A DNA stretch of 64,000 nt, taken from the NCBI RefSeq assembly GCF_014640155.1, contig NZ_BMGK01000002.1:10589-74588 (forward strand), in the 5' to 3' direction. Position numbers and translations under genes: made by a program. Below are positions 1-64,000 of the stretch, one piece after another. The number at the start of each line of letters is the position of its first letter. The stretch's first letter is position 1. The DNA is from Planktosalinus lacus (lineage in GTDB: Bacteria; Bacteroidota; Bacteroidia; Flavobacteriales; Flavobacteriaceae). Under the pieces are notes generated by a model, which saw only the letters and a program-made list of their open reading frames with translations, ran no database searches and was not told the origin of the DNA.

Positions 1-1
1 T

Positions 2-61
2 GATACCAATACCACACAGGTAGATGAAATCATAGAAAAAATCAAAGCGACACTAATCTAA
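2..61 (+). CDS. 3' end of a glycosyltransferase family 9 type gene (partial, cut by window edge)
   Basis: Only the last 19 codons and the stop are inside the window. The first 31 nt are identical to positions 3423-3453, near the end of the glycosyltransferase 9 fragment at 3198-3482, and the reading frame is the same (DTNTTQVDEII). The gene therefore most likely ends a heptosyltransferase-like enzyme that adds sugars during cell-surface polysaccharide synthesis. Only 21 nt separate its stop from the convergent stop of the FG-GAP gene. Function rests wholly on similarity to the longer fragment. Confidence 0.5.
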   Translation, partial: DTNTTQVDEIIEKIKATLI

Positions 62-82
62 ACTAATACTTAATTATGTTCC

Positions 83-1504
83 TTACTGTTTCACCACTTT
101 ATACACACTCCTGCCCTTGGCTGTTTCGATGACAACCGAATAAAAACCGGTCGTCAAAGTGGAGACATCAATGGTTTTAGGGTTGCCGGTGACTTCCAGT
201 GCCTTGATGCCTTCAACGGTATAAAATTGTACCCGTTCAATAGCTCCCTCATAAGCAATGTGTATAAATGCTGTTGCGGGATTGGGGTACACCACAGCCC
301 CATTGTCTTGAAAATCATCTGTATTCAAAATAGTTAAATTTTCAAACCACATTAACTCCCTGCCAGGGGATGTTGTTAAAAACAAATCTAAATCACCATC
401 ACTGTCAACATCAGCTAAGTTTAAATTGCCGGGTTTAAAAAAATTAGAATCTATAATTTCTGCTTCATCAAATGTACCGGCATTATCGATGTTTTTAATC
501 CAAATGATATGGTTGTTTTCAGGAAACACATTGGCTAACAAGCCCACTATGTCAGGAAACCCATCGTTGTCAATATCACCAACTTTTACATCTGTAACAT
601 CTGTTGATCCGAACTCAGTTTGAAACAAGATTTCAAAGTTGCCAAAGTTACCTTCACCATCATTTTTACGCCAGCCTATGTTTGATGGGTTTGAAGTGCT
701 TTCAAACGTTTTAGAAGAAACAAGATCCAAATGACCATCCCCATCCATATCAACCAACTCAAATGATCTTTCATAGAGTCCATTAAACTCGATTATATGC
801 TGCTCCCATTGTTGCCCGATCCCGTCTAAATTTTCATACCATGCCATCCAATTTGTACTGACCATATTAGATACAATATCCAGGTCACCATCTCCATCGA
901 CATCCCCCACCCGCTGGGTGCGGGCTTGTGAGGGGGTGGCGTCCACCATGTGCAACTGCCAGGTCACGCCCTGTCCATCCACATTTTCTGCCCAATAAAA
1001 CCCTGTGCCATTTACAATCCCTATCACGATATCCATATCGCCATCTTGGTCTAAATCTACCGGTAACACATTAAAACAACTATCCAAACCATTGGCAATA
1101 ATTACTTTTTCTCCAAAGTTCCCCGAGCCGTCGTTGGGGTACCAGGCTACATAATCCAGGTCAAAATAGGAAACAATTATATCCGTAAACCCATTTTGGT
1201 TCATATCAGCAGCATTAACGCTATAAGCCTGTGATTGATCCAATTCAATGGGGATGGCCTCACTAAAGCTACCTTGACCGTCTGTGTTTTGATACCAGGA
1301 GACGATATCAATGCCACCCATCAACACATCAGGATGTTCATCCTCATTCAAATCAACAACTTCGATATCCCTGTAGATAACATCGGTGTCAATTAGTTGC
1401 CGCGGTCCATACAGTTGCCCTGAAACAGGTAACCATAGAAACAAACTCATCATCCATAGTAAATGGGTTTTATAGTTGCTAATATATCCTCTAAGTTTAT
1501 TCAT
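83..1504 (-). CDS. Secreted FG-GAP/VCBS repeat protein with type IX secretion C-terminal domain (copy A)
   Basis: The 473-residue product has an N-terminal signal peptide (residues 1-30, ending LPVSGQ). About seven Asp-rich calcium-loop motifs of the form D-x-D-x-DG-x-x-D follow, for example VGDVDGDGDLDIVS and LADVDSDGDLDLFL, as expected for an FG-GAP/VCBS beta-propeller. The last ~75 residues look like a type IX secretion sorting domain: VVYPNPATAF near its start, then a GFYSVVIET strand and a basic KVVKQ end. Such proteins are exported and released or anchored on the cell surface, and the ligand is unknown. Its ATG overlaps the stop of the upstream protease gene by 8 nt (ATGAATAA), which implies translational coupling. 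A second copy of equal length lies at 6151-7572. Confidence 0.85.
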   Translation of the reverse strand: MNKLRGYISNYKTHLLWMMSLFLWLPVSGQLYGPRQLIDTDVIYRDIEVVDLNEDEHPDVLMGGIDIVSWYQNTDGQGSFSEAIPIELDQSQAYSVNAADMNQNGFTDIIVSYFDLDYVAWYPNDGSGNFGEKVIIANGLDSCFNVLPVDLDQDGDMDIVIGIVNGTGFYWAENVDGQGVTWQLHMVDATPSQARTQRVGDVDGDGDLDIVSNMVSTNWMAWYENLDGIGQQWEQHIIEFNGLYERSFELVDMDGDGHLDLVSSKTFESTSNPSNIGWRKNDGEGNFGNFEILFQTEFGSTDVTDVKVGDIDNDGFPDIVGLLANVFPENNHIIWIKNIDNAGTFDEAEIIDSNFFKPGNLNLADVDSDGDLDLFLTTSPGRELMWFENLTILNTDDFQDNGAVVYPNPATAFIHIAYEGAIERVQFYTVEGIKALEVTGNPKTIDVSTLTTGFYSVVIETAKGRSVYKVVKQ

Positions 1505-3023
1505 TTTCCTTTAAAATGATTGTTTGTTCAACTGCTCCATCCTCATAGTGTTTTTCTATGGCATACAAACCCGGGTCAAGATTGTTGATGAGTTGAGGAT
1601 TGTTGATGGCTGTGGAGTCTTGCTCTGTGATGGTGACGTTGGCATTAAAAACATTGTCATTAAACTTGGTTAATAAACCATCTTTCGCCGGACTATTCCA
1701 GTTGTCGTAACAAGCTTTGACTTGATTCACGCCCAAAGCAGTGTTCAATTCAACTAATCTTATAGCAGAATGGTTTGGGTGAAAAATAGTACTATAGTCT
1801 GTTTCGTTTATTGAAACATATTTTACCAATCCATTTATATTATAAGTAAATGTCTCATTATAAGTAGCCGGTACGTCAAAATCTCCTTCACAATGGACAA
1901 AAAAATAAGTGAAACCGGATTGAAAATAGGGAATGTGGTTATTGCCGGGGAATCCGTCAAAAAAATACTCCCCTTTATAAGGCTTATAAAGAGACGCATA
2001 GTCTGTTTTTACATCTTCATACACACCTTGACAATCCACAACAAAACCTTCATGAATTCGTATCATTTGACCGGTTGTAAAGAGCGAAGTGCAGGTGGTA
2101 GGCGCATAGCCCATAATATTAGCAATATCATCTTCATCAAATATCCAAGGAGTATTAGCGCAATCAGCTCCATTTTGATTTTCATATACACATCCATCTA
2201 AGTAATAATTTTCAGTGTAGTCAGCAGCCGCAGCAAATGCATCGGGATATGACATACCTTGATCCATATAAATATTGATTAATTCCGTTCTATGTTCATC
2301 TCTAAAATTGGGAATGGCATTGGTATCAACAACCCGGTCACCATGGGTATCAGCATTAAAACCACCCACTCCCGGTGTACGAGAAACTTTTTCACAGTCT
2401 GCAAAACCTTGATATATTTCACCATAATAGCTCCTCCATGTATGTGCTAACCCAAGTGCATGACCCATTTCATGAGGATTGGTAGTATGGTTCTCATCAT
2501 AAAAAACCCCTCTGGTTACTCTAAATTGTTTTGAAAAAATACTCCTTGCTGCACTATTCTCATATTTAGCAGTTACATATACATTTATTGCGTTTTCATT
2601 AATAGTAGTGAAACCAACGTTATCTTGGGAATCTTCAATATCATCTAATAAATCCCAAAACCCTGAATTCGAACTATCATAGTTATAAATACTATTATTT
2701 TCAATTGAGTTATAGCCTCTATATTTAAAAAATATCTTATAGGGATTGAAAACCTTGTTATACTCAGCGATCATATCCAAGGTTTCCTTTTCAAAATCCC
2801 AGTTTGGATAAGAGTCTCCTGAAGCGACAGTGCCGTCATCTTGCAACAATTCCCAGAAATATACATTGAGGACTACCGGTTCAAAAGCATCCAAAGTAGC
2901 CTGGTCATAAGCTGCTGAAAAATCATCATCACAAGGTAATGCACCGGGTCCATCCATAGCACACTTTATGGTATTTTGTTGTGCGAATACACCGGTGTTT
3001 GAAAAAAGTATTGAGATAAACAT
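1497..3023 (-). CDS. Secreted metzincin metalloprotease, M43 (pappalysin/cytophagalysin) type; start probably frameshifted
   Basis: The zinc site HEMGHALGLAHTW matches the metzincin HExxHxxGxxH consensus, and NIMGYAPTTCTSLF downstream fits the M43 Met-turn region. The last ~40 residues (LDPGLYAIEKHYEDG...TIILK) resemble the final strands of a type IX secretion sorting domain, so export to the cell surface is likely. The ATG at 3023 leaves only a short uncharged leader (MFISILFSNTGVFAQ). A better start, ATG at 3114, would add KAR and a full hydrophobic core but is out of frame by one base, owing to the (TG)8 tract at 3074-3089. The frame upstream of 3023 is open to 3110 but has no start codon except a TTG at 3026. 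A TATCTTAG element at 3138-3145 on the minus strand would suit the upstream start. The stop overlaps the FG-GAP start by 8 nt. The protease call is firm; whether the gene is on, off or broken is open. Confidence 0.8.
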   Translation of the reverse strand: MFISILFSNTGVFAQQNTIKCAMDGPGALPCDDDFSAAYDQATLDAFEPVVLNVYFWELLQDDGTVASGDSYPNWDFEKETLDMIAEYNKVFNPYKIFFKYRGYNSIENNSIYNYDSSNSGFWDLLDDIEDSQDNVGFTTINENAINVYVTAKYENSAARSIFSKQFRVTRGVFYDENHTTNPHEMGHALGLAHTWRSYYGEIYQGFADCEKVSRTPGVGGFNADTHGDRVVDTNAIPNFRDEHRTELINIYMDQGMSYPDAFAAAADYTENYYLDGCVYENQNGADCANTPWIFDEDDIANIMGYAPTTCTSLFTTGQMIRIHEGFVVDCQGVYEDVKTDYASLYKPYKGEYFFDGFPGNNHIPYFQSGFTYFFVHCEGDFDVPATYNETFTYNINGLVKYVSINETDYSTIFHPNHSAIRLVELNTALGVNQVKACYDNWNSPAKDGLLTKFNDNVFNANVTITEQDSTAINNPQLINNLDPGLYAIEKHYEDGAVEQTIILKENE

Positions 3024-3073
3024 CAAATAGGTAAATAGCCTTGCTTTTAAATGAATAAAACTATTAGAGCAAT

Positions 3074-3089
3074 TGTGTGTGTGTGTGTG
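3074..3089. repeat. (TG)8 dinucleotide tract in the 5' coding region of the metalloprotease
   Basis: Eight perfect TG units (CA on the coding strand) lie between ATG 3114 and the ORF that is open from 3110. The distance from 3114 to the in-frame codon at 3026 is 88 nt, that is 3n+1. Gain of one unit (+2) or loss of two (-4) would put ATG 3114 in frame with the protease. At the present length it encodes a 16-residue peptide ending at a TAA at 3066-3064. This is the classic layout of slipped-strand phase variation. Confidence 0.75.
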
Positions 3090-3197
3090 GAAACACGGTT
3101 TTAATTGATTTCATTATTGGTTGGTTTTTGTTTATTTCACTAAGATAGCAAAAAATAATGAACCCGTTAAAACGGTGCAAACTACAACATCTTAGAG

Positions 3198-3482
3198 ATG
3201 CTACCCATTGAGAATGTATCTCAAATAGACTTTGAGAGTGTGCATTACTATAGTAAAGACCTGCGTGAGATTGCTGCGATCCTTGAAAACTGTAAGGTCT
3301 TTTTTGGTGCAGACAGTGGTATGATGCATCTCGCTGCTGCTACAAACACAACAACCATGGGTTTGTTCAATGTTACCAAACCTGAAATTTATGCCCCTTA
3401 CGGGAATAAAAATCTATTCATCGATACCAATACCACACAGGTAGATGAAATCATCAATCAAATCAAAGCAGTAACCGTTTAA
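3198..3482 (+). pseudogene. C-terminal fragment of a glycosyltransferase family 9 (heptosyltransferase-like) gene
   Basis: The 94 residues contain the family 9 donor-site signature FFGADSGMMHLAAATNT, preceded by the usual segment on relative position of the sugar-nucleotide domain (SKDLREIAAILENC). Full family members run about 330-360 residues, so only the last quarter remains. The frame continues upstream only to a TAA at 3168. The last codons nearly repeat positions 2-61. Either this is a relic left by a duplication or deletion that inserted the protease and FG-GAP pair, or it is expressed as a stub; the former is more likely. Confidence 0.7.
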
Positions 3483-3765
3483 AACAAAACTTCAACAAAA
3501 AAAGCACTCCCTTCACTTCTTTTTTTATTGGCTCACTAATTTTCTTTGTGAAACCTAAGTATTAAAAGACCACTTTTAATACGCTGATCCAACGTTCCTG
3601 AAAAGTAGGAAAGGTATCAAAAACACCCTTTGAAAAAATATTGTTATATTTGAATGCTGCGCCCTTTTATAAAGCCCCCTAATTTACTTTACCCTCTGCT
3701 TTTCGCAACCCTACTGTCGAAAAAACTGGACCATTCAGCTTTTGAACCAATTTAAAACAATATAT

Positions 3766-4734
3766 ATGAAACCAACTAAATCACCTTTTACTAAACTCAT
3801 TTTTTTGCTCACCACTCTTGTTCTTTGCTTCGGAATACTTTCGTGCAAATCTGATAAAAAGGAAGATACAGACGAAACTCAGACGATGGCTGATACTGAA
3901 AAAGAAGCTGTCATAGAAATCATCACTGAAGCCATGGAGTTTCAAATGCAGGACACCATTCCGGCGGGCTGGAATAGCTTTCACTACAAAAACCAATCTC
4001 CTCAAACACACTTTTTCCTGATTGAAAAATACCCCGATGGTAAAACCCTTGAAGATGCTTTAAAAGAAGTAGTACCGGTATTTACTGAAGGTATGGACCT
4101 CATTAACAAAGGCCAATTTGACGAGTCTATGGCTGCTTTTGGAAAACTACCTGAATGGTATGGTGAAGTGCAGTTTATGGGAGGCTCCGGTTTGCTTTCA
4201 CCCGAAAGAACAAGTGAAAACACCCTCAAACTCGATCCGGGTTACTATTTGATGGAATGCTATGTAAAAATGCCCAACGGTGTTTTTCATACCAGTATGG
4301 GTATGATACGCGACTTTGTGGTTTCAGATGAAGACTCAGGCATTGCAGAGCCGGAAGCTACAATCGCTTTAGAAGTTTCAGGTGCAGAAGGCATTGTCGT
4401 GAATGATTCCATTACTGCAGGAACGCATACCTTTTCTGTTTTCTTCAAAGACCAAAAAGTACATGAGAACTTTGTGGGCCACGATGTCAACCTTGCCAGG
4501 CTTGAGGAAGGTGACAATTTTGATATCCTAGAGCAATGGATGGACTGGTCAAGCCCTGAGGGACTTATAGAACCTGCTCCTGATGGTTTTACCTTTTTGG
4601 GCGGTGTAAACGATATGCCCCAGGGAGGCATCGGTTATTTTACTGCAACCCTTGAACCCGGCAACTATGTGCTGATAGCAGAAGTGCCCAATACCCGGGA
4701 AAAAAACATGCTAAAGAAAGTGGTGGTTCATTAA
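3766..4734 (+). CDS. Lipoprotein with two cupredoxin-like beta-sandwich domains (inferred)
   Basis: The start is placed at ATG 3766; a TTG 24 nt upstream also lies in frame. The 322-residue product has a lipoprotein signal with lipobox (LCFGILSC). Two halves follow, each built as E-I-x...DTIPAGWNSFHYKN...LDPGYYLMECYV, and, in the second, SGAEGIVVNDSITAGTHTFSV...LEPGNYVLIAEV. That strand order is typical of plastocyanin-like periplasmic domains, but I see no clear copper-ligand set, so metal binding is not claimed. A TATATTTG at 3645-3652 may be its -7 element. No neighbour is in an obvious operon with it; sigZ starts 155 nt downstream with its own promoter. Confidence 0.6.
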   Translation: MKPTKSPFTKLIFLLTTLVLCFGILSCKSDKKEDTDETQTMADTEKEAVIEIITEAMEFQMQDTIPAGWNSFHYKNQSPQTHFFLIEKYPDGKTLEDALKEVVPVFTEGMDLINKGQFDESMAAFGKLPEWYGEVQFMGGSGLLSPERTSENTLKLDPGYYLMECYVKMPNGVFHTSMGMIRDFVVSDEDSGIAEPEATIALEVSGAEGIVVNDSITAGTHTFSVFFKDQKVHENFVGHDVNLARLEEGDNFDILEQWMDWSSPEGLIEPAPDGFTFLGGVNDMPQGGIGYFTATLEPGNYVLIAEVPNTREKNMLKKVVVH

Positions 4735-4815
4735 GTTGTCGTTGGATCGTACCTTTAAAACACCCTAGGATCCTGCAAGCTTTGCACTTAAGTGGGTTCA
4801 TTGGGTATTAAAATA

Positions 4816-4846
4816 TTGTTTTAACCACAACTATATACTATATTTG
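4816..4846 (+). promoter_or_regulatory. Bacteroidota-type promoter upstream of sigZ
   Basis: TTG at 4816-4818 (-33 type) and TATATTTG at 4839-4846 (-7 type) are separated by 20 nt, matching the TTG/TAnnTTTG promoter used by the primary sigma factor of Bacteroidota. The leader to the start at 4890 would be about 38 nt. Confidence 0.5.
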
Positions 4847-4889
4847 GATACCTTTTTCTGACTATACTATTGATTTTATACAGTAACCA

Positions 4890-5480
4890 TTGAACGAACA
4901 AAACGCAACCCCCACTTGTGATGTGCCTGCACTTTGGATGGAGCATAAAACAGCACTCTATCACTACATCCTCAAACGGGTGAAGGATCGGGAAATGGCA
5001 GAGGACATCCTTCAGGAAGTACTGCTCAAGGTGTATCACTTCTGCCTTACCAAGAGCGGGGTGCGCAATCTGCGCAGCTGGCTCTTTCAAATTGCCCAAA
5101 ATACCATAACCGATGTTTACCGGCACAACCAAAAAGTCAAAACCACCGATAGCTTCCCCACATTAGCTGAAGAAGATGAACAACAAGCCTTTCAGGAAGC
5201 CCTTCCTTACATACTCCCTATGCTCGACTTTTTACCGGAAGCCTATGCACGCCCCCTTAAAATGGCCGACATAGACGGGATGAAACAAGCAGAGGTGGCA
5301 ACAGCTTTAGGACTTACACTCACCGCTGCCAAGTCGCGCATACAACGGGGCCGCGAACTGCTAAAAGCCGAGTTCATCACCTGCTGTCACTTTGAAACCG
5401 ACAAGAACGGAAACCTGATTTCGTTTGATATCAAGGAGAGTTGCAAGCCGCTTCAGGAACTCAAGAAAAAAAATACTTAA
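4890..5480 (+). CDS. sigZ: ECF-type RNA polymerase sigma factor, SigZ family
   Basis: The 196-residue protein has a sigma-70 region 2 (ILKRVKDREMAEDILQEVLL, about residues 27-46, then LRSWLFQIAQNTITDVYRHN). Region 4 (ADIDGMKQAEVATALGLTLT...SRIQRGRELL) forms the -35 binding helix-turn-helix. The C-terminal tail has the SigZ-type cysteine arrangement (ITCCHFETDKNGN...ESC). Cysteines in this tail could bind metal or thiol agents, which is inference. The start is a TTG 38 nt below a good promoter; the next in-frame ATG (WMEHK) would remove 16 residues. The following gene, 62 nt downstream, is an ArsI/CadI-type dioxygenase, so a role in metalloid response is plausible. Confidence 0.8.
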   Translation: MNEQNATPTCDVPALWMEHKTALYHYILKRVKDREMAEDILQEVLLKVYHFCLTKSGVRNLRSWLFQIAQNTITDVYRHNQKVKTTDSFPTLAEEDEQQAFQEALPYILPMLDFLPEAYARPLKMADIDGMKQAEVATALGLTLTAAKSRIQRGRELLKAEFITCCHFETDKNGNLISFDIKESCKPLQELKKKNT

Positions 5481-5542
5481 TTTATTGCGTCTTTTTAAAA
5501 GCCCTTCCGTCATGATGGTATAAACTTTAAAACAACACCATT

Positions 5543-6037
5543 ATGAAACGATTTCACGTACACCTCAGAGTAAAAAACCTGGAAGAAAGTATTGCTTTTT
5601 ACACCGCCCTGTTCAAGACTACTCCCACAGTAGTTAAACCCGACTATGCCAAATGGATGCTGGAAGACCCCAGGATAAACTATGCCATTTCTACCGGTCA
5701 CGCCGAAACAGGTATCGAGCACCTGGGTTTACAAACCGAAAGCGAAGTGGAGCTACACGACGTCTATGAAGCGATGCAAACAGCCAAAGGCACTATCAGG
5801 GAAGAAGGGGAATGCACTTGCTGCTATTCAAAATCTCAAAAGAGCTGGATCACTGATCCCCAGGGAGTAGACTGGGAAGCGTTTTACACCCACGGCACCG
5901 CTACAGTCTATGGCGAAGGCATCAATGCCCGCCCCGCCCCGGAAGCCATGGAACAATGGAACGAAACCCCAACCACGATTACTGAAGCTCCTGTAAAAAC
6001 GCACAGCAGCTGTGAAACGGGCAGTTGTGGTGTATAA
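5543..6037 (+). CDS. arsI: ArsI/CadI family vicinal-oxygen-chelate dioxygenase (C-As lyase-like)
   Basis: The 164-residue protein starts with the glyoxalase/VOC pattern HVHLRVKNLEESIAFYTALF. It carries ECTCCYSKSQKSWITDPQGV, the paired-cysteine arsenical site followed by the iron-ligand strand (WEAF) seen in ArsI and CadI proteins. ArsI enzymes use Fe(II) and oxygen to cleave methyl or aromatic groups from trivalent organoarsenicals. The Cys-rich C-terminus (HSSCETGSCGV) is also common in the family. It lies 62 nt after sigZ, with a strong terminator behind it, so the two probably form one transcript. Function is assigned from the family, and the true substrate could be another thiophilic metal. 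Confidence 0.75.
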   Translation: MKRFHVHLRVKNLEESIAFYTALFKTTPTVVKPDYAKWMLEDPRINYAISTGHAETGIEHLGLQTESEVELHDVYEAMQTAKGTIREEGECTCCYSKSQKSWITDPQGVDWEAFYTHGTATVYGEGINARPAPEAMEQWNETPTTITEAPVKTHSSCETGSCGV

Positions 6038-6071
6038 TCACATTTAAAAAGAGATACTTAGGGTTACTTAT

Positions 6072-6105
6072 AAAAAAAGCTGCACATTCGTTGCAGCTTT
6101 TTTTA
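6072..6105 (+). terminator. Rho-independent terminator after arsI
   Basis: An AAAAGCTGCA stem, CATTCG loop, TTGCAGCTTTT stem and T-run lie 35-68 nt after the arsI stop. It also ends the sigZ-arsI unit on the side facing the FG-GAP gene. Confidence 0.85.
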
Positions 6106-6108
6106 GTA

Positions 6109-6126
6109 GTATGTCCCGTCCTGAAC
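6109..6126. other. Possible insertion-sequence end remnant
   Basis: The sequence TATGTCCCGTCCTGAA resembles the element near 48912-48932 (read on the minus strand as TATGACCCGTCCTGAA). Two copies of this short sequence in otherwise unrelated spacers suggest the terminal bases of a lost insertion sequence. There is no transposase nearby. The one here abuts the 3' end of the second FG-GAP copy. Confidence 0.3.
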
Positions 6127-6150
6127 TAATTGACAATAAATCAACAACAG

Positions 6151-7572
6151 CTACTGTTTCACCACTTTATACACACTCCTGCCCTTGGCTGTTTCGATGA
6201 CGACCGTATAAAAACCGGTCGTCAAAGTGGAGACATCAATGGTTTTAGGGTTGCCGGTGACTTCCAGTGCCTTGATGCCTTCAACGGTATAAAATTGTAC
6301 CCGTTCAATAGCTCCCTCATAAGCAATATGTATAAATGCTGTTGCGGGATTGGGGTACACCACAGCCCCATTGTCTTGAAAATCATCTGTATTCAAAATA
6401 GTTAATTTTTCAAACCACATTAACTCCCTGCCAGGGGATGTTGTTAAAAACAAATCTAAATCACCATCACTGTCAACATCAGCTAAGTTTAAATTGCCGG
6501 GTTTAAAAAAATTAGAATCTATAATTTCTGCTTCATCAAATGTACCGGCATTATCGATGTTTTTAATCCAAATGATATGGTTGTTTTCCGGAAATACATT
6601 GGATATCAAACCCACAATGTCCGGATAGCCATCATTATCTATATCACCCACCCTAACATCTGTAATATTTATTGATGAGAACTCTGTTTGAAACAAGATT
6701 TCAAAGTTGCCAAAGTTACCTTCACCATCATTTTTACGCCAGCCTATGTTTGATGGGTTTGAAGTGCTTTCAAACGTTTTAGAAGAAACAAGATCCAAAT
6801 GCCCATCCCCATCCATATCAACCAAATCAAACGAATTTTCAGCAATGCCGTTAAATTCAATAATGTGTTGCTCCCACTGCTGCCCGGTGCCATCTAAATT
6901 TTCATACCAAGCCATCCAATAGGATCCACTCATTCTTGACACAATATCCAAATCGCCATCCCCATCGATGTCCCCCACCCGTTGGGTGCGGGCTTGTGAA
7001 GAGGAAGAATCAACCGTATGCAACTGCCAGGTCACGCCCTGTCCGTCCACATTTTCTGCCCAATAAAATCCTGTACCATTTACAATCCCTATCACGATAT
7101 CCATATCGCCGTCCTGGTCTAAATCTACCGGTAACACATTAAAACAACTATCCAAACCATTGGCAACAATAATTTTTTCTCCAAAATTACCCGTGCCATC
7201 ATTGGGGTACCAGGCCACATAATCCAGGTTAAAATAAGAGACCACGATGTCGTTGATCCCATTCTGGTTTATATCAGTAATTTTAACACCATAAGCATTA
7301 GACTGGTCCAATTCGATGGGGATGGCTTCGCTAAAGGAGCCTTCCCCGTCAACGTTGCGATACCAAGCCACCAGATCGACACTTCCTATTAAAATATCAG
7401 TATGACCATCGCCATCAATATCACCCAATTCTATATCTCTAAATATTTTATCAGTATCAATTAGTTGCCGTGGTCCATACAGTTGCCCTGAAACAGGTAA
7501 CCATAGAAACAAACCCATCATCCATAGTAAATGCGTTTTATAGTTGCTAATATATCCTCTAACTTTATTCAT
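6151..7572 (-). CDS. Secreted FG-GAP/VCBS repeat protein with type IX secretion C-terminal domain (copy B)
   Basis: This 473-residue paralog of the product at 83-1504 has the same length and order: signal peptide, about seven Asp-rich FG-GAP loops (VGDIDGDGDLDIVS, VDMDGDGHLDLVSS and others), and an identical or near-identical sorting domain from VVYPNPATAF to KVVKQ. Long identical stretches alternate with short divergent ones; residues ~38-60, ~86-100, ~190-215 and ~295-315 differ most. Such mosaicism suits repeated recombination between the copies. The start codon overlaps the stop of a protease-gene relic by the same 8 nt seen in copy A. The protease partner itself is missing here, so its promoter is unclear. 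Confidence 0.85.
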   Translation of the reverse strand: MNKVRGYISNYKTHLLWMMGLFLWLPVSGQLYGPRQLIDTDKIFRDIELGDIDGDGHTDILIGSVDLVAWYRNVDGEGSFSEAIPIELDQSNAYGVKITDINQNGINDIVVSYFNLDYVAWYPNDGTGNFGEKIIVANGLDSCFNVLPVDLDQDGDMDIVIGIVNGTGFYWAENVDGQGVTWQLHTVDSSSSQARTQRVGDIDGDGDLDIVSRMSGSYWMAWYENLDGTGQQWEQHIIEFNGIAENSFDLVDMDGDGHLDLVSSKTFESTSNPSNIGWRKNDGEGNFGNFEILFQTEFSSINITDVRVGDIDNDGYPDIVGLISNVFPENNHIIWIKNIDNAGTFDEAEIIDSNFFKPGNLNLADVDSDGDLDLFLTTSPGRELMWFEKLTILNTDDFQDNGAVVYPNPATAFIHIAYEGAIERVQFYTVEGIKALEVTGNPKTIDVSTLTTGFYTVVIETAKGRSVYKVVKQ

Positions 7573-7648
7573 TGTCCTTTAAGATGATTGTTTGTTCAAC
7601 CGCTCCATCGTTGTAATGTGAAAAAACCCAATTTTTGTTTGATGTCAT
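7565..7648 (-). pseudogene. Relic of the M43 protease gene 3' end, upstream of FG-GAP copy B
   Basis: Reading on the minus strand, the last 17 codons encode HYNDGAVEQTIILKDNE and a stop, against HYEDGAVEQTIILKENE at the end of the intact protease gene. Upstream the similarity ends abruptly. An in-frame ATG at 7648 gives a 27-residue ORF (MTSNKNWVFS then the conserved tail). The coupling overlap with FG-GAP copy B is kept. It may be a simple relic or a short coupled leader; nothing shows it is translated. Confidence 0.65.
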
Positions 7649-7820
7649 AAAAAGAGACTCCATTTATCATTTCTCTAAATTAGTGATTATTATTGTAATC
7701 ATCTAAGTTGTTAAAACAAGCCTACCCTAGAACAACCATAAACAGTCACGAGTCCCGTGCATTACTTCAGTACAATAAACTAACATCCAATGCTATAAAA
7801 AAAAATAAATGATATACAAC

Positions 7821-7866
7821 CCAATGACCCCATTTGACCCCTTTTGACCCCTTTTGACCCCTTTTG
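7821..7866. repeat. Decamer tandem repeat (CTTTTGACCC)
   Basis: Four and a half 10-nt units run from 7821: CCAATGACCC, CATTTGACCC, CTTTTGACCC twice, then CTTTTG. The inner units are identical and the outer ones differ by two or three bases. It lies outside any credible gene. Confidence 0.8.
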
Positions 7867-8030
7867 TCAAAATTGGAGAGGTTTTCTCCAAGTCTTGTTC
7901 GAGAATTGTTTGAGAAAAGCCTTTAAAAGAGTAGCTTTTAAAGAGAATCCTCAAACAATGGTGGAAGGTTTTGCAATGGAAAGACAAGATCCCCGCCCCT
8001 ACCTTCGCTGAAGCTTCGGCAGGCAAGTTC

Positions 8031-8072
8031 GCGGGTATTTTAGAGGGTAATATTCCCATGCTTCCGGTTAGG
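8031..8072 (-). repeat. Diverged duplicate of the 3' end of pccB
   Basis: On the minus strand this stretch encodes PNRKHGNITL and a stop. The real pccB end at 8127-8159 encodes [10 protein letters not shown] and a stop, and both are followed by the same GCGGGTAT hairpin arm. The match ends at about 8072. It looks like a local duplication carried along with the hairpin repeat. Confidence 0.65.
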
Positions 8073-8126
8073 AAATGAATGGGCAAGTCCCACTTTGATG
8101 GACGAGATACCCGCCTGCGCGGGTAT

Positions 8127-9668
8127 TTAGAGAGGAATGTTCCCGTGCTTTCGGTCAGGGCGGTTCACTGTCTTGCTTTCCAGTAAACTGAAAGCTTTCA
8201 ATAGTTTCCTGCGGGTGTCGCGGGGCATGATGACCTCATCGATGAATCCGCGTTGGGCGGCTTCAAAGGGTGTGGCGAACTTCTCGGCATACTCGGTTTC
8301 TTTTTCCTTGAGTTTGGCTTCGGGGTCATCCGCCTGTTGGATTTCTTTTCTAAAGATGATTTCACTGGCACCCTTGGCGCCCATCACGGCAATCTCCGCC
8401 GTGGGCCAGGCATAGTTAAAGTCGGCACCAATGTGTTTGGAATTCATCACATCATAAGCACCGCCATACGCTTTTCGGGTAATCAATGTGACACGCGGTA
8501 CGGTGGCTTCGCTTAACGCATACAGCAACTTGGCACCATGCAAGATGATACCATTCCACTCCTGGTCAGTTCCGGGAAGGAAACCGGGAACATCCACGAG
8601 AACCAATAACGGAATGTTGAAACAGTCACAAAAACGCGTAAAGCGGGCAGCCTTTTTGGAAGCATCCACATCCAGCACCCCTGCCAGACTCATGGGTTGA
8701 TTAGCAACAATACCAATGCTGCGCCCACCCAAACGGGCAAAGCCCACGATGATGTTTTGGGCATAATCCTTATGGATTTCAAAAAAGCTATCGGTATCGA
8801 TAATCCCCTTGATTACGGCGTGCATGTCATAGGGCTTGTTGGAACTGTCGGGCACAATGCTTTCCAATTCGTCACTGTATTCTTCTTCAGCTGTAAAAGG
8901 CAGCTTTGCCGTGGTTTCTTTGTTGTTCTGCGGGAGAAAGCTCAGCAACTTTTTAACGTCTTCCAAACACGCAATATCACTCACAGAGGTCACGTGCGTC
9001 ACTCCTGATTTGGTAGCGTGGGTACTCGCCCCTCCCAATTCTTCTGAAGTCACGTTTTCATTGGTCACGGTTTTCACCACATTGGGACCCGTAACAAACA
9101 TATAGCTGGTGTCTTGTACCATCAGGGTAAAATCAGTCATTGCAGGCGAATACACAGCCCCACCGGCACAAGGACCCATAATAGCAGACAGCTGTGGGAT
9201 CACCCCCGATGCCTGCACATTGCGGTAAAAGATATCGGCATAACCGCCCAGTGACCTTACGCCTTCCTGTATACGTGCTCCGCCGGAGTCGTTTAGGCCT
9301 ATCATAGGCACGCCCAGCTTCACGGCCAGGTCCATGGTCTTACAGATTTTCTCGGCATGGGTTTCTGAAAGCGCCCCGCCAAACACGGTAAAGTCCTGTG
9401 CAAACACACACACGGGACGCCCGTTGATGGTTCCGTAACCGGTCACCACCCCGTCGCCATAGTATTTCTCCTTCTCCATCCCAAAGTCAGTCGTGCGGTG
9501 GGTCACCAGAATCCCGATTTCCTCAAAGGAACCTTCATCCATCAAGTACTCCACGCGCTCCCGGGCGGTGAGTTTTTTCTTTTCGTGTTGCTTGTCAATG
9601 CGTTGCTGCCCGCCACCCAAGTGGGCAAGGGCGATCTTTTCCTGTAGTTTTTTCGTATTGTCACTCAT
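8127..9668 (-). CDS. pccB: Acyl-CoA carboxylase carboxyltransferase (propionyl-CoA carboxylase beta type)
   Basis: The 513-residue protein has the two crotonase-fold halves of the biotin-dependent carboxyltransferase family. Motifs include [14 protein letters not shown], the acyl/biotin pocket segment [14 protein letters not shown] in the N half, and [13 protein letters not shown] and [10 protein letters not shown] in the C half. It moves CO2 from carboxybiotin to an acyl-CoA, most likely propionyl-CoA. The start is set at ATG 9668 ([12 protein letters not shown]). A 13-residue upstream extension from TTG 9707 reads through the GC-rich hairpin repeats ([10 protein letters not shown]), so it is repeat-derived. 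Order and strand with the biotin carboxylase and biotin carrier suggest one operon despite repeat-filled spacers. Local GC is clearly higher than in the flanking regions. Confidence 0.9.
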
Positions 9669-9673
9669 ATCAT

Positions 9674-9720
9674 ATGCCCGCGAAGGCGGAATGTCATGTC
9701 CACGCAAGTGGGCATCTCGT
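9674..9720. repeat. Two GC-rich hairpin repeats directly before pccB
   Basis: On the minus strand ATGCCCACTTGCGTGGACAT and GCCTTCGCGGGCAT lie one after the other, the last ending a few nt before ATG 9668. Both belong to the CCCGC-N-GCGGG family also found before accC, clpB and the dehydrogenase at 60252. No ribosome-binding site is visible between hairpin and start. Confidence 0.6.
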
Positions 9721-9923
9721 TAATTATTTATCAATTCTTATTTCAATTATCCATATTTTGGATAGTTACTTTTATAAGTTTACGTCTTTGTTGTACCACT
9801 GAGGTTTCACGCAAAGCAGCGCAAAGGGTTTCACAAAGAACGCAAAGCAATTCGGTTTGTCTCTTTTCTCTATTCTATGCTCTCTTTTCTATCATCTCAT
9901 GTCTAACATCTCCTGTCTCAAAT

Positions 9924-11363
9924 CTACTCCGGCAACCGCAACACTTCCCTATCCTTCAAATACGCCTTTAAGGCGACCATTGCAGCGAGTTTGGCTTCGG
10001 CGTTGTTCTGCTCCAATAACTTTTCAGCAGAATAGTATTTCTTGACAAAATGGGTATCAAAGTCACCACTGCGGAAAGCCTCGTGTTCCATCACAAACTT
10101 GCCGAAGGGCAAGGTGGTGGACACCCCTTCAATTTCATAGCCGGCAATCGCTTCTATCATGCGTTGAATGGCTTCCTCGCGGGTGTTGCCATAGGTAATG
10201 AGTTTTGACAGCATGGGGTCGTAATAAATGGGTACTTCCATACCTTCTTCAAAACCGTCGTCCACACGAATGCCGGCTCCTTGTGGCGGGCGGTATCGGC
10301 TCAAGGTACCCACGCTGGGCATAAAGTCGTCGAGCGGATCTTCGGCATAGACGCGTAGTTCCATTGCATGACCTTTAATACTTAAATCTTCCTGTGCAAC
10401 CGAAAGGGTTTCGCCCCGGGCGATTTTGATTTGCTGTTCCACCAGGTCGAGGCCGGTGATGAGTTCGGTAACGGGGTGTTCTACCTGCAAACGGGTGTTC
10501 ATTTCCAGGAAGTAAAAGTTCTTGTTTTCGTCCAGCAAAAACTCCACGGTACCCGCGCCCACATAGTCACAGGCTTTGGCTACCATAACAGCCGCCTCAC
10601 CCATTTGTTTTCTTATTTCAGGTGTCAACACTGATGAGGGTGCTTCTTCCACTACTTTTTGGTGGCGGCGCTGAATGCTGCATTCTCGTTCGAAAAGGTG
10701 TACCACATTGCCGTGGGTATCGGCCAGCACTTGTAGTTCGATATGGCGTGGGGAGCTAACATATTTTTCGATAAACACCGAACCATCCCCAAAAGCCGAT
10801 TCGGCTTCGCTGATGGCGCGTTTCATTTGTTCTTCCAGGTCGGCTTCCTTTTCAACGATGCGCATCCCTTTTCCTCCACCCCCTGCAGAGGCTTTGATCA
10901 AAATGGGAAACCCTATCTCTACAGCAATGCTTTTCGCTTTGGCAACATCGGTCACGGCTTCGTCGATTCCGGGTACCATTGGGATGTCATACCCTTTGAC
11001 AGCCTCTTTGGCAGCGAGTTTGCTGCCCATAATACGGATGGCGTGCGGCTTCGGACCGATAAAGGTGAGTCCGTTTTTCTCTACAGCTTCCGCAAACCCG
11101 GCATTTTCACTCAGGAATCCATAACCCGGGTGGATGGCATCCACGTTCAGGCTTTTAGCCACTTCAATGATGTGGTCGCCCCGCAAATAAGATTTATTGG
11201 AAGCGGCTTCCCCCACACAAACGGCCTCATCGGCAAAGCGCACGTGGGGTGCGTTACGGTCGGGTTCAGAGAAAATGGCCACGGTTTTGATGCCCATCTT
11301 ACGGGCGGTTTTCATCACCCGCAATGCGATTTCTCCCCGGTTTGCTACTAATATTTTTTTCAT
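9924..11363 (-). CDS. accC: Acyl-CoA carboxylase biotin carboxylase subunit
   Basis: The product (479 residues from ATG 11363, MKKILVANRGEIALRVMK; ATG 11369 is an alternative) is a standard ATP-grasp biotin carboxylase. The glycine-rich ATP lid KASAGGGGKGMRI, EKYVSSPRHIELQVLAD, ERECSIQRRHQKVVEEAP and EMNTRLQVEHPVTE are all present. It carboxylates the biotin on the separate carrier protein using ATP and bicarbonate. It lies between the carrier gene (12028-12513) and pccB, all on the minus strand. A 15-bp hairpin (11371-11385) ends one base before ATG 11369, which may affect initiation. Confidence 0.93.
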   Translation of the reverse strand: MKKILVANRGEIALRVMKTARKMGIKTVAIFSEPDRNAPHVRFADEAVCVGEAASNKSYLRGDHIIEVAKSLNVDAIHPGYGFLSENAGFAEAVEKNGLTFIGPKPHAIRIMGSKLAAKEAVKGYDIPMVPGIDEAVTDVAKAKSIAVEIGFPILIKASAGGGGKGMRIVEKEADLEEQMKRAISEAESAFGDGSVFIEKYVSSPRHIELQVLADTHGNVVHLFERECSIQRRHQKVVEEAPSSVLTPEIRKQMGEAAVMVAKACDYVGAGTVEFLLDENKNFYFLEMNTRLQVEHPVTELITGLDLVEQQIKIARGETLSVAQEDLSIKGHAMELRVYAEDPLDDFMPSVGTLSRYRPPQGAGIRVDDGFEEGMEVPIYYDPMLSKLITYGNTREEAIQRMIEAIAGYEIEGVSTTLPFGKFVMEHEAFRSGDFDTHFVKKYYSAEKLLEQNNAEAKLAAMVALKAYLKDREVLRLPE

Positions 11364-11370
11364 ATTCATT

Positions 11371-11945
11371 GCCCGCGTAGCGGGTATCTAAATGCTCGCG
11401 TAGGCGGGCATCTCGTTAATAATATTTCTTATTTATATCATCTTATCTAACACGTATGCGACCCCACCGGGGTCTGTTTTATGGTGTCTCATTTTCTAAA
11501 TGCTCGCGTAGGCGGGCATCTCGTTAATAATATTTAAATCTATTTCATTTTATCTCTCACGTATGCGACCCCGCCGGGGTCGGTTTTTATGGTGTCTCAT
11601 TTTCTACAAATAGTTGACCCCGCCGGGGTCGGTTTTTTGGTGTCTCATTTTCTTAATGCTCGCGTATGCGGGCATCTCGTTAATATTATTTCTTATTTAT
11701 ATCATCTTATCTAACACGTATGCGACCCCCGCCGGGGTCGGTTTTTATGGTGTCTCATTTTCTACAAATAGTTGACCCCGCCGGGGTCTGTTTTATGGTG
11801 TCTCATTTTCTTAATGCTAGCGTATGCGGGCATCTCGTTAATATTATTTCAATCTATTTCATCTTATCTAACACGTATGCGACCCCGCGGGGGTCGGTTT
11901 TATGATGTCTCATTTTCTACAAATAGTTGACCCCGCCGGGGTCGG
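11371..11945. repeat. Higher-order array of two GC-rich hairpin repeats between the biotin carrier and biotin carboxylase genes
   Basis: Element A (TGCTCGCGTAGGCGGGCA then TCTCGTTAAT) begins at 11393, 11501, 11657 and 11815. Element B, the palindrome GACCCCGCCGGGGTC followed by a TTTT-ATGGTGTCTCATTTTCT tail, occurs seven times: 11460, 11567, 11616, 11724, 11774, 11881 and 11929. The pattern is A-B, A-B-B, A-B-B, A-B-B with a period of about 157 nt (first unit 108). A further A-like hairpin lies at 11371-11385, and GTGTAC...GTACAC follows at 11946-11970. The B hairpins would be strong in mRNA. The array sits inside what should be one operon. It is not a CRISPR: the spacers themselves repeat. 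Confidence 0.9.
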
Positions 11946-12027
11946 TGTACATAATAAACTTTAAGTACACATATCTGATATAATATCTATTGTCTCCAGT
12001 CCATCGTCTAAAGTCTATCATCTATAC

Positions 12028-12513
12028 TCACTCCATCTCAATCAACAACTGACCTTTATCAACGGTATCCCCTTTTGCTATAGCAACCGCTTTTACCACA
12101 CCATCGCGGGGTGCGGTGAGGGCATTTTCCATTTTCATAGCTTCCAGTACCAGCAGGTAATCGCCTTCCTTGACGGTATCGCCGGCTTTTACGGGCACAT
12201 CGAGAATCAGGCCGGGCATAGGGGCTTTGATATCGTTTACGGCAACAGCCTCTCCCAGGGAAAGCCCCATCGCCTCGATAAGCGCGTCAAGTGGGGTGCC
12301 GATTGCAACCCTGTAGCTACTCGAATTGATTTTAACGGTATAGGTTTTATTAATGAAATCGGTGGCGGTGACTTCTATGGTTTTAGACTGATTTTGGTGT
12401 ATGAGATGCAGACTGTTGTCAGTTATTTGCTGAATGTCCAGGTTTTGTATTTCATTTTCGGTCAGTGAAAAGTCAAACTCCTCATTAACCTGTAGACGGT
12501 ATTTAGTCTCCAT
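12028..12513 (-). CDS. Biotin carboxyl carrier protein of acyl-CoA carboxylase
   Basis: The 161-residue product has a C-terminal biotinyl domain (about residues 92-161): IKAPMPGLILDVPVKAGD, then the biotinylation site VLEAMKMEN with the modified lysine. The N-terminal ~85 residues are a short family-specific domain. It carries biotin between the carboxylase and the transferase. First gene of the carboxylase set and followed by the hairpin array. Separate genes for carrier, carboxylase and transferase are usual for propionyl/acyl-CoA carboxylases of Bacteroidota. Confidence 0.9.
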   Translation of the reverse strand: METKYRLQVNEEFDFSLTENEIQNLDIQQITDNSLHLIHQNQSKTIEVTATDFINKTYTVKINSSSYRVAIGTPLDALIEAMGLSLGEAVAVNDIKAPMPGLILDVPVKAGDTVKEGDYLLVLEAMKMENALTAPRDGVVKAVAIAKGDTVDKGQLLIEME

Positions 12514-12797
12514 ATAGTGTAGTGCTTAGTATCAATTTATAAAGGTAAAGATACATATTTCGGAACGAACTCAAAAAAGGATTTGTTGATGATTCCTAAC
12601 TGATTCGTGAGCAGTGTGTTTCAAATTCTAAGTCTTGGAACAGGAATTGAAAGTGTGTCTACCTTGCTTACCTAAACATTTGGAACACGGCATTGGTTAT
12701 GAATATGTGATTGTAATTGTTCTGCGAACTCTAGGATTCTTGCATAGAATATATTTAGAGTCTTTCAGGAAACAAGTTAATTGAACTCAATGAAGAA

Positions 12798-13235
12798 TCA
12801 ACCGACCTTAATAGTCGTTTCCATACTGATTTTTGAATGTATGGAATTTGAAATCAAACAATGGTGTTCACTTTTATCAAGAATGCGTTCTGCACGTTCT
12901 TCTTTTTCGGTTGAAGGAATGGTGAGCGTGGGATACAGATGAATTTCTGTGATTTGAAACTTACCGTCTTTTTTAGCTAGTATTCCTTTGGCATTGCAAT
13001 CAAAGGCTATAAACTCCAGTTTTGAGTTTTCGGCAATTGCCAGAAACGTAGTCATCAGGCAACTGCAAACAGAGGCCACAAACAAATGCTCGGGCGACCA
13101 TATTCCGGGCATTCCTTTGGGAAACTCCGGAGGGGTTGCCACTTCAATTTTGGTATTTAATACCGGCGAACTCATGGACCCTTTTCGGTCGTGTTGCCAG
13201 TTTAAATCTACAGTATATTCGTGTGCTTCAGTCAT
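12798..13235 (-). CDS. OsmC/Ohr family peroxide-reducing protein
   Basis: The 145 residues fit the OsmC fold: PEHLFVASVCSCLMTTFLAI carries the first redox cysteine region, and HHCLISNSI carries the second, peroxidatic-pair cysteine. Family members reduce organic hydroperoxides with thiol donors; some small OsmC-like proteins have other or unknown substrates. A palindrome ATGAC-AAGA-GTCAG sits at 13297-13310, exactly 22 nt before TAACTTTG, which puts it in the same predicted regulon as the hemoglobin and cbb3 oxidase operons. Confidence 0.85.
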   Translation of the reverse strand: MTEAHEYTVDLNWQHDRKGSMSSPVLNTKIEVATPPEFPKGMPGIWSPEHLFVASVCSCLMTTFLAIAENSKLEFIAFDCNAKGILAKKDGKFQITEIHLYPTLTIPSTEKEERAERILDKSEHHCLISNSIHSKISMETTIKVG

Positions 13236-13266
13236 GATGTAAGGTTTTGAAATAAATTTAGCATAC

Positions 13267-13310
13267 CAAAGTTAGTTTGATAGATGCAAACAAACTATGA
13301 CAAGAGTCAG
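13267..13310 (-). promoter_or_regulatory. Crp/Fnr-type site and promoter for osmC
   Basis: The site is ATGACAAGAGTCAG (13297-13310 as written on the plus strand). The -7 element TAACTTTG (minus strand, 13267-13274) follows after exactly 22 nt, placing the site near -41, the class II activator position. ATG 13235 is 31 nt further. The same half-sites and spacing occur at 14488-14531 and 24767-24810. Confidence 0.7.
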
Positions 13311-13321
13311 TAATGGCTTAA

Positions 13322-13699
13322 CTATCGTGCTTCAAATAAGGTCAGGTAAAGATGGGAAGCCATTTTACGGGCATTGTTTTTGGCGCGATTGGCATTTTCG
13401 CCTTCAAACAGGGAGTCGATGGTTTCAAACCAAAGATTGATCCAATTCCCGAAATGCTCCATTTGAAGTGCATTGTGGTATTTTTGGTCTAATTTGATAT
13501 GCGCTTTTGCAGGATTGCCTTTGAATTTGGCTTTAAAAAACAGATTGCTTTCCCAAAAGTCTGTGAGTTTTTCCAAATGTGCATCCCAGTCAGTAATGGT
13601 GTCATTGAAAAAATGGCCTATTTCCGCACTCTTTTGCACTTTGGCATAGAACGAAGAAACAAGTAAATAAACATCTTCTCTGTTTTTTATGTCTTGCAT
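13322..13699 (-). CDS. Group III truncated hemoglobin
   Basis: The 125-residue start at ATG 13699 gives MQDIKNREDVYLLVSSFYAK, which fits the family N-terminus. A TTG five codons upstream would overlap the previous stop. Features include the IGHFF segment, DFWESNLFF and KAHIKLDQKYHNALQMEHFG, with the proximal heme-ligand histidine in the LDQKYHNALQ-LEHF region as in group III (trHbP) globins. These proteins bind O2 or NO, and some act in NO or peroxide detoxification. The gene is last in a three-gene unit behind a Crp/Fnr-type site. Confidence 0.88.
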   Translation of the reverse strand: MQDIKNREDVYLLVSSFYAKVQKSAEIGHFFNDTITDWDAHLEKLTDFWESNLFFKAKFKGNPAKAHIKLDQKYHNALQMEHFGNWINLWFETIDSLFEGENANRAKNNARKMASHLYLTLFEAR

Positions 13700-13706
13700 G
13701 GACTGT

Positions 13707-14153
13707 TTATTCAAAATATTGAAAGTAAACCGGTATGTGTTGGTTTAAGTTGGCTACTGCTTTTTGAGCTGTTTCCGGGTCTTTTGTCAGATCTTCAAAG
13801 AGTGCTTTCATAGGGTACAGAAAGTTGTGCAATTGGTCGTGAGATTCACCTTTCATAGTGCACTTTTCAAATACATATGCAAATTCGGTTTCCAGTTGGG
13901 TTTTTAAAGTAGTGTAATCATTACTTTCCTCCTCGAGGAACGTTGTAACATGCTTTTGCATTGCTTGAACACCTTCGGTTGTTTCAGCATTTGCTTGCCA
14001 TTTAGAGCCGTTGTTGTGTTTTAAATTGAGATGCCCTTCGGGACTACCTGTATGCAGTTCAGAGCTTTCAGGTGTAGCGGTTTTTTTATCACTGTCTGCA
14101 CAAGACACCAAAGTAAAACACACAAGCAGGGTTGACAATATATAGCTTTTCAT
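13707..14153 (-). CDS. Small lipoprotein of unknown function, hemoglobin operon
   Basis: The start is ATG 14153, giving MKSYILSTLLVCFTLVSC with a lipobox (LVSC). A long ORF reading on to 14483 runs through the preceding gene in another frame and is rejected. The mature ~130 residues are polar and helical, with conserved-looking pairs HLNLKHNNGSKWQAN and EKCTMKGESHDQLHNFL. The histidines, cysteine and methionine of the latter could bind heme or metal, which is only a guess. It ends 7 nt before the hemoglobin start. Confidence 0.75.
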   Translation of the reverse strand: MKSYILSTLLVCFTLVSCADSDKKTATPESSELHTGSPEGHLNLKHNNGSKWQANAETTEGVQAMQKHVTTFLEEESNDYTTLKTQLETEFAYVFEKCTMKGESHDQLHNFLYPMKALFEDLTKDPETAQKAVANLNQHIPVYFQYFE

Positions 14154-14164
14154 AATAATATTTT

Positions 14165-14458
14165 TTAAAGGTAAAGCATTGTTAAATGAAATACAATAAG
14201 CACCACACTGATTAGCAAACTCAACACCAGGGAATTGTAAACAAACTTCGCTTTGAGCTGAGCCAGCACACTGGCATTGTACCACATGGCCACCGCTACT
14301 ACTAAAAAGAGCTGGACCATTTCTGCTGCAGAGGTTCCACTCATCAATATTAACATAGCCGCAATTGAACCGATACAGCTGGAAGCAATGACTCCTAAAA
14401 CTGCATAGGTATAGTACATTTCCTGAAATTCTGTGAGACCTTTTTGATACAAATTCAT
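14165..14458 (-). CDS. Small membrane protein of unknown function
   Basis: The 97 residues form about three transmembrane helices: YTYAVLGVIASSCIGSIAAM, VQLFLVVAVAMWY, and LVLSLLISVVLIVFHLTMLYL. I do not recognise a named family. First gene of a unit that continues with the lipoprotein (12 nt gap) and the hemoglobin. The promoter carries a near-perfect Crp/Fnr-type palindrome. The Crp/Fnr regulator gene ends 80 nt upstream. Confidence 0.75.
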   Translation of the reverse strand: MNLYQKGLTEFQEMYYTYAVLGVIASSCIGSIAAMLILMSGTSAAEMVQLFLVVAVAMWYNASVLAQLKAKFVYNSLVLSLLISVVLIVFHLTMLYL

Positions 14459-14487
14459 TATTCACATTGGTTTTTTGGTTCAATGTG

Positions 14488-14531
14488 TAAAGTTAGAATC
14501 TGTACAAGTTTCTATTTATGACCTGAGTCAT
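14488..14531 (-). promoter_or_regulatory. Crp/Fnr-type site and promoter for the membrane protein-lipoprotein-hemoglobin operon
   Basis: ATGAC-CTGA-GTCAT at 14518-14531 has perfect half-sites, extended by one base pair on each side. TAACTTTA (minus strand, 14488-14495) follows after exactly 22 nt, and ATG 14458 is 29 nt below that. The palindrome lies between this operon and the regulator gene, as expected if that regulator controls its neighbour. Confidence 0.72.
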
Positions 14532-14538
14532 AACCCGG

Positions 14539-15135
14539 CTAGCGGAATAATTTTCTGTTTATTATTTTGAGTTCCCCCTTTTTTTCCAGTGACTTGGTAG
14601 CCCTGATTACTGTTTCAACCCTTAAACCGGTCAAATCTGCAATTTGCTGACGCGTGATATCCACCTGAAAAGAAAACGGAGTATCGAGATGGTGGACATA
14701 CTTCTTGAGGTAATCGAGTATTCTTAAAATGCGGTGTTCCGGTTCTTGGGAGGAAAGTTCAGTCGCCATGATGGCTTTGTAATACAGTCGGCTGGCAAGC
14801 GCTTTTGTAATTGAGAGATGTTCATCAGGATGTGCTTTGAGCAATTCCAGGAAATTGTCTTTTGAAACCCTTAAAACCTCAGCATCTGAAAGCGCCTCAG
14901 CATGTGCAGGATATTTCACATCTGCAAACAAAGGAGGTTCACCAAAACTTTGCCCTTTAAAGAAAATGCCCTGGATAAACTCTTTTCCGTCATCGTTGAA
15001 GTTGTTCATTTTCACTTCACCGCTCAGGATTTGAAAATAACACAAGGCCGGTTGCCCTTCAGAAAAGATTTGATCTCCTTTTAAAAAAGTTAACTTCTCT
15101 GCTTCAAATTTATATAAAATGTCCTCTGCAATCAT
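14539..15135 (-). CDS. Crp/Fnr family transcription regulator
   Basis: The 198-residue protein has a cyclic-nucleotide-binding-type beta-roll (residues ~10-115, with GDQIFSEGQPALCYFQILSG), a long dimer helix, and a C-terminal winged helix whose recognition helix is ITRQQIADLTGLRVETVIRA. The E...R pair of VETVIR matches positions that read TGA half-sites in Fnr/Crp proteins. There is a single cysteine in the sensor part, so an Fnr-type iron-sulfur cluster is unlikely; the ligand is unknown. Its start overlaps the stop of the upstream thioredoxin gene by 4 nt, so both are cotranscribed. The three ATGACnnnnGTCAT-like sites in this window are candidate targets. Confidence 0.88.
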   Translation of the reverse strand: MIAEDILYKFEAEKLTFLKGDQIFSEGQPALCYFQILSGEVKMNNFNDDGKEFIQGIFFKGQSFGEPPLFADVKYPAHAEALSDAEVLRVSKDNFLELLKAHPDEHLSITKALASRLYYKAIMATELSSQEPEHRILRILDYLKKYVHHLDTPFSFQVDITRQQIADLTGLRVETVIRATKSLEKKGELKIINRKLFR

Positions 15136-15434
15136 TTACTATGCTGTTGGATAATTTGTATCAACTCGTGTTTTTGCAATACCCCCGATTGCCGCCACAA
15201 TTGTTTTCCATCTCTGAACAATATCATAGTGGGTACTCCCCTAACCTGATACTGAGCCGCCAGTGGCTGATTTTTATCGACATCGATTTTAACAATTTTA
15301 ATGGCTTCTCCCAGTTCTGATTTCACGTCAGTTAAGATGGGTGCTAACATTTTACAAGGTCCACACCAGGTGGCAAAAAAGTCAACCAAAACAGGTTTCT
15401 CATCCTTGATTATCTCACTAAATTTTGATTTCAT
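15132..15434 (-). CDS. Thioredoxin
   Basis: The start is ATG 15434 (MKSKFSEIIKDEKPVLVDFF). A longer ORF to 15488 would include the TATCTTTG promoter element at 15460-15467 on the minus strand, so it is not used. The 100-residue product carries the WCGPCKM active site and the cis-proline segment GVPTMILF. It reduces protein disulfides in the cytoplasm. The stop and the ATG of the Crp/Fnr gene overlap (ATGA), tying thiol reduction to this regulatory unit. Confidence 0.9.
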   Translation of the reverse strand: MKSKFSEIIKDEKPVLVDFFATWCGPCKMLAPILTDVKSELGEAIKIVKIDVDKNQPLAAQYQVRGVPTMILFRDGKQLWRQSGVLQKHELIQIIQQHSK

Positions 15435-15529
15435 ATCGTTACATTTTTCTTCCTCTACACAAAGATACAACTCCCTTTTAAAACGCATCAGGAAGTCTTA
15501 AAAATACACAAAAAAACTATCTTTGCAGC

Positions 15530-17200
15530 ATGAAAGAAACGGCATTCCAAACTTTTAAAAAACCAATTGCAGGCATTCCCATTCCTGAAAAATTCACCTT
15601 CCCTTTTTATTATACACCACACCCCTTGTCAAAGATTGCAGCCGAGGAACTTCAGGATTATTTGAGCCTTCAAAAAGAGTTTCAACACAACTTTGGTTTA
15701 AACCCAAATGAGCGGGGACCCGCAATAGGAAAAATGTTTGGGGTCTTGGTTTGTCAAAACAATGAAGGAGTGTTGGGCTATTTATGGGCCTTTTCAGGGA
15801 AACTGGCCGATGCCAACCATCACCAAAGATTTGTGCCTCCGGTGTTTGATATGCTGACAGAAACAGGTTTTTTTAAACTGGAAGAAGAAGTGCTCAATCA
15901 ATATAACCGCGAAATTGAACAGCTTGAGCACTCTGCAGCCTACCTTCAGGCGTTGGAAAACAAAGAAAATGTAACCCTGGATGCTGAAAAGGATCTGGAG
16001 AAACAAAAAAAACGCATCAGGAAACTTAAAAAAGAGCGTGACCTTAAAAGAGCTGAAGCCAACACTGCACTCAATCAAACTGACTTGGATACACTGGAAA
16101 CTCAGTTGAGTGAGGAAAGCAAAAAAGAGAGTATTTTGTTGAAGAAAATGACTAAGTACTGGAAGTTTCAAATAGAAGCCGCCTCAAAAACACTTGATGC
16201 TTTTAGATTGCATATTAAAGATCTTAAAGAAAAGAGAAAAAAGAAATCTGCCGCCCTGCAGCAAAAGCTTTTTGATAACTACAAGTTTTTAAACCAACAA
16301 GGCACATTGAAAAGTATTGGTGAGATTTTTGACGACAATCCGCCTGCCGGAGCCGGCGAATGTGCTGCTCCCAAGTTGCTGCACTACGCCTTTAAACATG
16401 GACTAAAACCAATTGCCATGGCTGAGTTTTGGTGGGGTGAGTCACCCAAATCTGAAGTGCGCAAACACAAACAATTCTATCCGGCTTGTAAAAGCAAATG
16501 TGAACCTATCTTGATGACCCACATGCTGGATGGGCTTAACCTGGAAGCCAATCCATTTCACTCCAATCCCGCTAAAGGCAAGGACTTGAAAATTGTGTTT
16601 GAAGACGCTTCTATAGTTGTCATCAACAAACCCGCAGAGTTTTTAACAGTTCCGGGGAAACTTTTATACGATTCGGTTTATACCCGGGTTAAAGCCCTTT
16701 ACCCCAAAGCCACCGGTCCTTTAATTGTCCACCGATTGGATATGTCAACTTCAGGGTTGCTGTTGATTGCCAAAGATGAAGAGACCTATAAAAATCTACA
16801 GAAACAGTTTATTAAACGAACAGTTGAAAAAAGATATGTAGCGCTGCTGGATGGAATTCCAGAACAAACAGAAGGCTTGATAGATTTACCGTTACGTGTG
16901 GATCTGGATGACCGCCCCAGGCAGTTGGTTTGTTATGAACACGGTAAAAACGCACAAACCCGTTGGGAAGTACTCTCTACAAACAACAATCAGACACGGG
17001 TTTATTTCTATCCCATTACAGGGCGCACCCATCAATTGCGTGTACATGCAGCACATCAATTGGGTTTAAATACACCCATTGTTGGGGATGATCTTTACGG
17101 TAGTAAAGCAAACCGGCTTCACCTGCACGCTGAAAGTATCACTTTTTCACACCCCCAAACCGGGTTGTTATTTACAATTACTGAAGAAGCACCCTTTTAA
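15530..17200 (+). CDS. RluA family RNA pseudouridine synthase with long coiled-coil N-terminal half
   Basis: The C-terminal ~215 residues are a pseudouridine synthase: the catalytic motif HRLDMSTSGLLLIAKD with its aspartate, VINKPAEFLTVPG before it, and GRTHQLRVHAAH after. The first ~340 residues are an extra region with charged coiled-coil helices (about residues 115-250, rich in K and E) and a conserved stretch GIPIPEKFTFPFYYTPHPLS. Family enzymes isomerise uridine in rRNA or tRNA; the target here is unknown. A TATCTTTG element at 15518-15525 ends only 4 nt before the ATG, implying an almost leaderless mRNA. Confidence 0.88.
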   Translation: MKETAFQTFKKPIAGIPIPEKFTFPFYYTPHPLSKIAAEELQDYLSLQKEFQHNFGLNPNERGPAIGKMFGVLVCQNNEGVLGYLWAFSGKLADANHHQRFVPPVFDMLTETGFFKLEEEVLNQYNREIEQLEHSAAYLQALENKENVTLDAEKDLEKQKKRIRKLKKERDLKRAEANTALNQTDLDTLETQLSEESKKESILLKKMTKYWKFQIEAASKTLDAFRLHIKDLKEKRKKKSAALQQKLFDNYKFLNQQGTLKSIGEIFDDNPPAGAGECAAPKLLHYAFKHGLKPIAMAEFWWGESPKSEVRKHKQFYPACKSKCEPILMTHMLDGLNLEANPFHSNPAKGKDLKIVFEDASIVVINKPAEFLTVPGKLLYDSVYTRVKALYPKATGPLIVHRLDMSTSGLLLIAKDEETYKNLQKQFIKRTVEKRYVALLDGIPEQTEGLIDLPLRVDLDDRPRQLVCYEHGKNAQTRWEVLSTNNNQTRVYFYPITGRTHQLRVHAAHQLGLNTPIVGDDLYGSKANRLHLHAESITFSHPQTGLLFTITEEAPF

Positions 17201-17206
17201 ATACTT

Positions 17207-18472
17207 TTAATTAAAACGATCATAAGCTGCTTTCTCCAACGCTTCACGGTGGTCAGGGTGTGCCAGTGAAATCAATGCTTTAGCACGCTGTTTTAGGTTT
17301 TTACCATACAGGTCAACCACACCATATTCGGTAGCAATATAATGCACGTGGGCTCTGGTAGTTGTTACCCCGGCTCCCTCTTTTAAGAAAGGAACAATTT
17401 TAGAAATTCCTTTATGTGTGATTGATGGCATGGCAATAATTGGTTTTCCGCCTTCTGAAAGGGCTGCACCTCTAATGAAATCCATCTGACCACCTACTCC
17501 GCTGTATTGCATTTTTCCAATAGTGTCTGCACAAACCTGGCCCGTGATATCAATTTCAATCGCGCTGTTAATGGCCGTTACTTTAGGGTTTCTTCTAATA
17601 ATAGCCGTGTCGTTAGTATAAGCAGCTTCCTTGAAATGCACGATGGGGTTATCGTCCATAAAATCATAGAGCTTTTGAGAGCCAATGGCAAAACAGGTGA
17701 CGAGTTTCCCTCTTTTAATCACTTTATCTTCACCGGTAATCACCCCTGATTCAATGAGTGGAAGCACTCCGTCTGAAAACATTTCGGTATGGATCCCCAG
17801 GCGTTTGTGATTGGTAAGGTTTGACAGCACCACATTTGGAATACCTCCAATGCCCATTTGCAAAGTTGCTCCGTCTTCCACAAGCTGCGCTACATGGTAA
17901 CCAATTTGTTTTTCAATTTCGGTGGGTTCAGAGGTCTCTACGCTGTGAATGGGTTCATCGACCCACACTGCAGCATTGATATTGTTTTTATGGATAATTC
18001 CATCGCCGTGTGTTCGCGGTACTTTAGGATTTACCTGAGCAATGACAATTTTTGCTGTTTGTATTGCAGTGATTGTAACATCAATTGAAGTCCCCAGCGA
18101 GCAATAGCCATGCTTATCAGGTGGTGAAACCTGAATAAGTGCTACATCGAGTGGTAGAATATTGCGTTTGAATAACAAGTGTAATTCACTTAAAAATATG
18201 GGCGTATAGTCTCCGCGTCTGGTGTTAATGGCTTTTCTGACATTGCCTGCCACAAAACAACTGTTGGTAGTAAATGCGTCACTGTATGGTTCACGGGTAT
18301 ACATAGCGTCACCTTCGGTGTGCATTTGAACGATTTCTATATTTTGAAGGTTTTTATAGTTTTCACATAAGGTATTGATAAGGAATTTAGGTGTCATAGC
18401 AGCCCCTTGAAAAAACACTCTGTTGTTTGATTTCACTAAGGATACGGCTTCTTCAGCTGAGATATAATTCAT
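17207..18472 (-). CDS. Acetyl-CoA hydrolase/transferase family CoA-transferase
   Basis: The 421-residue protein belongs to the class I CoA-transferases of the 4-hydroxybutyrate or succinyl-CoA:acetate type. Motifs include VSPPDKHGYCSLGTSID, the oxyanion segment LQMGIGGIPNVVL, the catalytic glutamate in GIHTEMFSDG, and HVHYIATEYGVVDLYGKN. It would move CoA between short-chain acids, often to make or use acetate or butyrate. The nearest gene on the same strand, the TauE/SafE protein, is 37 nt upstream, so it may be read from the cbb3 operon. Substrate cannot be settled from sequence. Confidence 0.85.
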   Translation of the reverse strand: MNYISAEEAVSLVKSNNRVFFQGAAMTPKFLINTLCENYKNLQNIEIVQMHTEGDAMYTREPYSDAFTTNSCFVAGNVRKAINTRRGDYTPIFLSELHLLFKRNILPLDVALIQVSPPDKHGYCSLGTSIDVTITAIQTAKIVIAQVNPKVPRTHGDGIIHKNNINAAVWVDEPIHSVETSEPTEIEKQIGYHVAQLVEDGATLQMGIGGIPNVVLSNLTNHKRLGIHTEMFSDGVLPLIESGVITGEDKVIKRGKLVTCFAIGSQKLYDFMDDNPIVHFKEAAYTNDTAIIRRNPKVTAINSAIEIDITGQVCADTIGKMQYSGVGGQMDFIRGAALSEGGKPIIAMPSITHKGISKIVPFLKEGAGVTTTRAHVHYIATEYGVVDLYGKNLKQRAKALISLAHPDHREALEKAAYDRFN

Positions 18473-18509
18473 TGTATTGTTAATTTTAAGTTGTTAGGTA
18501 AATTTTGAT

Positions 18510-19214
18510 TTAAACGTGGCATTCAATTTTTGCGTCTACTTGTTGTGTCATTGGTTTTGGTGAGACGTAAGGAATTCCCAGTCCCATTCCCCGTAAGATA
18601 AATAAAATTCCGATAATGACCACGAAAACCGGAATTGCTTTACGGATTTTCTGGCGGTTGATGCCTTTTAAATATGAACTGGCGTAAATGGATATTGTCA
18701 TCAGAGGAATGGTTCCCAATCCAAAAAACAACATATACAAGCTGCTTTGAGTTAATGAACCTGCTGCTATCGCTGCAAAAACGGCTATATAAACCAATCC
18801 GCAAGGTAAAAAGCCATTTAAAAAACCAATGGTAAGAAATGTGTCGGCCGTTTTCTTCTTAAAAGAAGCGCCCATCTTTTGTTTCAGTTTATTGACAAAC
18901 CGGTAAAAGAATTGAGAAACCCGGGTGTTTTGAAACGGTTTGAGTGGCAGCACCACTACAAGTATCATTAAAACCCCCACTGCAATGGAAAGTTGTTGCT
19001 GCAGTCCAAAAAGTGAAAAGCTTTTGCCAAGCAGACCAAACACGAGGCCAATGAGCGCATAGGCGGTCAGCCTTCCTAAATGATAACTGCTTGTTTGAAC
19101 AATTTTTTTTACCGGCTTTTTATGATCAACCGGAAGCATAAAAGCAATGGGGCCACACATACCCACACAGTGTAAACTTCCAAAAAGTCCCAATAAAAAG
19201 GCCGAGAGTAACAT
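18510..19214 (-). CDS. TauE/SafE-type membrane protein of the cbb3 oxidase cluster
   Basis: The start is ATG 19214 (MLLSAFLLGLFGSLHCVGMCGP); the ORF upstream runs into the ccoH gene in another frame. The 234 residues form about six membrane helices. The first contains an HCxxxCGP motif and the middle has NGFLPCGLVYIAVFAA. In Bacteroidota this family sits at the end of cco operons and is suspected of helping copper or thiol handling for oxidase assembly, which is inference from context. Its start lies 2 nt after the ccoH stop. Confidence 0.82.
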   Translation of the reverse strand: MLLSAFLLGLFGSLHCVGMCGPIAFMLPVDHKKPVKKIVQTSSYHLGRLTAYALIGLVFGLLGKSFSLFGLQQQLSIAVGVLMILVVVLPLKPFQNTRVSQFFYRFVNKLKQKMGASFKKKTADTFLTIGFLNGFLPCGLVYIAVFAAIAAGSLTQSSLYMLFFGLGTIPLMTISIYASSYLKGINRQKIRKAIPVFVVIIGILFILRGMGLGIPYVSPKPMTQQVDAKIECHV

Positions 19215-19216
19215 GG

Positions 19217-19663
19217 TTAAAAGTTGATTTTTTCTTTTGCTATATAGGCTTTGCCTTCCATTTCCCAGTAAAGACTTATATCCCAACGACCCTGAACCAA
19301 CTCACTTTCAGGAATAAGCATTTGATGATTTGAAAGTTGTAGTTCTTTTTCAAAATCAAAGGCTTTATTGTTTACCCTGTAGAAGGAAACACTCCCGTTT
19401 TGAATGTTTGCACTCCAGGCTTCAGGAATGTTTATAAGCACTCCATTGGCTGCTTTTTCTATGCTTACTTTTTCAGTTAGCTGCGCTGCATTGTTACGGG
19501 CATCCAATTCATCCTGAAAACCGATTTCCTGCTTGTAATAATCTTCAATTACCAGGTCATGTTCAAATTCTTTACTTGTGGTCATTGTAATTACAAAATA
19601 CAAAATGAATGCTATAAACAATGCAATTGCAATAACGATACCTGTACCCCAGTTTATTTTCAT
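19217..19663 (-). CDS. ccoH: FixH/CcoH-like cbb3 oxidase assembly protein
   Basis: The 148-residue protein has one N-terminal membrane helix (WGTGIVIAIALFIAFILYFVI) and a periplasmic domain starting with DLVIEDYYKQEIGFQDELDA, the conserved FixH segment. CcoH binds early assembly intermediates of the cbb3 oxidase. It lies between ccoG (51 nt) and the SafE gene (2 nt), in the usual order. Confidence 0.85.
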   Translation of the reverse strand: MKINWGTGIVIAIALFIAFILYFVITMTTSKEFEHDLVIEDYYKQEIGFQDELDARNNAAQLTEKVSIEKAANGVLINIPEAWSANIQNGSVSFYRVNNKAFDFEKELQLSNHQMLIPESELVQGRWDISLYWEMEGKAYIAKEKINF

Positions 19664-19714
19664 GATGAAGAGTTCTTTTTGATGCTTATGAATATTATTC
19701 TAAATGTATTGAAC

Positions 19715-21130
19715 TTAATTAAAACTTCGTGGCCCCAGGAAGTTTGTACTGGTGGTTTCAATGAGTTGTCCGTTACTGTAAACTCCAATTTCTACCTTGT
19801 TTTTATGCCCTTGAAGTGCAGCGCGATTTAATTCTATAAATAAAGACCCTTCTACCAGGTCTTGCGGCGGAACTACAACTTCATTTTGCGCAACAAATTT
19901 GATTGTGCCTTTATGTGAAAGTAATTTTAATTCAATGTCTGAATATTCATTACTGGTTTTATTGATCAGTTTATAAGTATACACATTACTAACCATATTG
20001 TCTTCTTTTAACTCATACAATTGCCCGGGTAAGCGCAGTACTACGGCCTCTACATCACTTCGCAAGAACAACATTCCAATCAATACCCCAATCAGGATAA
20101 CCAAAACGGCCACATAACCTTTCATACGCGGAGTAAATTCAAAAGGTTTTTTCTTAACGATATTCTCTTCGCTGGCATAGCGTATCAATCCTTTTGGGTA
20201 ATTTACAGATTCCATGATACTATCGCAAGCATCCATACAGGCGGTACAGTTAACACACTCCAGCTGGGTGCCATTTCTGATATCAATCCCTGTGGGACAA
20301 ACGTGTACACATTGAAAGCAATCTATACAATCGCCGTGACCCAGGGCTTGTCTGTCTTCGTTTTTACGGAATTTCTTTCTGCCTTCTTCGCCTTCACCCC
20401 GTTTGTGATCATAGGCTACGACAATTGATTTGGTGTCCAGCAACACCCCTTGCAAGCGCCCATATGGACAAGCAATAATGCATACCTGCTCCCGAAACCA
20501 CGCAAAAATAAAGTAGAACACTCCTGTGAAAATCAGTAAACCTATAAAGGTACTCAGGTGCTCAAGCGGTCCTTCTATTATGTAAAGCAATAAACGATCA
20601 CTTCCTATTAAATAGGCCAGAAACACATTTGCAATGATGAATGATATGATAAAAAATATAATCCATTTCAATAAACGCTTTCTGATTTTCTCAGCATTCC
20701 AAGGCATTTTAGCCAGGCGAATTTGTTTTCCCCTATCACCTTCAATGGCATATTCAATACGCCTGAAAACCATCTCCATAAATATCGTTTGCGGACAAAT
20801 CCATCCACAAAATATCCTTCCGAAAGCAACGGTAAAAAGTGTGATAAAAACCACTCCAATAATCATGGAAAGGACAAATAGATAAAAGTCCTGTGGCCAG
20901 AAGGGGAAACCAAATACATTGAACTTCCGCTCCAGAATATTGAATAACAAAAACTGATTGCCTCCCACTTTAATGAATGGAGACGCAATGAAAAATATCA
21001 GTAAAAAGTAGCTAACATATTTTCTGTATTCATAGAACTTTCCACTGGGCTTTTTGGGGAAAAGCCACTTTCGTTTACCTTCTTCATCAATGGTATTGAT
21101 GGAGTCGCGAAAGTTTTCTTGATTTTCCAT
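19715..21130 (-). CDS. ccoG: CcoG: ferredoxin-type cupric reductase for cbb3 oxidase
   Basis: The 471-residue protein has several membrane helices (residues ~40-55, 85-110, 155-210, 335-355). NosR/NapH-like cysteine motifs (FCGWICPQTIFMEM, CIIACPYGRLQGVL) are followed by two 4Fe-4S ferredoxin motifs (CIDCFQCVHVCP and CVNCTACMDAC). The C-terminal ~110 residues are a periplasmic Ig-like domain. CcoG reduces Cu(II) to Cu(I) for insertion into CcoN. Follows ccoP by 21 nt. Confidence 0.92.
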   Translation of the reverse strand: MENQENFRDSINTIDEEGKRKWLFPKKPSGKFYEYRKYVSYFLLIFFIASPFIKVGGNQFLLFNILERKFNVFGFPFWPQDFYLFVLSMIIGVVFITLFTVAFGRIFCGWICPQTIFMEMVFRRIEYAIEGDRGKQIRLAKMPWNAEKIRKRLLKWIIFFIISFIIANVFLAYLIGSDRLLLYIIEGPLEHLSTFIGLLIFTGVFYFIFAWFREQVCIIACPYGRLQGVLLDTKSIVVAYDHKRGEGEEGRKKFRKNEDRQALGHGDCIDCFQCVHVCPTGIDIRNGTQLECVNCTACMDACDSIMESVNYPKGLIRYASEENIVKKKPFEFTPRMKGYVAVLVILIGVLIGMLFLRSDVEAVVLRLPGQLYELKEDNMVSNVYTYKLINKTSNEYSDIELKLLSHKGTIKFVAQNEVVVPPQDLVEGSLFIELNRAALQGHKNKVEIGVYSNGQLIETTSTNFLGPRSFN

Positions 21131-21151
21131 AACGTTTTGAGGCTTTCGGGT

Positions 21152-22117
21152 TTATTGTTCTATTTCAACGTCGTCTTCCAGTTGTTCTTCTGTAAGCTCG
21201 GTTTGTTCAACCTTATCAGCCGCTTCTTCCAGTTTTTCCGGCGCTTTTTCTACATACAAATCACCTTCAGCTTCTTTAGCGTCGGGAGGGTTGGTGCCCT
21301 GGAAGGTTTTGATATAACTTGCCACCTGTGCTATTTGAAGTGGTTTTAAATCATTTTTCCAGGCAATCATTCCTTTTCCGGGACGACCCCCTTCAGAAAT
21401 AACTTCATACATATTACTCAAACTACCACCTGCAATCCAATAATCATCTGTCAGGTTTGGACCAATTCCTCCTCCACCATCGGCTCTGTGACAGGCCACA
21501 CAGTTGGTTTCGAAAATGGCTTTACCGGCTTTTAAATCTTCAGCATCGGTAAGTAACTCCACCGTACTGGCATCTACCAGACCCTTTGCAGTTTTACGAT
21601 ATTCTTCAATTTCTTTCTCTGCTACCGCCAGCTCTCGCTGATATTCTTCTTCTTGGGTTGGTCCATCAAAAACGTGGTAACGCACCATATAAACTACCGC
21701 AAAAATTATGGTCGCATAAAAACCATATAACCACCAGGGGGGCAGGTTGTTATCCAACTCTTTAATGCCGTCATAGTTATGATCAAGGATGATTTCAGCT
21801 TCTGTTTTGGCTTTTTTCTTTCCAACCAGTTTTCTATAAATAGTGTAAACCCAAGCAAATCTATTTGCTTCAGCTACAGCTTCTTTTTCTAAATAACGTG
21901 ATTGTGCTTCTGCGTCCAGCGAGTGAAACAAAATGCGTTGCAATGAATTAACACTTATTTCAATTGCAACCATAAAGAGTATGATGGCAATCCAGACCAA
22001 AATTAAAATTGGGGTTTCCATGAGTGCCCACTGTCCCTCTGTTCCTGAAATTGCTTCAATCAAAAACAAAGAAAGGGTCGCGATGATTAAAATTCTAAAA
22101 ACTGCTATTGATTTCAT
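21152..22117 (-). CDS. ccoP: cbb3-type cytochrome c oxidase subunit III (CcoP), one-heme form
   Basis: The 321-residue subunit has two N-terminal membrane helices, then the CcoP N-domain segment YDGIKELDNNLPPWWLYGF with a third helix, and a cytochrome c domain with a single heme site NCVACHRADG and distal methionine GKGMIAW. Proteobacterial CcoP proteins carry two hemes; I find only one CxxCH here. An acidic tail (EQLEDDVEIEQ) follows. It passes electrons to the CcoNO core. Overlaps ccoQ by 4 nt. Confidence 0.92.
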   Translation of the reverse strand: MKSIAVFRILIIATLSLFLIEAISGTEGQWALMETPILILVWIAIILFMVAIEISVNSLQRILFHSLDAEAQSRYLEKEAVAEANRFAWVYTIYRKLVGKKKAKTEAEIILDHNYDGIKELDNNLPPWWLYGFYATIIFAVVYMVRYHVFDGPTQEEEYQRELAVAEKEIEEYRKTAKGLVDASTVELLTDAEDLKAGKAIFETNCVACHRADGGGGIGPNLTDDYWIAGGSLSNMYEVISEGGRPGKGMIAWKNDLKPLQIAQVASYIKTFQGTNPPDAKEAEGDLYVEKAPEKLEEAADKVEQTELTEEQLEDDVEIEQ

Positions 22118-22308
22118 TGGTTCGTGGTGTTTTCGTCCTCTTCATTTTCCAGAGGAATGTTACTTACTTGATCGATATAATTCTTTTTTGCGGTAAAAAC
22201 CCAAATAAAAAGGATTGCAAAAAAGATGAAAAAAATGAGTAGTGAGATAATGGGATACACTTCTATCCCATCAATCGATTCCATATGTCCTTTGATATAC
22301 TTTAACAT
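22114..22308 (-). CDS. ccoQ: CcoQ-like small membrane subunit
   Basis: The 64-residue protein has one membrane helix (IISLLIFFIFFAILFIWVF) followed by a basic then acidic tail, as in CcoQ/FixQ subunits. Its place between ccoNO and ccoP is also right. Its stop overlaps the ccoP start (ATGA). CcoQ stabilises the oxidase complex. The call rests mostly on size, topology and position. Confidence 0.75.
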   Translation of the reverse strand: MLKYIKGHMESIDGIEVYPIISLLIFFIFFAILFIWVFTAKKNYIDQVSNIPLENEEDENTTNQ

Positions 22309-22314
22309 AATAAC

Positions 22315-24519
22315 TTAGTTTTCAGTGTTTGTAACTTCTTCTCCACCTGACACTTTAATATCGGTTCCCAAGCGTTGCAGATATGCGATTACTGCAACTA
22401 CTTCTCGGTTTTTCATTTCTGTAAACTCAATCCCGTTTTCCTGAGCATATTGTTTTTCAGCTTCATATACCCGTGCAAATTCTGGGTCGCTGTAAAGGTT
22501 TTCTTCAATTTGCGTTCCCTGCTCAAGCATCCATTCCTGAGCACGTGCAATTTGTTCCTCGGTATAAGGTACGCCCAGATTTACCATTACCTCCATTTTT
22601 CGCTCAGTTTTTGACTTATCAAGTTCGTTATTGATCAGCCACTTATAGCTTGGCATAATGGAGCCCGGCGAAGTACTTTGAGGGTCATAGAAGTGGTTGA
22701 AATGCCAGCTGTCTGAATATTTTCCACCCACGCGCAACAGGTCAGGACCTGTGCGTTTACTTCCCCAAAGGAAGGGGTGGTCATACACAAACTCTCCTGC
22801 TTTTGCATATTCGCCATTGTAGCGTTCAGTTTCACTTCTGAAAGGACGCACCATTTGGGAGTGACATCCCACACAACCTTCACGGATATATAAATCCCGT
22901 CCTTCTAACTCAAGCGGCGTATACGGTTCTACACTGGTAATTGTAGGTATGTTTGATTTCACCACCAGGGTAGGAACAATCTGGACAATTCCTCCAATCA
23001 AAATGGCAACAGTAGCAAGGATTGTTAATTGTACCGGTCTTCTTTCCAGCCAGGTGTGGTATGCTTCACCGGCAACACGTTTTTTAGTCACTCTTTCAAG
23101 GGCAATCGCTTCAGCAAGCTCATCTGCTACCGGAGTTCCTTGTCTTACAGTCTTCACGATATTGTAGAGCATAATGAATACCCCTAGGATGTATAAGCTT
23201 CCACCTATAGCACGCATCCAGTACATAGGCATAATTTCAACTACAGTTTCCATAAAGTTTCCATACACCAATGTCCCGTCCGGGTTGAATTGTTTCCACA
23301 TAGAAGCCTGGACAAAACCGGCTACATACATTGGCAAGGTATAAATGATGATTCCAAGAGTACCAATCCAGAAGTGGAAATTAGCCAGACCGACAGAAAA
23401 GAGTTTGGTTTTAAATATTTTAGGTATCAACCAGTAAATCATACCGAAAGTCAGGAAGCCATTCCACGCAAGTGCACCCACGTGAACGTGTGCAATGATC
23501 CAGTCAGTAAAGTGGGCAATTGCATTCACATTCTTGAGGGACAACATAGGCCCTTCAAAAGTAGCCATACCATAACCGGTGATGGCAACCACCATGAATT
23601 TCAATGTTGGGTCTGTGCGTACTTTATCCCAGGCACCCCTTAAAGTGAGTAAACCGTTAATCATACCACCCCAGGATGGGGCTAAGAGCATGATTGAAAA
23701 CGCAACTCCTAAACTTTGAGCCCAGGCAGGCAATGATGTATATAGAAGGTGGTGAGGACCTGCCCAGATATAAATGAAAATTAAAGACCAAAAGTGAACA
23801 ATCGATAAACGATAGGAATACACCGGCCTGTTGGCAATTTTAGGCACGTAATAGTACATCAACCCTAAAAAGGGTGTGGTTAAGAAAAAGGCAACCGCAT
23901 TATGACCATACCACCATTGTACCAAGGCATCCTGCACACCGGCATAGACTGAGTAACTTTTTAAACCATCTACTGGCAGTGCTAAACTGTTAAAGATATG
24001 AAGTACAGCCACCGTTACAAAAGTTGCCAGATAAAACCAAATAGCTACATACAGGTGGCGTTGTCTTCTGCGAAGGATGGTTCCAATCATATTGATTCCA
24101 AATGCAACCCAAACTACAGCAATTGCAATATCAATAGGCCATTCCAGTTCTGCATATTCTTTAGAAGAAGTATAACCTAAGGGCAACGTGATTGCGGCCG
24201 CCACAATAATAAATTGCCAACCCCAAAAGTTTATGTTACTGAGCCAATCACTGAACATTCTGGCTTTGAGAAGACGTTGCAAAGAATAATAAACTCCCGC
24301 AAAAATAGCATTCCCCACAAATGCAAAAATCACTGCATTGGTGTGCAATGGACGCAAGCGACCAAAGCTCAGCCAGGAAATACCATCGGTCATGTTTGGA
24401 AACATAAACATAAATGCCAGTAAGAGCCCTACTGACATTCCCACCACTCCCCATAATAGCGTGGCATAAATAAACTTCTTTACGATTTTATTATCGTAAT
24501 AAAATTGCTGTAATTCCAT
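22315..24519 (-). CDS. ccoN: Fused cbb3-type cytochrome c oxidase subunits I and II (CcoN-CcoO)
   Basis: The 734-residue fusion starts with CcoN (about residues 1-470). It has twelve membrane helices with heme and copper-B histidines, visible in RLRPLHTNAVIF, WWYGHNAVAFFLTTP, AGPHHLLYTSLP and DWIIAHVHVGALAWNG. CcoO follows after a loop (~490-734): one membrane helix, then the heme c motif EGCVGCHSQMVRPF. Fusion of N and O is usual in Bacteroidota. The enzyme reduces O2 with high affinity at the end of the respiratory chain. Second gene of the operon, 2 nt after ccoS. Confidence 0.95.
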   Translation of the reverse strand: MELQQFYYDNKIVKKFIYATLLWGVVGMSVGLLLAFMFMFPNMTDGISWLSFGRLRPLHTNAVIFAFVGNAIFAGVYYSLQRLLKARMFSDWLSNINFWGWQFIIVAAAITLPLGYTSSKEYAELEWPIDIAIAVVWVAFGINMIGTILRRRQRHLYVAIWFYLATFVTVAVLHIFNSLALPVDGLKSYSVYAGVQDALVQWWYGHNAVAFFLTTPFLGLMYYYVPKIANRPVYSYRLSIVHFWSLIFIYIWAGPHHLLYTSLPAWAQSLGVAFSIMLLAPSWGGMINGLLTLRGAWDKVRTDPTLKFMVVAITGYGMATFEGPMLSLKNVNAIAHFTDWIIAHVHVGALAWNGFLTFGMIYWLIPKIFKTKLFSVGLANFHFWIGTLGIIIYTLPMYVAGFVQASMWKQFNPDGTLVYGNFMETVVEIMPMYWMRAIGGSLYILGVFIMLYNIVKTVRQGTPVADELAEAIALERVTKKRVAGEAYHTWLERRPVQLTILATVAILIGGIVQIVPTLVVKSNIPTITSVEPYTPLELEGRDLYIREGCVGCHSQMVRPFRSETERYNGEYAKAGEFVYDHPFLWGSKRTGPDLLRVGGKYSDSWHFNHFYDPQSTSPGSIMPSYKWLINNELDKSKTERKMEVMVNLGVPYTEEQIARAQEWMLEQGTQIEENLYSDPEFARVYEAEKQYAQENGIEFTEMKNREVVAVIAYLQRLGTDIKVSGGEEVTNTEN

Positions 24520-24521
24520 AA

Positions 24522-24749
24522 TTAGAAATCTGATTTATTAGTTGTTGATTTATTTTTAGTAGAAGTATTCTGGTGTTCTTTTTTTTCATCTGAAGGTTTG
24601 TCCTTAACTACCTCATCTTCAAAAAGCATACGCACTGAAGGGGTGTAAGTATCATCATATTGACCTTTTTTTAAACTATAAATGAAAATTGCGAAGAAAA
24701 CAATAGCGACTAGAGTACTGATAATCAAGGTCAAGTAAATAACGTTCAT
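24522..24749 (-). CDS. ccoS: CcoS, cbb3 oxidase assembly protein
   Basis: The 75-residue protein starts at ATG 24749 (MNVIYLTLIISTLVAIVFF), one helix followed by a SLKKGQYDDTYTPSVRMLFED segment typical of CcoS. The longer ORF to 24803 would run over the -7 element at 24767-24774. CcoS is needed for cofactor insertion into CcoN. It is the first gene of the operon, since the usual ccoI copper ATPase gene is not upstream. Confidence 0.88.
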   Translation of the reverse strand: MNVIYLTLIISTLVAIVFFAIFIYSLKKGQYDDTYTPSVRMLFEDEVVKDKPSDEKKEHQNTSTKNKSTTNKSDF

Positions 24750-24766
24750 CTGGTATAAGTTTCTTT

Positions 24767-24810
24767 CAAAAGTAATTGTACTCCATTCTTCAAAAAATGA
24801 CAATTGTCAT
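24767..24810 (-). promoter_or_regulatory. Crp/Fnr-type site and promoter for the cbb3 oxidase operon
   Basis: ATGACAATTGTCAT at 24797-24810 is a perfect 14-bp palindrome. TACTTTTG (24767-24774, minus strand) follows after exactly 22 nt and matches TAnnTTTG. ATG 24749 is 17 nt further. Same half-site and spacing as at 13267-13310 and 14488-14531. Control of cbb3 oxidases by Fnr-type regulators is well known in other bacteria. Confidence 0.8.
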
Positions 24811-24944
24811 ACTTCTTTAAAAATAACAATGCATTTATCTGAAACTTAAAAATACAAAAATTCAATGCTGACTAAAGAAGAACTCCTTTCAAGATTTAAA
24901 AAGTTTTCAAAAGCTGTTAACAAAAGCTGATTTTCTTTGCTTGA

Positions 24945-27041
24945 TTATTTGTCTAAAAAAGTGTTCAAAAATTGAAGTTGATCAGTGGGAAGTTCTTTTC
25001 TTAAAGAAAGCAATTGCGCACTAACTTCTTCATTTTCTTTCAACAAGACACTTAACAGTTCACGGCTACTGCTTCTAAAACGCCAGTTGGGATGTACACA
25101 CGCATCCAACAAATACATCAGATTTTGATTGGTAAAACCATCAAAACTATAGAGGTATTGAAATGCCAGTTGCCTTATTTCAAAACTGTATTTTGGAGCT
25201 GCATAACTGCTTAATTCATTAAAAAAATCTTGTTTTAAATGATTTTGATAACCCTCAGTTGCCAATGCTAATGTAAGCCATAACTGTCTTAAATTTTTAT
25301 CCTGAAACCCAACAAGATCTATAGTTGCATCAAGATATTTTGGACGATCTTCTGGAAAATTAAGCCAAAGGTGATACAAGGCGGCTTCCTGTGTTACATA
25401 AGAAGTATCAGAAAGTAAAGACTCATAATTGGATTTTAAATGCTCAGGAATTTTGTCAAGACTTAAAGCAATGGCTTGTCGCACCAAAATTGATTCACTT
25501 TCAAAAGCTTTTAAATACAATGGGCTACTATGCTCAACAGACTCTTCAGATAGCTGAAAAACCACTGCTTGTCCTAAATAATCATTTACCGGTGGCTTCA
25601 ACAGTGCATTGAAAATGGATTGTTTTTCTGATAAAGGCCTTTTTGCAATGGCTGACAAGTTCAAATATTGTTCAATAAATGGTGACTTCCTTAACGAATT
25701 TAGGGCTTGTGAAGCTTTAAACGCCGATTGGTTCAACCAGTCTTCCCGAAACCAATCTAGCTCATCATCAGTAATGGCCTCAATTTCATACAAAAAATCA
25801 TCAGTGTTTGCTGAATTGAATTGATGTCGTGTTAAATAGTTTTGAACAGCTTGCCTAAATATCAACTCACCCACTCGCTCTCTAAGTATGTGCAATGCCC
25901 AGGCTCCTTTTTGGTAATAGGTCAATGAACTCGCACCTTTTTTTAATAGCGGCTCCCCTTTTCCTTCATCACTCAAACTAATCAACTGTTCAGCAGATTC
26001 ATAGAGCTTCCAGTAATAATAATCATCACCAAAAATTTTACGTTCTGCAAGCAAGGCATAAAAAGTTGCAAATCCTTCTTGCAGCCAGTGGTGTTCCCCA
26101 CTTTTTGCCGTAACTAAGTTTCCAAACCACTGATGTGCAAGTTCGTGCGCATTTACATTTACATAATTGCGATCTACAAAACCAATGGAATCTACCACAA
26201 AAGCTTCCGAAAAAATGGTCAGGCTTGTGTTTTCCATTCCGGCATAAAGAAAATCCCTTACGGGGACCTGTTTGTAGTTTTCCCATGGATAGTCTACACC
26301 AATTTCAGTTTCAAAAAAATCAAACATTTCACGAGTGTGCCGATACGTAGCAGCAATGTTTCCTTTGTCTTCCGGGTTAATATAATATTCCAACGGAATT
26401 CCTGAAGAAGATGTTTCTGAATACTTTTCAAATCTACCCATAACCAAAGCAAGCAAATAACTGCTCATTGGTTTTTTCATTTGGTAACTCCACAGCTTTG
26501 TTTCGTTGTTAATATGTTCCTCCTGCACACAAACTCCATTGGCTAAAACTGTAAATTGTGCAGGAGCTTTGATATGCAGGTTAAAAATAATTTTATCATT
26601 CACATCGTCAATGGAAGGAAGCCAATGTGAAGTTTCCTTTCCCTGACCCTGAGTCCATATTTGATCTTCAAAAAAATACATAGCTTGCCCGGGCTTAGCC
26701 TCATAGCTTATTGAAACCTGATATTCCTTTCCCGGTTTAAAAGAATCAATCAACCAGATTTTATCAACTGTTTGTTTTATTTTTATAGGAGAATTGGAAG
26801 TGCTTTGCTGTTCTAACTGAATGTTTTTTGCATCAAGATAAACTGAATCTGTTTTTTTAAGTAGTTGAAATCTGTAATGTGCTGTTGCAACAATCTTTTT
26901 CTCTGATGGAAACAGTTCAATATCACCGGTGATTTGCTTAAAATCCACCACTTCCAACTGCTGCGCATCACCCAATTGGCAGTAGATCAAACTGATAAAT
27001 AGAACTAAAAGCCGAAATGAAGGAACCTCAAATAAAATCAT
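24945..27041 (-). CDS. M1 family metallo-aminopeptidase, secreted
   Basis: The 698-residue protein has a signal peptide (LLVLFISLIYCQLGDAQ), an N-terminal beta-sandwich domain, and the M1 catalytic domain with AGMENTS (GxMEN exopeptidase motif), HELAHQWFGNLV, and the third zinc ligand in WLQEGFATFY. A C-terminal HEAT-like helical domain follows (about residues 440-698). It removes N-terminal amino acids from peptides, probably outside the inner membrane. It stands alone; recG starts divergently 92 nt away. Confidence 0.92.
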   Translation of the reverse strand: MILFEVPSFRLLVLFISLIYCQLGDAQQLEVVDFKQITGDIELFPSEKKIVATAHYRFQLLKKTDSVYLDAKNIQLEQQSTSNSPIKIKQTVDKIWLIDSFKPGKEYQVSISYEAKPGQAMYFFEDQIWTQGQGKETSHWLPSIDDVNDKIIFNLHIKAPAQFTVLANGVCVQEEHINNETKLWSYQMKKPMSSYLLALVMGRFEKYSETSSSGIPLEYYINPEDKGNIAATYRHTREMFDFFETEIGVDYPWENYKQVPVRDFLYAGMENTSLTIFSEAFVVDSIGFVDRNYVNVNAHELAHQWFGNLVTAKSGEHHWLQEGFATFYALLAERKIFGDDYYYWKLYESAEQLISLSDEGKGEPLLKKGASSLTYYQKGAWALHILRERVGELIFRQAVQNYLTRHQFNSANTDDFLYEIEAITDDELDWFREDWLNQSAFKASQALNSLRKSPFIEQYLNLSAIAKRPLSEKQSIFNALLKPPVNDYLGQAVVFQLSEESVEHSSPLYLKAFESESILVRQAIALSLDKIPEHLKSNYESLLSDTSYVTQEAALYHLWLNFPEDRPKYLDATIDLVGFQDKNLRQLWLTLALATEGYQNHLKQDFFNELSSYAAPKYSFEIRQLAFQYLYSFDGFTNQNLMYLLDACVHPNWRFRSSSRELLSVLLKENEEVSAQLLSLRKELPTDQLQFLNTFLDK

Positions 27042-27133
27042 AAAACAAAATAACTATTTTTTATTGATTGAATTAAGAAACATTAATTGAATTTTCTCTT
27101 TTAGGTTCCTTTCGAAAGAATTAATTTAGTAGA

Positions 27134-29239
27134 ATGAATGCAACCTTTCTTCAAACCCCCATCGATTATCTTAAGGGAGTGGGTCCCAATCGGGCTGATT
27201 TACTCAGGAAAGAAATAGGCATTCATACTTACCAGGATCTACTTCATTTTTTTCCAAACAGATATATTGACAAAACCCGGTATTACAAAATCAATGAACT
27301 GCAACAAAGCAATGCCGAGGTTCAGATAATCGGAAAAATAATTCATATCAAAACCGTTGAACAAAAAAAAGGGAAGCGATTGGTCGCCTCGTTTACAGAT
27401 GGCACCGGAACAATGGAACTGGTTTGGTTTAGGGGGCACAAATGGATTAAGGAAAATCTCAAGATCAATGAACCCTATGTCATTTTTGGAAAGATAAACT
27501 GGTATAACGGAACTTTTTCGTTACCACATCCGGAAATGGAACTTTTAAGTGAGCACGAAAATGGATTGCGCAGTGCCATGCAACCGGTGTATCCTTCTAC
27601 TGAAAAATTAACTAACAGCGGTATTTCAAATAGAACTATCAATAAACTGATGCAACAGTTGTTTTTGGAATCTAAGAACAAATTTTCAGAAACACTTTCA
27701 AAAAACATCATTGAGGAACTCAAACTACTTCCTAAAAATGAGGCTCTTTTTAATATCCATTTTCCGAAAAGTCAGGAGCTTTTAGTGAAAGCTCAATACC
27801 GCCTAAAATTTGAAGAATTTTTTTATATCCAATTACAATTAATTCGAAAAAACTTAATCCATAAATACAAAATTAAAGGCTATCCTTTTGAGAAAGTAGG
27901 TCCCCTTTTTAATGACTTTTACAAATCACATTTACCCTTTGAATTGACCGATGCCCAAAAACGAGTGATCAAAGAAATCAGAAATGATTTGGGCAGCAAT
28001 GCTCAAATGAACCGCTTGTTACAAGGTGATGTGGGTTCAGGTAAGACCATTGTTGCGCTAATGTCAATGTTAATAGCACTTGACAACGGTTTTCAAGCCT
28101 GTTTAATGGCTCCGACTGAAATTTTGTCAGTCCAACACTACAACAGTTTATTTGAACTATGTAAAAATCTAAATATCAGTATTTTATTACTCACAGGTTC
28201 AACTAAAACTTCAGAAAGAAAAGAAATTCATGAAAAACTTGAAAATGGGAATTTAAACATCCTAATTGGCACTCATGCACTCATTGAAGACAAGGTGAAA
28301 TTTAAAAATTTAGGGTTAGCAATCATCGATGAGCAACACAGATTTGGAGTGGAGCAACGTGCAAAAATGTGGAAAAAAAATGAGTTGCCACCACATATTT
28401 TGGTGATGACGGCCACCCCTATTCCACGCACACTTGCCATGAGTGTATATGGCGATCTTGATATTTCGGTTATTGATGAATTACCCCCCGGAAGGAAAGA
28501 GGTGAAAACTGTTCATCGCTATGATTCAAACCGGTTGAAAGTTTTCAAGTTCATTAGGGACGAGATTGCCAAAGGAAGACAAATTTATATTGTATATCCA
28601 CTTATTCAGGAAAGTGAAAAAATGGATTATAAAGACCTGATGGATGGATATGAAAGTATCGTTAGAGAGTTCCCTTTACCAAACTATCAAATCTCTATAG
28701 TTCACGGTCAGATGAAAGCGGCCGATAAAGAATATGAAATGCAACGATTTGTTAAGGGAGAAACACAAATCATGGTTGCAACCACCGTGATTGAAGTGGG
28801 AGTCAATATACCCAATGCCAGTGTTATGATCATTGAAAGCGCAGAGCGTTTTGGACTATCTCAACTACATCAATTAAGAGGTCGTGTGGGTAGAGGTGCT
28901 GAACAAAGCTATTGTATATTGATGACTTCATTTAAACTCTCCAAAGAAGCCAAAACACGCCTGGAAACAATGGTGCGCACCAATGACGGCTTTGAAATTG
29001 CTGAAGTAGATTTAAAACTAAGAGGTCCTGGTGATATTATGGGTACACAACAAAGTGGTGTTTTACAGCTTAAAATTGCTGATATTGTAAAAGATGGTGA
29101 TGTGCTAAAGATAGCACGGAGTTATGCTTGGCAAGTCCTTAAATCTGATCCTTCTCTACAACTTCCTCAACATGCCCCAATTAAAAATACTTACACACAA
29201 TTAACACGTTATAAAAATATTTGGAATTATATTTCTTAA
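27134..29239 (+). CDS. recG: ATP-dependent DNA helicase RecG
   Basis: The 701-residue protein has the N-terminal wedge/OB domain (SFTDGTGTMELVWFRG, residues ~60-160) and a superfamily 2 helicase core. Walker A is LLQGDVGSGKT, the DExH-type box IIDEQHRFGVEQR, motif III MTATPIPRTLAMSV, and motif VI QLHQLRGRVGRGAEQSYC. RecG reverses stalled replication forks and processes recombination junctions. Full length. A DUF389 gene follows after 26 nt. Confidence 0.95.
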   Translation: MNATFLQTPIDYLKGVGPNRADLLRKEIGIHTYQDLLHFFPNRYIDKTRYYKINELQQSNAEVQIIGKIIHIKTVEQKKGKRLVASFTDGTGTMELVWFRGHKWIKENLKINEPYVIFGKINWYNGTFSLPHPEMELLSEHENGLRSAMQPVYPSTEKLTNSGISNRTINKLMQQLFLESKNKFSETLSKNIIEELKLLPKNEALFNIHFPKSQELLVKAQYRLKFEEFFYIQLQLIRKNLIHKYKIKGYPFEKVGPLFNDFYKSHLPFELTDAQKRVIKEIRNDLGSNAQMNRLLQGDVGSGKTIVALMSMLIALDNGFQACLMAPTEILSVQHYNSLFELCKNLNISILLLTGSTKTSERKEIHEKLENGNLNILIGTHALIEDKVKFKNLGLAIIDEQHRFGVEQRAKMWKKNELPPHILVMTATPIPRTLAMSVYGDLDISVIDELPPGRKEVKTVHRYDSNRLKVFKFIRDEIAKGRQIYIVYPLIQESEKMDYKDLMDGYESIVREFPLPNYQISIVHGQMKAADKEYEMQRFVKGETQIMVATTVIEVGVNIPNASVMIIESAERFGLSQLHQLRGRVGRGAEQSYCILMTSFKLSKEAKTRLETMVRTNDGFEIAEVDLKLRGPGDIMGTQQSGVLQLKIADIVKDGDVLKIARSYAWQVLKSDPSLQLPQHAPIKNTYTQLTRYKNIWNYIS

Positions 29240-29265
29240 ACCACTAACTTTACCAAAAACAGTAC

Positions 29266-31134
29266 ATGTACTACCTCCTTTATCAGAACGATGATCTCGA
29301 CAATGTAGAAAGTGACATTCTACCTCTTTTGAAGAATGTTAATTATGAAAAAATGCTGTATGAAGAGAAAGCTAAATTAAACTTTTCTGAAAATGATGTG
29401 ATTCTCACTTATTTAAGTGATGACGTTTTACAAGAGTTTTTATCTGAAGTAACCAATGGTAAATGGCAACTGGGTGTGCTCCCCCATCCAAAAATGAACT
29501 ATATAGCTTTGGGATTGGGCATTCCGGGAAATTTAGAAGAAGTTGTTAGTGAAATTATCGAGAGTGAAACTACCCATCAGGTAGATTTAATGTATTGTAA
29601 TGATAAGCTGGTATTTCAGTCAGTCAATGTTGGTGAAGTATTTGAACTCGTTGATGATGGAAAAAGGAAAGGATTCTTTGGGCAGCTATTTCGTTTCTTA
29701 AAACAAATTAGAAAATTACGGGACATAAAGCACAGACCATTCACTATTTTTATTGATGACGATAAAATAATTGAAACCTCCGCAATGGGTTTAATTGCTG
29801 TTGAACACTCTAACAGTTCTCTACTTGCCAAAAAATCTGTAAAAACAAATATCAGTAACGATGGTTTGTTGCATTTGCTCATTCTTTCGCCCCAATACAT
29901 TTGGCAATTGGTTTGGTACTTTTTAAAAAGTGTATTACCAGATTTTTTAGTTTCCAAAAATCGTCCGGCTTTTATTGGTCTAATGAAAATTCCCTCCGCT
30001 GTTATAAAAAGTACTTCTAAAATCGAGTACACTATCGACGGTGAAAAGTATGAAGCTGATGAGCTCAAATTTAGAGTAGATTTTCAGTGCTTAACTATGG
30101 CACACCCCATGCGAACAGAAGAAGTTGAAACAGAAAATCCGCAAAAAAAATCATTGCTCATCTCAAATCTTCCCAAAGGTGAAAAGAGAAATGAGTTGAT
30201 TAAAAGAAGACTACCTTGGCTCAGAAGAGCCACTTATGAAGAGTTTAAGGAACTTTTTGTGGTACTCAAAGAGAATGCGAAACTCACCAATGCCTATTTG
30301 GTAATGATGGTTCTTTCAACACTTATAACCGCTTTTGGATTGTATGCAGACTCAGCTCCTGTCATTATTGGTGCGATGATTTTGGCCCCATTAATCTCTC
30401 CTATAGTCTCATTTTCAATGGGTCTCATCCGGTATGACGTGGTTCTCCTTAAAACAAGTTTTAAAACTATCATTTTTGGGACTCTTGCTTCCCTGATTTT
30501 TGCAGCCTTTGTCAGCTTAATAATCCCATTAAAAATAGTTACTTCAGAAATTGATGCACGTTTAACCCCCAGTTTACTTGACCTGGGTATTGCTGTGGCC
30601 TCAGGTATTGCAGCTGCGTTTGCACATGCAAAAGAAGGAATTGCTAAAAGTCTTGCAGGAGTTGCTATTGCGGTTGCACTGGTTCCACCATTGGTTGTTT
30701 CAGGAATTGGTATTGGCTGGTTAGACTGGAATGTATTTTCAGGAGCGTTTTTACTTTATTTAACCAACCTAGCCGGTATCATCATGTTTGGAGGCCTTAC
30801 CTTTTTAATTTTAGGTTTTGCACCCTTTAAAACTGCCAAAAGAGGACTTATATATTCACTATTAATTGTTTTGGCTGTTTGCGTCCCACTTACATTTTCA
30901 TTTTACAGAATTAAGCAGGAAGCAGAAATAACGCGCGCTCTGGAAGGAACCCAATTTGATGAAATCACCTTAAAAGATGTTAGGGTTCGTTATGGTGATA
31001 TTCCCACCGTATCATTAAAAATTATTGCACCCAAAACCCTGCCAGATGTAAAGCTTGAGGAAATTAAAACTCAAATTGAAGAGAAAATCAATCAAAAAAT
31101 CAACATTGAAATTATAACCGCTATTCAGTTTTAA
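29266..31134 (+). CDS. DUF389 (TIGR00341) membrane protein with N-terminal diacylglycerol-kinase-like domain
   Basis: The 622-residue protein has two parts. Residues ~325-550 are the DUF389 membrane domain: about six helices with PVIIGAMILAPLISPIVSFS and AVALVPPLVVSGIGIG. Residues ~1-300 look like a diacylglycerol/lipid kinase fold: GVLPHPKMNYIALGLGIPGN and EVVSEIIESETTHQVDLM match the segments after the kinase glycine motif. The catalytic GGDGT is replaced by TYLSDDV, so kinase activity is doubtful. The last ~80 residues are a soluble domain. Role unknown; it may sense or carry a lipid-like ligand. Confidence 0.75.
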   Translation: MYYLLYQNDDLDNVESDILPLLKNVNYEKMLYEEKAKLNFSENDVILTYLSDDVLQEFLSEVTNGKWQLGVLPHPKMNYIALGLGIPGNLEEVVSEIIESETTHQVDLMYCNDKLVFQSVNVGEVFELVDDGKRKGFFGQLFRFLKQIRKLRDIKHRPFTIFIDDDKIIETSAMGLIAVEHSNSSLLAKKSVKTNISNDGLLHLLILSPQYIWQLVWYFLKSVLPDFLVSKNRPAFIGLMKIPSAVIKSTSKIEYTIDGEKYEADELKFRVDFQCLTMAHPMRTEEVETENPQKKSLLISNLPKGEKRNELIKRRLPWLRRATYEEFKELFVVLKENAKLTNAYLVMMVLSTLITAFGLYADSAPVIIGAMILAPLISPIVSFSMGLIRYDVVLLKTSFKTIIFGTLASLIFAAFVSLIIPLKIVTSEIDARLTPSLLDLGIAVASGIAAAFAHAKEGIAKSLAGVAIAVALVPPLVVSGIGIGWLDWNVFSGAFLLYLTNLAGIIMFGGLTFLILGFAPFKTAKRGLIYSLLIVLAVCVPLTFSFYRIKQEAEITRALEGTQFDEITLKDVRVRYGDIPTVSLKIIAPKTLPDVKLEEIKTQIEEKINQKINIEIITAIQF

Positions 31135-31219
31135 TAACTCCTTTATTTTGAGAGTTGAAAACTTTACTAAACCCAAGGGGTTTGTTATCTTTGCCCCTAT
31201 TATTTTTTTAAGAATCACT

Positions 31220-33646
31220 ATGAAAATTTCATACAACTGGCTTAAACAATTTATAAACATTGATTGGAATGCAGAAAAGACAGGTGCACTTTTAACTGAC
31301 CTGGGATTGGAGGTTGAAGGAATTTCAACTTTTGAATCAGTTAAAGGAGGTTTAAAAGGCATTGTTGTGGGTGAAGTACTTACTTGTGAAAAACATCCCA
31401 ATGCTGACAGGCTAAAAATCACTACTATCAACATTGGCAAGGATCAACCATTGCATATAGTTTGTGGAGCACCCAATGTTGACACCGGTCAAAAAGTGCC
31501 TGTAGCTATCATCGGAACAACTTTATATACTCCTGAAGGTGAAGCCTGGGAAATCAAAAAAGGCAAAATAAGAGGTCAGGTTAGTGAAGGCATGATATGT
31601 GCTGAAGATGAAATTGGCTTGGGAGAAAGTCACGACGGCATTATGGTTCTTGATTCAAAATTTAAACCCGGAACTCCTTTAACAGAGGTTTTTGAAATTG
31701 AAACCGATGAAGTATTTGAAATTGGCCTTACTCCCAATCGTGCAGATGCGATGAGTCACTGGGGTGCAGCAAGAGACTTGAGAGCCGGACTTTTACAACA
31801 AGGGAAACAATTGGAATTTATCACACCCTCCAATGTCAACTTCAGGGTTGATAACCGCACTCATAAAATCAATGTAGAAGTATTAAACAAGGAATTGGCA
31901 CCAAGATATTGTGGAGTAACTATTTCAGGAATCAAAGTTGAGGAATCCCCTGCCTGGATACAAAATAGATTAAAAGCCATTGGTTTAAAACCAAAGAATA
32001 ACATTGTTGACATTACGAACTATGTAATGCACGAATTAGGGCAACCACTTCACGCATTTGACAGCGGAAAAATTTCAGGTGAAAAAATTGAGGTCAAAAC
32101 TGTTGAAGCAGGAACAAAATTTGTATCCCTTGATGAAGTTGAACGCGAACTCCATCAAGAAGACCTTATGATCTGTGATGCAGAAAAACCCTTGTGCATC
32201 GCAGGCGTTTTTGGTGGTGTTGAAAGTGGTGTTTCACTTAATACCACAAGTATTTTTCTGGAAAGTGCATACTTCAACCCTGTGAGTATCAGGAAAACAG
32301 CCAAAAGACACGGTCTGAATACTGACGCCTCTTTTAGATTTGAAAGGGGTATTGACCCAAACATAACTGAGTATGCGCTGATGAGAGCTGCTATTCTTAT
32401 TAAAGAAATTGCTGGGGGAATGATAACAAGTGATGTAATAGATTTATATCCTAAAAAAATTGAAGATTTTCAGGTATTTCTTTCCTTTGAAAAAACGGCA
32501 AAATTGATAGGTGAAGAATTGCCTAAAGAAACCATTAAAAACATACTCACCTCCCTGGAAATTAAAATTAACAATGTAACCGAATCGGGCTTGGGACTCA
32601 CTATTCCTGCATACAGAAATGATGTAACCAGAGAAGCAGATGTTGTAGAAGAAATTTTACGTGTTTATGGCTATAACAATATTAAGTTTACTGAAAAATT
32701 AAACGCGTCTATTTCAAAAACTTCAAAAGTTGAAGACTATCAAATCCAGAATAAATTAGCTTCGCAACTCAATGGACAAGGTTTTTATGAAATGATGGCC
32801 AATTCATTAACCTCCTCCAAACATTCCAAATTAAAGGATATTGTTGATGAGGAAACCACAGTTAAAATGCTCAATCCGCTGAGCCTCGATTTATCTGTGC
32901 TTCGCCAACATATGGTTATTTCAGCACTCGAAGCAATTGCTTACAACAATAACCGCAAGAGGCAAGACCTGCGATTTTTTGAATTTGGAAAAACATATCA
33001 TAAAAAGCAAGACAAGTACATTGAAAATAAACACCTCACACTTACCATTTGCGGAAATCGCGAAACATCACATTGGAACACTCCCGACAGAAAAAGTGAT
33101 TTTTTCTTTTTAAAAGGTACTGTGGAAGCTGTTTTGGAACGAATGTCTATTGCATTTAAAACTAATCCTACCCTGGAAAGCTCAATTTTTAGCGAAGGAA
33201 TTTCCTATGAACATAATGGAAAAATTCTAGTATCCTTCGGTGTGATAAAAAAATCAATTACAAAACATTTTAATGTTGAACCGGAAGTGTTTTTTGCCGA
33301 TTTTAATTGGGATTTAGTTTTAAAGCAATATAAAAACAATAAAATTCAACTCAAAGAAATTCCAAAATTCCCTGAAGTGATAAGAGATTTTGCTTTGCTA
33401 TTGGATGATGCAGTAACTTTTGAAAGTATTTACTCCATTGCAGTTGCTGAAGAAAAAAAGCTTTTAAGAGATGTACAGTTGTTTGATGTTTATCTTGGAA
33501 AAAATCTTCCTAAAGGTAAAAAATCATATGCAGTGAGTTTTATTTTTAGAGATGATAAAAAAACACTCACAGATAAACAAATTGACAAAGTAATGAGTAA
33601 ATTTCAGCAACAGTTTGAAAAACAACTGGGCGCTGAATTAAGATAA
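31220..33646 (+). CDS. pheT: Phenylalanine-tRNA ligase beta subunit
   Basis: The start is ATG 31220 (MKISYNWLKQFINIDW). TATCTTTG at 31186-31193 is the likely -7 element and lies inside the longer ORF, which excludes upstream starts. The 808 residues hold the EMAP-type tRNA-binding domain (~40-150, CEKHPNADRLKITTIN), B3/B4 editing domain, B5 domain, the synthetase-like core, and the C-terminal anticodon-binding ferredoxin fold (FPEVIRDFALLLD). It pairs with PheS, which is elsewhere. A strong terminator follows. Confidence 0.96.
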   Translation: MKISYNWLKQFINIDWNAEKTGALLTDLGLEVEGISTFESVKGGLKGIVVGEVLTCEKHPNADRLKITTINIGKDQPLHIVCGAPNVDTGQKVPVAIIGTTLYTPEGEAWEIKKGKIRGQVSEGMICAEDEIGLGESHDGIMVLDSKFKPGTPLTEVFEIETDEVFEIGLTPNRADAMSHWGAARDLRAGLLQQGKQLEFITPSNVNFRVDNRTHKINVEVLNKELAPRYCGVTISGIKVEESPAWIQNRLKAIGLKPKNNIVDITNYVMHELGQPLHAFDSGKISGEKIEVKTVEAGTKFVSLDEVERELHQEDLMICDAEKPLCIAGVFGGVESGVSLNTTSIFLESAYFNPVSIRKTAKRHGLNTDASFRFERGIDPNITEYALMRAAILIKEIAGGMITSDVIDLYPKKIEDFQVFLSFEKTAKLIGEELPKETIKNILTSLEIKINNVTESGLGLTIPAYRNDVTREADVVEEILRVYGYNNIKFTEKLNASISKTSKVEDYQIQNKLASQLNGQGFYEMMANSLTSSKHSKLKDIVDEETTVKMLNPLSLDLSVLRQHMVISALEAIAYNNNRKRQDLRFFEFGKTYHKKQDKYIENKHLTLTICGNRETSHWNTPDRKSDFFFLKGTVEAVLERMSIAFKTNPTLESSIFSEGISYEHNGKILVSFGVIKKSITKHFNVEPEVFFADFNWDLVLKQYKNNKIQLKEIPKFPEVIRDFALLLDDAVTFESIYSIAVAEEKKLLRDVQLFDVYLGKNLPKGKKSYAVSFIFRDDKKTLTDKQIDKVMSKFQQQFEKQLGAELR

Positions 33647-33650
33647 ATAA

Positions 33651-33677
33651 AAAACGCTTTCATTTTGAAAGCGTTTT
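33651..33677. terminator. Bidirectional terminator between pheT and the fasciclin gene
   Basis: AAAACGCTTTC, a short ATTTT loop and GAAAGCGTTTT form an 11-bp stem flanked by A- and T-runs, so it can stop transcripts from both convergent genes. Confidence 0.9.
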
Positions 33678-33705
33678 TTTTTGATACATACTAAATGCGC
33701 TCTCG

Positions 33706-34278
33706 TTACATCTTTGGTAAAACAACTGAGTCAATCACATGAATAACTCCATTAGATTGATTCACATCAGCGATGGTTACATAAGCTGTACCTCCATTTT
33801 CATCAACTAGTTGTACTTTGCCATCCTTTAATTTAGCCATAAGCTTTCCACCAGATACAGTACTGAAGGTAGCTGTGCCATTTGATTTTTCAATTGCTGC
33901 AATAACATCTGATGCGCTAAATTTTCCTGCAACAACATGATACGTCAATACCCCCTGTAAAGCGGCTTTGTTTTCAGGCTTTAACAAATTCTCAACAGTT
34001 CCATCAGGCAATGCTTCAAAAGCTTTGTTGACGGGAGCAAAAACGGTAAAAGGACCGGGCGACTGTAAGGTTTCTGCTAAATCTGCAGCTCTTACAGCAG
34101 CAACCAGAGTTGTATGATCTTTTGAATTTACAGCATTTTCAACAATGTTCTTAGAAGGATACATCGCTGCACCACCAACCATCTTAGTGTCTTTGCTACT
34201 TTTTTGAGCGAATACTGAAGTTCCTGCAATCAATGCAAATGTCAATACAAATGCACTTAATAAATTTTTCTTTTTCAT
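33706..34278 (-). CDS. Secreted fasciclin (FAS1) domain protein
   Basis: The 190-residue protein has a signal peptide (MKKKNLLSAFVLTFALIAG...FA) and one FAS1 domain with the two hallmark segments GPFTVFAPVNKAFEALP and ADVNQSNGVIHVIDSVVLP. FAS1 domains mediate adhesion or surface binding; no further function is evident. The next gene upstream on this strand is also a FAS1 protein, but more divergent. Confidence 0.9.
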   Translation of the reverse strand: MKKKNLLSAFVLTFALIAGTSVFAQKSSKDTKMVGGAAMYPSKNIVENAVNSKDHTTLVAAVRAADLAETLQSPGPFTVFAPVNKAFEALPDGTVENLLKPENKAALQGVLTYHVVAGKFSASDVIAAIEKSNGTATFSTVSGGKLMAKLKDGKVQLVDENGGTAYVTIADVNQSNGVIHVIDSVVLPKM

Positions 34279-34492
34279 AACATTTTTGTTTAATTGATTA
34301 TTAATTTACTTACTCTATAAACGAAAATTAAATCGGTACGGTTTTATTTGCTGTAAGAATATTTACAAATAAATCTTAGATTTAATTTTTTGTTTAAAGA
34401 TATAAACAATTTATTAAACAAAACATGTGTTAAGAATCAATTAGCACTTTTTTAACGGGAAATTAACCTGTTCAAAAACACAAACTTATATT

Positions 34493-35089
34493 CTAATTTT
34501 GAGTTTTAGAAAGGGCCAAATCTGTTGTTAAATGAAAAAAGCCTCTACTATGTTGGAAGTTGGTTTGAAGTAATCTAGTTTTTGACCCAGTGCCTGTTAA
34601 AAGGTAGATCGTATCTCCCTCAATTTTAAATCTGAGGTTTTTGCCACCAAGAGCCTTAAAGTTTGCACTTCCTTTACCTCTTTCTATAGCTTTTGCTATG
34701 GCGTGTTCATCAACCCTTCCGGGAATGATGTAATAAGAAAGAGTGTTTTTTAAATAATCGCGATTTCCCAAAGCTAAAAAAACTTCAATTTCTTCTTCGG
34801 TCATATGGGAAAAAGCCTCGTTTGGTACGACAAATAACGTGACCATTTCTTTTTCTTTAGTCAAAGTTTCAAAGTCCACCAATTCAAGAATTCTGGAATA
34901 AATGGAAAAGTTCTCAATTTTAGATAGGTTTACCTGAATTGAAAGATTTGAATAGATAGTGTCACCCTCTAATTGCTTAGTAGTGGTTGTTTGAGCAGAT
35001 GTTGAATACTTGTTTTGACCGGAAACCGAAAAAGTAAAAAGTAAACAAAACAAAAATATCTGTTGAAATAGTAAGCGATGTGGCTTCAT
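34493..35089 (-). CDS. Secreted, divergent fasciclin-like protein
   Basis: The 198-residue product has a signal peptide (LLFQQIFLFCLLFTFSVSGQ) and a FAS1-like core: MVTLFVVPNEAFSHMTEEEI, LSYYIIPGRVDE and TNFQHSRGFFHLTTDLALS stand where FAS1 motifs are expected. Sequence is far less conserved than in the neighbour at 33706. The 214 nt between the two hold no other gene. Function unknown. Confidence 0.75.
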   Translation of the reverse strand: MKPHRLLFQQIFLFCLLFTFSVSGQNKYSTSAQTTTTKQLEGDTIYSNLSIQVNLSKIENFSIYSRILELVDFETLTKEKEMVTLFVVPNEAFSHMTEEEIEVFLALGNRDYLKNTLSYYIIPGRVDEHAIAKAIERGKGSANFKALGGKNLRFKIEGDTIYLLTGTGSKTRLLQTNFQHSRGFFHLTTDLALSKTQN

Positions 35090-35230
35090 TTGATGAAATT
35101 AAAATGATTTAAGCAAATATAACATTAGAACTCATAACGCTCAATATTTTCAAATGTTTTAATTGTTTTGAGTATGTTAAAAATTTGCTTCAAAATGTAT
35201 TAAAATATAATTTTATATCAAAAATGTGAT

Positions 35231-35881
35231 ATGAAAGCCACTTTGGATTTAATAACTTCTTTGGAAAACAAGAAAACTAATCAACTTCAAAGGACAGTTT
35301 CAATCAATAACAAAACTCCAAACCCGTTGGGTTTAAACCCTGAACTTTTTAATCAGACTGATGTATTTTTATTGGATGACATCAAAAGTTTGTGTATTGA
35401 TTACAGACTCCGGTTTTTGGATTACAATTATTATAAAAACAGTATTCCGGTTGAGGCGATTGAAAAAATCAAAAAGCTTGAAGAGACATATAATATTAAG
35501 TTCAAAGAATTTAAAATTGTAGCTCCTGCAAAAGTTTTTCGCTTAAAAAATGCTGACGACCCGCTTTTATTTGCCGGCTTAGACAACAATTATTTCTTAT
35601 TCATACACAAATGGGGAAACGATTTACACCCTTTGAGAAAAATATTTGTTTGGCCTTATAAAAGCTTAGAAAACACACTTTCAACAATTGTTCTGATAAG
35701 CATTTTATTGACATTTTTAGTGCCGGATGGTTTATTTTCTAAAGAACAATCTGTAAGTCAAACTTTTATTGTATTTTTATTTATGCTGAAATGGGTCGCC
35801 GGAATTGTACTTTTTTATGGTGTTGCCCGCGGCAAAAATTTTAATGAAAATGTGTGGAACAGCACCTATTTTAATTCATAA
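35231..35881 (+). CDS. Conserved hypothetical membrane protein
   Basis: The 216 residues consist of a soluble N-terminal part of about 150 residues and two C-terminal membrane helices (STIVLISILLTFLVPDG and TFIVFLFMLKWVAGIVLFYG). I recognise no enzyme motif. The DUF2007 gene begins 4 nt after its stop, so the two are probably made together. Confidence 0.7.
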   Translation: MKATLDLITSLENKKTNQLQRTVSINNKTPNPLGLNPELFNQTDVFLLDDIKSLCIDYRLRFLDYNYYKNSIPVEAIEKIKKLEETYNIKFKEFKIVAPAKVFRLKNADDPLLFAGLDNNYFLFIHKWGNDLHPLRKIFVWPYKSLENTLSTIVLISILLTFLVPDGLFSKEQSVSQTFIVFLFMLKWVAGIVLFYGVARGKNFNENVWNSTYFNS

Positions 35882-35885
35882 TTAA

Positions 35886-36125
35886 ATGGAAGAAAACGAA
35901 GATTACAAAAGAATTTACACTGGCCCAACGGTTATTATCAAAATGTTACAAAGCCATCTTGAAGAAGTTGATATTTATCCTATAGTTAAAGACAACCTTT
36001 CAAGTGGAACCTGGGGAGGTTTTGGAGGTGTGCCCGGAATGATTCAACTTTTTGTGCATCGCGATGAATATGATAAAGCTGAAAAAATTGTTGAAGATGT
36101 TCTTAAAAACATGGAATCTGAATGA
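35886..36125 (+). CDS. DUF2007 family small protein (putative signal-transducing protein)
   Basis: The 79 residues follow the DUF2007 pattern: KRIYTGPTVIIKMLQSHLEE, a VDIYPIVKDN strand, then LFVHRDEYDKAEKIVEDVL, a small ferredoxin-like fold. Family function is not known. Coupled to the membrane protein upstream (4 nt). Confidence 0.82.
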   Translation: MEENEDYKRIYTGPTVIIKMLQSHLEEVDIYPIVKDNLSSGTWGGFGGVPGMIQLFVHRDEYDKAEKIVEDVLKNMESE

Positions 36126-36159
36126 TACCAAAGTAATTTTACGCATTCCTATATAAGGT

Positions 36160-36192
36160 TTAACTACTGAATTTTAGTATTTTAGTAGTTAA
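36160..36192. repeat. Inverted repeat before the 54-residue membrane protein gene
   Basis: TTAACTACT (36160-36168) and AGTAGTTAA (36184-36192) are perfect inverted arms with 15 nt between them. It lies 26 nt before ATG 36218 and could be an operator or a weak hairpin terminator of the DUF2007 unit. Confidence 0.5.
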
Positions 36193-36217
36193 TTCTCAGA
36201 AAAATGTCTTCCGAAAG

Positions 36218-36382
36218 ATGAATGCAAAAACTTTTTATGTCATCGGAATTGTAGCAATAACAGTTGCTATCCTTATCTTTTTAATATTAAGGCTTTTAGA
36301 TTTCAATGATACCACCTCGATCATTGGGGGCATTTCAGGTGCCATTGTCGGTGCTGTAATTGGATATCTTATAAAAAGCTGA
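36218..36382 (+). CDS. Small membrane protein, 54 residues
   Basis: The ORF from ATG 36218 to TGA 36382 encodes an N-terminal helix (FYVIGIVAITVAILIFLIL), a short polar loop LLDFNDTTS, and a glycine-rich second helix (IIGGISGAIVGAVIGYLI) ending in KS. Two helices with the GxxxG-like pattern make a real small membrane protein likely. The start is not preceded by a clear -7 element; the inverted repeat at 36160-36192 is the only signal seen. Confidence 0.6.
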   Translation: MNAKTFYVIGIVAITVAILIFLILRLLDFNDTTSIIGGISGAIVGAVIGYLIKS

Positions 36383-36461
36383 ATACATCCCTCAGAGATA
36401 TTACAAATAAGCTGATGGAATATTGTAAGATTTATGGAATTATATCCCGTAAACACAAAAA

Positions 36462-38108
<1,647 letters not shown>

Positions 38109-38233
38109 TTAACCAAATACTTGTTCAAAGAGAAATATTAACGTTTTAATTATCGTTTTAACTCACAATTAACACACCATAAAAGCTTCAAACTATACAT
38201 TTGTTAGATTGAACTTCACACAAGTTTTTGTAA

Positions 38234-39634
38234 ATGAAATTAAAATATTTTCTCCCTTGTATCGCTTTTTTAATTTTGGGATGCAAAAATGATGCTGTCA
38301 ATAAAGAAACCGGAGCTTGGTTTGGTGGTGAAATTATAAATCCAAATTCCAATTACATTATTCTTACAAAAAATGAAAACGTTCTGGACACCATTCCTTT
38401 GGATTCAAACAATCGATTTTTACATTATGTTGAAAATGTAGAAAAAGGAATTTATAACTTCATTCATAACGAATATCAAATTTTGTACCTAGAACCTGGT
38501 GACAGCCTCATGATTCGTGTGAATACGATAGAATTTGATGAATCTCTTGCCTTTACCGGAAAAGGCTCTGAACGCAACAATTTTTTGATTAATATGTTTC
38601 TCTACAACGAAGTTGAAAACCAAAAAATGACGCCGTTTTACAAACTTCCTGTAGACGATTTTATGGCCAAGCTTGACTCTATGCGAGAGTTACGACATAA
38701 AAACCTTAATAAATTTGTCAAAAAAAATAAACCCTGCAAATCTTTCAGTGAAATTGCTGAGGCCAATATTGATTATGACTATTTTACCAAACGTGAAATT
38801 TATCCTTATGCATTTTATGGCAGTGCAAATTTAGTTGAAGCCGATTTACCTGAAAACTATTATGATTTCAGAAATGATGTAGATTACAACAATGAAAATT
38901 TAATTTCCTATTATACCTATTATCGTTTTTTACTTCGTCATTTTGACTATCTGGCCCACAACAACTATTTAGATGAAAAAACATTAGAAAGAGAATCTGT
39001 TCATCACGTATTGGAAAAATTAAATACAATAGACTCTCTGGTTTCTTCACCTTCAATCAAAAACAGTTTATTGAGAACCTCCATAAGGTCCTATATTATA
39101 AGATGCAAAAATCCAGATGACGAAAAGCTCGCTTTAGAGCGCTTCTATGGGCTGTCAACTAATGAAGATCATAAAGATGAAATTAGAAAAATATCAGAGG
39201 CCTCTCTAAAATTAATGCCTGGAAATTCACTTCCAAACCTCTCTTTATTGGATTTTAAAAACAATAAAGTGAGTTTCGCTTCTATCTTAAAAAAACCATC
39301 AATTATTTTCTTTTGGTCAGTGAACTCAGTAAATCATTATAAAAACGTTCATTCAAAAGTCGATGAACTAAGGTTAAAATACCCTGAGTTTGATTTTATT
39401 GCCATCAATACCAATGACAATAAAAAAATATGGGAACAAATCATTAACAGGCAAGGTTTTAACAAAAGCTTTGAATTCCGTTTTGAAAACCCACAGCAAG
39501 CAATGGAGCAACTAGTTGTAAATACAATTAACAAAGTTATGGTTGTTGACGAAGACGGGAAAATTATTGACAACCACACCAACCTGTTTAGTGCCACTTT
39601 TGAAGAGGAACTTTTAGGTCTATTGAACCAATAA
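38234..39634 (+). CDS. Lipoprotein with C-terminal TlpA/thioredoxin-like domain lacking the CxxC motif
   Basis: The 466-residue protein has a lipoprotein signal (LPCIAFLILGC). Its N-terminal part (DSNNRFLHYVENVEKGIY...LEPGDSLMIRV) matches the DUF4369-type domain often fused to TlpA in Bacteroidota. The C-terminal ~140 residues are thioredoxin-like (MPGNSLPNLSLLDFKN...FDFIAINTND). Where TlpA has WCxxC the sequence is FFWSVNSVNHY, with no cysteine, so redox activity is unlikely. Confidence 0.8.
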   Translation: MKLKYFLPCIAFLILGCKNDAVNKETGAWFGGEIINPNSNYIILTKNENVLDTIPLDSNNRFLHYVENVEKGIYNFIHNEYQILYLEPGDSLMIRVNTIEFDESLAFTGKGSERNNFLINMFLYNEVENQKMTPFYKLPVDDFMAKLDSMRELRHKNLNKFVKKNKPCKSFSEIAEANIDYDYFTKREIYPYAFYGSANLVEADLPENYYDFRNDVDYNNENLISYYTYYRFLLRHFDYLAHNNYLDEKTLERESVHHVLEKLNTIDSLVSSPSIKNSLLRTSIRSYIIRCKNPDDEKLALERFYGLSTNEDHKDEIRKISEASLKLMPGNSLPNLSLLDFKNNKVSFASILKKPSIIFFWSVNSVNHYKNVHSKVDELRLKYPEFDFIAINTNDNKKIWEQIINRQGFNKSFEFRFENPQQAMEQLVVNTINKVMVVDEDGKIIDNHTNLFSATFEEELLGLLNQ

Positions 39635-39688
39635 AAAAAACCTTTACCAAAGCTTACAAAAGCTTTAGTTTTATTTCTTTAATTAAGT

Positions 39689-40342
39689 TTAATTTCCTTT
39701 TTTATAATCTTCCAGAAATTTTGCCAAACCAATATCAGTCAATGGGTGTTTTAAAAGCCCCTCAATGGACGAAAGCGGTCCTGTCATAACATCCGCTCCT
39801 AGTTTTGCACAATCAATTATATGCATTGTGTGTCGCACTGAAGCCGCTAAAATTTCAGTTTCAAAACCATAATTATCATAAATCAATCTGATTTCAGCAA
39901 TCAGGTTTAATCCGTCTGTTGAAACATCGTCCAGTCTTCCGATGAAAGGTGAAACATAGGTAGCACCTGCTTTTGCAGCAATCAATGCTTGTCCCGGCGA
40001 AAATATGAGTGTGCAATTGGTCCTGATGCCGTTATCACTAAAATATTTAATAGCTTTAATACCCTCTTTAATCATAGGGACTTTCACGACAATTTGCTCA
40101 TGTAAACCTGCTAACTCCTCTCCTTCTCTAATCATCCCTTCAAAATCGGTTGCGATAACCTCAGCTGAAACATCGCCATCAACTATGTTGCAAATATCTA
40201 CATAGTGTTTTAAAATGTTATTTTTTCCGGTGATTCCTTCTTTAGCCATTAAGGAAGGATTGGTAGTTACACCATCTAAAATCCCTAGGTTCTGAGCTTC
40301 TTTGATTTGGTCTAGATTGGCTGTGTCGATAAAGAATTTCAT
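39689..40342 (-). CDS. tal: Transaldolase, short (TalC/fructose-6-phosphate aldolase-like) type
   Basis: The 217 residues form the small-type transaldolase barrel: [13 protein letters not shown] at the start, [13 protein letters not shown], the Schiff-base lysine strand [27 protein letters not shown] and SPFIGRLDD. It moves dihydroxyacetone units in the pentose phosphate pathway. Convergent with the lipoprotein gene at 39634; a weak hairpin with T-run lies between them. Confidence 0.92.
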
Positions 40343-40440
40343 AAATGTTAGATTAAAGTTTATGTTGATTGCAAAATTAAGTAAGAAAAGTAGTTTTGTT
40401 GCAAATTTACCAAATATTTATACAAGCGGTATGTTGATAA

Positions 40441-41247
40441 CTACTTTAATTTATAGTGGTTCATCAGCATTTTTTCATACACTTTTCCGGGCAGTGATTT
40501 TTTTAAAACAACTGAGGTTTTTTGTAGAAAATCACCCACTTTATAACGCACTTTTGGGTGTTTGGTCTCAATAATTTTGAAAATTGCCTTCGCCATTTCC
40601 TGAGGGTCTCTTCCATCATCAACACCTTCATTCATCAATTCGAGTGTTTCACTATAAGCTTTATTATAGGGAGACTTATCGAGTATGGGTGCGTGATAAC
40701 GACCCGACACAATGTTAGTGGCAAAGTCACCCGGAGCCACATTGGTAATTTCAATACCAAACTGTTTGGTTTCCATTCTGAGTGCTTCTGTTGATATTTC
40801 AAGAGCCGATTTGCTGGCGGAATAAAAGCCTCTGTAAGGCAAGCCCATATAGGCTGCTATTGAAGTGATATTTATCACCAAACCAGATTGTTGTAATCTC
40901 ATAAAAGGCAAAACCGCTTTAATCATTCTTATCGGTCCATAAAAGTTGGTTTCAAACACCCCTTTGATTTCTTCCTCAGGGGTTTCCTCAATGGGTCCCG
41001 TAATACCAACACCGGCATTGTTAATTAACACATCAATCCTTCCTGCTTTTGAGACCACTTCATCTATGAAGTTGGTGACAGAATTGGTATCTCTAACATC
41101 AAGCTGTAATAGGGGAAATATACTTTCTTTATATTTTTCAGGAGTACGGCTGGAACCATATACCCTAAAACCTTTAACCGTAAGATACTCTCCAATTGAT
41201 TTTCCTATCCCTGAAGAAGCACCGGTAATACAAACAACTTTTGACAT
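40441..41247 (-). CDS. Short-chain dehydrogenase/reductase
   Basis: The 268-residue enzyme has the NAD(P) motif VCITGASSGIGKSIGEYL, NNAGVG, the catalytic serine in VINITSIAAY, and YxxxK in GFYSASKSALEIS. The RTPEK after the second strand favours NADP. Substrate is unknown. It stands between tal and the SRP RNA gene. Confidence 0.9.
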   Translation of the reverse strand: MSKVVCITGASSGIGKSIGEYLTVKGFRVYGSSRTPEKYKESIFPLLQLDVRDTNSVTNFIDEVVSKAGRIDVLINNAGVGITGPIEETPEEEIKGVFETNFYGPIRMIKAVLPFMRLQQSGLVINITSIAAYMGLPYRGFYSASKSALEISTEALRMETKQFGIEITNVAPGDFATNIVSGRYHAPILDKSPYNKAYSETLELMNEGVDDGRDPQEMAKAIFKIIETKHPKVRYKVGDFLQKTSVVLKKSLPGKVYEKMLMNHYKLK

Positions 41248-41368
41248 ACAAATTTAGTTTGTACAAATATCTGATAATTTTTAGATATGCCTGAAGCGAA
41301 AAGTAAATAAATGATTATTCTAGGAGTGTGCTTAAAGTAGAGAACACGTTTTAATGGAAATAAAAAAT

Positions 41369-41464
41369 GGCAAGCTACCTACATCACACCGCTACGACCG
41401 TCTACCCTTGCTGCGTTCCCACCCTGGGGGATTCAACAGGAGCTGGTTGTGTAGGACTTGCCGC
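41369..41464 (-). ncRNA. ffs: Signal recognition particle small RNA (4.5S type)
   Basis: On the minus strand the end arms GGCAAG...TCCTACA and TGTAGG...CTTGCC pair. The inside carries the SRP domain IV signature, with the AGGGTGGGAACGCAGCAAGG run (GGAA-type tetraloop and asymmetric loop). The promoter TATCTTTG (41467-41474) lies just upstream with a TTG 19 nt before it, and the T-run ATTTTTTATTT follows. The RNA of about 95 nt binds Ffh to bring membrane proteins to the translocon. End positions are good to a few bases. Confidence 0.85.
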
Positions 41465-41583
41465 TGCAAAGATACTACCTTTTTAAGGTTTTGCAAGAAT
41501 TTTTTAATAATTAAAACTAAAAAGTTAGAACGCAAATAGTACATTTGTATGCAAATTATTACAACTCTCTTATTAATACGCAA

Positions 41584-42633
41584 ATGAAATTTTATGTAGC
41601 CTTTTTTTTCTTCCTTACATTGCTTTTTTTTTCTTGTGGAAGCCAAAGTGAAACCAAAAATTTTACTATTGTTGTTGAAAATGCCAAACCATCGTTTAGC
41701 AATAACCAAATAATTTCAGTTACAGTTAAAAACCCCAACCAAAAGGAAATAGATTCCATTACATATTTCATTGATCAAAACCAAATGGGAAAAACTATTG
41801 AAAACACTTCCTTTTCCATCCCACTTGAAAATCAAAAATTAGGAAACCGAAGATTGCAAGCGACTGTTTACTTTAACAACAACACAGAGACAGCCACTAA
41901 AGATTTATATGTATTAGCATCTGAAAAACCAAAACTATACTCTTACAAAATCCTGAATGAGTATCCTCACGATATGGAAGCCTATACTCAAGGATTGGAA
42001 TTTCACGATGACACGCTTTATGAAGGAACCGGTCAATATGGTAATTCTTCACTCCGAAAAACTAACTATAAAACCGGTGAAGTTCTTCAGAACATTCCCC
42101 TGGAGAGCAATTATTTTGGCGAAGGCATCACCATACTGGATAATAAAATTTACCAACTAACCTGGCGCGAAAATGTAGGTTTTATTTACAACCTCAAAAC
42201 ACTTGAAAAAACAGGAAGCTTTATCTACTCAAAAAGTGAGGAAGGCTGGGGGCTCTGCAATGATGGAAATACAATCTATAAAAGTGACGGAACTGAAAAA
42301 ATCTGGACACTAAACAAAGAAAATCTCACTGAAGAAAGTTACATTGAAATTTACACCAACACCAGCCGGATTAAAAGTGTCAACGAACTGGAATGGGTGG
42401 ATGGAAAAATTTATGCCAATATTTTTCAGAAAAACGCCATTGCAATAATCAACCCATTAAATGGTGCTGTAGAAGGTGTTATCGATTTAGGGGGCTTGCA
42501 AGCGCGTGTCACTCAACATCGATTTTTAGACGTTTTAAATGGTATTGCCTACAAAGGAGAACCTAACAAACTCTTTGTGACAGGAAAAAACTGGGATAAG
42601 CTTTTTGAAATAGAAATAATTGAGAAGCAATAA
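41584..42633 (+). CDS. Glutaminyl-peptide cyclotransferase, beta-propeller type lipoprotein
   Basis: The start is ATG 41584 (MKFYVAFFFFLTLLFFSC), a lipoprotein signal; TACATTTG at 41540-41547 is the -7 element and rules out the start 13 codons earlier. Residues ~100-349 are a five-bladed propeller of the glutamine cyclotransferase family: YTQGLEFHDDTLYEGTGQYG, YFGEGITILDNKIYQLTW and NELEWVDGKIYANIF. It forms pyroglutamate at N-termini of exported proteins. The N-terminal ~80 residues are an added Ig-like domain. Confidence 0.88.
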   Translation: MKFYVAFFFFLTLLFFSCGSQSETKNFTIVVENAKPSFSNNQIISVTVKNPNQKEIDSITYFIDQNQMGKTIENTSFSIPLENQKLGNRRLQATVYFNNNTETATKDLYVLASEKPKLYSYKILNEYPHDMEAYTQGLEFHDDTLYEGTGQYGNSSLRKTNYKTGEVLQNIPLESNYFGEGITILDNKIYQLTWRENVGFIYNLKTLEKTGSFIYSKSEEGWGLCNDGNTIYKSDGTEKIWTLNKENLTEESYIEIYTNTSRIKSVNELEWVDGKIYANIFQKNAIAIINPLNGAVEGVIDLGGLQARVTQHRFLDVLNGIAYKGEPNKLFVTGKNWDKLFEIEIIEKQ

Positions 42634-42709
42634 AATATCCTGTTGATGGTTATTAGTTAACAGTTAATGGTTATTTTTGAATGCTATTTTTTTAAATAAA
42701 AAATTTTAA

Positions 42710-44260
42710 ATGAGATATTTATATACCCTGGGGCTATTGGTGATTGTTGTTTTGTGGAGTTCATGCCGAAATGATTTTGACACCCTACCCAGTACAGGAA
42801 ACCTGGAATTTTCAAAAGATACTGTCTATCTCGATACAATCTTTTCGAATATAGGTTCCAGCACTTATACTCTTAAGGTCTACAACCGAAGTGACGAAGA
42901 CATTTCAATCCCCACAGTCAGATTGAACCAAGGTGAAAACTCTTCTTATCGTTTAAATGTGAACGGTCGCGCCGGAAAAACCTTTAACAATGTAGAAATC
43001 CTCGCTAATGATAGCATTTTTGTTTTTATTGAAAATACTTTTGATATAAACAATCAGCCCGGAAACCTTGAATTTTTATATACTGATGCCCTTGAGTTTG
43101 ACAGTGGAAACAATCAGCAGGATGTCACATTGGTTACCTTAGTAAAAGACGCTGTTTTTCTCTACCCACAACGTTTTGAAGATGGGACCATTGAAACCTT
43201 GCTCCTGGGGATTGATGAAGAAGACAATGAGATAAGAATCGAAGGGTTTTTCCTTGATGAACAACACCTCAACTTCACCAACGAGAAACCGTATGTAATC
43301 TATGGATATGCAGCCATACCTGCAACAAAAACGTTGACCATTGATGCCGGAGCACGCATTCATTTTCACGAAAACAGTGGCATCATAGCTTACAATCAAG
43401 CTACCATAAAGGCAAACGGATCACCTAGTACAGATCCTGAGTTGCTCGAAAACGAAATCATATTTCAAAGTGATCGCTTAGAGCCCGCTTTTGAGGATAT
43501 TCCGGGGCAATGGGGTACGCTTTGGCTCACCGCTGGAAGTACCGCACACGAGTTCAGTAATACTACCATAAAAAATGCCACCGTAGGTATTTTAATGGAC
43601 AGCAATGACGGAACTTCAAACCCCACCTTATCACTTAAAAACACACAGATTTATAACAGTGCCAATGTGGGTCTTTTGGCTACCACAGCTCACGTAGATG
43701 GTGAAAATGTAGTGATTACAAACAGCGGGCAAACATCACTCTATTGCTCGCTTGGAGGCACTTATAACTTCAGGCATTCAACTTTTGCCAATTACTGGAA
43801 TCGGGGGTTTAGAAATTTCCCGGCTGTAATAATAGACAATTCACTTCAGGTGAGTGAAACAGAAGTCCTGATAGCAGACTTAAATGAAGCCTCGTTTAGT
43901 AACTGCATCATATATGGAAGTGAACCAAGGGAGTTTTTCTTAAATAAAGTGGAAGGTGCAGCTTTTAATTTTAATTTTAAAAATAGCTTGTTGAGATTTG
44001 AAGACCCACAAGGTCAGTTTGCAGATAATCCGTTATTTGATTTTTCTGACACTCAACTCTATTCCAATGCTGTATTTAATGAAGATCCGGTGTTTTTTAA
44101 TCCGCTAACCAATGAATTATTTATCAGTAATGATTCAGGAGCAAATGGAATTGGTGACCCTGCGACCACTCAATTGGTACCCTTTGACCTTTTAGGAACT
44201 CCTAGAGGTAATCCGTCTGATGCGGGAGCTTATGAAAGTATCATTTTTCCGGAAGACTAA
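42710..44260 (+). CDS. Surface lipoprotein with right-handed beta-helix
   Basis: The 516 residues start with a lipoprotein signal (LGLLVIVVLWSSC), then an Ig-like domain (DTVYLDTIFSNIGSSTYTLK, residues ~35-145). A parallel beta-helix follows, with rungs such as ATIKANGSPSTDPELLENE, TIKNATVGILMDSN and NTQIYNSANVGLLATTAHVD. Such proteins may bind polysaccharide, but no ligand is evident. A terminator follows immediately. Confidence 0.8.
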   Translation: MRYLYTLGLLVIVVLWSSCRNDFDTLPSTGNLEFSKDTVYLDTIFSNIGSSTYTLKVYNRSDEDISIPTVRLNQGENSSYRLNVNGRAGKTFNNVEILANDSIFVFIENTFDINNQPGNLEFLYTDALEFDSGNNQQDVTLVTLVKDAVFLYPQRFEDGTIETLLLGIDEEDNEIRIEGFFLDEQHLNFTNEKPYVIYGYAAIPATKTLTIDAGARIHFHENSGIIAYNQATIKANGSPSTDPELLENEIIFQSDRLEPAFEDIPGQWGTLWLTAGSTAHEFSNTTIKNATVGILMDSNDGTSNPTLSLKNTQIYNSANVGLLATTAHVDGENVVITNSGQTSLYCSLGGTYNFRHSTFANYWNRGFRNFPAVIIDNSLQVSETEVLIADLNEASFSNCIIYGSEPREFFLNKVEGAAFNFNFKNSLLRFEDPQGQFADNPLFDFSDTQLYSNAVFNEDPVFFNPLTNELFISNDSGANGIGDPATTQLVPFDLLGTPRGNPSDAGAYESIIFPED

Positions 44261-44274
44261 AATAAATGTTTATT

Positions 44275-44309
44275 AAAAAAAACCACATTATAAAAATGTG
44301 GTTTTTTTT
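44275..44309. terminator. Bidirectional terminator after the beta-helix lipoprotein gene
   Basis: AAAAAACCACAT and ATGTGGTTTTTT arms with an AT-rich loop. It lies between two converging genes (stops at 44260 and 44324). Confidence 0.88.
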
Positions 44310-44323
44310 ATTTAAGGAAGTTC

Positions 44324-45598
44324 CTAGGTGCTAAATAAAGGTTTTACAGACATCAGTGCATGAACCCTGTCTCCAATCTGATTCAGAACCGTTTCATTTT
44401 CGAAATTAGTGATAACTTCATCAATTAAGTCAACAATATTTTTCATGTCATTTTCCTTCAATCCCCTTGTAGTTACAGCAGGAGTACCTATGCGAATTCC
44501 TGAGGTGATGAATGGTGATTTATCATCAAAAGGAACCATATTTTTATTGACGGTTATATCAGCTTTTCCTAAAGCCTCTTCCGCTTCTTTTCCCGAAAGT
44601 CCTTTATTTCTAAGATCAATCAACATCATATGATTGTCTGTTCCTCCTGAAACAACATCATATCCTTTTTCAACAAAAGCTTGAGCCATAACAGCTGCAT
44701 TTTTCTTCACTTGAATCATATAATGTAAAAAATCGTCTGTCAATGCTTCACCAAAAGCCACCGCTTTTGCAGCAATGATATGCTCCAGAGGCCCACCTTG
44801 ATTCCCCGGAAAAATTCCGCTGTCAAGCAAAGAAGACATTTTACGCAGATTTCCGTTCTTTAATTTGATTCCAAAGGGATTGTCAAAATCTTTTCCCATT
44901 ACAATGATTCCACCACGTGGACCCCGCAGCGTTTTATGAGTTGTACTGGTACAAACGTGACAATGTGGAACCGGATCCTGAATGATTCCTTTGGCAATCA
45001 ATCCCGCCGGATGAGCCATATCGGCCATTAAAATAGCTCCTACTTTATCAGCTATTTCGCGAAAACGTTTGTAGTCAATCTCACGGGAGTAAGCAGAAGC
45101 GCCGGCAATAATCATTTTGGGCTTTTCACGTAAAGCAATTTCCTCAACTTTATCGTAATCAATCCTTCCTGTTTCTTTATCCACACCATAAAAAACCGGA
45201 TTGTAAAGTTTTCCTGAAAAGTTAACAGGTGAACCGTGAGTGAGATGACCACCATGAGATAAATCGAAACCAAGAAAAGTGTCGCCGGGTTTTAAACACA
45301 CTGAAAATACAGCTGTGTTTGCTTGCGAACCGGAGTGTGGTTGTACATTTACATAGTCTGCACCAAAAAGCGCTTTAGCTCTGTCAATAGCCAATTGCTC
45401 AACTTGATCAACAATTTGACACCCTCCGTAATAGCGTTTACCGGGGTAGCCTTCAGCATATTTATTGGTAAGAACAGACCCTGCTGCAACCAACACTTCG
45501 GTGCTTACAAAGTTTTCTGACGCTATGAGTTCGAGTCCGTTTTTTTGTCTTTCTTCTTCTTTTTTTATCAGGTTGAATACTGTGGAATCTTGATACAT
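44324..45598 (-). CDS. glyA: Serine hydroxymethyltransferase
   Basis: The 424-residue PLP enzyme shows [22 protein letters not shown], the PLP lysine motif [13 protein letters not shown], and [12 protein letters not shown]. It interconverts serine and glycine and makes 5,10-methylene-tetrahydrofolate. Full length and collinear with the family. A TATTTTTG element about 30 nt upstream can serve as its -7 site; the fahA gene is divergent. Confidence 0.96.
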
Positions 45599-45708
45599 AA
45601 AATTTGTTTTGTTAAATCTGCATCAAAAATAAGAATAACATTCGGTTAGTATTCTTAAAATTATATATTTGAATAGATTTTTTTTAACACTAACTAAAAT
45701 TAAACACT

Positions 45709-46989
45709 ATGTCGATTACAGCTAACGATCCAAAAAGAAAGTCCTGGCTTCCTGTTGATAAGGAGTCAGACTTTCCAATACAAAACATTCCCTTTGGTGT
45801 ATTTTTAACCAGAGACGATGTCATAACTGTAGGTACTCGCATTGGTGATTATGCGATAGACCTGGGCGCACTTCATCAGCTGGGTTATTTTAAAGGAATT
45901 GAATTAACCGATGATATTTTTCTTCAGGATACATTAAATGACTTTATTTCTGACGGTAAGAAAACCTGGAGATTGGTGCGAAACCGTATTGCAGAAATTT
46001 TTGATGAAAAAAACACTGCACTAAAAGACAACAAAGCACATCACGACCGTGTCATTTTTACCATGGATGAAATTGAAATGCAACTGCCCGTTCAGGTGGG
46101 TGACTATACAGATTTTTATTCCAGTAAAGAACACGCTACCAATGTGGGAGCCATGTTTCGCGACCCAGAAAACGCATTATTGCCTAACTGGTTGCACATT
46201 CCCGTGGGTTACCACGGCCGTAGCTCCTCAATTATACCAAGCGGTATTAATGTTAGAAGACCAAATGGGCAAACTCTTCCTGCAGGAGCAGATAAGCCGA
46301 TATTCGGCCCTTCAAAATTGATAGACTTTGAACTGGAGATGGCCTTCATTACCACCGATGCCAATGATCTTGGTGAACCCATCCCCATCGATGAAGCAGA
46401 AGACTATATTTTTGGGCTGGTATTGTTTAATGACTGGAGTGCCCGCGACATTCAGAAATGGGAATATGTTCCATTGGGACCCTTTCTAGCTAAAAATTTC
46501 GCTTCCACCATTTCTCCCTGGATTGTAACCCTGGATGCGTTGCACCCATTTAAAGTGGAAAGCCCTCAACAAGAAATAGAGCCTCTGCCTTATTTACGCT
46601 CCAAAGGAAAAAAGAGTTACGACATCAACCTCGAAGCTTATATCACACCTGAAAACGGATCACCCAATCGTGTGACACAATCCAATTTCAAATATATGTA
46701 CTGGAACATGAGTCAGCAACTGGCGCACCACACCATCAATGGTTGCCCCGTAAAAAGTGGTGATATGATGGGAAGTGGGACCATTTCAGGCCCCACACCA
46801 GACTCATATGGCTCAATGCTGGAGCTTTCTTGGCGTGGAGAAAAACCCATTAAATTAAACGACGGGAGTGAACGTAAATTTATCAATGATAACGATACAG
46901 TAACCCTAAAAGGATACTGTAAAAATGAAAGTGTAAGAATAGGTTTTGGAGATTGTTCTACCAAAATTCTACCTGCCCTTGAGCTTTAA
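45709..46989 (+). CDS. fahA: Fumarylacetoacetase
   Basis: The 426-residue enzyme has an N-terminal SH3-like domain (NIPFGVFLTRDD) and the FAH catalytic domain: DYTDFYSSKEHATNVGAMFR, LPNWLHIPVGYHGRSSS, FELEMAFI and WEYVPLGPFLAKNF. It splits fumarylacetoacetate to fumarate and acetoacetate in the last step of tyrosine breakdown. Other genes of the path are not in this window. Confidence 0.95.
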   Translation: MSITANDPKRKSWLPVDKESDFPIQNIPFGVFLTRDDVITVGTRIGDYAIDLGALHQLGYFKGIELTDDIFLQDTLNDFISDGKKTWRLVRNRIAEIFDEKNTALKDNKAHHDRVIFTMDEIEMQLPVQVGDYTDFYSSKEHATNVGAMFRDPENALLPNWLHIPVGYHGRSSSIIPSGINVRRPNGQTLPAGADKPIFGPSKLIDFELEMAFITTDANDLGEPIPIDEAEDYIFGLVLFNDWSARDIQKWEYVPLGPFLAKNFASTISPWIVTLDALHPFKVESPQQEIEPLPYLRSKGKKSYDINLEAYITPENGSPNRVTQSNFKYMYWNMSQQLAHHTINGCPVKSGDMMGSGTISGPTPDSYGSMLELSWRGEKPIKLNDGSERKFINDNDTVTLKGYCKNESVRIGFGDCSTKILPALEL

Positions 46990-47014
46990 TTTTTTATAAT
47001 GAATCAAATACCTG

Positions 47015-47047
47015 CACAGCCCTTTGAATGGATCAAAAGGCTGTGTT
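47015..47047 (+). terminator. Terminator after fahA
   Basis: The stem CACAGCCCTTTGA pairs with TCAAAAGGCTGTG with one bulge and is followed by seven T. Confidence 0.88.
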
Positions 47048-47103
47048 TTTTTATTTTGGCATCACAATTGTAAACAAAATAACATAACCAACATCCAAAA
47101 GTC

Positions 47104-48282
47104 ATGAAAAAGGGACTCATTTTATTGATAGTAGCTACTGTATTAGTAGCTTGCAGTAGTGTAAAAAGAAGTGAAAAAGCACTTAACAAAGGTGCTTACA
47201 ATCAAGCGATTGACATTGTTGTCAAAAAACTTCAAAAAGATAAAACATCTAAAAAAAGTCAGGAGTTAATTCCAATCCTTGAAGATGCCTATGCCAAATA
47301 TACTGACCAGGCGCTGAGTAAAATTAAATTTCTGGAAAAAGAAGGCAATCCGGATTCAAAAAAAGAAATCCTGACTCATTACACGCGTTTAGACCAAGTA
47401 CAAAATAAAATCAGACCCTTACTTCCCTTAAAAATAAACGGACAAGAAGCAACTTTTCAAATGAATGATTATAGTAGCCAACTCATTCAAGCGAAAGACG
47501 ATTATGCCGCAGTGCTCTATAACGAAGCAAAAAAAGCAATGTCTAAAGACACAAAACTCGATTACAGAAATGCTCACAAATCGTTGAATGAACTTCAAAA
47601 AATAGACCCCTATTACAAGGATGCTGATCAATTGATTAGAGAAGCCCATTACTTGGGTACTGACTATGTTTTTGTAGAACTTAAAAACGCCACAAACATA
47701 CTCATTCCCCAACGATTGGAACGTGATCTGTTGGATTTCAATACCTACAGATTGGATGATTTCTGGACAGAATATCACAGTATTAATCGTAGGGATATCG
47801 ACTATGATTTTGAAGTAAATCTAGAATTCAGAAATATCCTTATTTCACCCGAGCGTGTTCATGAACGTGAAATACCAGTTGAGAGAGAAGTTCTCGATGG
47901 TGTTACCTATGAAATTGACCGTAACGGCAACTATGAGCTCGATAGTCTCGGCAATCGCAAAAAGATTGAACGATATGTTGTGGTAAAAGGTATACTCTAT
48001 GAAACCACCCAATCCAAAGCGATTACAGTAAATGGCATGGTGGAGTATTATGATGTTGAAAAAAGGCAACTGATCAATAGCCACCCACTGGAAAGCGAGT
48101 TTATTTTTGAACATGTATTTGCCACCTTCAAAGGTGACGAACGTGTATTGAACAAAGAAGAACACAAGATATTAAGAAACCGTCCAATGCCGTTTCCAAG
48201 CAACGAACAAATGCTTTTTGACGCTTCAAGCGAAATTAAAAACCGCCTGAGTGCCATTTTAAAACGAAATAAATTCAGGTAA
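47104..48282 (+). CDS. Lipoprotein with N-terminal TPR-like segment, unknown function
   Basis: The 392 residues begin with a lipoprotein signal (LILLIVATVLVAC). A TPR-like helix pair follows (SEKALNKGAYNQAIDIVVKK, and AHKSLNELQKIDPYYKDADQ at about 155-175). The second half is beta-rich with charged strands (IPVEREVLDGVTYEIDRNGN, KAITVNGMVEYYDVEKRQLI). I know of no assigned function. No operon partners. Confidence 0.72.
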   Translation: MKKGLILLIVATVLVACSSVKRSEKALNKGAYNQAIDIVVKKLQKDKTSKKSQELIPILEDAYAKYTDQALSKIKFLEKEGNPDSKKEILTHYTRLDQVQNKIRPLLPLKINGQEATFQMNDYSSQLIQAKDDYAAVLYNEAKKAMSKDTKLDYRNAHKSLNELQKIDPYYKDADQLIREAHYLGTDYVFVELKNATNILIPQRLERDLLDFNTYRLDDFWTEYHSINRRDIDYDFEVNLEFRNILISPERVHEREIPVEREVLDGVTYEIDRNGNYELDSLGNRKKIERYVVVKGILYETTQSKAITVNGMVEYYDVEKRQLINSHPLESEFIFEHVFATFKGDERVLNKEEHKILRNRPMPFPSNEQMLFDASSEIKNRLSAILKRNKFR

Positions 48283-48284
48283 TC

Positions 48285-48298
48285 GCTTTCGTGAAAGC
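48285..48298. repeat. Palindrome GCTTTCGTGAAAGC
   Basis: One mismatch from the perfect GCTTTCGCGAAAGC seen inside deoC (52176-52189) and in the lipoprotein gene at 54623-54636. Three such 14-mers within 6.4 kb is more than expected by chance in an AT-rich genome. Confidence 0.6.
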
Positions 48299-48388
48299 CA
48301 TATTTTAAGAAATCTTTCTGCGTAAATCTGCTTCATCTGTAGGAAAAATATATGCCTGCTGATTTAGTAAATATGCGTAGGTTTTATT

Positions 48389-48772
48389 TTATGCTATTTC
48401 CATTTCCAAAATATCATAATGTGAGCCATGCGCAACACATGTCCCGTTTTTAATCACCAACACCTGCGGCGACTGGTGCATCACCTGAAAACGTGAAGCA
48501 ATCTCGTTTGATACCTCTCTAAAATTTAATAAATCCAGGCTATAAAACATCACATCAGGAGTTTCTTTATCAATACCTGACTCAAAACGGTTTAAAACCA
48601 TCCTGCTGATACCACAGCGGGTGGAATGTTTAAAAATCAAAAGGGTTTGAGTTTTAGACAATTCCACAATCTCATCCAGTTGAGAGACAGTCGTTAACTG
48701 CTTCCAGGGTAATGGGTTTGGGTTTTCTTTTTCGGCCTTGTCTGAATTAAATAGGTTTTTGAAAAGGGACAT
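48389..48772 (-). CDS. YtxJ family (bacillithiol-system) thioredoxin-like protein
   Basis: The 127 residues are a thioredoxin-like fold with the YtxJ hallmark LLIFKHSTRCGISRMVLNRF, in which a single active cysteine stands in place of CxxC, and HQSPQVLVIKNG with the cis-proline. YtxJ proteins are linked to removing bacillithiol from protein thiols, by association rather than firm biochemistry. Confidence 0.88.
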   Translation of the reverse strand: MSLFKNLFNSDKAEKENPNPLPWKQLTTVSQLDEIVELSKTQTLLIFKHSTRCGISRMVLNRFESGIDKETPDVMFYSLDLLNFREVSNEIASRFQVMHQSPQVLVIKNGTCVAHGSHYDILEMEIA

Positions 48773-48911
48773 GGAGGTATCTATTTTTTACAAAGGTAAT
48801 TTAATAAAACACAAGTCTTAAAAACTATAAGGTTTTAATGAATTGAAACAAGTCAACTGAAATAAAAATTATATTTGTAGAGCTATTATAGGATTTATTT
48901 ATTAATCTGTA

Positions 48912-48932
48912 TAGCTATTTCAGGACGGGTCA
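48912..48932 (-). other. Possible insertion-sequence end remnant
   Basis: Read on the minus strand as TATGACCCGTCCTGAAATAG. It matches the piece at 6109-6126 in 15 of 16 bases (one C/A-type change). No transposase is present. Confidence 0.3.
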
Positions 48933-49294
48933 TACTCCCACTAAAAAGTAGGCTCATTTATAGATACTGTATAGATACTCCATAGCAAAGGCTGGGATAA
49001 AGCAACCCTTGGCTTTTTTAGATAGGTTCTAAATAAAACATAGTAACTCCTTTTGTATAGCCGTAATTTGAAGATGTCCAGTCAAAATGTCGGCCGCAAA
49101 CCCCTGTTATCAAGACATTTTGTCGTAAATTATAAATGGTGCGGGATTTGTTTGGTAACAATATAAAATTGCAGGATATAAAACCTAAGACTTCTTTAGT
49201 TAGTGTTTTAATAAAATGTTTTCGTCAAAACAAACATCGTAAGTCCTAAGTCCTGCAGTCCTAAGTCAAATTAATAACCTTTAAATAACAAAAT

Positions 49295-49310
49295 ACCCGC
49301 CTACACGGGT
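49295..49310. repeat. ACCCGCCTACACGGGT hairpin before clpB
   Basis: Member of the CCCGC-type hairpin family found at pccB, accC and the dehydrogenase at 60252. It ends 12 nt before the clpB ATG. Confidence 0.6.
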
Positions 49311-49322
49311 ACAAAAGAAAAT

Positions 49323-51926
49323 ATGAATTTCAACAAATTTACCATCAAATCACAGGAAGCGGTGCAACAGGCACAGCAATTGGCACAAAGCCTTGAGCAC
49401 CAGCAAATAGAACCGGAACATCTGCTCAAAGCAATGCTTGAGGTAGATGAAAATGTCATTCCCTTTTTACTTAAAAAACTGAATGTAAACATTCAAACTT
49501 TAAAACAGATACTGGACGCCTCCATAAAAGGGTTTCCTAAAGTGAGTGGCGGGCAGTTGATGCTTTCGCGCACAACACAGTCTGCACTTAATGATGCAAG
49601 CATCCTCGCCGAAAAACGCAAAGATGAGTTTGTGTCGATTGAGCATTTACTTCTCGGCTTGTTTAAATCGGGTGGAAAAGTGGCCCAGCTTTTAAAAGAC
49701 CAAGGAATGACCCAAAAGGGATTGGATGCCGCTATCGATGAACTTCATAAAGGCGATCGTGTGACTTCCCAAAGTGCTGAGGAAACGTATAACGCCCTAA
49801 ACAAATATGCCAAAAATCTTAACCAGTTAGCAAGAGATAACAAACTTGACCCAGTTATTGGCAGAGATGAGGAAATACGTCGTATTCTGCAAATCCTAAC
49901 CCGTCGTACTAAAAACAACCCGATGTTAGTTGGTGAACCCGGAACAGGTAAAACCGCTATAGCCGAAGGTCTCGCCCACCGCATCGTAGACGGAGACATA
50001 CCCGAAAATCTAAAAACCAAAGAAATTTACTCCCTTGATATGGGAGCACTTATTGCAGGGGCCAAATACAAAGGAGAATTTGAAGAACGCCTTAAAGCAG
50101 TTATCAAAGAAGTCACATCTAGTGATGGCAACATCGTACTCTTCATTGATGAAATCCACACCTTGGTTGGTGCCGGTGGTGGTGAAGGAGCCATGGATGC
50201 CGCCAATATTCTAAAACCCGCATTGGCGCGCGGTGAACTGCGGGCCATTGGGGCAACGACTTTGGATGAGTACCAAAAATATTTCGAAAAAGACAAAGCG
50301 CTGGAACGCCGTTTCCAAAAAGTAACCGTAGACGAACCCGATACCGAAAGTGCTATATCCATCCTACGTGGTATCAAGGAAAAGTATGAAACACACCACA
50401 AAGTGCGTATCAAAGACGATGCAATTATTGCTGCCGTGGAGCTTTCACAACGTTACATTACTAACCGCTTTTTACCCGATAAGGCGATTGACTTGATGGA
50501 TGAAGCGGCTTCAAAACTGCGTATGGAAATCAATTCCAAACCCGAAGAACTGGATGTACTGGATCGTAAAATCATGCAACTGGAAATTGAAATTGAGGCC
50601 ATCAAACGGGAAAAGGATGAAAGTAAACTAAAATCACTCCGCTCTGAACTTGGTAACCTGAAAGAAGAACGCAACGAACTCAACGCCAAGTGGAAAAGCG
50701 AAAAAGAAGTGGTGGAAAGCATCCAGAGCATCAAAACCAATATTGAAGAATACAAACTTGAAGCCGAACGCGCTGAGCGTGATGGAGATTACGGTAAAGT
50801 AGCCGAATTGCGTTATGGAAAAATCAAGGAAGCCCAGGAAAAACTGGAAGAACAACAAAAACTTGTAGCAGATAAACAAGAAAACTCTTTAATAAAAGAG
50901 GAAGTCACCCACGAAGACATCGCCGAAGTAGTGGCCAAATGGACAGGAATTCCCGTAACTAAAATGCTGCAAAGCGATCGGGAAAAACTACTCAAACTGG
51001 AAGACCACCTGCACAAGCGTGTGGTGGGTCAGGATGAAGCGATTGCCGCCGTGAGTGATGCCATTCGCCGCAGCCGTGCCGGATTGCAAGACCCCAAAAA
51101 GCCACTGGGCTCCTTCCTGTTTCTGGGAACTACCGGTGTGGGTAAAACCGAATTGGCCAAAGCCCTGGCAGAATACCTCTTTGACGATGAAAACGCGATG
51201 ACGCGCATTGATATGAGCGAGTATCAGGAACGCCACAGCGTGAGCCGACTGGTAGGAGCACCCCCCGGCTATGTGGGTTATGATGAAGGTGGACAATTGA
51301 CCGAAGCCGTGAGACGCAGACCCTACTCTGTTGTACTCTTAGACGAAATTGAAAAGGCACACCCTGATACCTTTAACATACTGCTTCAGGTATTGGATGA
51401 AGGGCGCTTAACAGATAATAAAGGCCGGGTAGCCGATTTTAAAAACACCATCATCGTGATGACTTCCAATATGGGAAGCCACATCATTCAGGAAAAGTTT
51501 GATACGGTCAAGGATATCGATGCCGCAATGGAAGGTGCCAAAGTGGAAGTACTGGCCCTGCTAAAACAAAGCGTGCGCCCTGAGTTCCTGAACCGTATTG
51601 ACGACATCGTGATGTTTACACCACTTGATAAAGCCAATATCAAAGAGATTGTAGGCTTACAGTTAAAAGGTCTTAGTAAAATGTTGCTGAAACAAAACAT
51701 CACCCTCGATGCCACTCAAGAAGCCATCAGCTATCTGTCTGAACGCGGTTATGACCCACAATATGGTGCACGACCGGTTAAGCGAGTAATCCAAAGGGAG
51801 GTTTTAAACCAGCTTTCCAAGGAAATCCTCGCCGGAAAAATTACCACAGAAAGTATCATTTTACTGGACGCTTTTGATGACAAACTGGTGTTTAGAAATC
51901 AGGCAGATGAACAGCCTGTAGCCTAA
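49323..51926 (+). CDS. clpB: ATP-dependent chaperone ClpB
   Basis: The 867-residue disaggregase has the N-domain with two Clp repeats (1-145), AAA+ domain 1 (Walker [15 protein letters not shown], Walker [13 protein letters not shown]), the coiled-coil middle domain (~405-525, [17 protein letters not shown]), and AAA+ domain 2 ([29 protein letters not shown]). It pulls aggregated proteins apart together with DnaK. Full length. The hairpin at 49295-49310 sits just before the start. GC content is higher than in neighbours, as for the carboxylase genes. A terminator follows. Confidence 0.97.
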
Positions 51927-51946
51927 AATAAAATTAAATATTTTAA

Positions 51947-51976
51947 ACTCCTGTCTACTAGTCAGGAGTTTTTTAT
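51947..51976 (+). terminator. Terminator after clpB
   Basis: AACTCCTG and CAGGAGTT arms, a 9-nt loop, then six T. Confidence 0.88.
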
Positions 51977-52029
51977 GTTAAGAGTTCAATTCTATGAGAA
52001 ATCTCAGTTTTAAATAAACCATTTTCTTT

Positions 52030-52037
52030 TACCTTTG
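52030..52037 (+). promoter_or_regulatory. -7 promoter element of deoC
   Basis: TACCTTTG lies 6 nt before ATG 52044 and covers the TTG that would otherwise start the ORF at 52035, so ATG 52044 is favoured. No clear -33 TTG is seen. Confidence 0.5.
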
Positions 52038-52043
52038 TTTTCT

Positions 52044-52715
52044 ATGCAAAATCTAAATAAATACATCGATCATACTCTTTTAAAGGCAACTGCTACTGAA
52101 GAAGATATCAAAAAGTTATGTAAAGAAGCAATTGAATATGATTTTTTCTCTATTTGTGTAAACAGCTCCTATATTGCTTTCGCGAAAGCGCAATTGTCAA
52201 AAAGCAATGTAAAGGTCTGTAGTGTTGTTGGATTTCCTTTAGGAGCAATGAGTGCTAACGCCAAAGCTTACGAAGCAAAAAAAGCTATAGAGGATGGCGC
52301 AGATGAAATCGATATGGTGCTAAACATAGGATTTCTAAAAAGTGAAAATTTTGATGCTGTTTGGAAAGAAATAGAAGACGTCAAAAAAACGATTGGAAAC
52401 AAAGTTTTAAAGGTAATTTTAGAAACCTGCTATCTAGAAAAAACTGAAATTATCAAGGCCAGCGAACTCGCTATGCTTTCAGGTGCTGACTTTATAAAAA
52501 CCTCTACAGGCTTTGGAACCGGCGGTGCTACTATAGAAGATGTACAATTGATGAAATCTGTTGTAAAAAATCAGGTGAAAATTAAAGCTTCCGGAGGAAT
52601 AAAAGATAAATTCACAGCTTTGGAATACATTGCATTGGGTGTGGACCGAATTGGCACTTCTTCGGGCATCGCTATCGTAACAAATAAAAATTCAGAAAAT
52701 GAGCATACATATTAA
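52044..52715 (+). CDS. deoC: Deoxyribose-phosphate aldolase
   Basis: The 223-residue TIM barrel shows [38 protein letters not shown] and the Schiff-base lysine in [15 protein letters not shown]. It splits 2-deoxyribose-5-phosphate into acetaldehyde and glyceraldehyde-3-phosphate. Its last 17 nt overlap the deoD start, so the nucleoside salvage pair is translationally coupled. Residues around 49-53 (IAFAKA) are encoded by the GCTTTCGCGAAAGC palindrome at 52176-52189. Confidence 0.96.
52176..52189. repeat. Palindrome GCTTTCGCGAAAGC inside deoC
   Basis: Perfect 14-bp palindrome within the coding sequence. The same 14-mer is at 54623-54636 and a one-mismatch form at 48285-48298. Confidence 0.65.
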
Positions 52716-53397
52716 CGCCAAAAAAGGCGACGTTGCAGAAACCATTTTACTACCCGGTGATCCACTTAGAGCCAAATGGATCGCTGAAACTTATTTTGAA
52801 AACCCCGTTTGCTTCAATGAAGTGAGAGGAATGCTGGGTTTTACAGGAACTTATAATGGTAAGAAAATTTCTGCGATGGGAACCGGAATGGGCGTGCCTT
52901 CCATCTCCATTTATGCACATGAATTAATTACTGAATTTGGCGTTAAAAACTTAATCAGAGTGGGGAGTGCCGGTTCATACCAAGCCAATGTAAAATTAAG
53001 AGACATCGTTTTGGCAATGGCTGCTTCATCAACATCAGGTGTAAACGAATTGCGATTTGGTGGTGCAGATTTTGCTCCAACAGCCAATTTTGAACTATTT
53101 CAAAAAGCAGTAGATGTTGCGAAGTCTAAGAACATTTCAATCAAAGCGGGTAATGTAATGACCAGTGATGAATTTTATGCCGATGAATTTGAAAGCTATA
53201 AAAAATGGTCTCAATTTGGTGTGCTTTGTGTCGAAATGGAAACCGCAGGTTTGTATACCGTAGCTGCCAAACACAAAGTCAATGCATTATCAATACTAAC
53301 CATTTCAGATTCATTGGTTACGGGTGAAAAAACAAGTTCTAAAGAACGTGAAACCACCTTTGACGAAATGATAAAAATTGCACTTGAACTGGCATAA
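52699..53397 (+). CDS. deoD: Purine-nucleoside phosphorylase, hexameric DeoD type
   Basis: The 232 residues show the PNP/UDP family: [47 protein letters not shown], and [14 protein letters not shown] with the acid pair that holds the ribose. It releases purine base and (deoxy)ribose-1-phosphate. The start overlaps deoC by 17 nt. Confidence 0.96.
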
Positions 53398-53404
53398 TAA
53401 GAAA

Positions 53405-53437
53405 TAAAAAAAGCCTTATTTTCATAAGGCCATTTTT
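53405..53437 (+). terminator. Terminator after deoD
   Basis: GCCTTAT (53413-53419) and ATAAGGC (53424-53430) arms with a TTTC loop, followed after CA by a T-run. Confidence 0.85.
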
Positions 53438-53456
53438 TTAAAATTTATTAATAAAG

Positions 53457-53642
53457 TTAATAGTGTTCAATTTCTTTTTTCAACTCTTCCTTGGTCTTAC
53501 CGGTTTTCTCCTGTAGACGTCCAAGAAGTTCATCAGACTTTCCTTCAACATATTGAAGGTCATCATCTGTAAGTTTAGCATATTTCTGCTTCATTTTTCC
53601 TTTGACTTGATTCCATTTTCCTTTAAATTGATCCTCGTTCAT
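53457..53642 (-). CDS. CsbD family stress protein
   Basis: The 61 residues start MNEDQFKGKWNQVKGKMKQK and continue with LTDDDLQYVEGKSDELLGRL, the CsbD pattern of two amphipathic helices. Members respond to general stress; their molecular role is not established. Confidence 0.9.
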   Translation of the reverse strand: MNEDQFKGKWNQVKGKMKQKYAKLTDDDLQYVEGKSDELLGRLQEKTGKTKEELKKEIEHY

Positions 53643-53934
53643 AATTGTTAGTTTTAAAATTAATAATACCCTAATTTACTGTGAAATAGCGGAAATCGTT
53701 ACCAAAGAAGTATTAAAAATATTTAATGTTTTGTTAAACAAAAAATCACCCGTTTTGCCAGGTTGGCTCAGGGCGACTCTCCTTATCATAGCAGTGTTTG
53801 GGAAAAGCAATTGTAGTTTAGTGAATTTAAATAATAAACGAAAAAAATTGCTTTTTGGTTTTAAAAAAACTGAATGTTATATATTTGATTCAACTAAATA
53901 AACTGTATTTATGAACTGACAAATAAATCCAACT

Positions 53935-54462
53935 ATGAAAATTACAGCAAGTATCATCCTTTTATTTTTAATAAGTTCCTGTGACAATACCACTACCGAA
54001 AAACCTGTTAAAAAAGAAATGGACTTTACAACCACAACCTATTACCTCATTCGCCACGCTGAAAAAGACCGCACAAATCCTGACGATGAAGATCCTAATT
54101 TAAATGAAGAAGGACTTTTAAGAGCTGAACATTGGGCCGCTGTTTTTTCTGAAATTAAACTGGATGCTGTTTATTCATCTAATTATAAACGAACACAACA
54201 AACGGCTCAACCCGTCGCACGAAAACAAAATCTAAAAATTGAAAATTATGATCCTCATAAAGTATATGAAACTGATTTTTTTGAAAAAACAAAAGGCAAA
54301 CAAATTTTAGTTGTGGGTCATAGCAACACAGTGCCTGTTTTTGTGAATCACGTGTTGGGACAAGAACGCTATGAAAACATCCCAGACAGTATTGACGGTA
54401 GACTATATGTAGTCACCAAAACAGCCGATCAGGCAACCAGTTTTATTTTGAATCTGGAGTGA
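53935..54462 (+). CDS. Histidine phosphatase family lipoprotein (SixA-like)
   Basis: The 175 residues start with a lipoprotein signal (SIILLFLISSC). The phosphohistidine motif YYLIRHAEK comes next, then YSSNYKRTQQTAQPVARK and the second catalytic histidine in VVGHSNTVPVFV. The histidine phosphatase fold acts on phosphorylated sugars or proteins; substrate unknown. Its 3' end overlaps the convergent lipoprotein gene by 20 nt. Confidence 0.88.
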   Translation: MKITASIILLFLISSCDNTTTEKPVKKEMDFTTTTYYLIRHAEKDRTNPDDEDPNLNEEGLLRAEHWAAVFSEIKLDAVYSSNYKRTQQTAQPVARKQNLKIENYDPHKVYETDFFEKTKGKQILVVGHSNTVPVFVNHVLGQERYENIPDSIDGRLYVVTKTADQATSFILNLE

Positions 54463-55192
54463 GTGGTTTAACATTAATCTGTTTGTTTTCAATAAGAGAT
54501 AGTTCTTTGAGTTCTCCTTTTTCAAACAATTTATCAATGTTGTAAAAATCGATAGAGGAATCTTTAGGGCTGTAATTCCTATAATCTACAAATCGGATTC
54601 CTTCAATAACCCGGGGATTATAGCTTTCGCGAAAGCGAATCCCACCCTGATTCGTGAAAAATTTATATGCCAGATAATCTACCGTAAAATCATCTTTTGA
54701 AATCCAATATAGAAAAACATCCTGAAAATCTACACCCCCACCGTTTTCATCAAAGCTCACTTCAATTTTATAATAGTTTTTGTCTTTGATAGTAACTTCT
54801 CCCAATAGCTTTTTGTTAACCGCTTCATCGTTGAGGCCAAAAGGCAACTGCACAAAATAATGTACAGAATTGACACTTTCGGCATATTTTACAGCGGTAG
54901 TATCGTGAAGGTTAACTTTTTCTTCATTTTGGATTCTTAAAAATCCTTCGTTTGTAATGAGGTCAATCGTATTTAATGTATCAGGAAGCATACGTTGAAA
55001 CGAAAAGTGACCGTTTTGTCGTATACTTTTATACTTTATATTTCGGAAGGAAAAATCAATTTCAGCATTATTGTACCGGTCTCCTCCGGCATTTTCAATG
55101 GTCTTATCGATAATTTGCTGTGCAGAAAGTTCTTGTTTTTCAGATTTGCAGGAAACAATTGCAATGAACAAAAAGAGTAAAATGAAACGCAT
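54443..55192 (-). CDS. Lipoprotein of unknown function, DUF6503-like
   Basis: The start is ATG 55192 (MRFILLFLFIAIVSC). The 249-residue product is beta-strand rich, with NAEIDFSFRNIKYKSIRQNG, VNSVHYFVQLPFGLNDEAVN, KNYYKIEVSFDENGGG and YNPRVIEGIRFVDYRNYSP, which recalls DUF6503/LolA-type lipoproteins of Flavobacteriia. Only general outer-membrane lipid binding can be suggested. Contains the GCTTTCGCGAAAGC palindrome at 54623-54636. Confidence 0.72.
   Translation of the reverse strand: MRFILLFLFIAIVSCKSEKQELSAQQIIDKTIENAGGDRYNNAEIDFSFRNIKYKSIRQNGHFSFQRMLPDTLNTIDLITNEGFLRIQNEEKVNLHDTTAVKYAESVNSVHYFVQLPFGLNDEAVNKKLLGEVTIKDKNYYKIEVSFDENGGGVDFQDVFLYWISKDDFTVDYLAYKFFTNQGGIRFRESYNPRVIEGIRFVDYRNYSPKDSSIDFYNIDKLFEKGELKELSLIENKQINVKPLTPDSK
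54623..54636. repeat. Palindrome GCTTTCGCGAAAGC inside a lipoprotein gene
   Basis: Second perfect copy of the 14-mer found in deoC; here it encodes RFRES on the minus strand. Confidence 0.65.
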
Positions 55193-55408
55193 CTTTTTTT
55201 TTGTAAAAATAGAGAAATTTACCACAGACTCAATACTAAATCTCAAATTCTAAATATTACCATTACTCAAGGATGCTTCAATCAATCATAAAATTTTCTA
55301 ACAAACCCACTTTTCATATTTTAAGCCTTGAAATCATAGGGGCTTTTACTTTTAAAATCTTATTTTTGTGATTATTAAAAAATTTTATCAAATCAAACTT
55401 TCAAAAAC

Positions 55409-55876
55409 TTGAAGCAACAAAACACCATTCAGATAAAAAATAAGAAGGCCAAATTCAATTATGAATTTATTGACAAATTCACAGCCGGCATTGTTTTAAA
55501 AGGAACTGAAATAAAATCTATAAGAGAAGGGAAAGCCTCCATTGCTGAAAGTTTTTGTGAATTTCAGGACGGCGAATTGTTTGTCATCAATATGAATGTA
55601 GAAGAATACTCTCATGCTTCACATTTCAACCACGCGCCTAAAAGTGAACGAAAATTACTGCTCAACAAACGTGAATTGAACAAACTTGAAAAAGAAGTGC
55701 GCACTTCAGGCTTAACCATTGTTCCCCTCAAGTTATTTATAAATGACAACGGCTTGGCTAAACTCATCATTGCCTTAGCAAAAGGTAAAAAAGAATACGA
55801 CAAGCGTGAGACTATCAAAGAACGCGATACTAAAAGAAATTTAAGCCGAATTAAAAAAGCTTTTAATCAACGATAA
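55409..55876 (+). CDS. smpB: SsrA-binding protein SmpB
   Basis: The 155-residue protein fits Smp[41 protein letters not shown] and the C-terminal [19 protein letters not shown] that mimics tRNA in the ribosome. The start is TTG 55409; no other start keeps the conserved N-terminus. It guides tmRNA to stalled ribosomes. It ends in TAATG shared with the next start. Confidence 0.95.
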
Positions 55877-58353
55877 TGAAACACTTACTTGTTTTTTTAA
55901 TTTTTCTATTCTCGGCTTCAGTTTTTTCACAAATCATTGGAAAAGTAACCGATGAGAAAGGTGCTCCACTACCGTTTGTAAATGTATTTATCGAAAACTC
56001 TTATCTGGGAACCACTACCAATGATGACGGAAACTATAAACTGGATTTTAAAGAACATAAAAGTGCTGTTGTGGTTTTTCAGTATTTAGGTTACCAAACC
56101 CTGAAAAAGGAAGTGGACCTAAACTCAAATGTCATTCATCTCAATGTTACGCTAAAAGCTGAAACCTATAGTTTGGATCAGGTTGTAATTTCAAATGATG
56201 AAAATCCTGCTGATCGAATCATTAAAAATGCAATTGCAGTAAGAAAACAAAATCTTGAAAAACTAAATGCCTATACGGCTGACTTTTATTCCCGCGGACT
56301 TTGGAAAGTTGAAGATGTTCCGGAACGAATTATGGGACAGGAAGTAGGCGATCTTGAAGGCGCATTAGATTCAACGCGTTCCGGAATTATATATTTAAGT
56401 GAAACCATTTCAAAAATTGCCTATCAGAAACCCGATAATTTCAAAGAAAGAATCATCGCCTCAAAAGTGAGCGGGAATGACAATGGCTTTAGTTTTAACA
56501 GTGCACGTGATGCCAATTTTAGTTTTTATGAAAACACGATAAATATTAACGCTGCACTGGTTTCTCCAATTGCAAACAATGCCTTTGGATATTACAATTA
56601 CAAACTCGAAGGTGTTTTTTATGAAGAAAATCAATTGATTAATAAAATAAAAGTAACCCCAAAACGTGCAAACGACCGTATCTTTTCAGGGGTGATTTAT
56701 ATTGTTGAAGATAGCTGGCAATTGTATGGCGTTGAACTTAACACTAATGGAAATGCCATTCAAGTTCCATTTGTCGAAGAGTTGGTGTTCAAACAAAACT
56801 TCAGTTACGATGAAACCGAAGGTTATTGGGTAAAACGCTCTCAAATCATCGATTTTAGTTTTGGGTTTTTAGGCTTTAGTGGTGACGGTCGCTTCACGGC
56901 AGTGTATAGTAACTATGATTTCAAACCGGAATTTAATCAAAATACATTCACAAATGAAGTCTTGTTTTTTGAGTCTGAAGCCAACCAAAAAGACACGTTG
57001 TTTTGGACTGGAATAAGACCTGTGCCCTTATCAGATGAAGAAATTGAAGATTATATTAAAAAGGATAGCATTCAAACACTTAGAAAGTCAAAAACATATC
57101 TCGACTCCATCGATCAAAAAAATAATAAACTCAGGCTTTTAAGTCCCATAACTGGTTACTCCTATGCAAATACCTACAACAAATGGAGAGTGAGTTATGA
57201 TGGAGTTTTAAGCAATACCAGTTTTAACACACTTCAAGGTTGGAGTATCTCTTCCGGAATTAATTTTAATAAATGGTATGACGAAAATCGCACACGAACA
57301 CTTTCAGCCAATTTGACTGCAAACTATGGATTCTCTGATGATCAATTACGTTTTCAGGGGAATATTTCCAAAAGATTTAACCGCTTTCAGCGAAATACAT
57401 TAACACTTTCAGGAGGAAAAAAAGTACAACAATTCAACAGGTCTGAACCCATTTCAAACTTAATTAACTCAATAAGCACCCTCTTTTTTGAACGCAATTA
57501 TATGAAAGCCTATGACCTTACGTATGTGAGAGCGAGTTATTTTCAGGAACTGTTTAATGGTTTACGAATGTCTGCTACGTTGGGATATGAAGACCGCAAG
57601 CCTCTTTTCAATCAAACTGACCAGGTATATATCAGAAATAAAGGAGTTAGTTATACTTCCAACAACCCTTTGAGTCCGGAGGATTTTGAAAATGCAGCCA
57701 TCGATTCACATACAATGATGAAACTGCAAATTAATGGGCGCATCACTTTTGGTCAAAAGTATTTTACATATCCTGACGGGAAATTTAACATCGAAAATGA
57801 TAAGTATCCGGTGTTGATGCTAACTTATGAAAAAGGATTTGCTGCTTCAAATAGTAGTTATGATTTTGACAAAGTTCAAGCCCGACTTACACAAGGTTTC
57901 AATTTAGGAAACAAGGGTCGTTTAAATTACAATATTACCGGTGGAACCTTCTTAAACGCTGATGACATCTCATTTGCAGATTTTCAACATTTCAATGGCA
58001 ATCAAACCCGTGTTGGTACATCTTTCACTTACACCAATGTATTTAATTTATTGCCCTATTACAGCCTAAGTACTAATAAAAGTTTTTTTGAAGGTCACTT
58101 AGAGCACGATTTCAAAGGATTTCTTCTTGGTAAAATACCTTTATTAAATAAATTGAATTTCAATCTTGTTGCAGGCGCTCATTATTTAAGTACAGAAAAT
58201 AACAAGCCTTATTCTGAACTTTCTTTAGGTATTGACAATTTGGGAATAGGAAAATTTCGTTTCCTGAGACTGGATTATGTGCACTCATTTTATAACGGTG
58301 AAGACAAAGGAGCATTTATTTTTGGTTTGAAAGTACTCGATATTATCCAATAG
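55876..58353 (+). CDS. DUF5686 family outer membrane protein with N-terminal carboxypeptidase-regulatory domain
   Basis: The 825 residues have a signal peptide (HLLVFLIFLFSASVFSQ) and a carboxypeptidase-D regulatory-like domain (~20-110: IIGKVTDEKGAPLPFVNVF...VVFQYLGYQTLKKEV). A long DUF5686 region follows, whose last half shows outer membrane barrel strands (LSANLTANYGFSDDQLRFQG, FLRLDYVHSFYNGEDKGAF). Function unknown; related proteins are TonB-receptor-like. Starts 1 nt into the smpB stop. Confidence 0.87.
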   Translation: MKHLLVFLIFLFSASVFSQIIGKVTDEKGAPLPFVNVFIENSYLGTTTNDDGNYKLDFKEHKSAVVVFQYLGYQTLKKEVDLNSNVIHLNVTLKAETYSLDQVVISNDENPADRIIKNAIAVRKQNLEKLNAYTADFYSRGLWKVEDVPERIMGQEVGDLEGALDSTRSGIIYLSETISKIAYQKPDNFKERIIASKVSGNDNGFSFNSARDANFSFYENTININAALVSPIANNAFGYYNYKLEGVFYEENQLINKIKVTPKRANDRIFSGVIYIVEDSWQLYGVELNTNGNAIQVPFVEELVFKQNFSYDETEGYWVKRSQIIDFSFGFLGFSGDGRFTAVYSNYDFKPEFNQNTFTNEVLFFESEANQKDTLFWTGIRPVPLSDEEIEDYIKKDSIQTLRKSKTYLDSIDQKNNKLRLLSPITGYSYANTYNKWRVSYDGVLSNTSFNTLQGWSISSGINFNKWYDENRTRTLSANLTANYGFSDDQLRFQGNISKRFNRFQRNTLTLSGGKKVQQFNRSEPISNLINSISTLFFERNYMKAYDLTYVRASYFQELFNGLRMSATLGYEDRKPLFNQTDQVYIRNKGVSYTSNNPLSPEDFENAAIDSHTMMKLQINGRITFGQKYFTYPDGKFNIENDKYPVLMLTYEKGFAASNSSYDFDKVQARLTQGFNLGNKGRLNYNITGGTFLNADDISFADFQHFNGNQTRVGTSFTYTNVFNLLPYYSLSTNKSFFEGHLEHDFKGFLLGKIPLLNKLNFNLVAGAHYLSTENNKPYSELSLGIDNLGIGKFRFLRLDYVHSFYNGEDKGAFIFGLKVLDIIQ

Positions 58354-58404
58354 GACTATAAGAAATTGGCTGCCATTGAAATAAATCCAAGAGATTAGCT
58401 TGAA

Positions 58405-59046
58405 TTAATTTTTATCCTCAAGCAGTGGCACAAACCGAAACTCTCCAAATTCATTTTTTATAAATTCCTTTTCAGACTTTCTGGTGAAAACCGTCATTAT
58501 TTGTAACTCTTTCCCCACGGGAATTACTAAATTCCCTCCCACTTTTAGTTGTTCCATAAGCGGTTTTGGAACAAAAGGTGCTCCGGCAGTAACAATAATA
58601 CCATCAAAAGGTGCAAACTCAGGAAGGCCTTTATAACCATCCCCAAAGACTATTTTTTTAGTTCTGTAACCAATTCTGGGTAAAAAAAGATTCGTCTTTT
58701 TAAACAATTCTTTTTGACGTTCAATTGTATAAACCTGAGCTCCCATTTCTAACAGAACAGCTGCTTGATAGCCACTTCCGGTTCCAATCTCCAGTATTTT
58801 ATCACCGGGTTTAACATCAAGCAATTCCGTTTGTCGCGCTACTGTATAAGGTTGAGAGATGGTCTGATCGGCAGCAATGGGAAATGGTTTGTCTTCATAA
58901 GCATGATCTTCAAAACCGGAATCCATAAACAAATGCCTTGGTACCCTGCCAATTGCTTCAAGAACCTTTTCATTTTGAATACCCTTTGCTTGAATAACTT
59001 TTACTAACTGCTTGCGTTTTCCCTGGTGTCTATGTGTGTCTTTCAA
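58405..59046 (-). CDS. pcm: Protein-L-isoaspartate O-methyltransferase
   Basis: The 213-residue form starts at TTG 59046 (MKDTHRHQGKRKQLV), which fits the family. TTG 59082, 12 codons upstream, is an alternative. The SAM motif LEIGTGSGYQAAVLLEMGA, DKPFPIAADQTISQPYTVAR and GDGYKGLPEFAPFDGIIVTA are present. It methylates damaged isoaspartate residues for repair. A TATCTTTC element lies at about 59086-59093. Confidence 0.92.
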   Translation of the reverse strand: MKDTHRHQGKRKQLVKVIQAKGIQNEKVLEAIGRVPRHLFMDSGFEDHAYEDKPFPIAADQTISQPYTVARQTELLDVKPGDKILEIGTGSGYQAAVLLEMGAQVYTIERQKELFKKTNLFLPRIGYRTKKIVFGDGYKGLPEFAPFDGIIVTAGAPFVPKPLMEQLKVGGNLVIPVGKELQIMTVFTRKSEKEFIKNEFGEFRFVPLLEDKN

Positions 59047-59234
59047 ACTAAAAAATGGTTGTTGGTTATTGGACTGTAGCAAAAATCGGAAAGATAAACA
59101 GGGATTGCAAGTTTTTATGAATTGAAAAATGGAATTTATTTACTGAAAAGTTGATCAATTGAGAAATAGATTTGAAGCCTTTCACATTCTGCATTCTGAC
59201 AAAAAAACCTTATTTTTGTGGAAAATAAAAAAAT

Positions 59235-60203
59235 ATGCTCAATGCCGGAGTTATAGGTGCCGGACACCTTGGAAAAATTCATTTAAGACTTCTACAACAG
59301 TCCGATCATTACAACCTAGTAGGCTTTTATGATACCAATGCTGCTCAGCGTCAAAAAATCGAAGAAGAATTTGGTTATAAAGCTTTTGATTCTGCTGAGT
59401 CGCTAATTCAAGCCTGTGATATGGTTGATGTTGTCACACCAACGGTTTATCATTTTGAAACGGCCAAAAAAATTATAGCATCCGGCAAACATTTATTTAT
59501 TGAAAAACCCATAACACAAAGCATCGAAGAAGCAGAAGAGCTCATAGAACTGGCTGATAAACACGGTGTAAAAGGACAGGTTGGCCACGTAGAGCGATTT
59601 AACCCAGCATTTATGGCTGTAAATCATATGATTGACAACCCCATGTTTATTGAAACTCACAGGTTGGCTGAGTTCAATCCAAGAGGTACAGATGTATCAG
59701 TCGTATTAGATTTAATGATTCACGACATTGATGCCATTTTGAGTGTGGTGCGTTCAAAAGTGAAAAGCATTCACGCCAGTGGTGTTTCTGTGCTTAGCGA
59801 AACTCCCGATATTGCCAACGCCCGAATTGAATTTATAAATGGGTGTGTTGCTAACCTTACTGCAAGTCGTATTTCTTTAAAGAATATGCGTAAATCAAGA
59901 TTTTTTCAACGTGATGCCTACATTTCAGTAGATTTTCTAGAAAAGAAATGCGAAGTTGTAAAAATGAAAGATGCTCCTGAAAATCCGGGTGATTTTGATA
60001 TGATCTTACAAAATGCTGAAGGGATTAAAAAGCAAATTTATTTTGACAACCCAAAAGTATCACCAAACAATGCCATACTTGACGAATTGAATAGTTTTGC
60101 TGAAGCTATAAAAAATGATACAACTCCCATCGTTCCTCTGGAACAGGGTGCTGATGCCTTAAGAGTAGCTTTAATGGTTTTAGAAAATTTTAAAAAAATA
60201 TAA
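59235..60203 (+). CDS. Gfo/Idh/MocA family NAD(P)-dependent oxidoreductase
   Basis: The 322-residue enzyme has an N-terminal Rossmann domain (AGVIGAGHLGKIHLRLL), the EKP motif (HLFIEKPITQ), and the family C-terminal beta-sheet domain (VGHVERFNPAF, DLMIHDIDAILSVV). Substrate unknown, perhaps a sugar or inositol derivative. A -7 element TATTTTTG is seen about 15 nt before the ATG. Confidence 0.88.
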   Translation: MLNAGVIGAGHLGKIHLRLLQQSDHYNLVGFYDTNAAQRQKIEEEFGYKAFDSAESLIQACDMVDVVTPTVYHFETAKKIIASGKHLFIEKPITQSIEEAEELIELADKHGVKGQVGHVERFNPAFMAVNHMIDNPMFIETHRLAEFNPRGTDVSVVLDLMIHDIDAILSVVRSKVKSIHASGVSVLSETPDIANARIEFINGCVANLTASRISLKNMRKSRFFQRDAYISVDFLEKKCEVVKMKDAPENPGDFDMILQNAEGIKKQIYFDNPKVSPNNAILDELNSFAEAIKNDTTPIVPLEQGADALRVALMVLENFKKI

Positions 60204-60228
60204 CTGAAGTTTAATTTTTAATAAGCAC

Positions 60229-60244
60229 ACCCGCCTTTGCGGGT
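60229..60244. repeat. ACCCGCCTTTGCGGGT hairpin before the 3-hydroxyacyl-CoA dehydrogenase
   Basis: Perfect palindromic arms (ACCCGC/GCGGGT) ending 1 nt before ATG 60246. The following 12 nt (AATGAATATGAA) are the same as after the hairpin at accC. Confidence 0.7.
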
Positions 60245-60251
60245 AATGAAT

Positions 60252-61139
60252 ATGAAGAATATAGCAGTAATAGGTGCCGGAACAATGGGTAACGGCATTG
60301 CACACACATTTGCACAAAGTGGTTATAAAGTACAACTGATTGACATTTCAGAAAGTTCCCTTAAAAAGGGAATTGCAACCATTACCAAAAATTTAGACAG
60401 AATGGTTGCTAAAGAAAAAATTTCAGAAGCTCAAAAAAATGAGACGCTTGCCAATATCACCACCTTTACAAGTATGGAGGAAGGGGTAGAATATGCCAGC
60501 CTGGTAGTAGAGGCAGCTACTGAAAATGTAGATTTAAAACTTAAAATTTTTAAAGACTTAGATTCATTTTGCCCAGATGATACCATCCTTGCAACAAATA
60601 CTTCTTCAATTTCAATCACTAAAATTGCATCGGTTACCTCTCGTCCACAACAAGTGATTGGGATGCATTTTATGAATCCTGTTCCTATTATGAAACTGGT
60701 AGAAATAATTAAAGGCTATAATACCTCACCGGAAATTTATGATACTGTTGCCGAAATTTCTAAAAAACTTGGTAAAGTACCTGTTGAAGTTAATGACTAC
60801 CCGGGGTTTGTTGCCAATAGAATTTTAATGCCAATGATAAACGAAGCTATAGAAACGCTTTACAACGGTGTTGCCGGTGTTGAAGAAATTGATACAGTTA
60901 TGAAATTGGGAATGGCACACCCAATGGGACCATTACAATTAGCTGATTTTATTGGATTGGATGTTTGTCTTTCCATTTTGGAGGTAATGTATGACGGATT
61001 TAAAAACCCTAAATATGCACCTTGTCCTCTATTAGTAAATATGGTAATGGCAGGAAAATTAGGGGTGAAAAGTAAAGAAGGCTTCTATGATTATGCTGAA
61101 ACACACAAAGCAGAAAAAGTGTCAAAAATGTTTTCCTAA
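60252..61139 (+). CDS. 3-hydroxybutyryl-CoA dehydrogenase (3-hydroxyacyl-CoA dehydrogenase family)
   Basis: The ~295 residues (ATG 60252 MKNIAVIGAGTMGNGIAHTF; ATG 60246 adds MN) contain the NAD motif, the segment ATNTSSISITKIAS, catalytic-site GMHFMNPVPIMKLVE and the C-domain NDYPGFVANRILMP. It oxidises 3-hydroxyacyl-CoA in beta-oxidation or butyrate metabolism. It follows the Gfo/Idh gene by 42-48 nt. Confidence 0.92.
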   Translation: MKNIAVIGAGTMGNGIAHTFAQSGYKVQLIDISESSLKKGIATITKNLDRMVAKEKISEAQKNETLANITTFTSMEEGVEYASLVVEAATENVDLKLKIFKDLDSFCPDDTILATNTSSISITKIASVTSRPQQVIGMHFMNPVPIMKLVEIIKGYNTSPEIYDTVAEISKKLGKVPVEVNDYPGFVANRILMPMINEAIETLYNGVAGVEEIDTVMKLGMAHPMGPLQLADFIGLDVCLSILEVMYDGFKNPKYAPCPLLVNMVMAGKLGVKSKEGFYDYAETHKAEKVSKMFS

Positions 61140-61160
61140 TCAATAATTTGAACTCATTAA

Positions 61161-61185
61161 AAAGACAACTCAAAAGGTTGTCTTT
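61161..61185 (+). terminator. Terminator after the dehydrogenase gene
   Basis: AAAGACAAC and GTTGTCTTT arms with a 7-nt loop, followed by T-run. Confidence 0.9.
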
Positions 61186-61257
61186 TTTTAATTCATTTTA
61201 ACCTTTAAAAAGCGAGTCATTTAGTAAATTTGCTAAGCATAATTTTACACTAATATC

Positions 61258-62646
61258 ATGGAATATAGAATAGAAAAAGACACAATGGGTGAAGTAAAAG
61301 TGCCTGCCGATAAACTTTGGGGTGCACAAACAGAACGTTCAAGAGGTAATTTTAAAATAGGTCCACAGGCATCGATGCCACTCGAAATCATTGAGGGGTT
61401 TGCCTACCTTAAAAAAGCGGCAGCATTCACTAATAGGGAGCTTAGCGATTTACCTTCTGAAAAAAGAGATTTGATTGCTAAGGTGTGTGATGAAATACTT
61501 AAAGGAATGCACGATGACCAATTTCCATTGGTAATTTGGCAAACCGGCAGTGGTACCCAAAGCAATATGAATGTCAATGAGGTTATAGCAAACCGAGCAC
61601 ATCAATTGGCCGGAAACGTAATTGGTGAAGGTGAAAAAACATTACAACCCAATGATGATGTAAACAAATCGCAATCATCTAATGACACTTTTCCAACTGC
61701 GATGCATATTGCAGCCTTCAAAAAAATTGTTGAAGTCACCATTCCGGGTGTTACTAAACTTAGAAATACACTAAAAGCGAAAAGTGATGAATTTAAAAAC
61801 GTGGTTAAAATTGGTCGCACTCACTTGATGGATGCCACACCTTTAACCTTAGGTCAGGAATTTAGTGGGTATGTTTCACAATTAGATCACGGCCTGAAAG
61901 CTTTAAACAACACCTTAGAACATTTATCAGAAATTGCTTTAGGTGGAACTGCAGTCGGTACAGGAATCAATACTCCAAAAGGCTATTCAAAACGCGTTGC
62001 TGAATACATTTCAAAATTCACCGGCCTTCCATTTAAAACTGCTGACAATAAATTTGAAGCTCTTGCAGCTCACGATGCAATTGTTGAGAGTCATAGTGCA
62101 TTAAAACAATTGGCGGTTTCTTTAAATAAAATTGCACACGACATTAGAATGCTCGCAAGTGGCCCTCGCAGTGGAATTGGAGAACTCATTCTTCCGGCCA
62201 ATGAACCTGGCTCCTCAATTATGCCCGGAAAAGTAAATCCAACACAATGTGAAGCTTTAACGATGGTATGTGCTCAAGTGATTGGAAACGATATGGCAAT
62301 TGCCGTTGGTGGAATGCAAGGGCATTTTGAATTGAATGTTTTCAAGCCTGTAATGGCAGCCAATATATTGCAGTCTGCTCAACTACTGGGAGATGCTTGT
62401 ACTTCTTTTGAAGAACATTGTGCCAAAGGTATTGAACCCAACAATGACGTGATTCAAAAACAACTTAACAACTCTTTAATGTTAGTCACAGCTTTAAATC
62501 CAAAAATTGGTTATTACAAAGCTGCTGAAATTGCTAATACAGCTCATAAAAATGGAACTACTTTAAAAGTAGAAGCTGTAAATTTAGGCTACCTCACTGA
62601 AGATGAGTTTGATGAATGGGTAAAACCTGAAGATATGGTTAAGTAA
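61258..62646 (+). CDS. fumC: Class II fumarate hydratase
   Basis: The 462-residue lyase has [34 protein letters not shown], the substrate loop [16 protein letters not shown] and the signature [17 protein letters not shown]. It interconverts fumarate and malate in the citric acid cycle without an iron-sulfur cluster. TAAATTTG at 61225-61232 is a likely -7 element. Confidence 0.96.
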
Positions 62647-62705
62647 AATGTTAAAGTTTTTAAATTAATTTAGTTAACTATCAATTTATTATTATTATTT
62701 AATTT

Positions 62706-62743
62706 AACCTCTATAGTGTTGTTTTTCAAAGATATAGAGGGTT
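62706..62743 (+). terminator. Terminator after fumC
   Basis: AACCTCTATA pairs with TATAGAGGGTT across a 17-nt loop, followed by T-run (TTTTTAG). Confidence 0.65.
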
Positions 62744-62893
62744 TTTAGTTTAAAATATTTTGAATTTTCCTAACTTTTCTTTAATTCAATAAAAATATTT
62801 TTTTAAACATTTATTCGATTAAATGCATTTTTTATAGGTTAAAATGTTTTTTTATTTATATTGGTAGTCCCAAATCGTATAAAACATTAACCT

Positions 62894-64000
62894 ATGAAAG
62901 CTATTTACCTAAGTGTTTTGCTCTTATTTTGTGCATCGCTTTTTGCTCAAAATTCGATTCAATATGTAAAAGACACACATCTTAATTTTAAGATTGAAGA
63001 GACTAAAGGTGTTGATTTTAAACCATTTACAAATTCTAATTTTGGATTAGAAAATGGAGTTTACTGGTTTAAAATCAACAGTCAAACAAACAACGAAGGA
63101 GTCATTCACATTCCATCTGCACACGTAAATGACATCAAGCTGTTTTCAGCATCAAAAAAACAAATTGAAGAAATTTCCTACACGAGATATCCTTCTTTTC
63201 GTTTGGATGAGTTTGAAGAATTTCCAATTTACTTGTATGTAAATTTTGAAAAGGAAGCATATTTTCCTTTGCAAATTACATCTGAAGAAAATTTTGCTAA
63301 AGCCAATCAACAATCCTTATTTAAAATAGGAGCATATTATGGGTTTGCAATAATGGTAATCATTATAAACCTAATGTGTTTTTTCCTATTTGATGAAAAA
63401 GTATTTCTCTATTACAGTGCAGTCCTAACAACCATTACATTATCATTCTTTTACAGTGACGGTCTGTTCAGATTGATGGGGTATGATAACACATTCACAA
63501 ACATGTACCTTGAACCGCTGTTGCATTTATCGGTGGCTCTATTTGCAGCTCATTTTGCAACTAAGTTTTTAAAACTTGATGATTTGATGCCTAAATTAAA
63601 ATGGCTGACTGCCGCTTTAATTAGTACCTCAGTAATTTCTTTTTCAAGTTATTGGGTAACTGAAAACTGGTTGTTTGCCGCAATTGGAAACACCTTTATA
63701 TGGGTTGTTTTAGTAAATTATCTTATAGCCGGTGCAACTCTTTTCAGACAGAAAGTATATGCACGTTTTTATGTAGTGGCATACAGTTTACTGTTGATTT
63801 TGATATTTGATTATTATGTACTTACCGGTTTTGGAATTACATTCCTGGGAGTTTCTGCTTTCCATCTAAAAACTGCCGGTATACTTGAAATGCTTGTACT
63901 AACGTATGCAATTATGTACAGAATGCGTACATTAAAAGAAGAAAATGAACTGATGCAGATTGAAATGCGTTTATATTTAAAACGAATCGAACTATTGAGA
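62894..64000 (+). CDS. 7TMR-DISM family sensor protein, N-terminal part (runs off window)
   Basis: The ORF is open from ATG 62894 to the end of the window (369 codons seen). It has a signal peptide (AIYLSVLLLFCASLFAQ), an extracellular 7TMR-DISMED2 sandwich (SNFGLENGVYWFKINSQTNN), and seven helices starting near residue 140 (LFKIGAYYGFAIMVIIINLM). A coiled coil begins at YRMRTLKEENELMQIEMRL. In Flavobacteriia such proteins end in a histidine kinase or LuxR/LytTR-type output domain, which lies beyond the window. Ligands are thought to be carbohydrates. Confidence 0.85.
   Translation, partial: MKAIYLSVLLLFCASLFAQNSIQYVKDTHLNFKIEETKGVDFKPFTNSNFGLENGVYWFKINSQTNNEGVIHIPSAHVNDIKLFSASKKQIEEISYTRYPSFRLDEFEEFPIYLYVNFEKEAYFPLQITSEENFAKANQQSLFKIGAYYGFAIMVIIINLMCFFLFDEKVFLYYSAVLTTITLSFFYSDGLFRLMGYDNTFTNMYLEPLLHLSVALFAAHFATKFLKLDDLMPKLKWLTAALISTSVISFSSYWVTENWLFAAIGNTFIWVVLVNYLIAGATLFRQKVYARFYVVAYSLLLILIFDYYVLTGFGITFLGVSAFHLKTAGILEMLVLTYAIMYRMRTLKEENELMQIEMRLYLKRIELLR

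Follow-up and report, generated by a model that had tools for sequence, protein, structure and literature searches.

Three promoter elements within the 64,000-nt stretch of the Planktosalinus lacus genome analyzed here (the window) probably belong to two overlapping regulons, those of regulators A and B, which share a single promoter geometry. A is a Crp/Fnr protein encoded beside one of the elements, B is a fusion of a response regulator with a Crp/Fnr domain and a third type considered across the family, C, is an FNR-like protein. Geometry, enrichment, co-occurrence, linkage and site classes were computed, and we infer binding, phosphorylation and signals.

Three palindromes share one spacing to a promoter box

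Each element combines a palindrome with a -7 type box, upstream of an osmC-like gene, an operon encoding a truncated haemoglobin and a cbb3 oxidase operon. The features are as follows.

13297..13310 (-): palindrome before osmC, CTGACTCTTGTCAT, with one mismatch to ATGACN4GTCAT
13267..13274 (-): -7 type box TAACTTTG, 22 nt past the osmC palindrome
12798..13235 (-): osmC-like gene (Pfam OsmC, 1.9e-18)
14518..14531 (-): palindrome ATGACTCAGGTCAT, then AAA, classed as A-type, before the membrane/lipoprotein/haemoglobin operon
14488..14495 (-): -7 type box TAACTTTA of the haemoglobin operon
14165..14458 (-): 97-aa protein, first gene of the haemoglobin operon, judged from its sequence to be a membrane protein
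13707..14153 (-): small protein, a putative lipoprotein from its N-terminus
13322..13714 (-): group III truncated haemoglobin (PDB 2ig3, E 8.1e-12)
14539..15135 (-): regulator A, a Crp/Fnr protein of 198 aa that probably reads the 14518 site
24797..24810 (-): palindrome ATGACAATTGTCAT, classed as B-type, before the cbb3 operon
24767..24774 (-): -7 type box TACTTTTG of the cbb3 operon
24522..24749 (-): ccoS, which heads the cbb3 operon (Pfam FixS, 6.9e-18)
22315..24519 (-): ccoN-ccoO fusion (COX1 and FixO domains, Pfam)
21152..22117 (-): ccoP
18510..21130 (-): rest of the cco run (ORFs)
19715-21130 (-): ORF of the cco run that we take to be ccoG-like
19217-19663 (-): ORF of the cco run, presumably ccoH-like
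18510-19286 (-): DsbD_2-type protein in the cco run (DsbD_2, 6.9e-54)

The preliminary description's three-site observation is confirmed: sites and boxes lie on the minus strand at these coordinates, and the spacer from palindrome to box is 22 nt in all three. The shared ATGAC-N4-GTCAT palindrome that it reported is present at the 14518 and 24797 sites, and the osmC site is an imperfect copy with CTGAC for ATGAC. The degenerate pattern TGAY-N4-RTCA-N23-TAnnTTT, in which N23 after the core equals 22 nt counted from the 14-mer, was chosen after the sites had been seen; it occurs three times in the window against 0.025 expected, and none of 200 Markov-1 sequences reaches three. When the spacing is varied from 9 to 39, the window holds one further match each at 17 and 37. 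Bare palindromes with at most one mismatch are just mildly unusual in the window (five against 1.83 expected; 3 of 100 shuffles reach five); the case for its elements rests on the spacing.

Relatives of the 97-aa membrane protein adjoin A in other genomes. Searches of Pfam and NCBIfam gave no match for this protein or for the putative lipoprotein, and a Pfam search gave none for the truncated haemoglobin.

The composite element across the genome and the family

The perfect palindrome occurs at six places in the whole genome (2.97 Mb), compared with two for a reversed-pattern control, and four of the six carry TAnnTTT at 22 nt. The exact layout is lacking at one inside a coding frame (L006) and at one before citrate synthase, where TATCTTCG follows 23 nt on (L005). 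When TGAY-N4-RTCA and TAnnTTTG were joined by any spacing from 9 to 39, 20 places were found. Half of these, 10, have the spacing 23 (equal to 22 counted from the 14-mer), a peak with a binomial p of 1.7e-10 against uniform spacing; one of them (L048) is part of another Crp/Fnr motif. Two composite matches in the genome were set aside, L013 as lying inside a coding region and L012 as belonging to another Crp/Fnr motif. The preliminary description had proposed such a genome scan, and the composite sites prove to be few and non-random in position.

At fixed spacing, the perfect composite has 552 matches, in 222 of 397 Flavobacteriaceae genomes, while control columns yield about nine. Mild enrichment of bare palindromes in the window is what a chance alignment of palindromes with AT-rich boxes would offer in its favor, but we rejected this origin as exceedingly improbable on the simulations, the control counts and the spacing peak seen across genomes. 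With free spacing in 100 family genomes, 77 of 94 matches fall at 22 nt. A -33 box would take the form TTG-N19-TAnnTTTG; of these 77 sites, 4 have the G with which such a TTG would end, in line with a weak or missing -33 box.

In Flavobacterium psychrophilum, a TAnnTTTG-type box occupies -12..-5 (PMC9723704, in excerpt); with the 22-nt spacing, the palindrome's center would lie at -41.5, in agreement with the class II position near -41 suggested earlier. With this center and a weak or missing -33 box, the elements have the predicted features of class II Crp/Fnr promoters. Among 79 proteins scanned downstream of sites, we found FixS (11), Radical SAM (9, hemN-like by sequence), Usp (5), Thioredoxin_9 (5), Cu-oxidase (4) and S30AE (4). 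Judged by these families, the downstream genes are an FNR-like set, and the target types fit the low-oxygen or NO control that had been proposed.

Regulators that track the sites

Four cNMP-domain proteins are encoded in the P. lacus genome: A, B and two others. Type C is absent among the four, with no match at 1e-50. We compared site presence with regulator content in the 397-genome set. Of the 42 genomes with B only, 27 have sites; the figures are 66 of 113 for C only, 91 of 103 for B and C together and 7 of 78 where none of A, B and C was found. The association is significant for both regulators (Fisher, 3e-10 for B and 7e-13 for C) and persists when each genus is represented by a single genome (4e-7 and 2e-9), although it may partly reflect lifestyle, as many genomes without the regulators are small. 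A adds nothing to site presence: given B without C, sites occur in 17 of 29 genomes with A and 27 of 42 without it (p 0.80), and given C without B, in 3 of 14 and 66 of 113 (p 0.01, a negative association).

These counts bear on the preliminary description's single regulon, in which all three promoters are activated by the adjacent A. In its favor, A adjoins one site both here and in relatives, the residues of its recognition helix are of the E..[IL]R type as in B and C, and the palindrome cores are identical. Yet genomes with A only have sites no more clearly than those with no regulator (1 of 5 versus 7 of 78, p 0.41), and the cbb3 site scores -13.0 in the classification below, on the side opposite to A. 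Control of everything by A was unsupported by co-occurrence in 100 and then in 397 genomes, and we regard the single regulon as unlikely.

Regulator B and its PAS kinase

B (G000:C5:114.7-115.7 kb in the P. lacus genome) has an N-terminal Response_reg domain (8.1e-29) and an output of cNMP_binding and HTH_Crp_2. Its gene lies beside that of a PAS kinase, about 3 kb from ccoI, and is not adjacent to the window's cbb3 operon. Twenty loci were retrieved around B, some of them on account of sites already known nearby; in 18 of these loci a 22-nt site is no more than 2 kb away from B. Pooled, the 20 loci contain 65 sites spaced at 22 nt, and every other spacing between 9 and 39 is represented 0-4 times. 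Within the genus, the B loci of P. lacus and of a second genome (G263) lack a 22-nt site.

The best PDB matches of the kinase's PAS domain are DosP (4.9e-15) and FixL (9.2e-12), with His and Arg aligned. Haem-PAS sensors have an axial His and a distal Arg; the candidate haem His is present in 17 of 17 kinases and the haem-pocket Arg in 14 of 17. In similarity, axial His and distal Arg, the kinase has the sequence features of a putative FixL-like haem-PAS sensor.

Regulator A and a distinct site variant

FNR is characterized by four cysteines, class II placement and a low-oxygen target set. A has a single Cys, residue 32, and lacks the four cysteines of the FNR Fe-S oxygen sensor, as the preliminary description had observed. 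It matches DNR (E 1.9e-12) and CRP (E 4.4e-13), with DNR not ahead of CRP, and no NCBIfam model matched above its cut-off. Predicted targets or neighbors of A include the NO-metabolism genes trHb, nosZ, RIC, Hmp and NorB. Of 32 A loci, 12 have a palindrome downstream of A, no farther off than about 260 bp; 20 have none downstream, and other A loci have upstream palindromes.

We asked how A-adjacent sites differ from 68 B-locus sites (spacing 21-23, from 18 loci, several in A-carrying genomes). A hand-picked set of 17 A-adjacent sites, which left out palindromes without a box and some others, was separated from them with a leave-one-out AUC of 1.0, a value that may reflect descent, as one orthologous promoter supplies most of the training sites. 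With seven left-out palindromes put back, the separation is still complete (24 versus 68). The haemoglobin-operon site at 14518 is A-type (LLR +10.4; +9.9 with itself left out of training), the cbb3 site at 24797 is B-type and the osmC site (-2.9) is assigned to neither class, as is hemN. Elsewhere in the genome, the nosZ-operon promoter is A-type (+8.3).

A scan with the A variant returned 118 stretches, of which 54 contain A orthologues (35 within 150 bp) and 64 do not. In 20 symmetric 8-kb control loci around ordinary sites of A-carrying genomes, A occurs in none and C in two. An earlier control of 87 loci likewise contained A in none and C in two, but was not a fair one: of the 57 loci in it that were cut around prior sites, most extend only about 200 bases upstream, and the remaining 30 span about 1.5 kb on each side. 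Haemoglobins, A itself, Hmp, NorB and nos genes are among those downstream of the A-variant matches. Of 112 ORFs that follow A-type matches, only 37 fit a seed family, which, like the 64 stretches that lack A, speaks against the case. Perfect palindromes compared by an untrained test showed no significant difference (A-like in 3 of 14 in A genomes versus 6 of 63 in others, p 0.35); the linkage scan carries the case for A. On these grounds of position and distinct site variant, A is the predicted partner of the membrane-protein/haemoglobin operon. An excerpt of PMC8510549 differs from our reading: it predicts the Crp/Fnr homologues of a Flavobacteriales MAG to be MalR-like and carbon-sensing.

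Two further explanations dispense with a division of labor. B might read all three sites, with A a bystander, as the family-wide tracking of sites by B, their clustering around it and the core and spacing common to all three would allow; the landing of the A-variant scan on A genes and the left-out score of the haemoglobin site argue against this, and we consider it quite improbable. We hold it just as doubtful that A and B bind all sites interchangeably, the two classes being traces of the haemoglobin promoter's common descent. Overlapping cores, the unassigned osmC and hemN sites and the untrained test are compatible with interchangeable binding; however, the nosZ-operon promoter belongs to a different gene and is also A-type, and the A variant also occurs elsewhere at the promoters of Hmp, NorB, nos genes and A.

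A proposed two-regulator mechanism

In the two-regulon explanation that we prefer, the three elements would be class II activator promoters, at which a Crp/Fnr-type dimer at -41.5 takes the place of the -33 box and recruits the Bacteroidota RNA polymerase to the TAnnTTTG box. This common geometry would serve two regulators whose recognition helices are alike. A would read ATGAY-TNNR-RTCATAAA and switch on the adjoining membrane/lipoprotein/haemoglobin operon and, elsewhere in the genome, the nosZ operon, its signal probably being nitric oxide. B, phosphorylated by the PAS kinase encoded beside it, would read [AC]TGAY-N4-RTCAT-WTTT and, as oxygen declines, activate the cbb3 operon and Usp genes. 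Either regulator could read osmC and hemN. The B system would amount to a FixL-FixJ-FixK cascade shortened by the fusion of receiver and Crp/Fnr domains. Extended to the Flavobacteriaceae, the proposal is that the direct target of a haem-PAS kinase is a receiver-Crp/Fnr fusion positioned at -41.5 in cbb3 and Usp promoters, and that an unfused Crp/Fnr protein reads a slightly altered box at the same position for NO defence; we consider this evenly balanced between true and false.

If this is correct, a rule that a palindrome stands 22 nt before TAnnTTTG with no -33 box would name low-oxygen and NO promoters from sequence alone in many Flavobacteriaceae genomes, and the cbb3 oxidase would have a REC-Crp two-component switch distinct from an NO-type Crp/Fnr protein whose box is similar. 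The excerpts of open-licence literature that we searched contain no such rule for a Bacteroidota promoter, no Bacteroidota Fnr-type box joined with TAnnTTTG and no description of a REC-Crp protein as an oxygen regulator.

Comparison with known regulatory systems

FixJ has a NarL/LuxR-type output domain and FixK is a stand-alone Crp/Fnr protein, whereas B differs from the former in its cNMP_binding and HTH_Crp_2 output and from the latter in its N-terminal Response_reg domain. As excerpted from PMC7888657, the rhizobial FixL-FixJ-FixK and hFixL-FxkR-FixK systems provide low-oxygen control of the cbb3 oxidase through the site TTGAT-N4-ATCAA, and the system here resembles them in combining a cbb3 oxidase, a PAS kinase and a Crp/Fnr activator with a 5-N4-5 palindrome. 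Unlike in the rhizobial systems, receiver and Crp/Fnr domains form one polypeptide here, the outer site letters are ATGAC, the box is that of Bacteroidota and the predicted placement is -41.5. DosP and FixL are the closest solved structures to the PAS domain of the putative sensor kinase, which here is encoded beside REC-Crp.

The target set and predicted class II placement are like those of FNR in E. coli and relatives; P. lacus differs in having no C, and its A has the single cysteine. In relatives, type C matches NCBIfam Fnr at 105.8 bits, below the cut-off of 228, and has an N-terminal CxxC (strict pattern) in 18 of 37 loci. DNR and NnrR are Crp/Fnr proteins over NO and denitrification genes, and the DNR consensus, CTTGATnnnnATCAAG, is FNR box-like (PMC1274295, in part); A shows general similarity to DNR and has the site variant ATGAYTNNRRTCATAAA. 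According to the same partial source, HcpR uses TTGACnnnnGTCAA, whose inner letters are the same as in the sites here and whose outer letters differ, and HcpR2, in Bacteroides among others, uses GTAACnnnnGTTAC, which is closer to a second motif noticed in this analysis.

A promoter layout with fixed spacing

Three times on the window's minus strand, a TAnnTTT box stands exactly 22 nt after the ATGAC-N4-GTCAT palindrome, counted from the end of the 14-mer:

13297-13310, minus, palindrome and TAnnTTT box 22 nt apart, upstream of osmC (one palindrome mismatch)
14518-14531, minus, palindrome and TAnnTTT box 22 nt apart, upstream of the membrane-protein/lipoprotein/haemoglobin operon
24797-24810, minus, palindrome and TAnnTTT box 22 nt apart, upstream of the cbb3 operon, whose first gene is ccoS

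The haemoglobin belongs to group III (best PDB match 2ig3, 8.1e-12). With TGAY-N4-RTCA and TAnnTTT at 22-nt spacing, the window's three composites compare with 0.025 expected under a first-order Markov model, and 0 of 200 windows simulated from this model reached three. The P. lacus genome (2.97 Mb) carries the perfect palindrome at 6 places, 4 of them with the box at 22 nt, preceding the haemoglobin operon, ccoS, hemN (named by sequence) and a cytochrome c gene leading into nosZ (NCBIfam TIGR04246), with the RIC repair protein gene further along. When spacing was left free between 9 and 39, TGAY-N4-RTCA followed by TAnnTTTG occurred at 20 places in this genome, 10 of which share the same spacing (p = 1.7e-10). 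Among the genes that follow a one-mismatch palindrome at this spacing, two encode Usp proteins, one a CBS-domain protein and one a second OsmC-like protein (identified by sequence; C8:23852-23893, L028); the genome's further one-mismatch matches resemble chance.

Across 100 family genomes, the perfect palindrome with free spacing from 7 to 37 gave 94 matches, spaced by 22 nt in 77, 21 in 4, 23 in 6 and elsewhere in 7. The fixed composite occurs 552 times, spread over 222 of 397 genomes; the backwards-read pattern, our control, gave nine matches by our count of the control columns. We conclude that this promoter layout is genuine and precise and holds across the family. Among 84 distinct 22-nt composites in the retrieved loci, 81 had a downstream ORF and 79 were scanned, yielding FixS (11), Radical SAM (9, hemN-like by sequence), cytochrome c (9), Usp (5), Thioredoxin_9 (5), S30AE (4), Cu-oxidase (4, NirK-like), PfkB (3) and PFL (2), a gene set that we take to resemble the targets of FNR-type regulators. 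A -33 box is absent: at its presumed position relative to the TAnnTTTG box, only 4 of 77 sites have G in the last position of the would-be TTG, and the stretch is T-rich. In Flavobacterium psychrophilum, PMC9723704 places the TAnnTTTG box at -12 to -5; by this mapping the palindrome would be centred at -41.5. The same paper reports cbb3 and haem-synthesis genes up under oxygen limitation; its main text contains neither the word Crp nor Fnr. The preliminary description had proposed that a Crp/Fnr protein activates from a class II position when oxygen is low or NO is present, which is right in kind; it had also assigned all three promoters to one regulon under the adjacent Crp/Fnr protein, a reading that the comparison of regulators does not support.

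Elsewhere in the genome, a perfect palindrome lies 5' of citrate synthase (by sequence; C3:320622-320635, L005), followed at 23 nt by the imperfect box TATCTTCG. One stretch (C2:141-151.6 kb, L172) contains hemN, Usp, cytochrome c and fasciclin-like genes, a Sec-dependent nosZ, nos accessory genes, RIC and two 22-nt sites. In the window, ccoN and ccoO are fused in a single 734-aa frame (22315-24519; COX1 and FixO).

Regulators that accompany the sites

The genome encodes four cNMP-domain proteins: A (198 aa, 14539-15135), B (349 aa, with receiver, cNMP and Crp-HTH domains) and two others, which are taken up below with a second palindrome family. Relatives carry a third type, C, which is FNR-like and 233 aa long, and the copy examined has a CxxC in its N-terminal part; type C is absent from the P. 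lacus genome and from both same-genus genomes searched, which carry A and B. A itself is ruled out as an FNR by its single Cys.

Genomes with at least one site, by regulators present
None of A, B, C: 7/78
A only: 1/5
B only: 27/42
C only: 66/113
A and B: 17/29
A and C: 3/14
B and C: 91/103
All three: 10/13

Six of the seven site-bearing genomes lacking A, B and C are at most 90% complete. Site presence is associated with B (Fisher, 3e-10) and C (7e-13); for A no association was found without the others (0.41) or given B without C (0.80), and given C without B it was negative (0.01). With one genome per genus, the values were 4e-7 for B, 2e-9 for C, and 0.37 and 0.74 for A. Many of the genomes that lack all three are small, so a common lifestyle may have raised the B and C figures.

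A further Crp/Fnr group in relatives has open frames of ~240-280 aa, ~29-36% identical to type C. A thioredoxin gene (15132-15488) shares its last four bases with the start of A; at least three relatives (L280, L281, L286) likewise have a thioredoxin gene 5' of A.

B and the neighbouring PAS kinase

Directly preceding the P. lacus B gene is the gene for a 409-aa PAS histidine kinase, and ~3 kb away is a copper ATPase gene, presumably ccoI-type; a ccoI-like gene was not seen in the window's cco run, and the one near B is on another contig. We fetched 20 B loci from 19 genomes, partly as best B matches and partly as places with known nearby sites. B is present in all 20, the kinase by a strict pattern in 17 and kinase with B in 14. 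In 18 loci a 22-nt site is found no more than 2 kb from B, and in 15 within 50 bases of one or other end of the gene; the P. lacus locus and that of a same-genus genome (G263) are the only two without any site. Together the loci hold 65 sites at 22-nt spacing, whereas each of the other spacings between 9 and 39 accounts for 0 to 4. Many sites in the B loci listed precede Usp-like genes, and several have ccoI- or ccoN-like genes nearby. Among solved structures, the kinase PAS domain best matches DosP (4.9e-15) and FixL (9.2e-12), both haem sensors of oxygen. All 17 kinases keep the His aligned with the DosP 'PAH', and 14 of the 17 keep the Arg of 'GxGR'; we take these to be the axial and distal residues of a haem pocket. 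The His may also occur in generic PAS domains.

A site variant probably read by A

In 12 of the 32 A loci where our script placed the gene, the palindrome lies within ~260 bp downstream of A, each time with a box 22 or 23 nt after it; in other A loci it stands just upstream. In most A loci listed, it either precedes or separates A and the genes for the small membrane protein and the truncated haemoglobin. A-adjacent sites read approximately ATGAY-TYAR-RTCAT-AAA (first 17 used), and B-locus sites [AC]TGAY-N4-RTCAT-WTTT (68 sites). A naive-Bayes score over eight positions split the two without error in leave-one-out, also after adding seven further A sites. The window haemoglobin site scored +10.4 as A-type (+9.9 itself left out), the nosZ-operon site +8.3, ccoS -13.0, the two Usp sites -5.6 and -11.4, osmC -2.9 and hemN -1.7. 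From the comparison, the haemoglobin operon is predicted to belong with A and the cbb3 operon most likely belongs with the REC-Crp protein B; the osmC site is assigned to neither.

Because the A training sites are largely one orthologous promoter, the variant was tested by a scan of a named genome collection for ATGAYTNNRRTCATAAA-N19-TAnnTTTG, which returned at least 118 stretches. Among 80 matches listed, 77 carry names that we take to be Bacteroidota, many Chryseobacterium and Tenacibaculum, and three presumably do not (Eubacterium, Ornithinibacillus and a MAG labelled Algicola). A orthologues (≥38% identity) occur in 54 of the 118 stretches listed, 51 within 1.5 kb and 35 within 150 bp, versus 0 of 20 control loci of 8 kb, each centred on an ordinary site in a genome that carries A. 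Seed families were matched by 37 of the 112 ORFs downstream of the matches listed: truncated haemoglobin (14), A itself (7), membrane protein (5), nos cytochrome c (5), another nos protein (2), Hmp (2), NorB (1) and RIC (1); the other 75 had no match. The haemoglobin, nos, Hmp, NorB and RIC genes point to an NO-type role for A. The proposed A/B system would work like FixL-FixJ-FixK plus a DNR-type NO regulator, although B has the domain composition of neither FixJ nor FixK.

A second palindrome family with the same geometry

A second palindrome family, GTRAC-N4-GTYAC, shows the same spacing to a TAnnTTT box in the P. lacus genome:

C16:3.4-4.0 kb (L012/L055)
C7:100.5-101.1 kb (L025/L054)
C7:90.8 kb (L024)
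C8:20.6 kb (L027)

Sites of this family lie beside two further Crp/Fnr genes, and the genes after them are presumably DUF2892-like and TauE/SafE-like; other sites precede what we take to be a gene for an FAD oxidoreductase similar to sulfide:quinone oxidoreductase and a DoxX-like gene. The family is possibly a sulfur-related regulon of the same geometry. Its palindrome resembles the HcpR2 consensus GTAACnnnnGTTAC, as given in PMC1274295.
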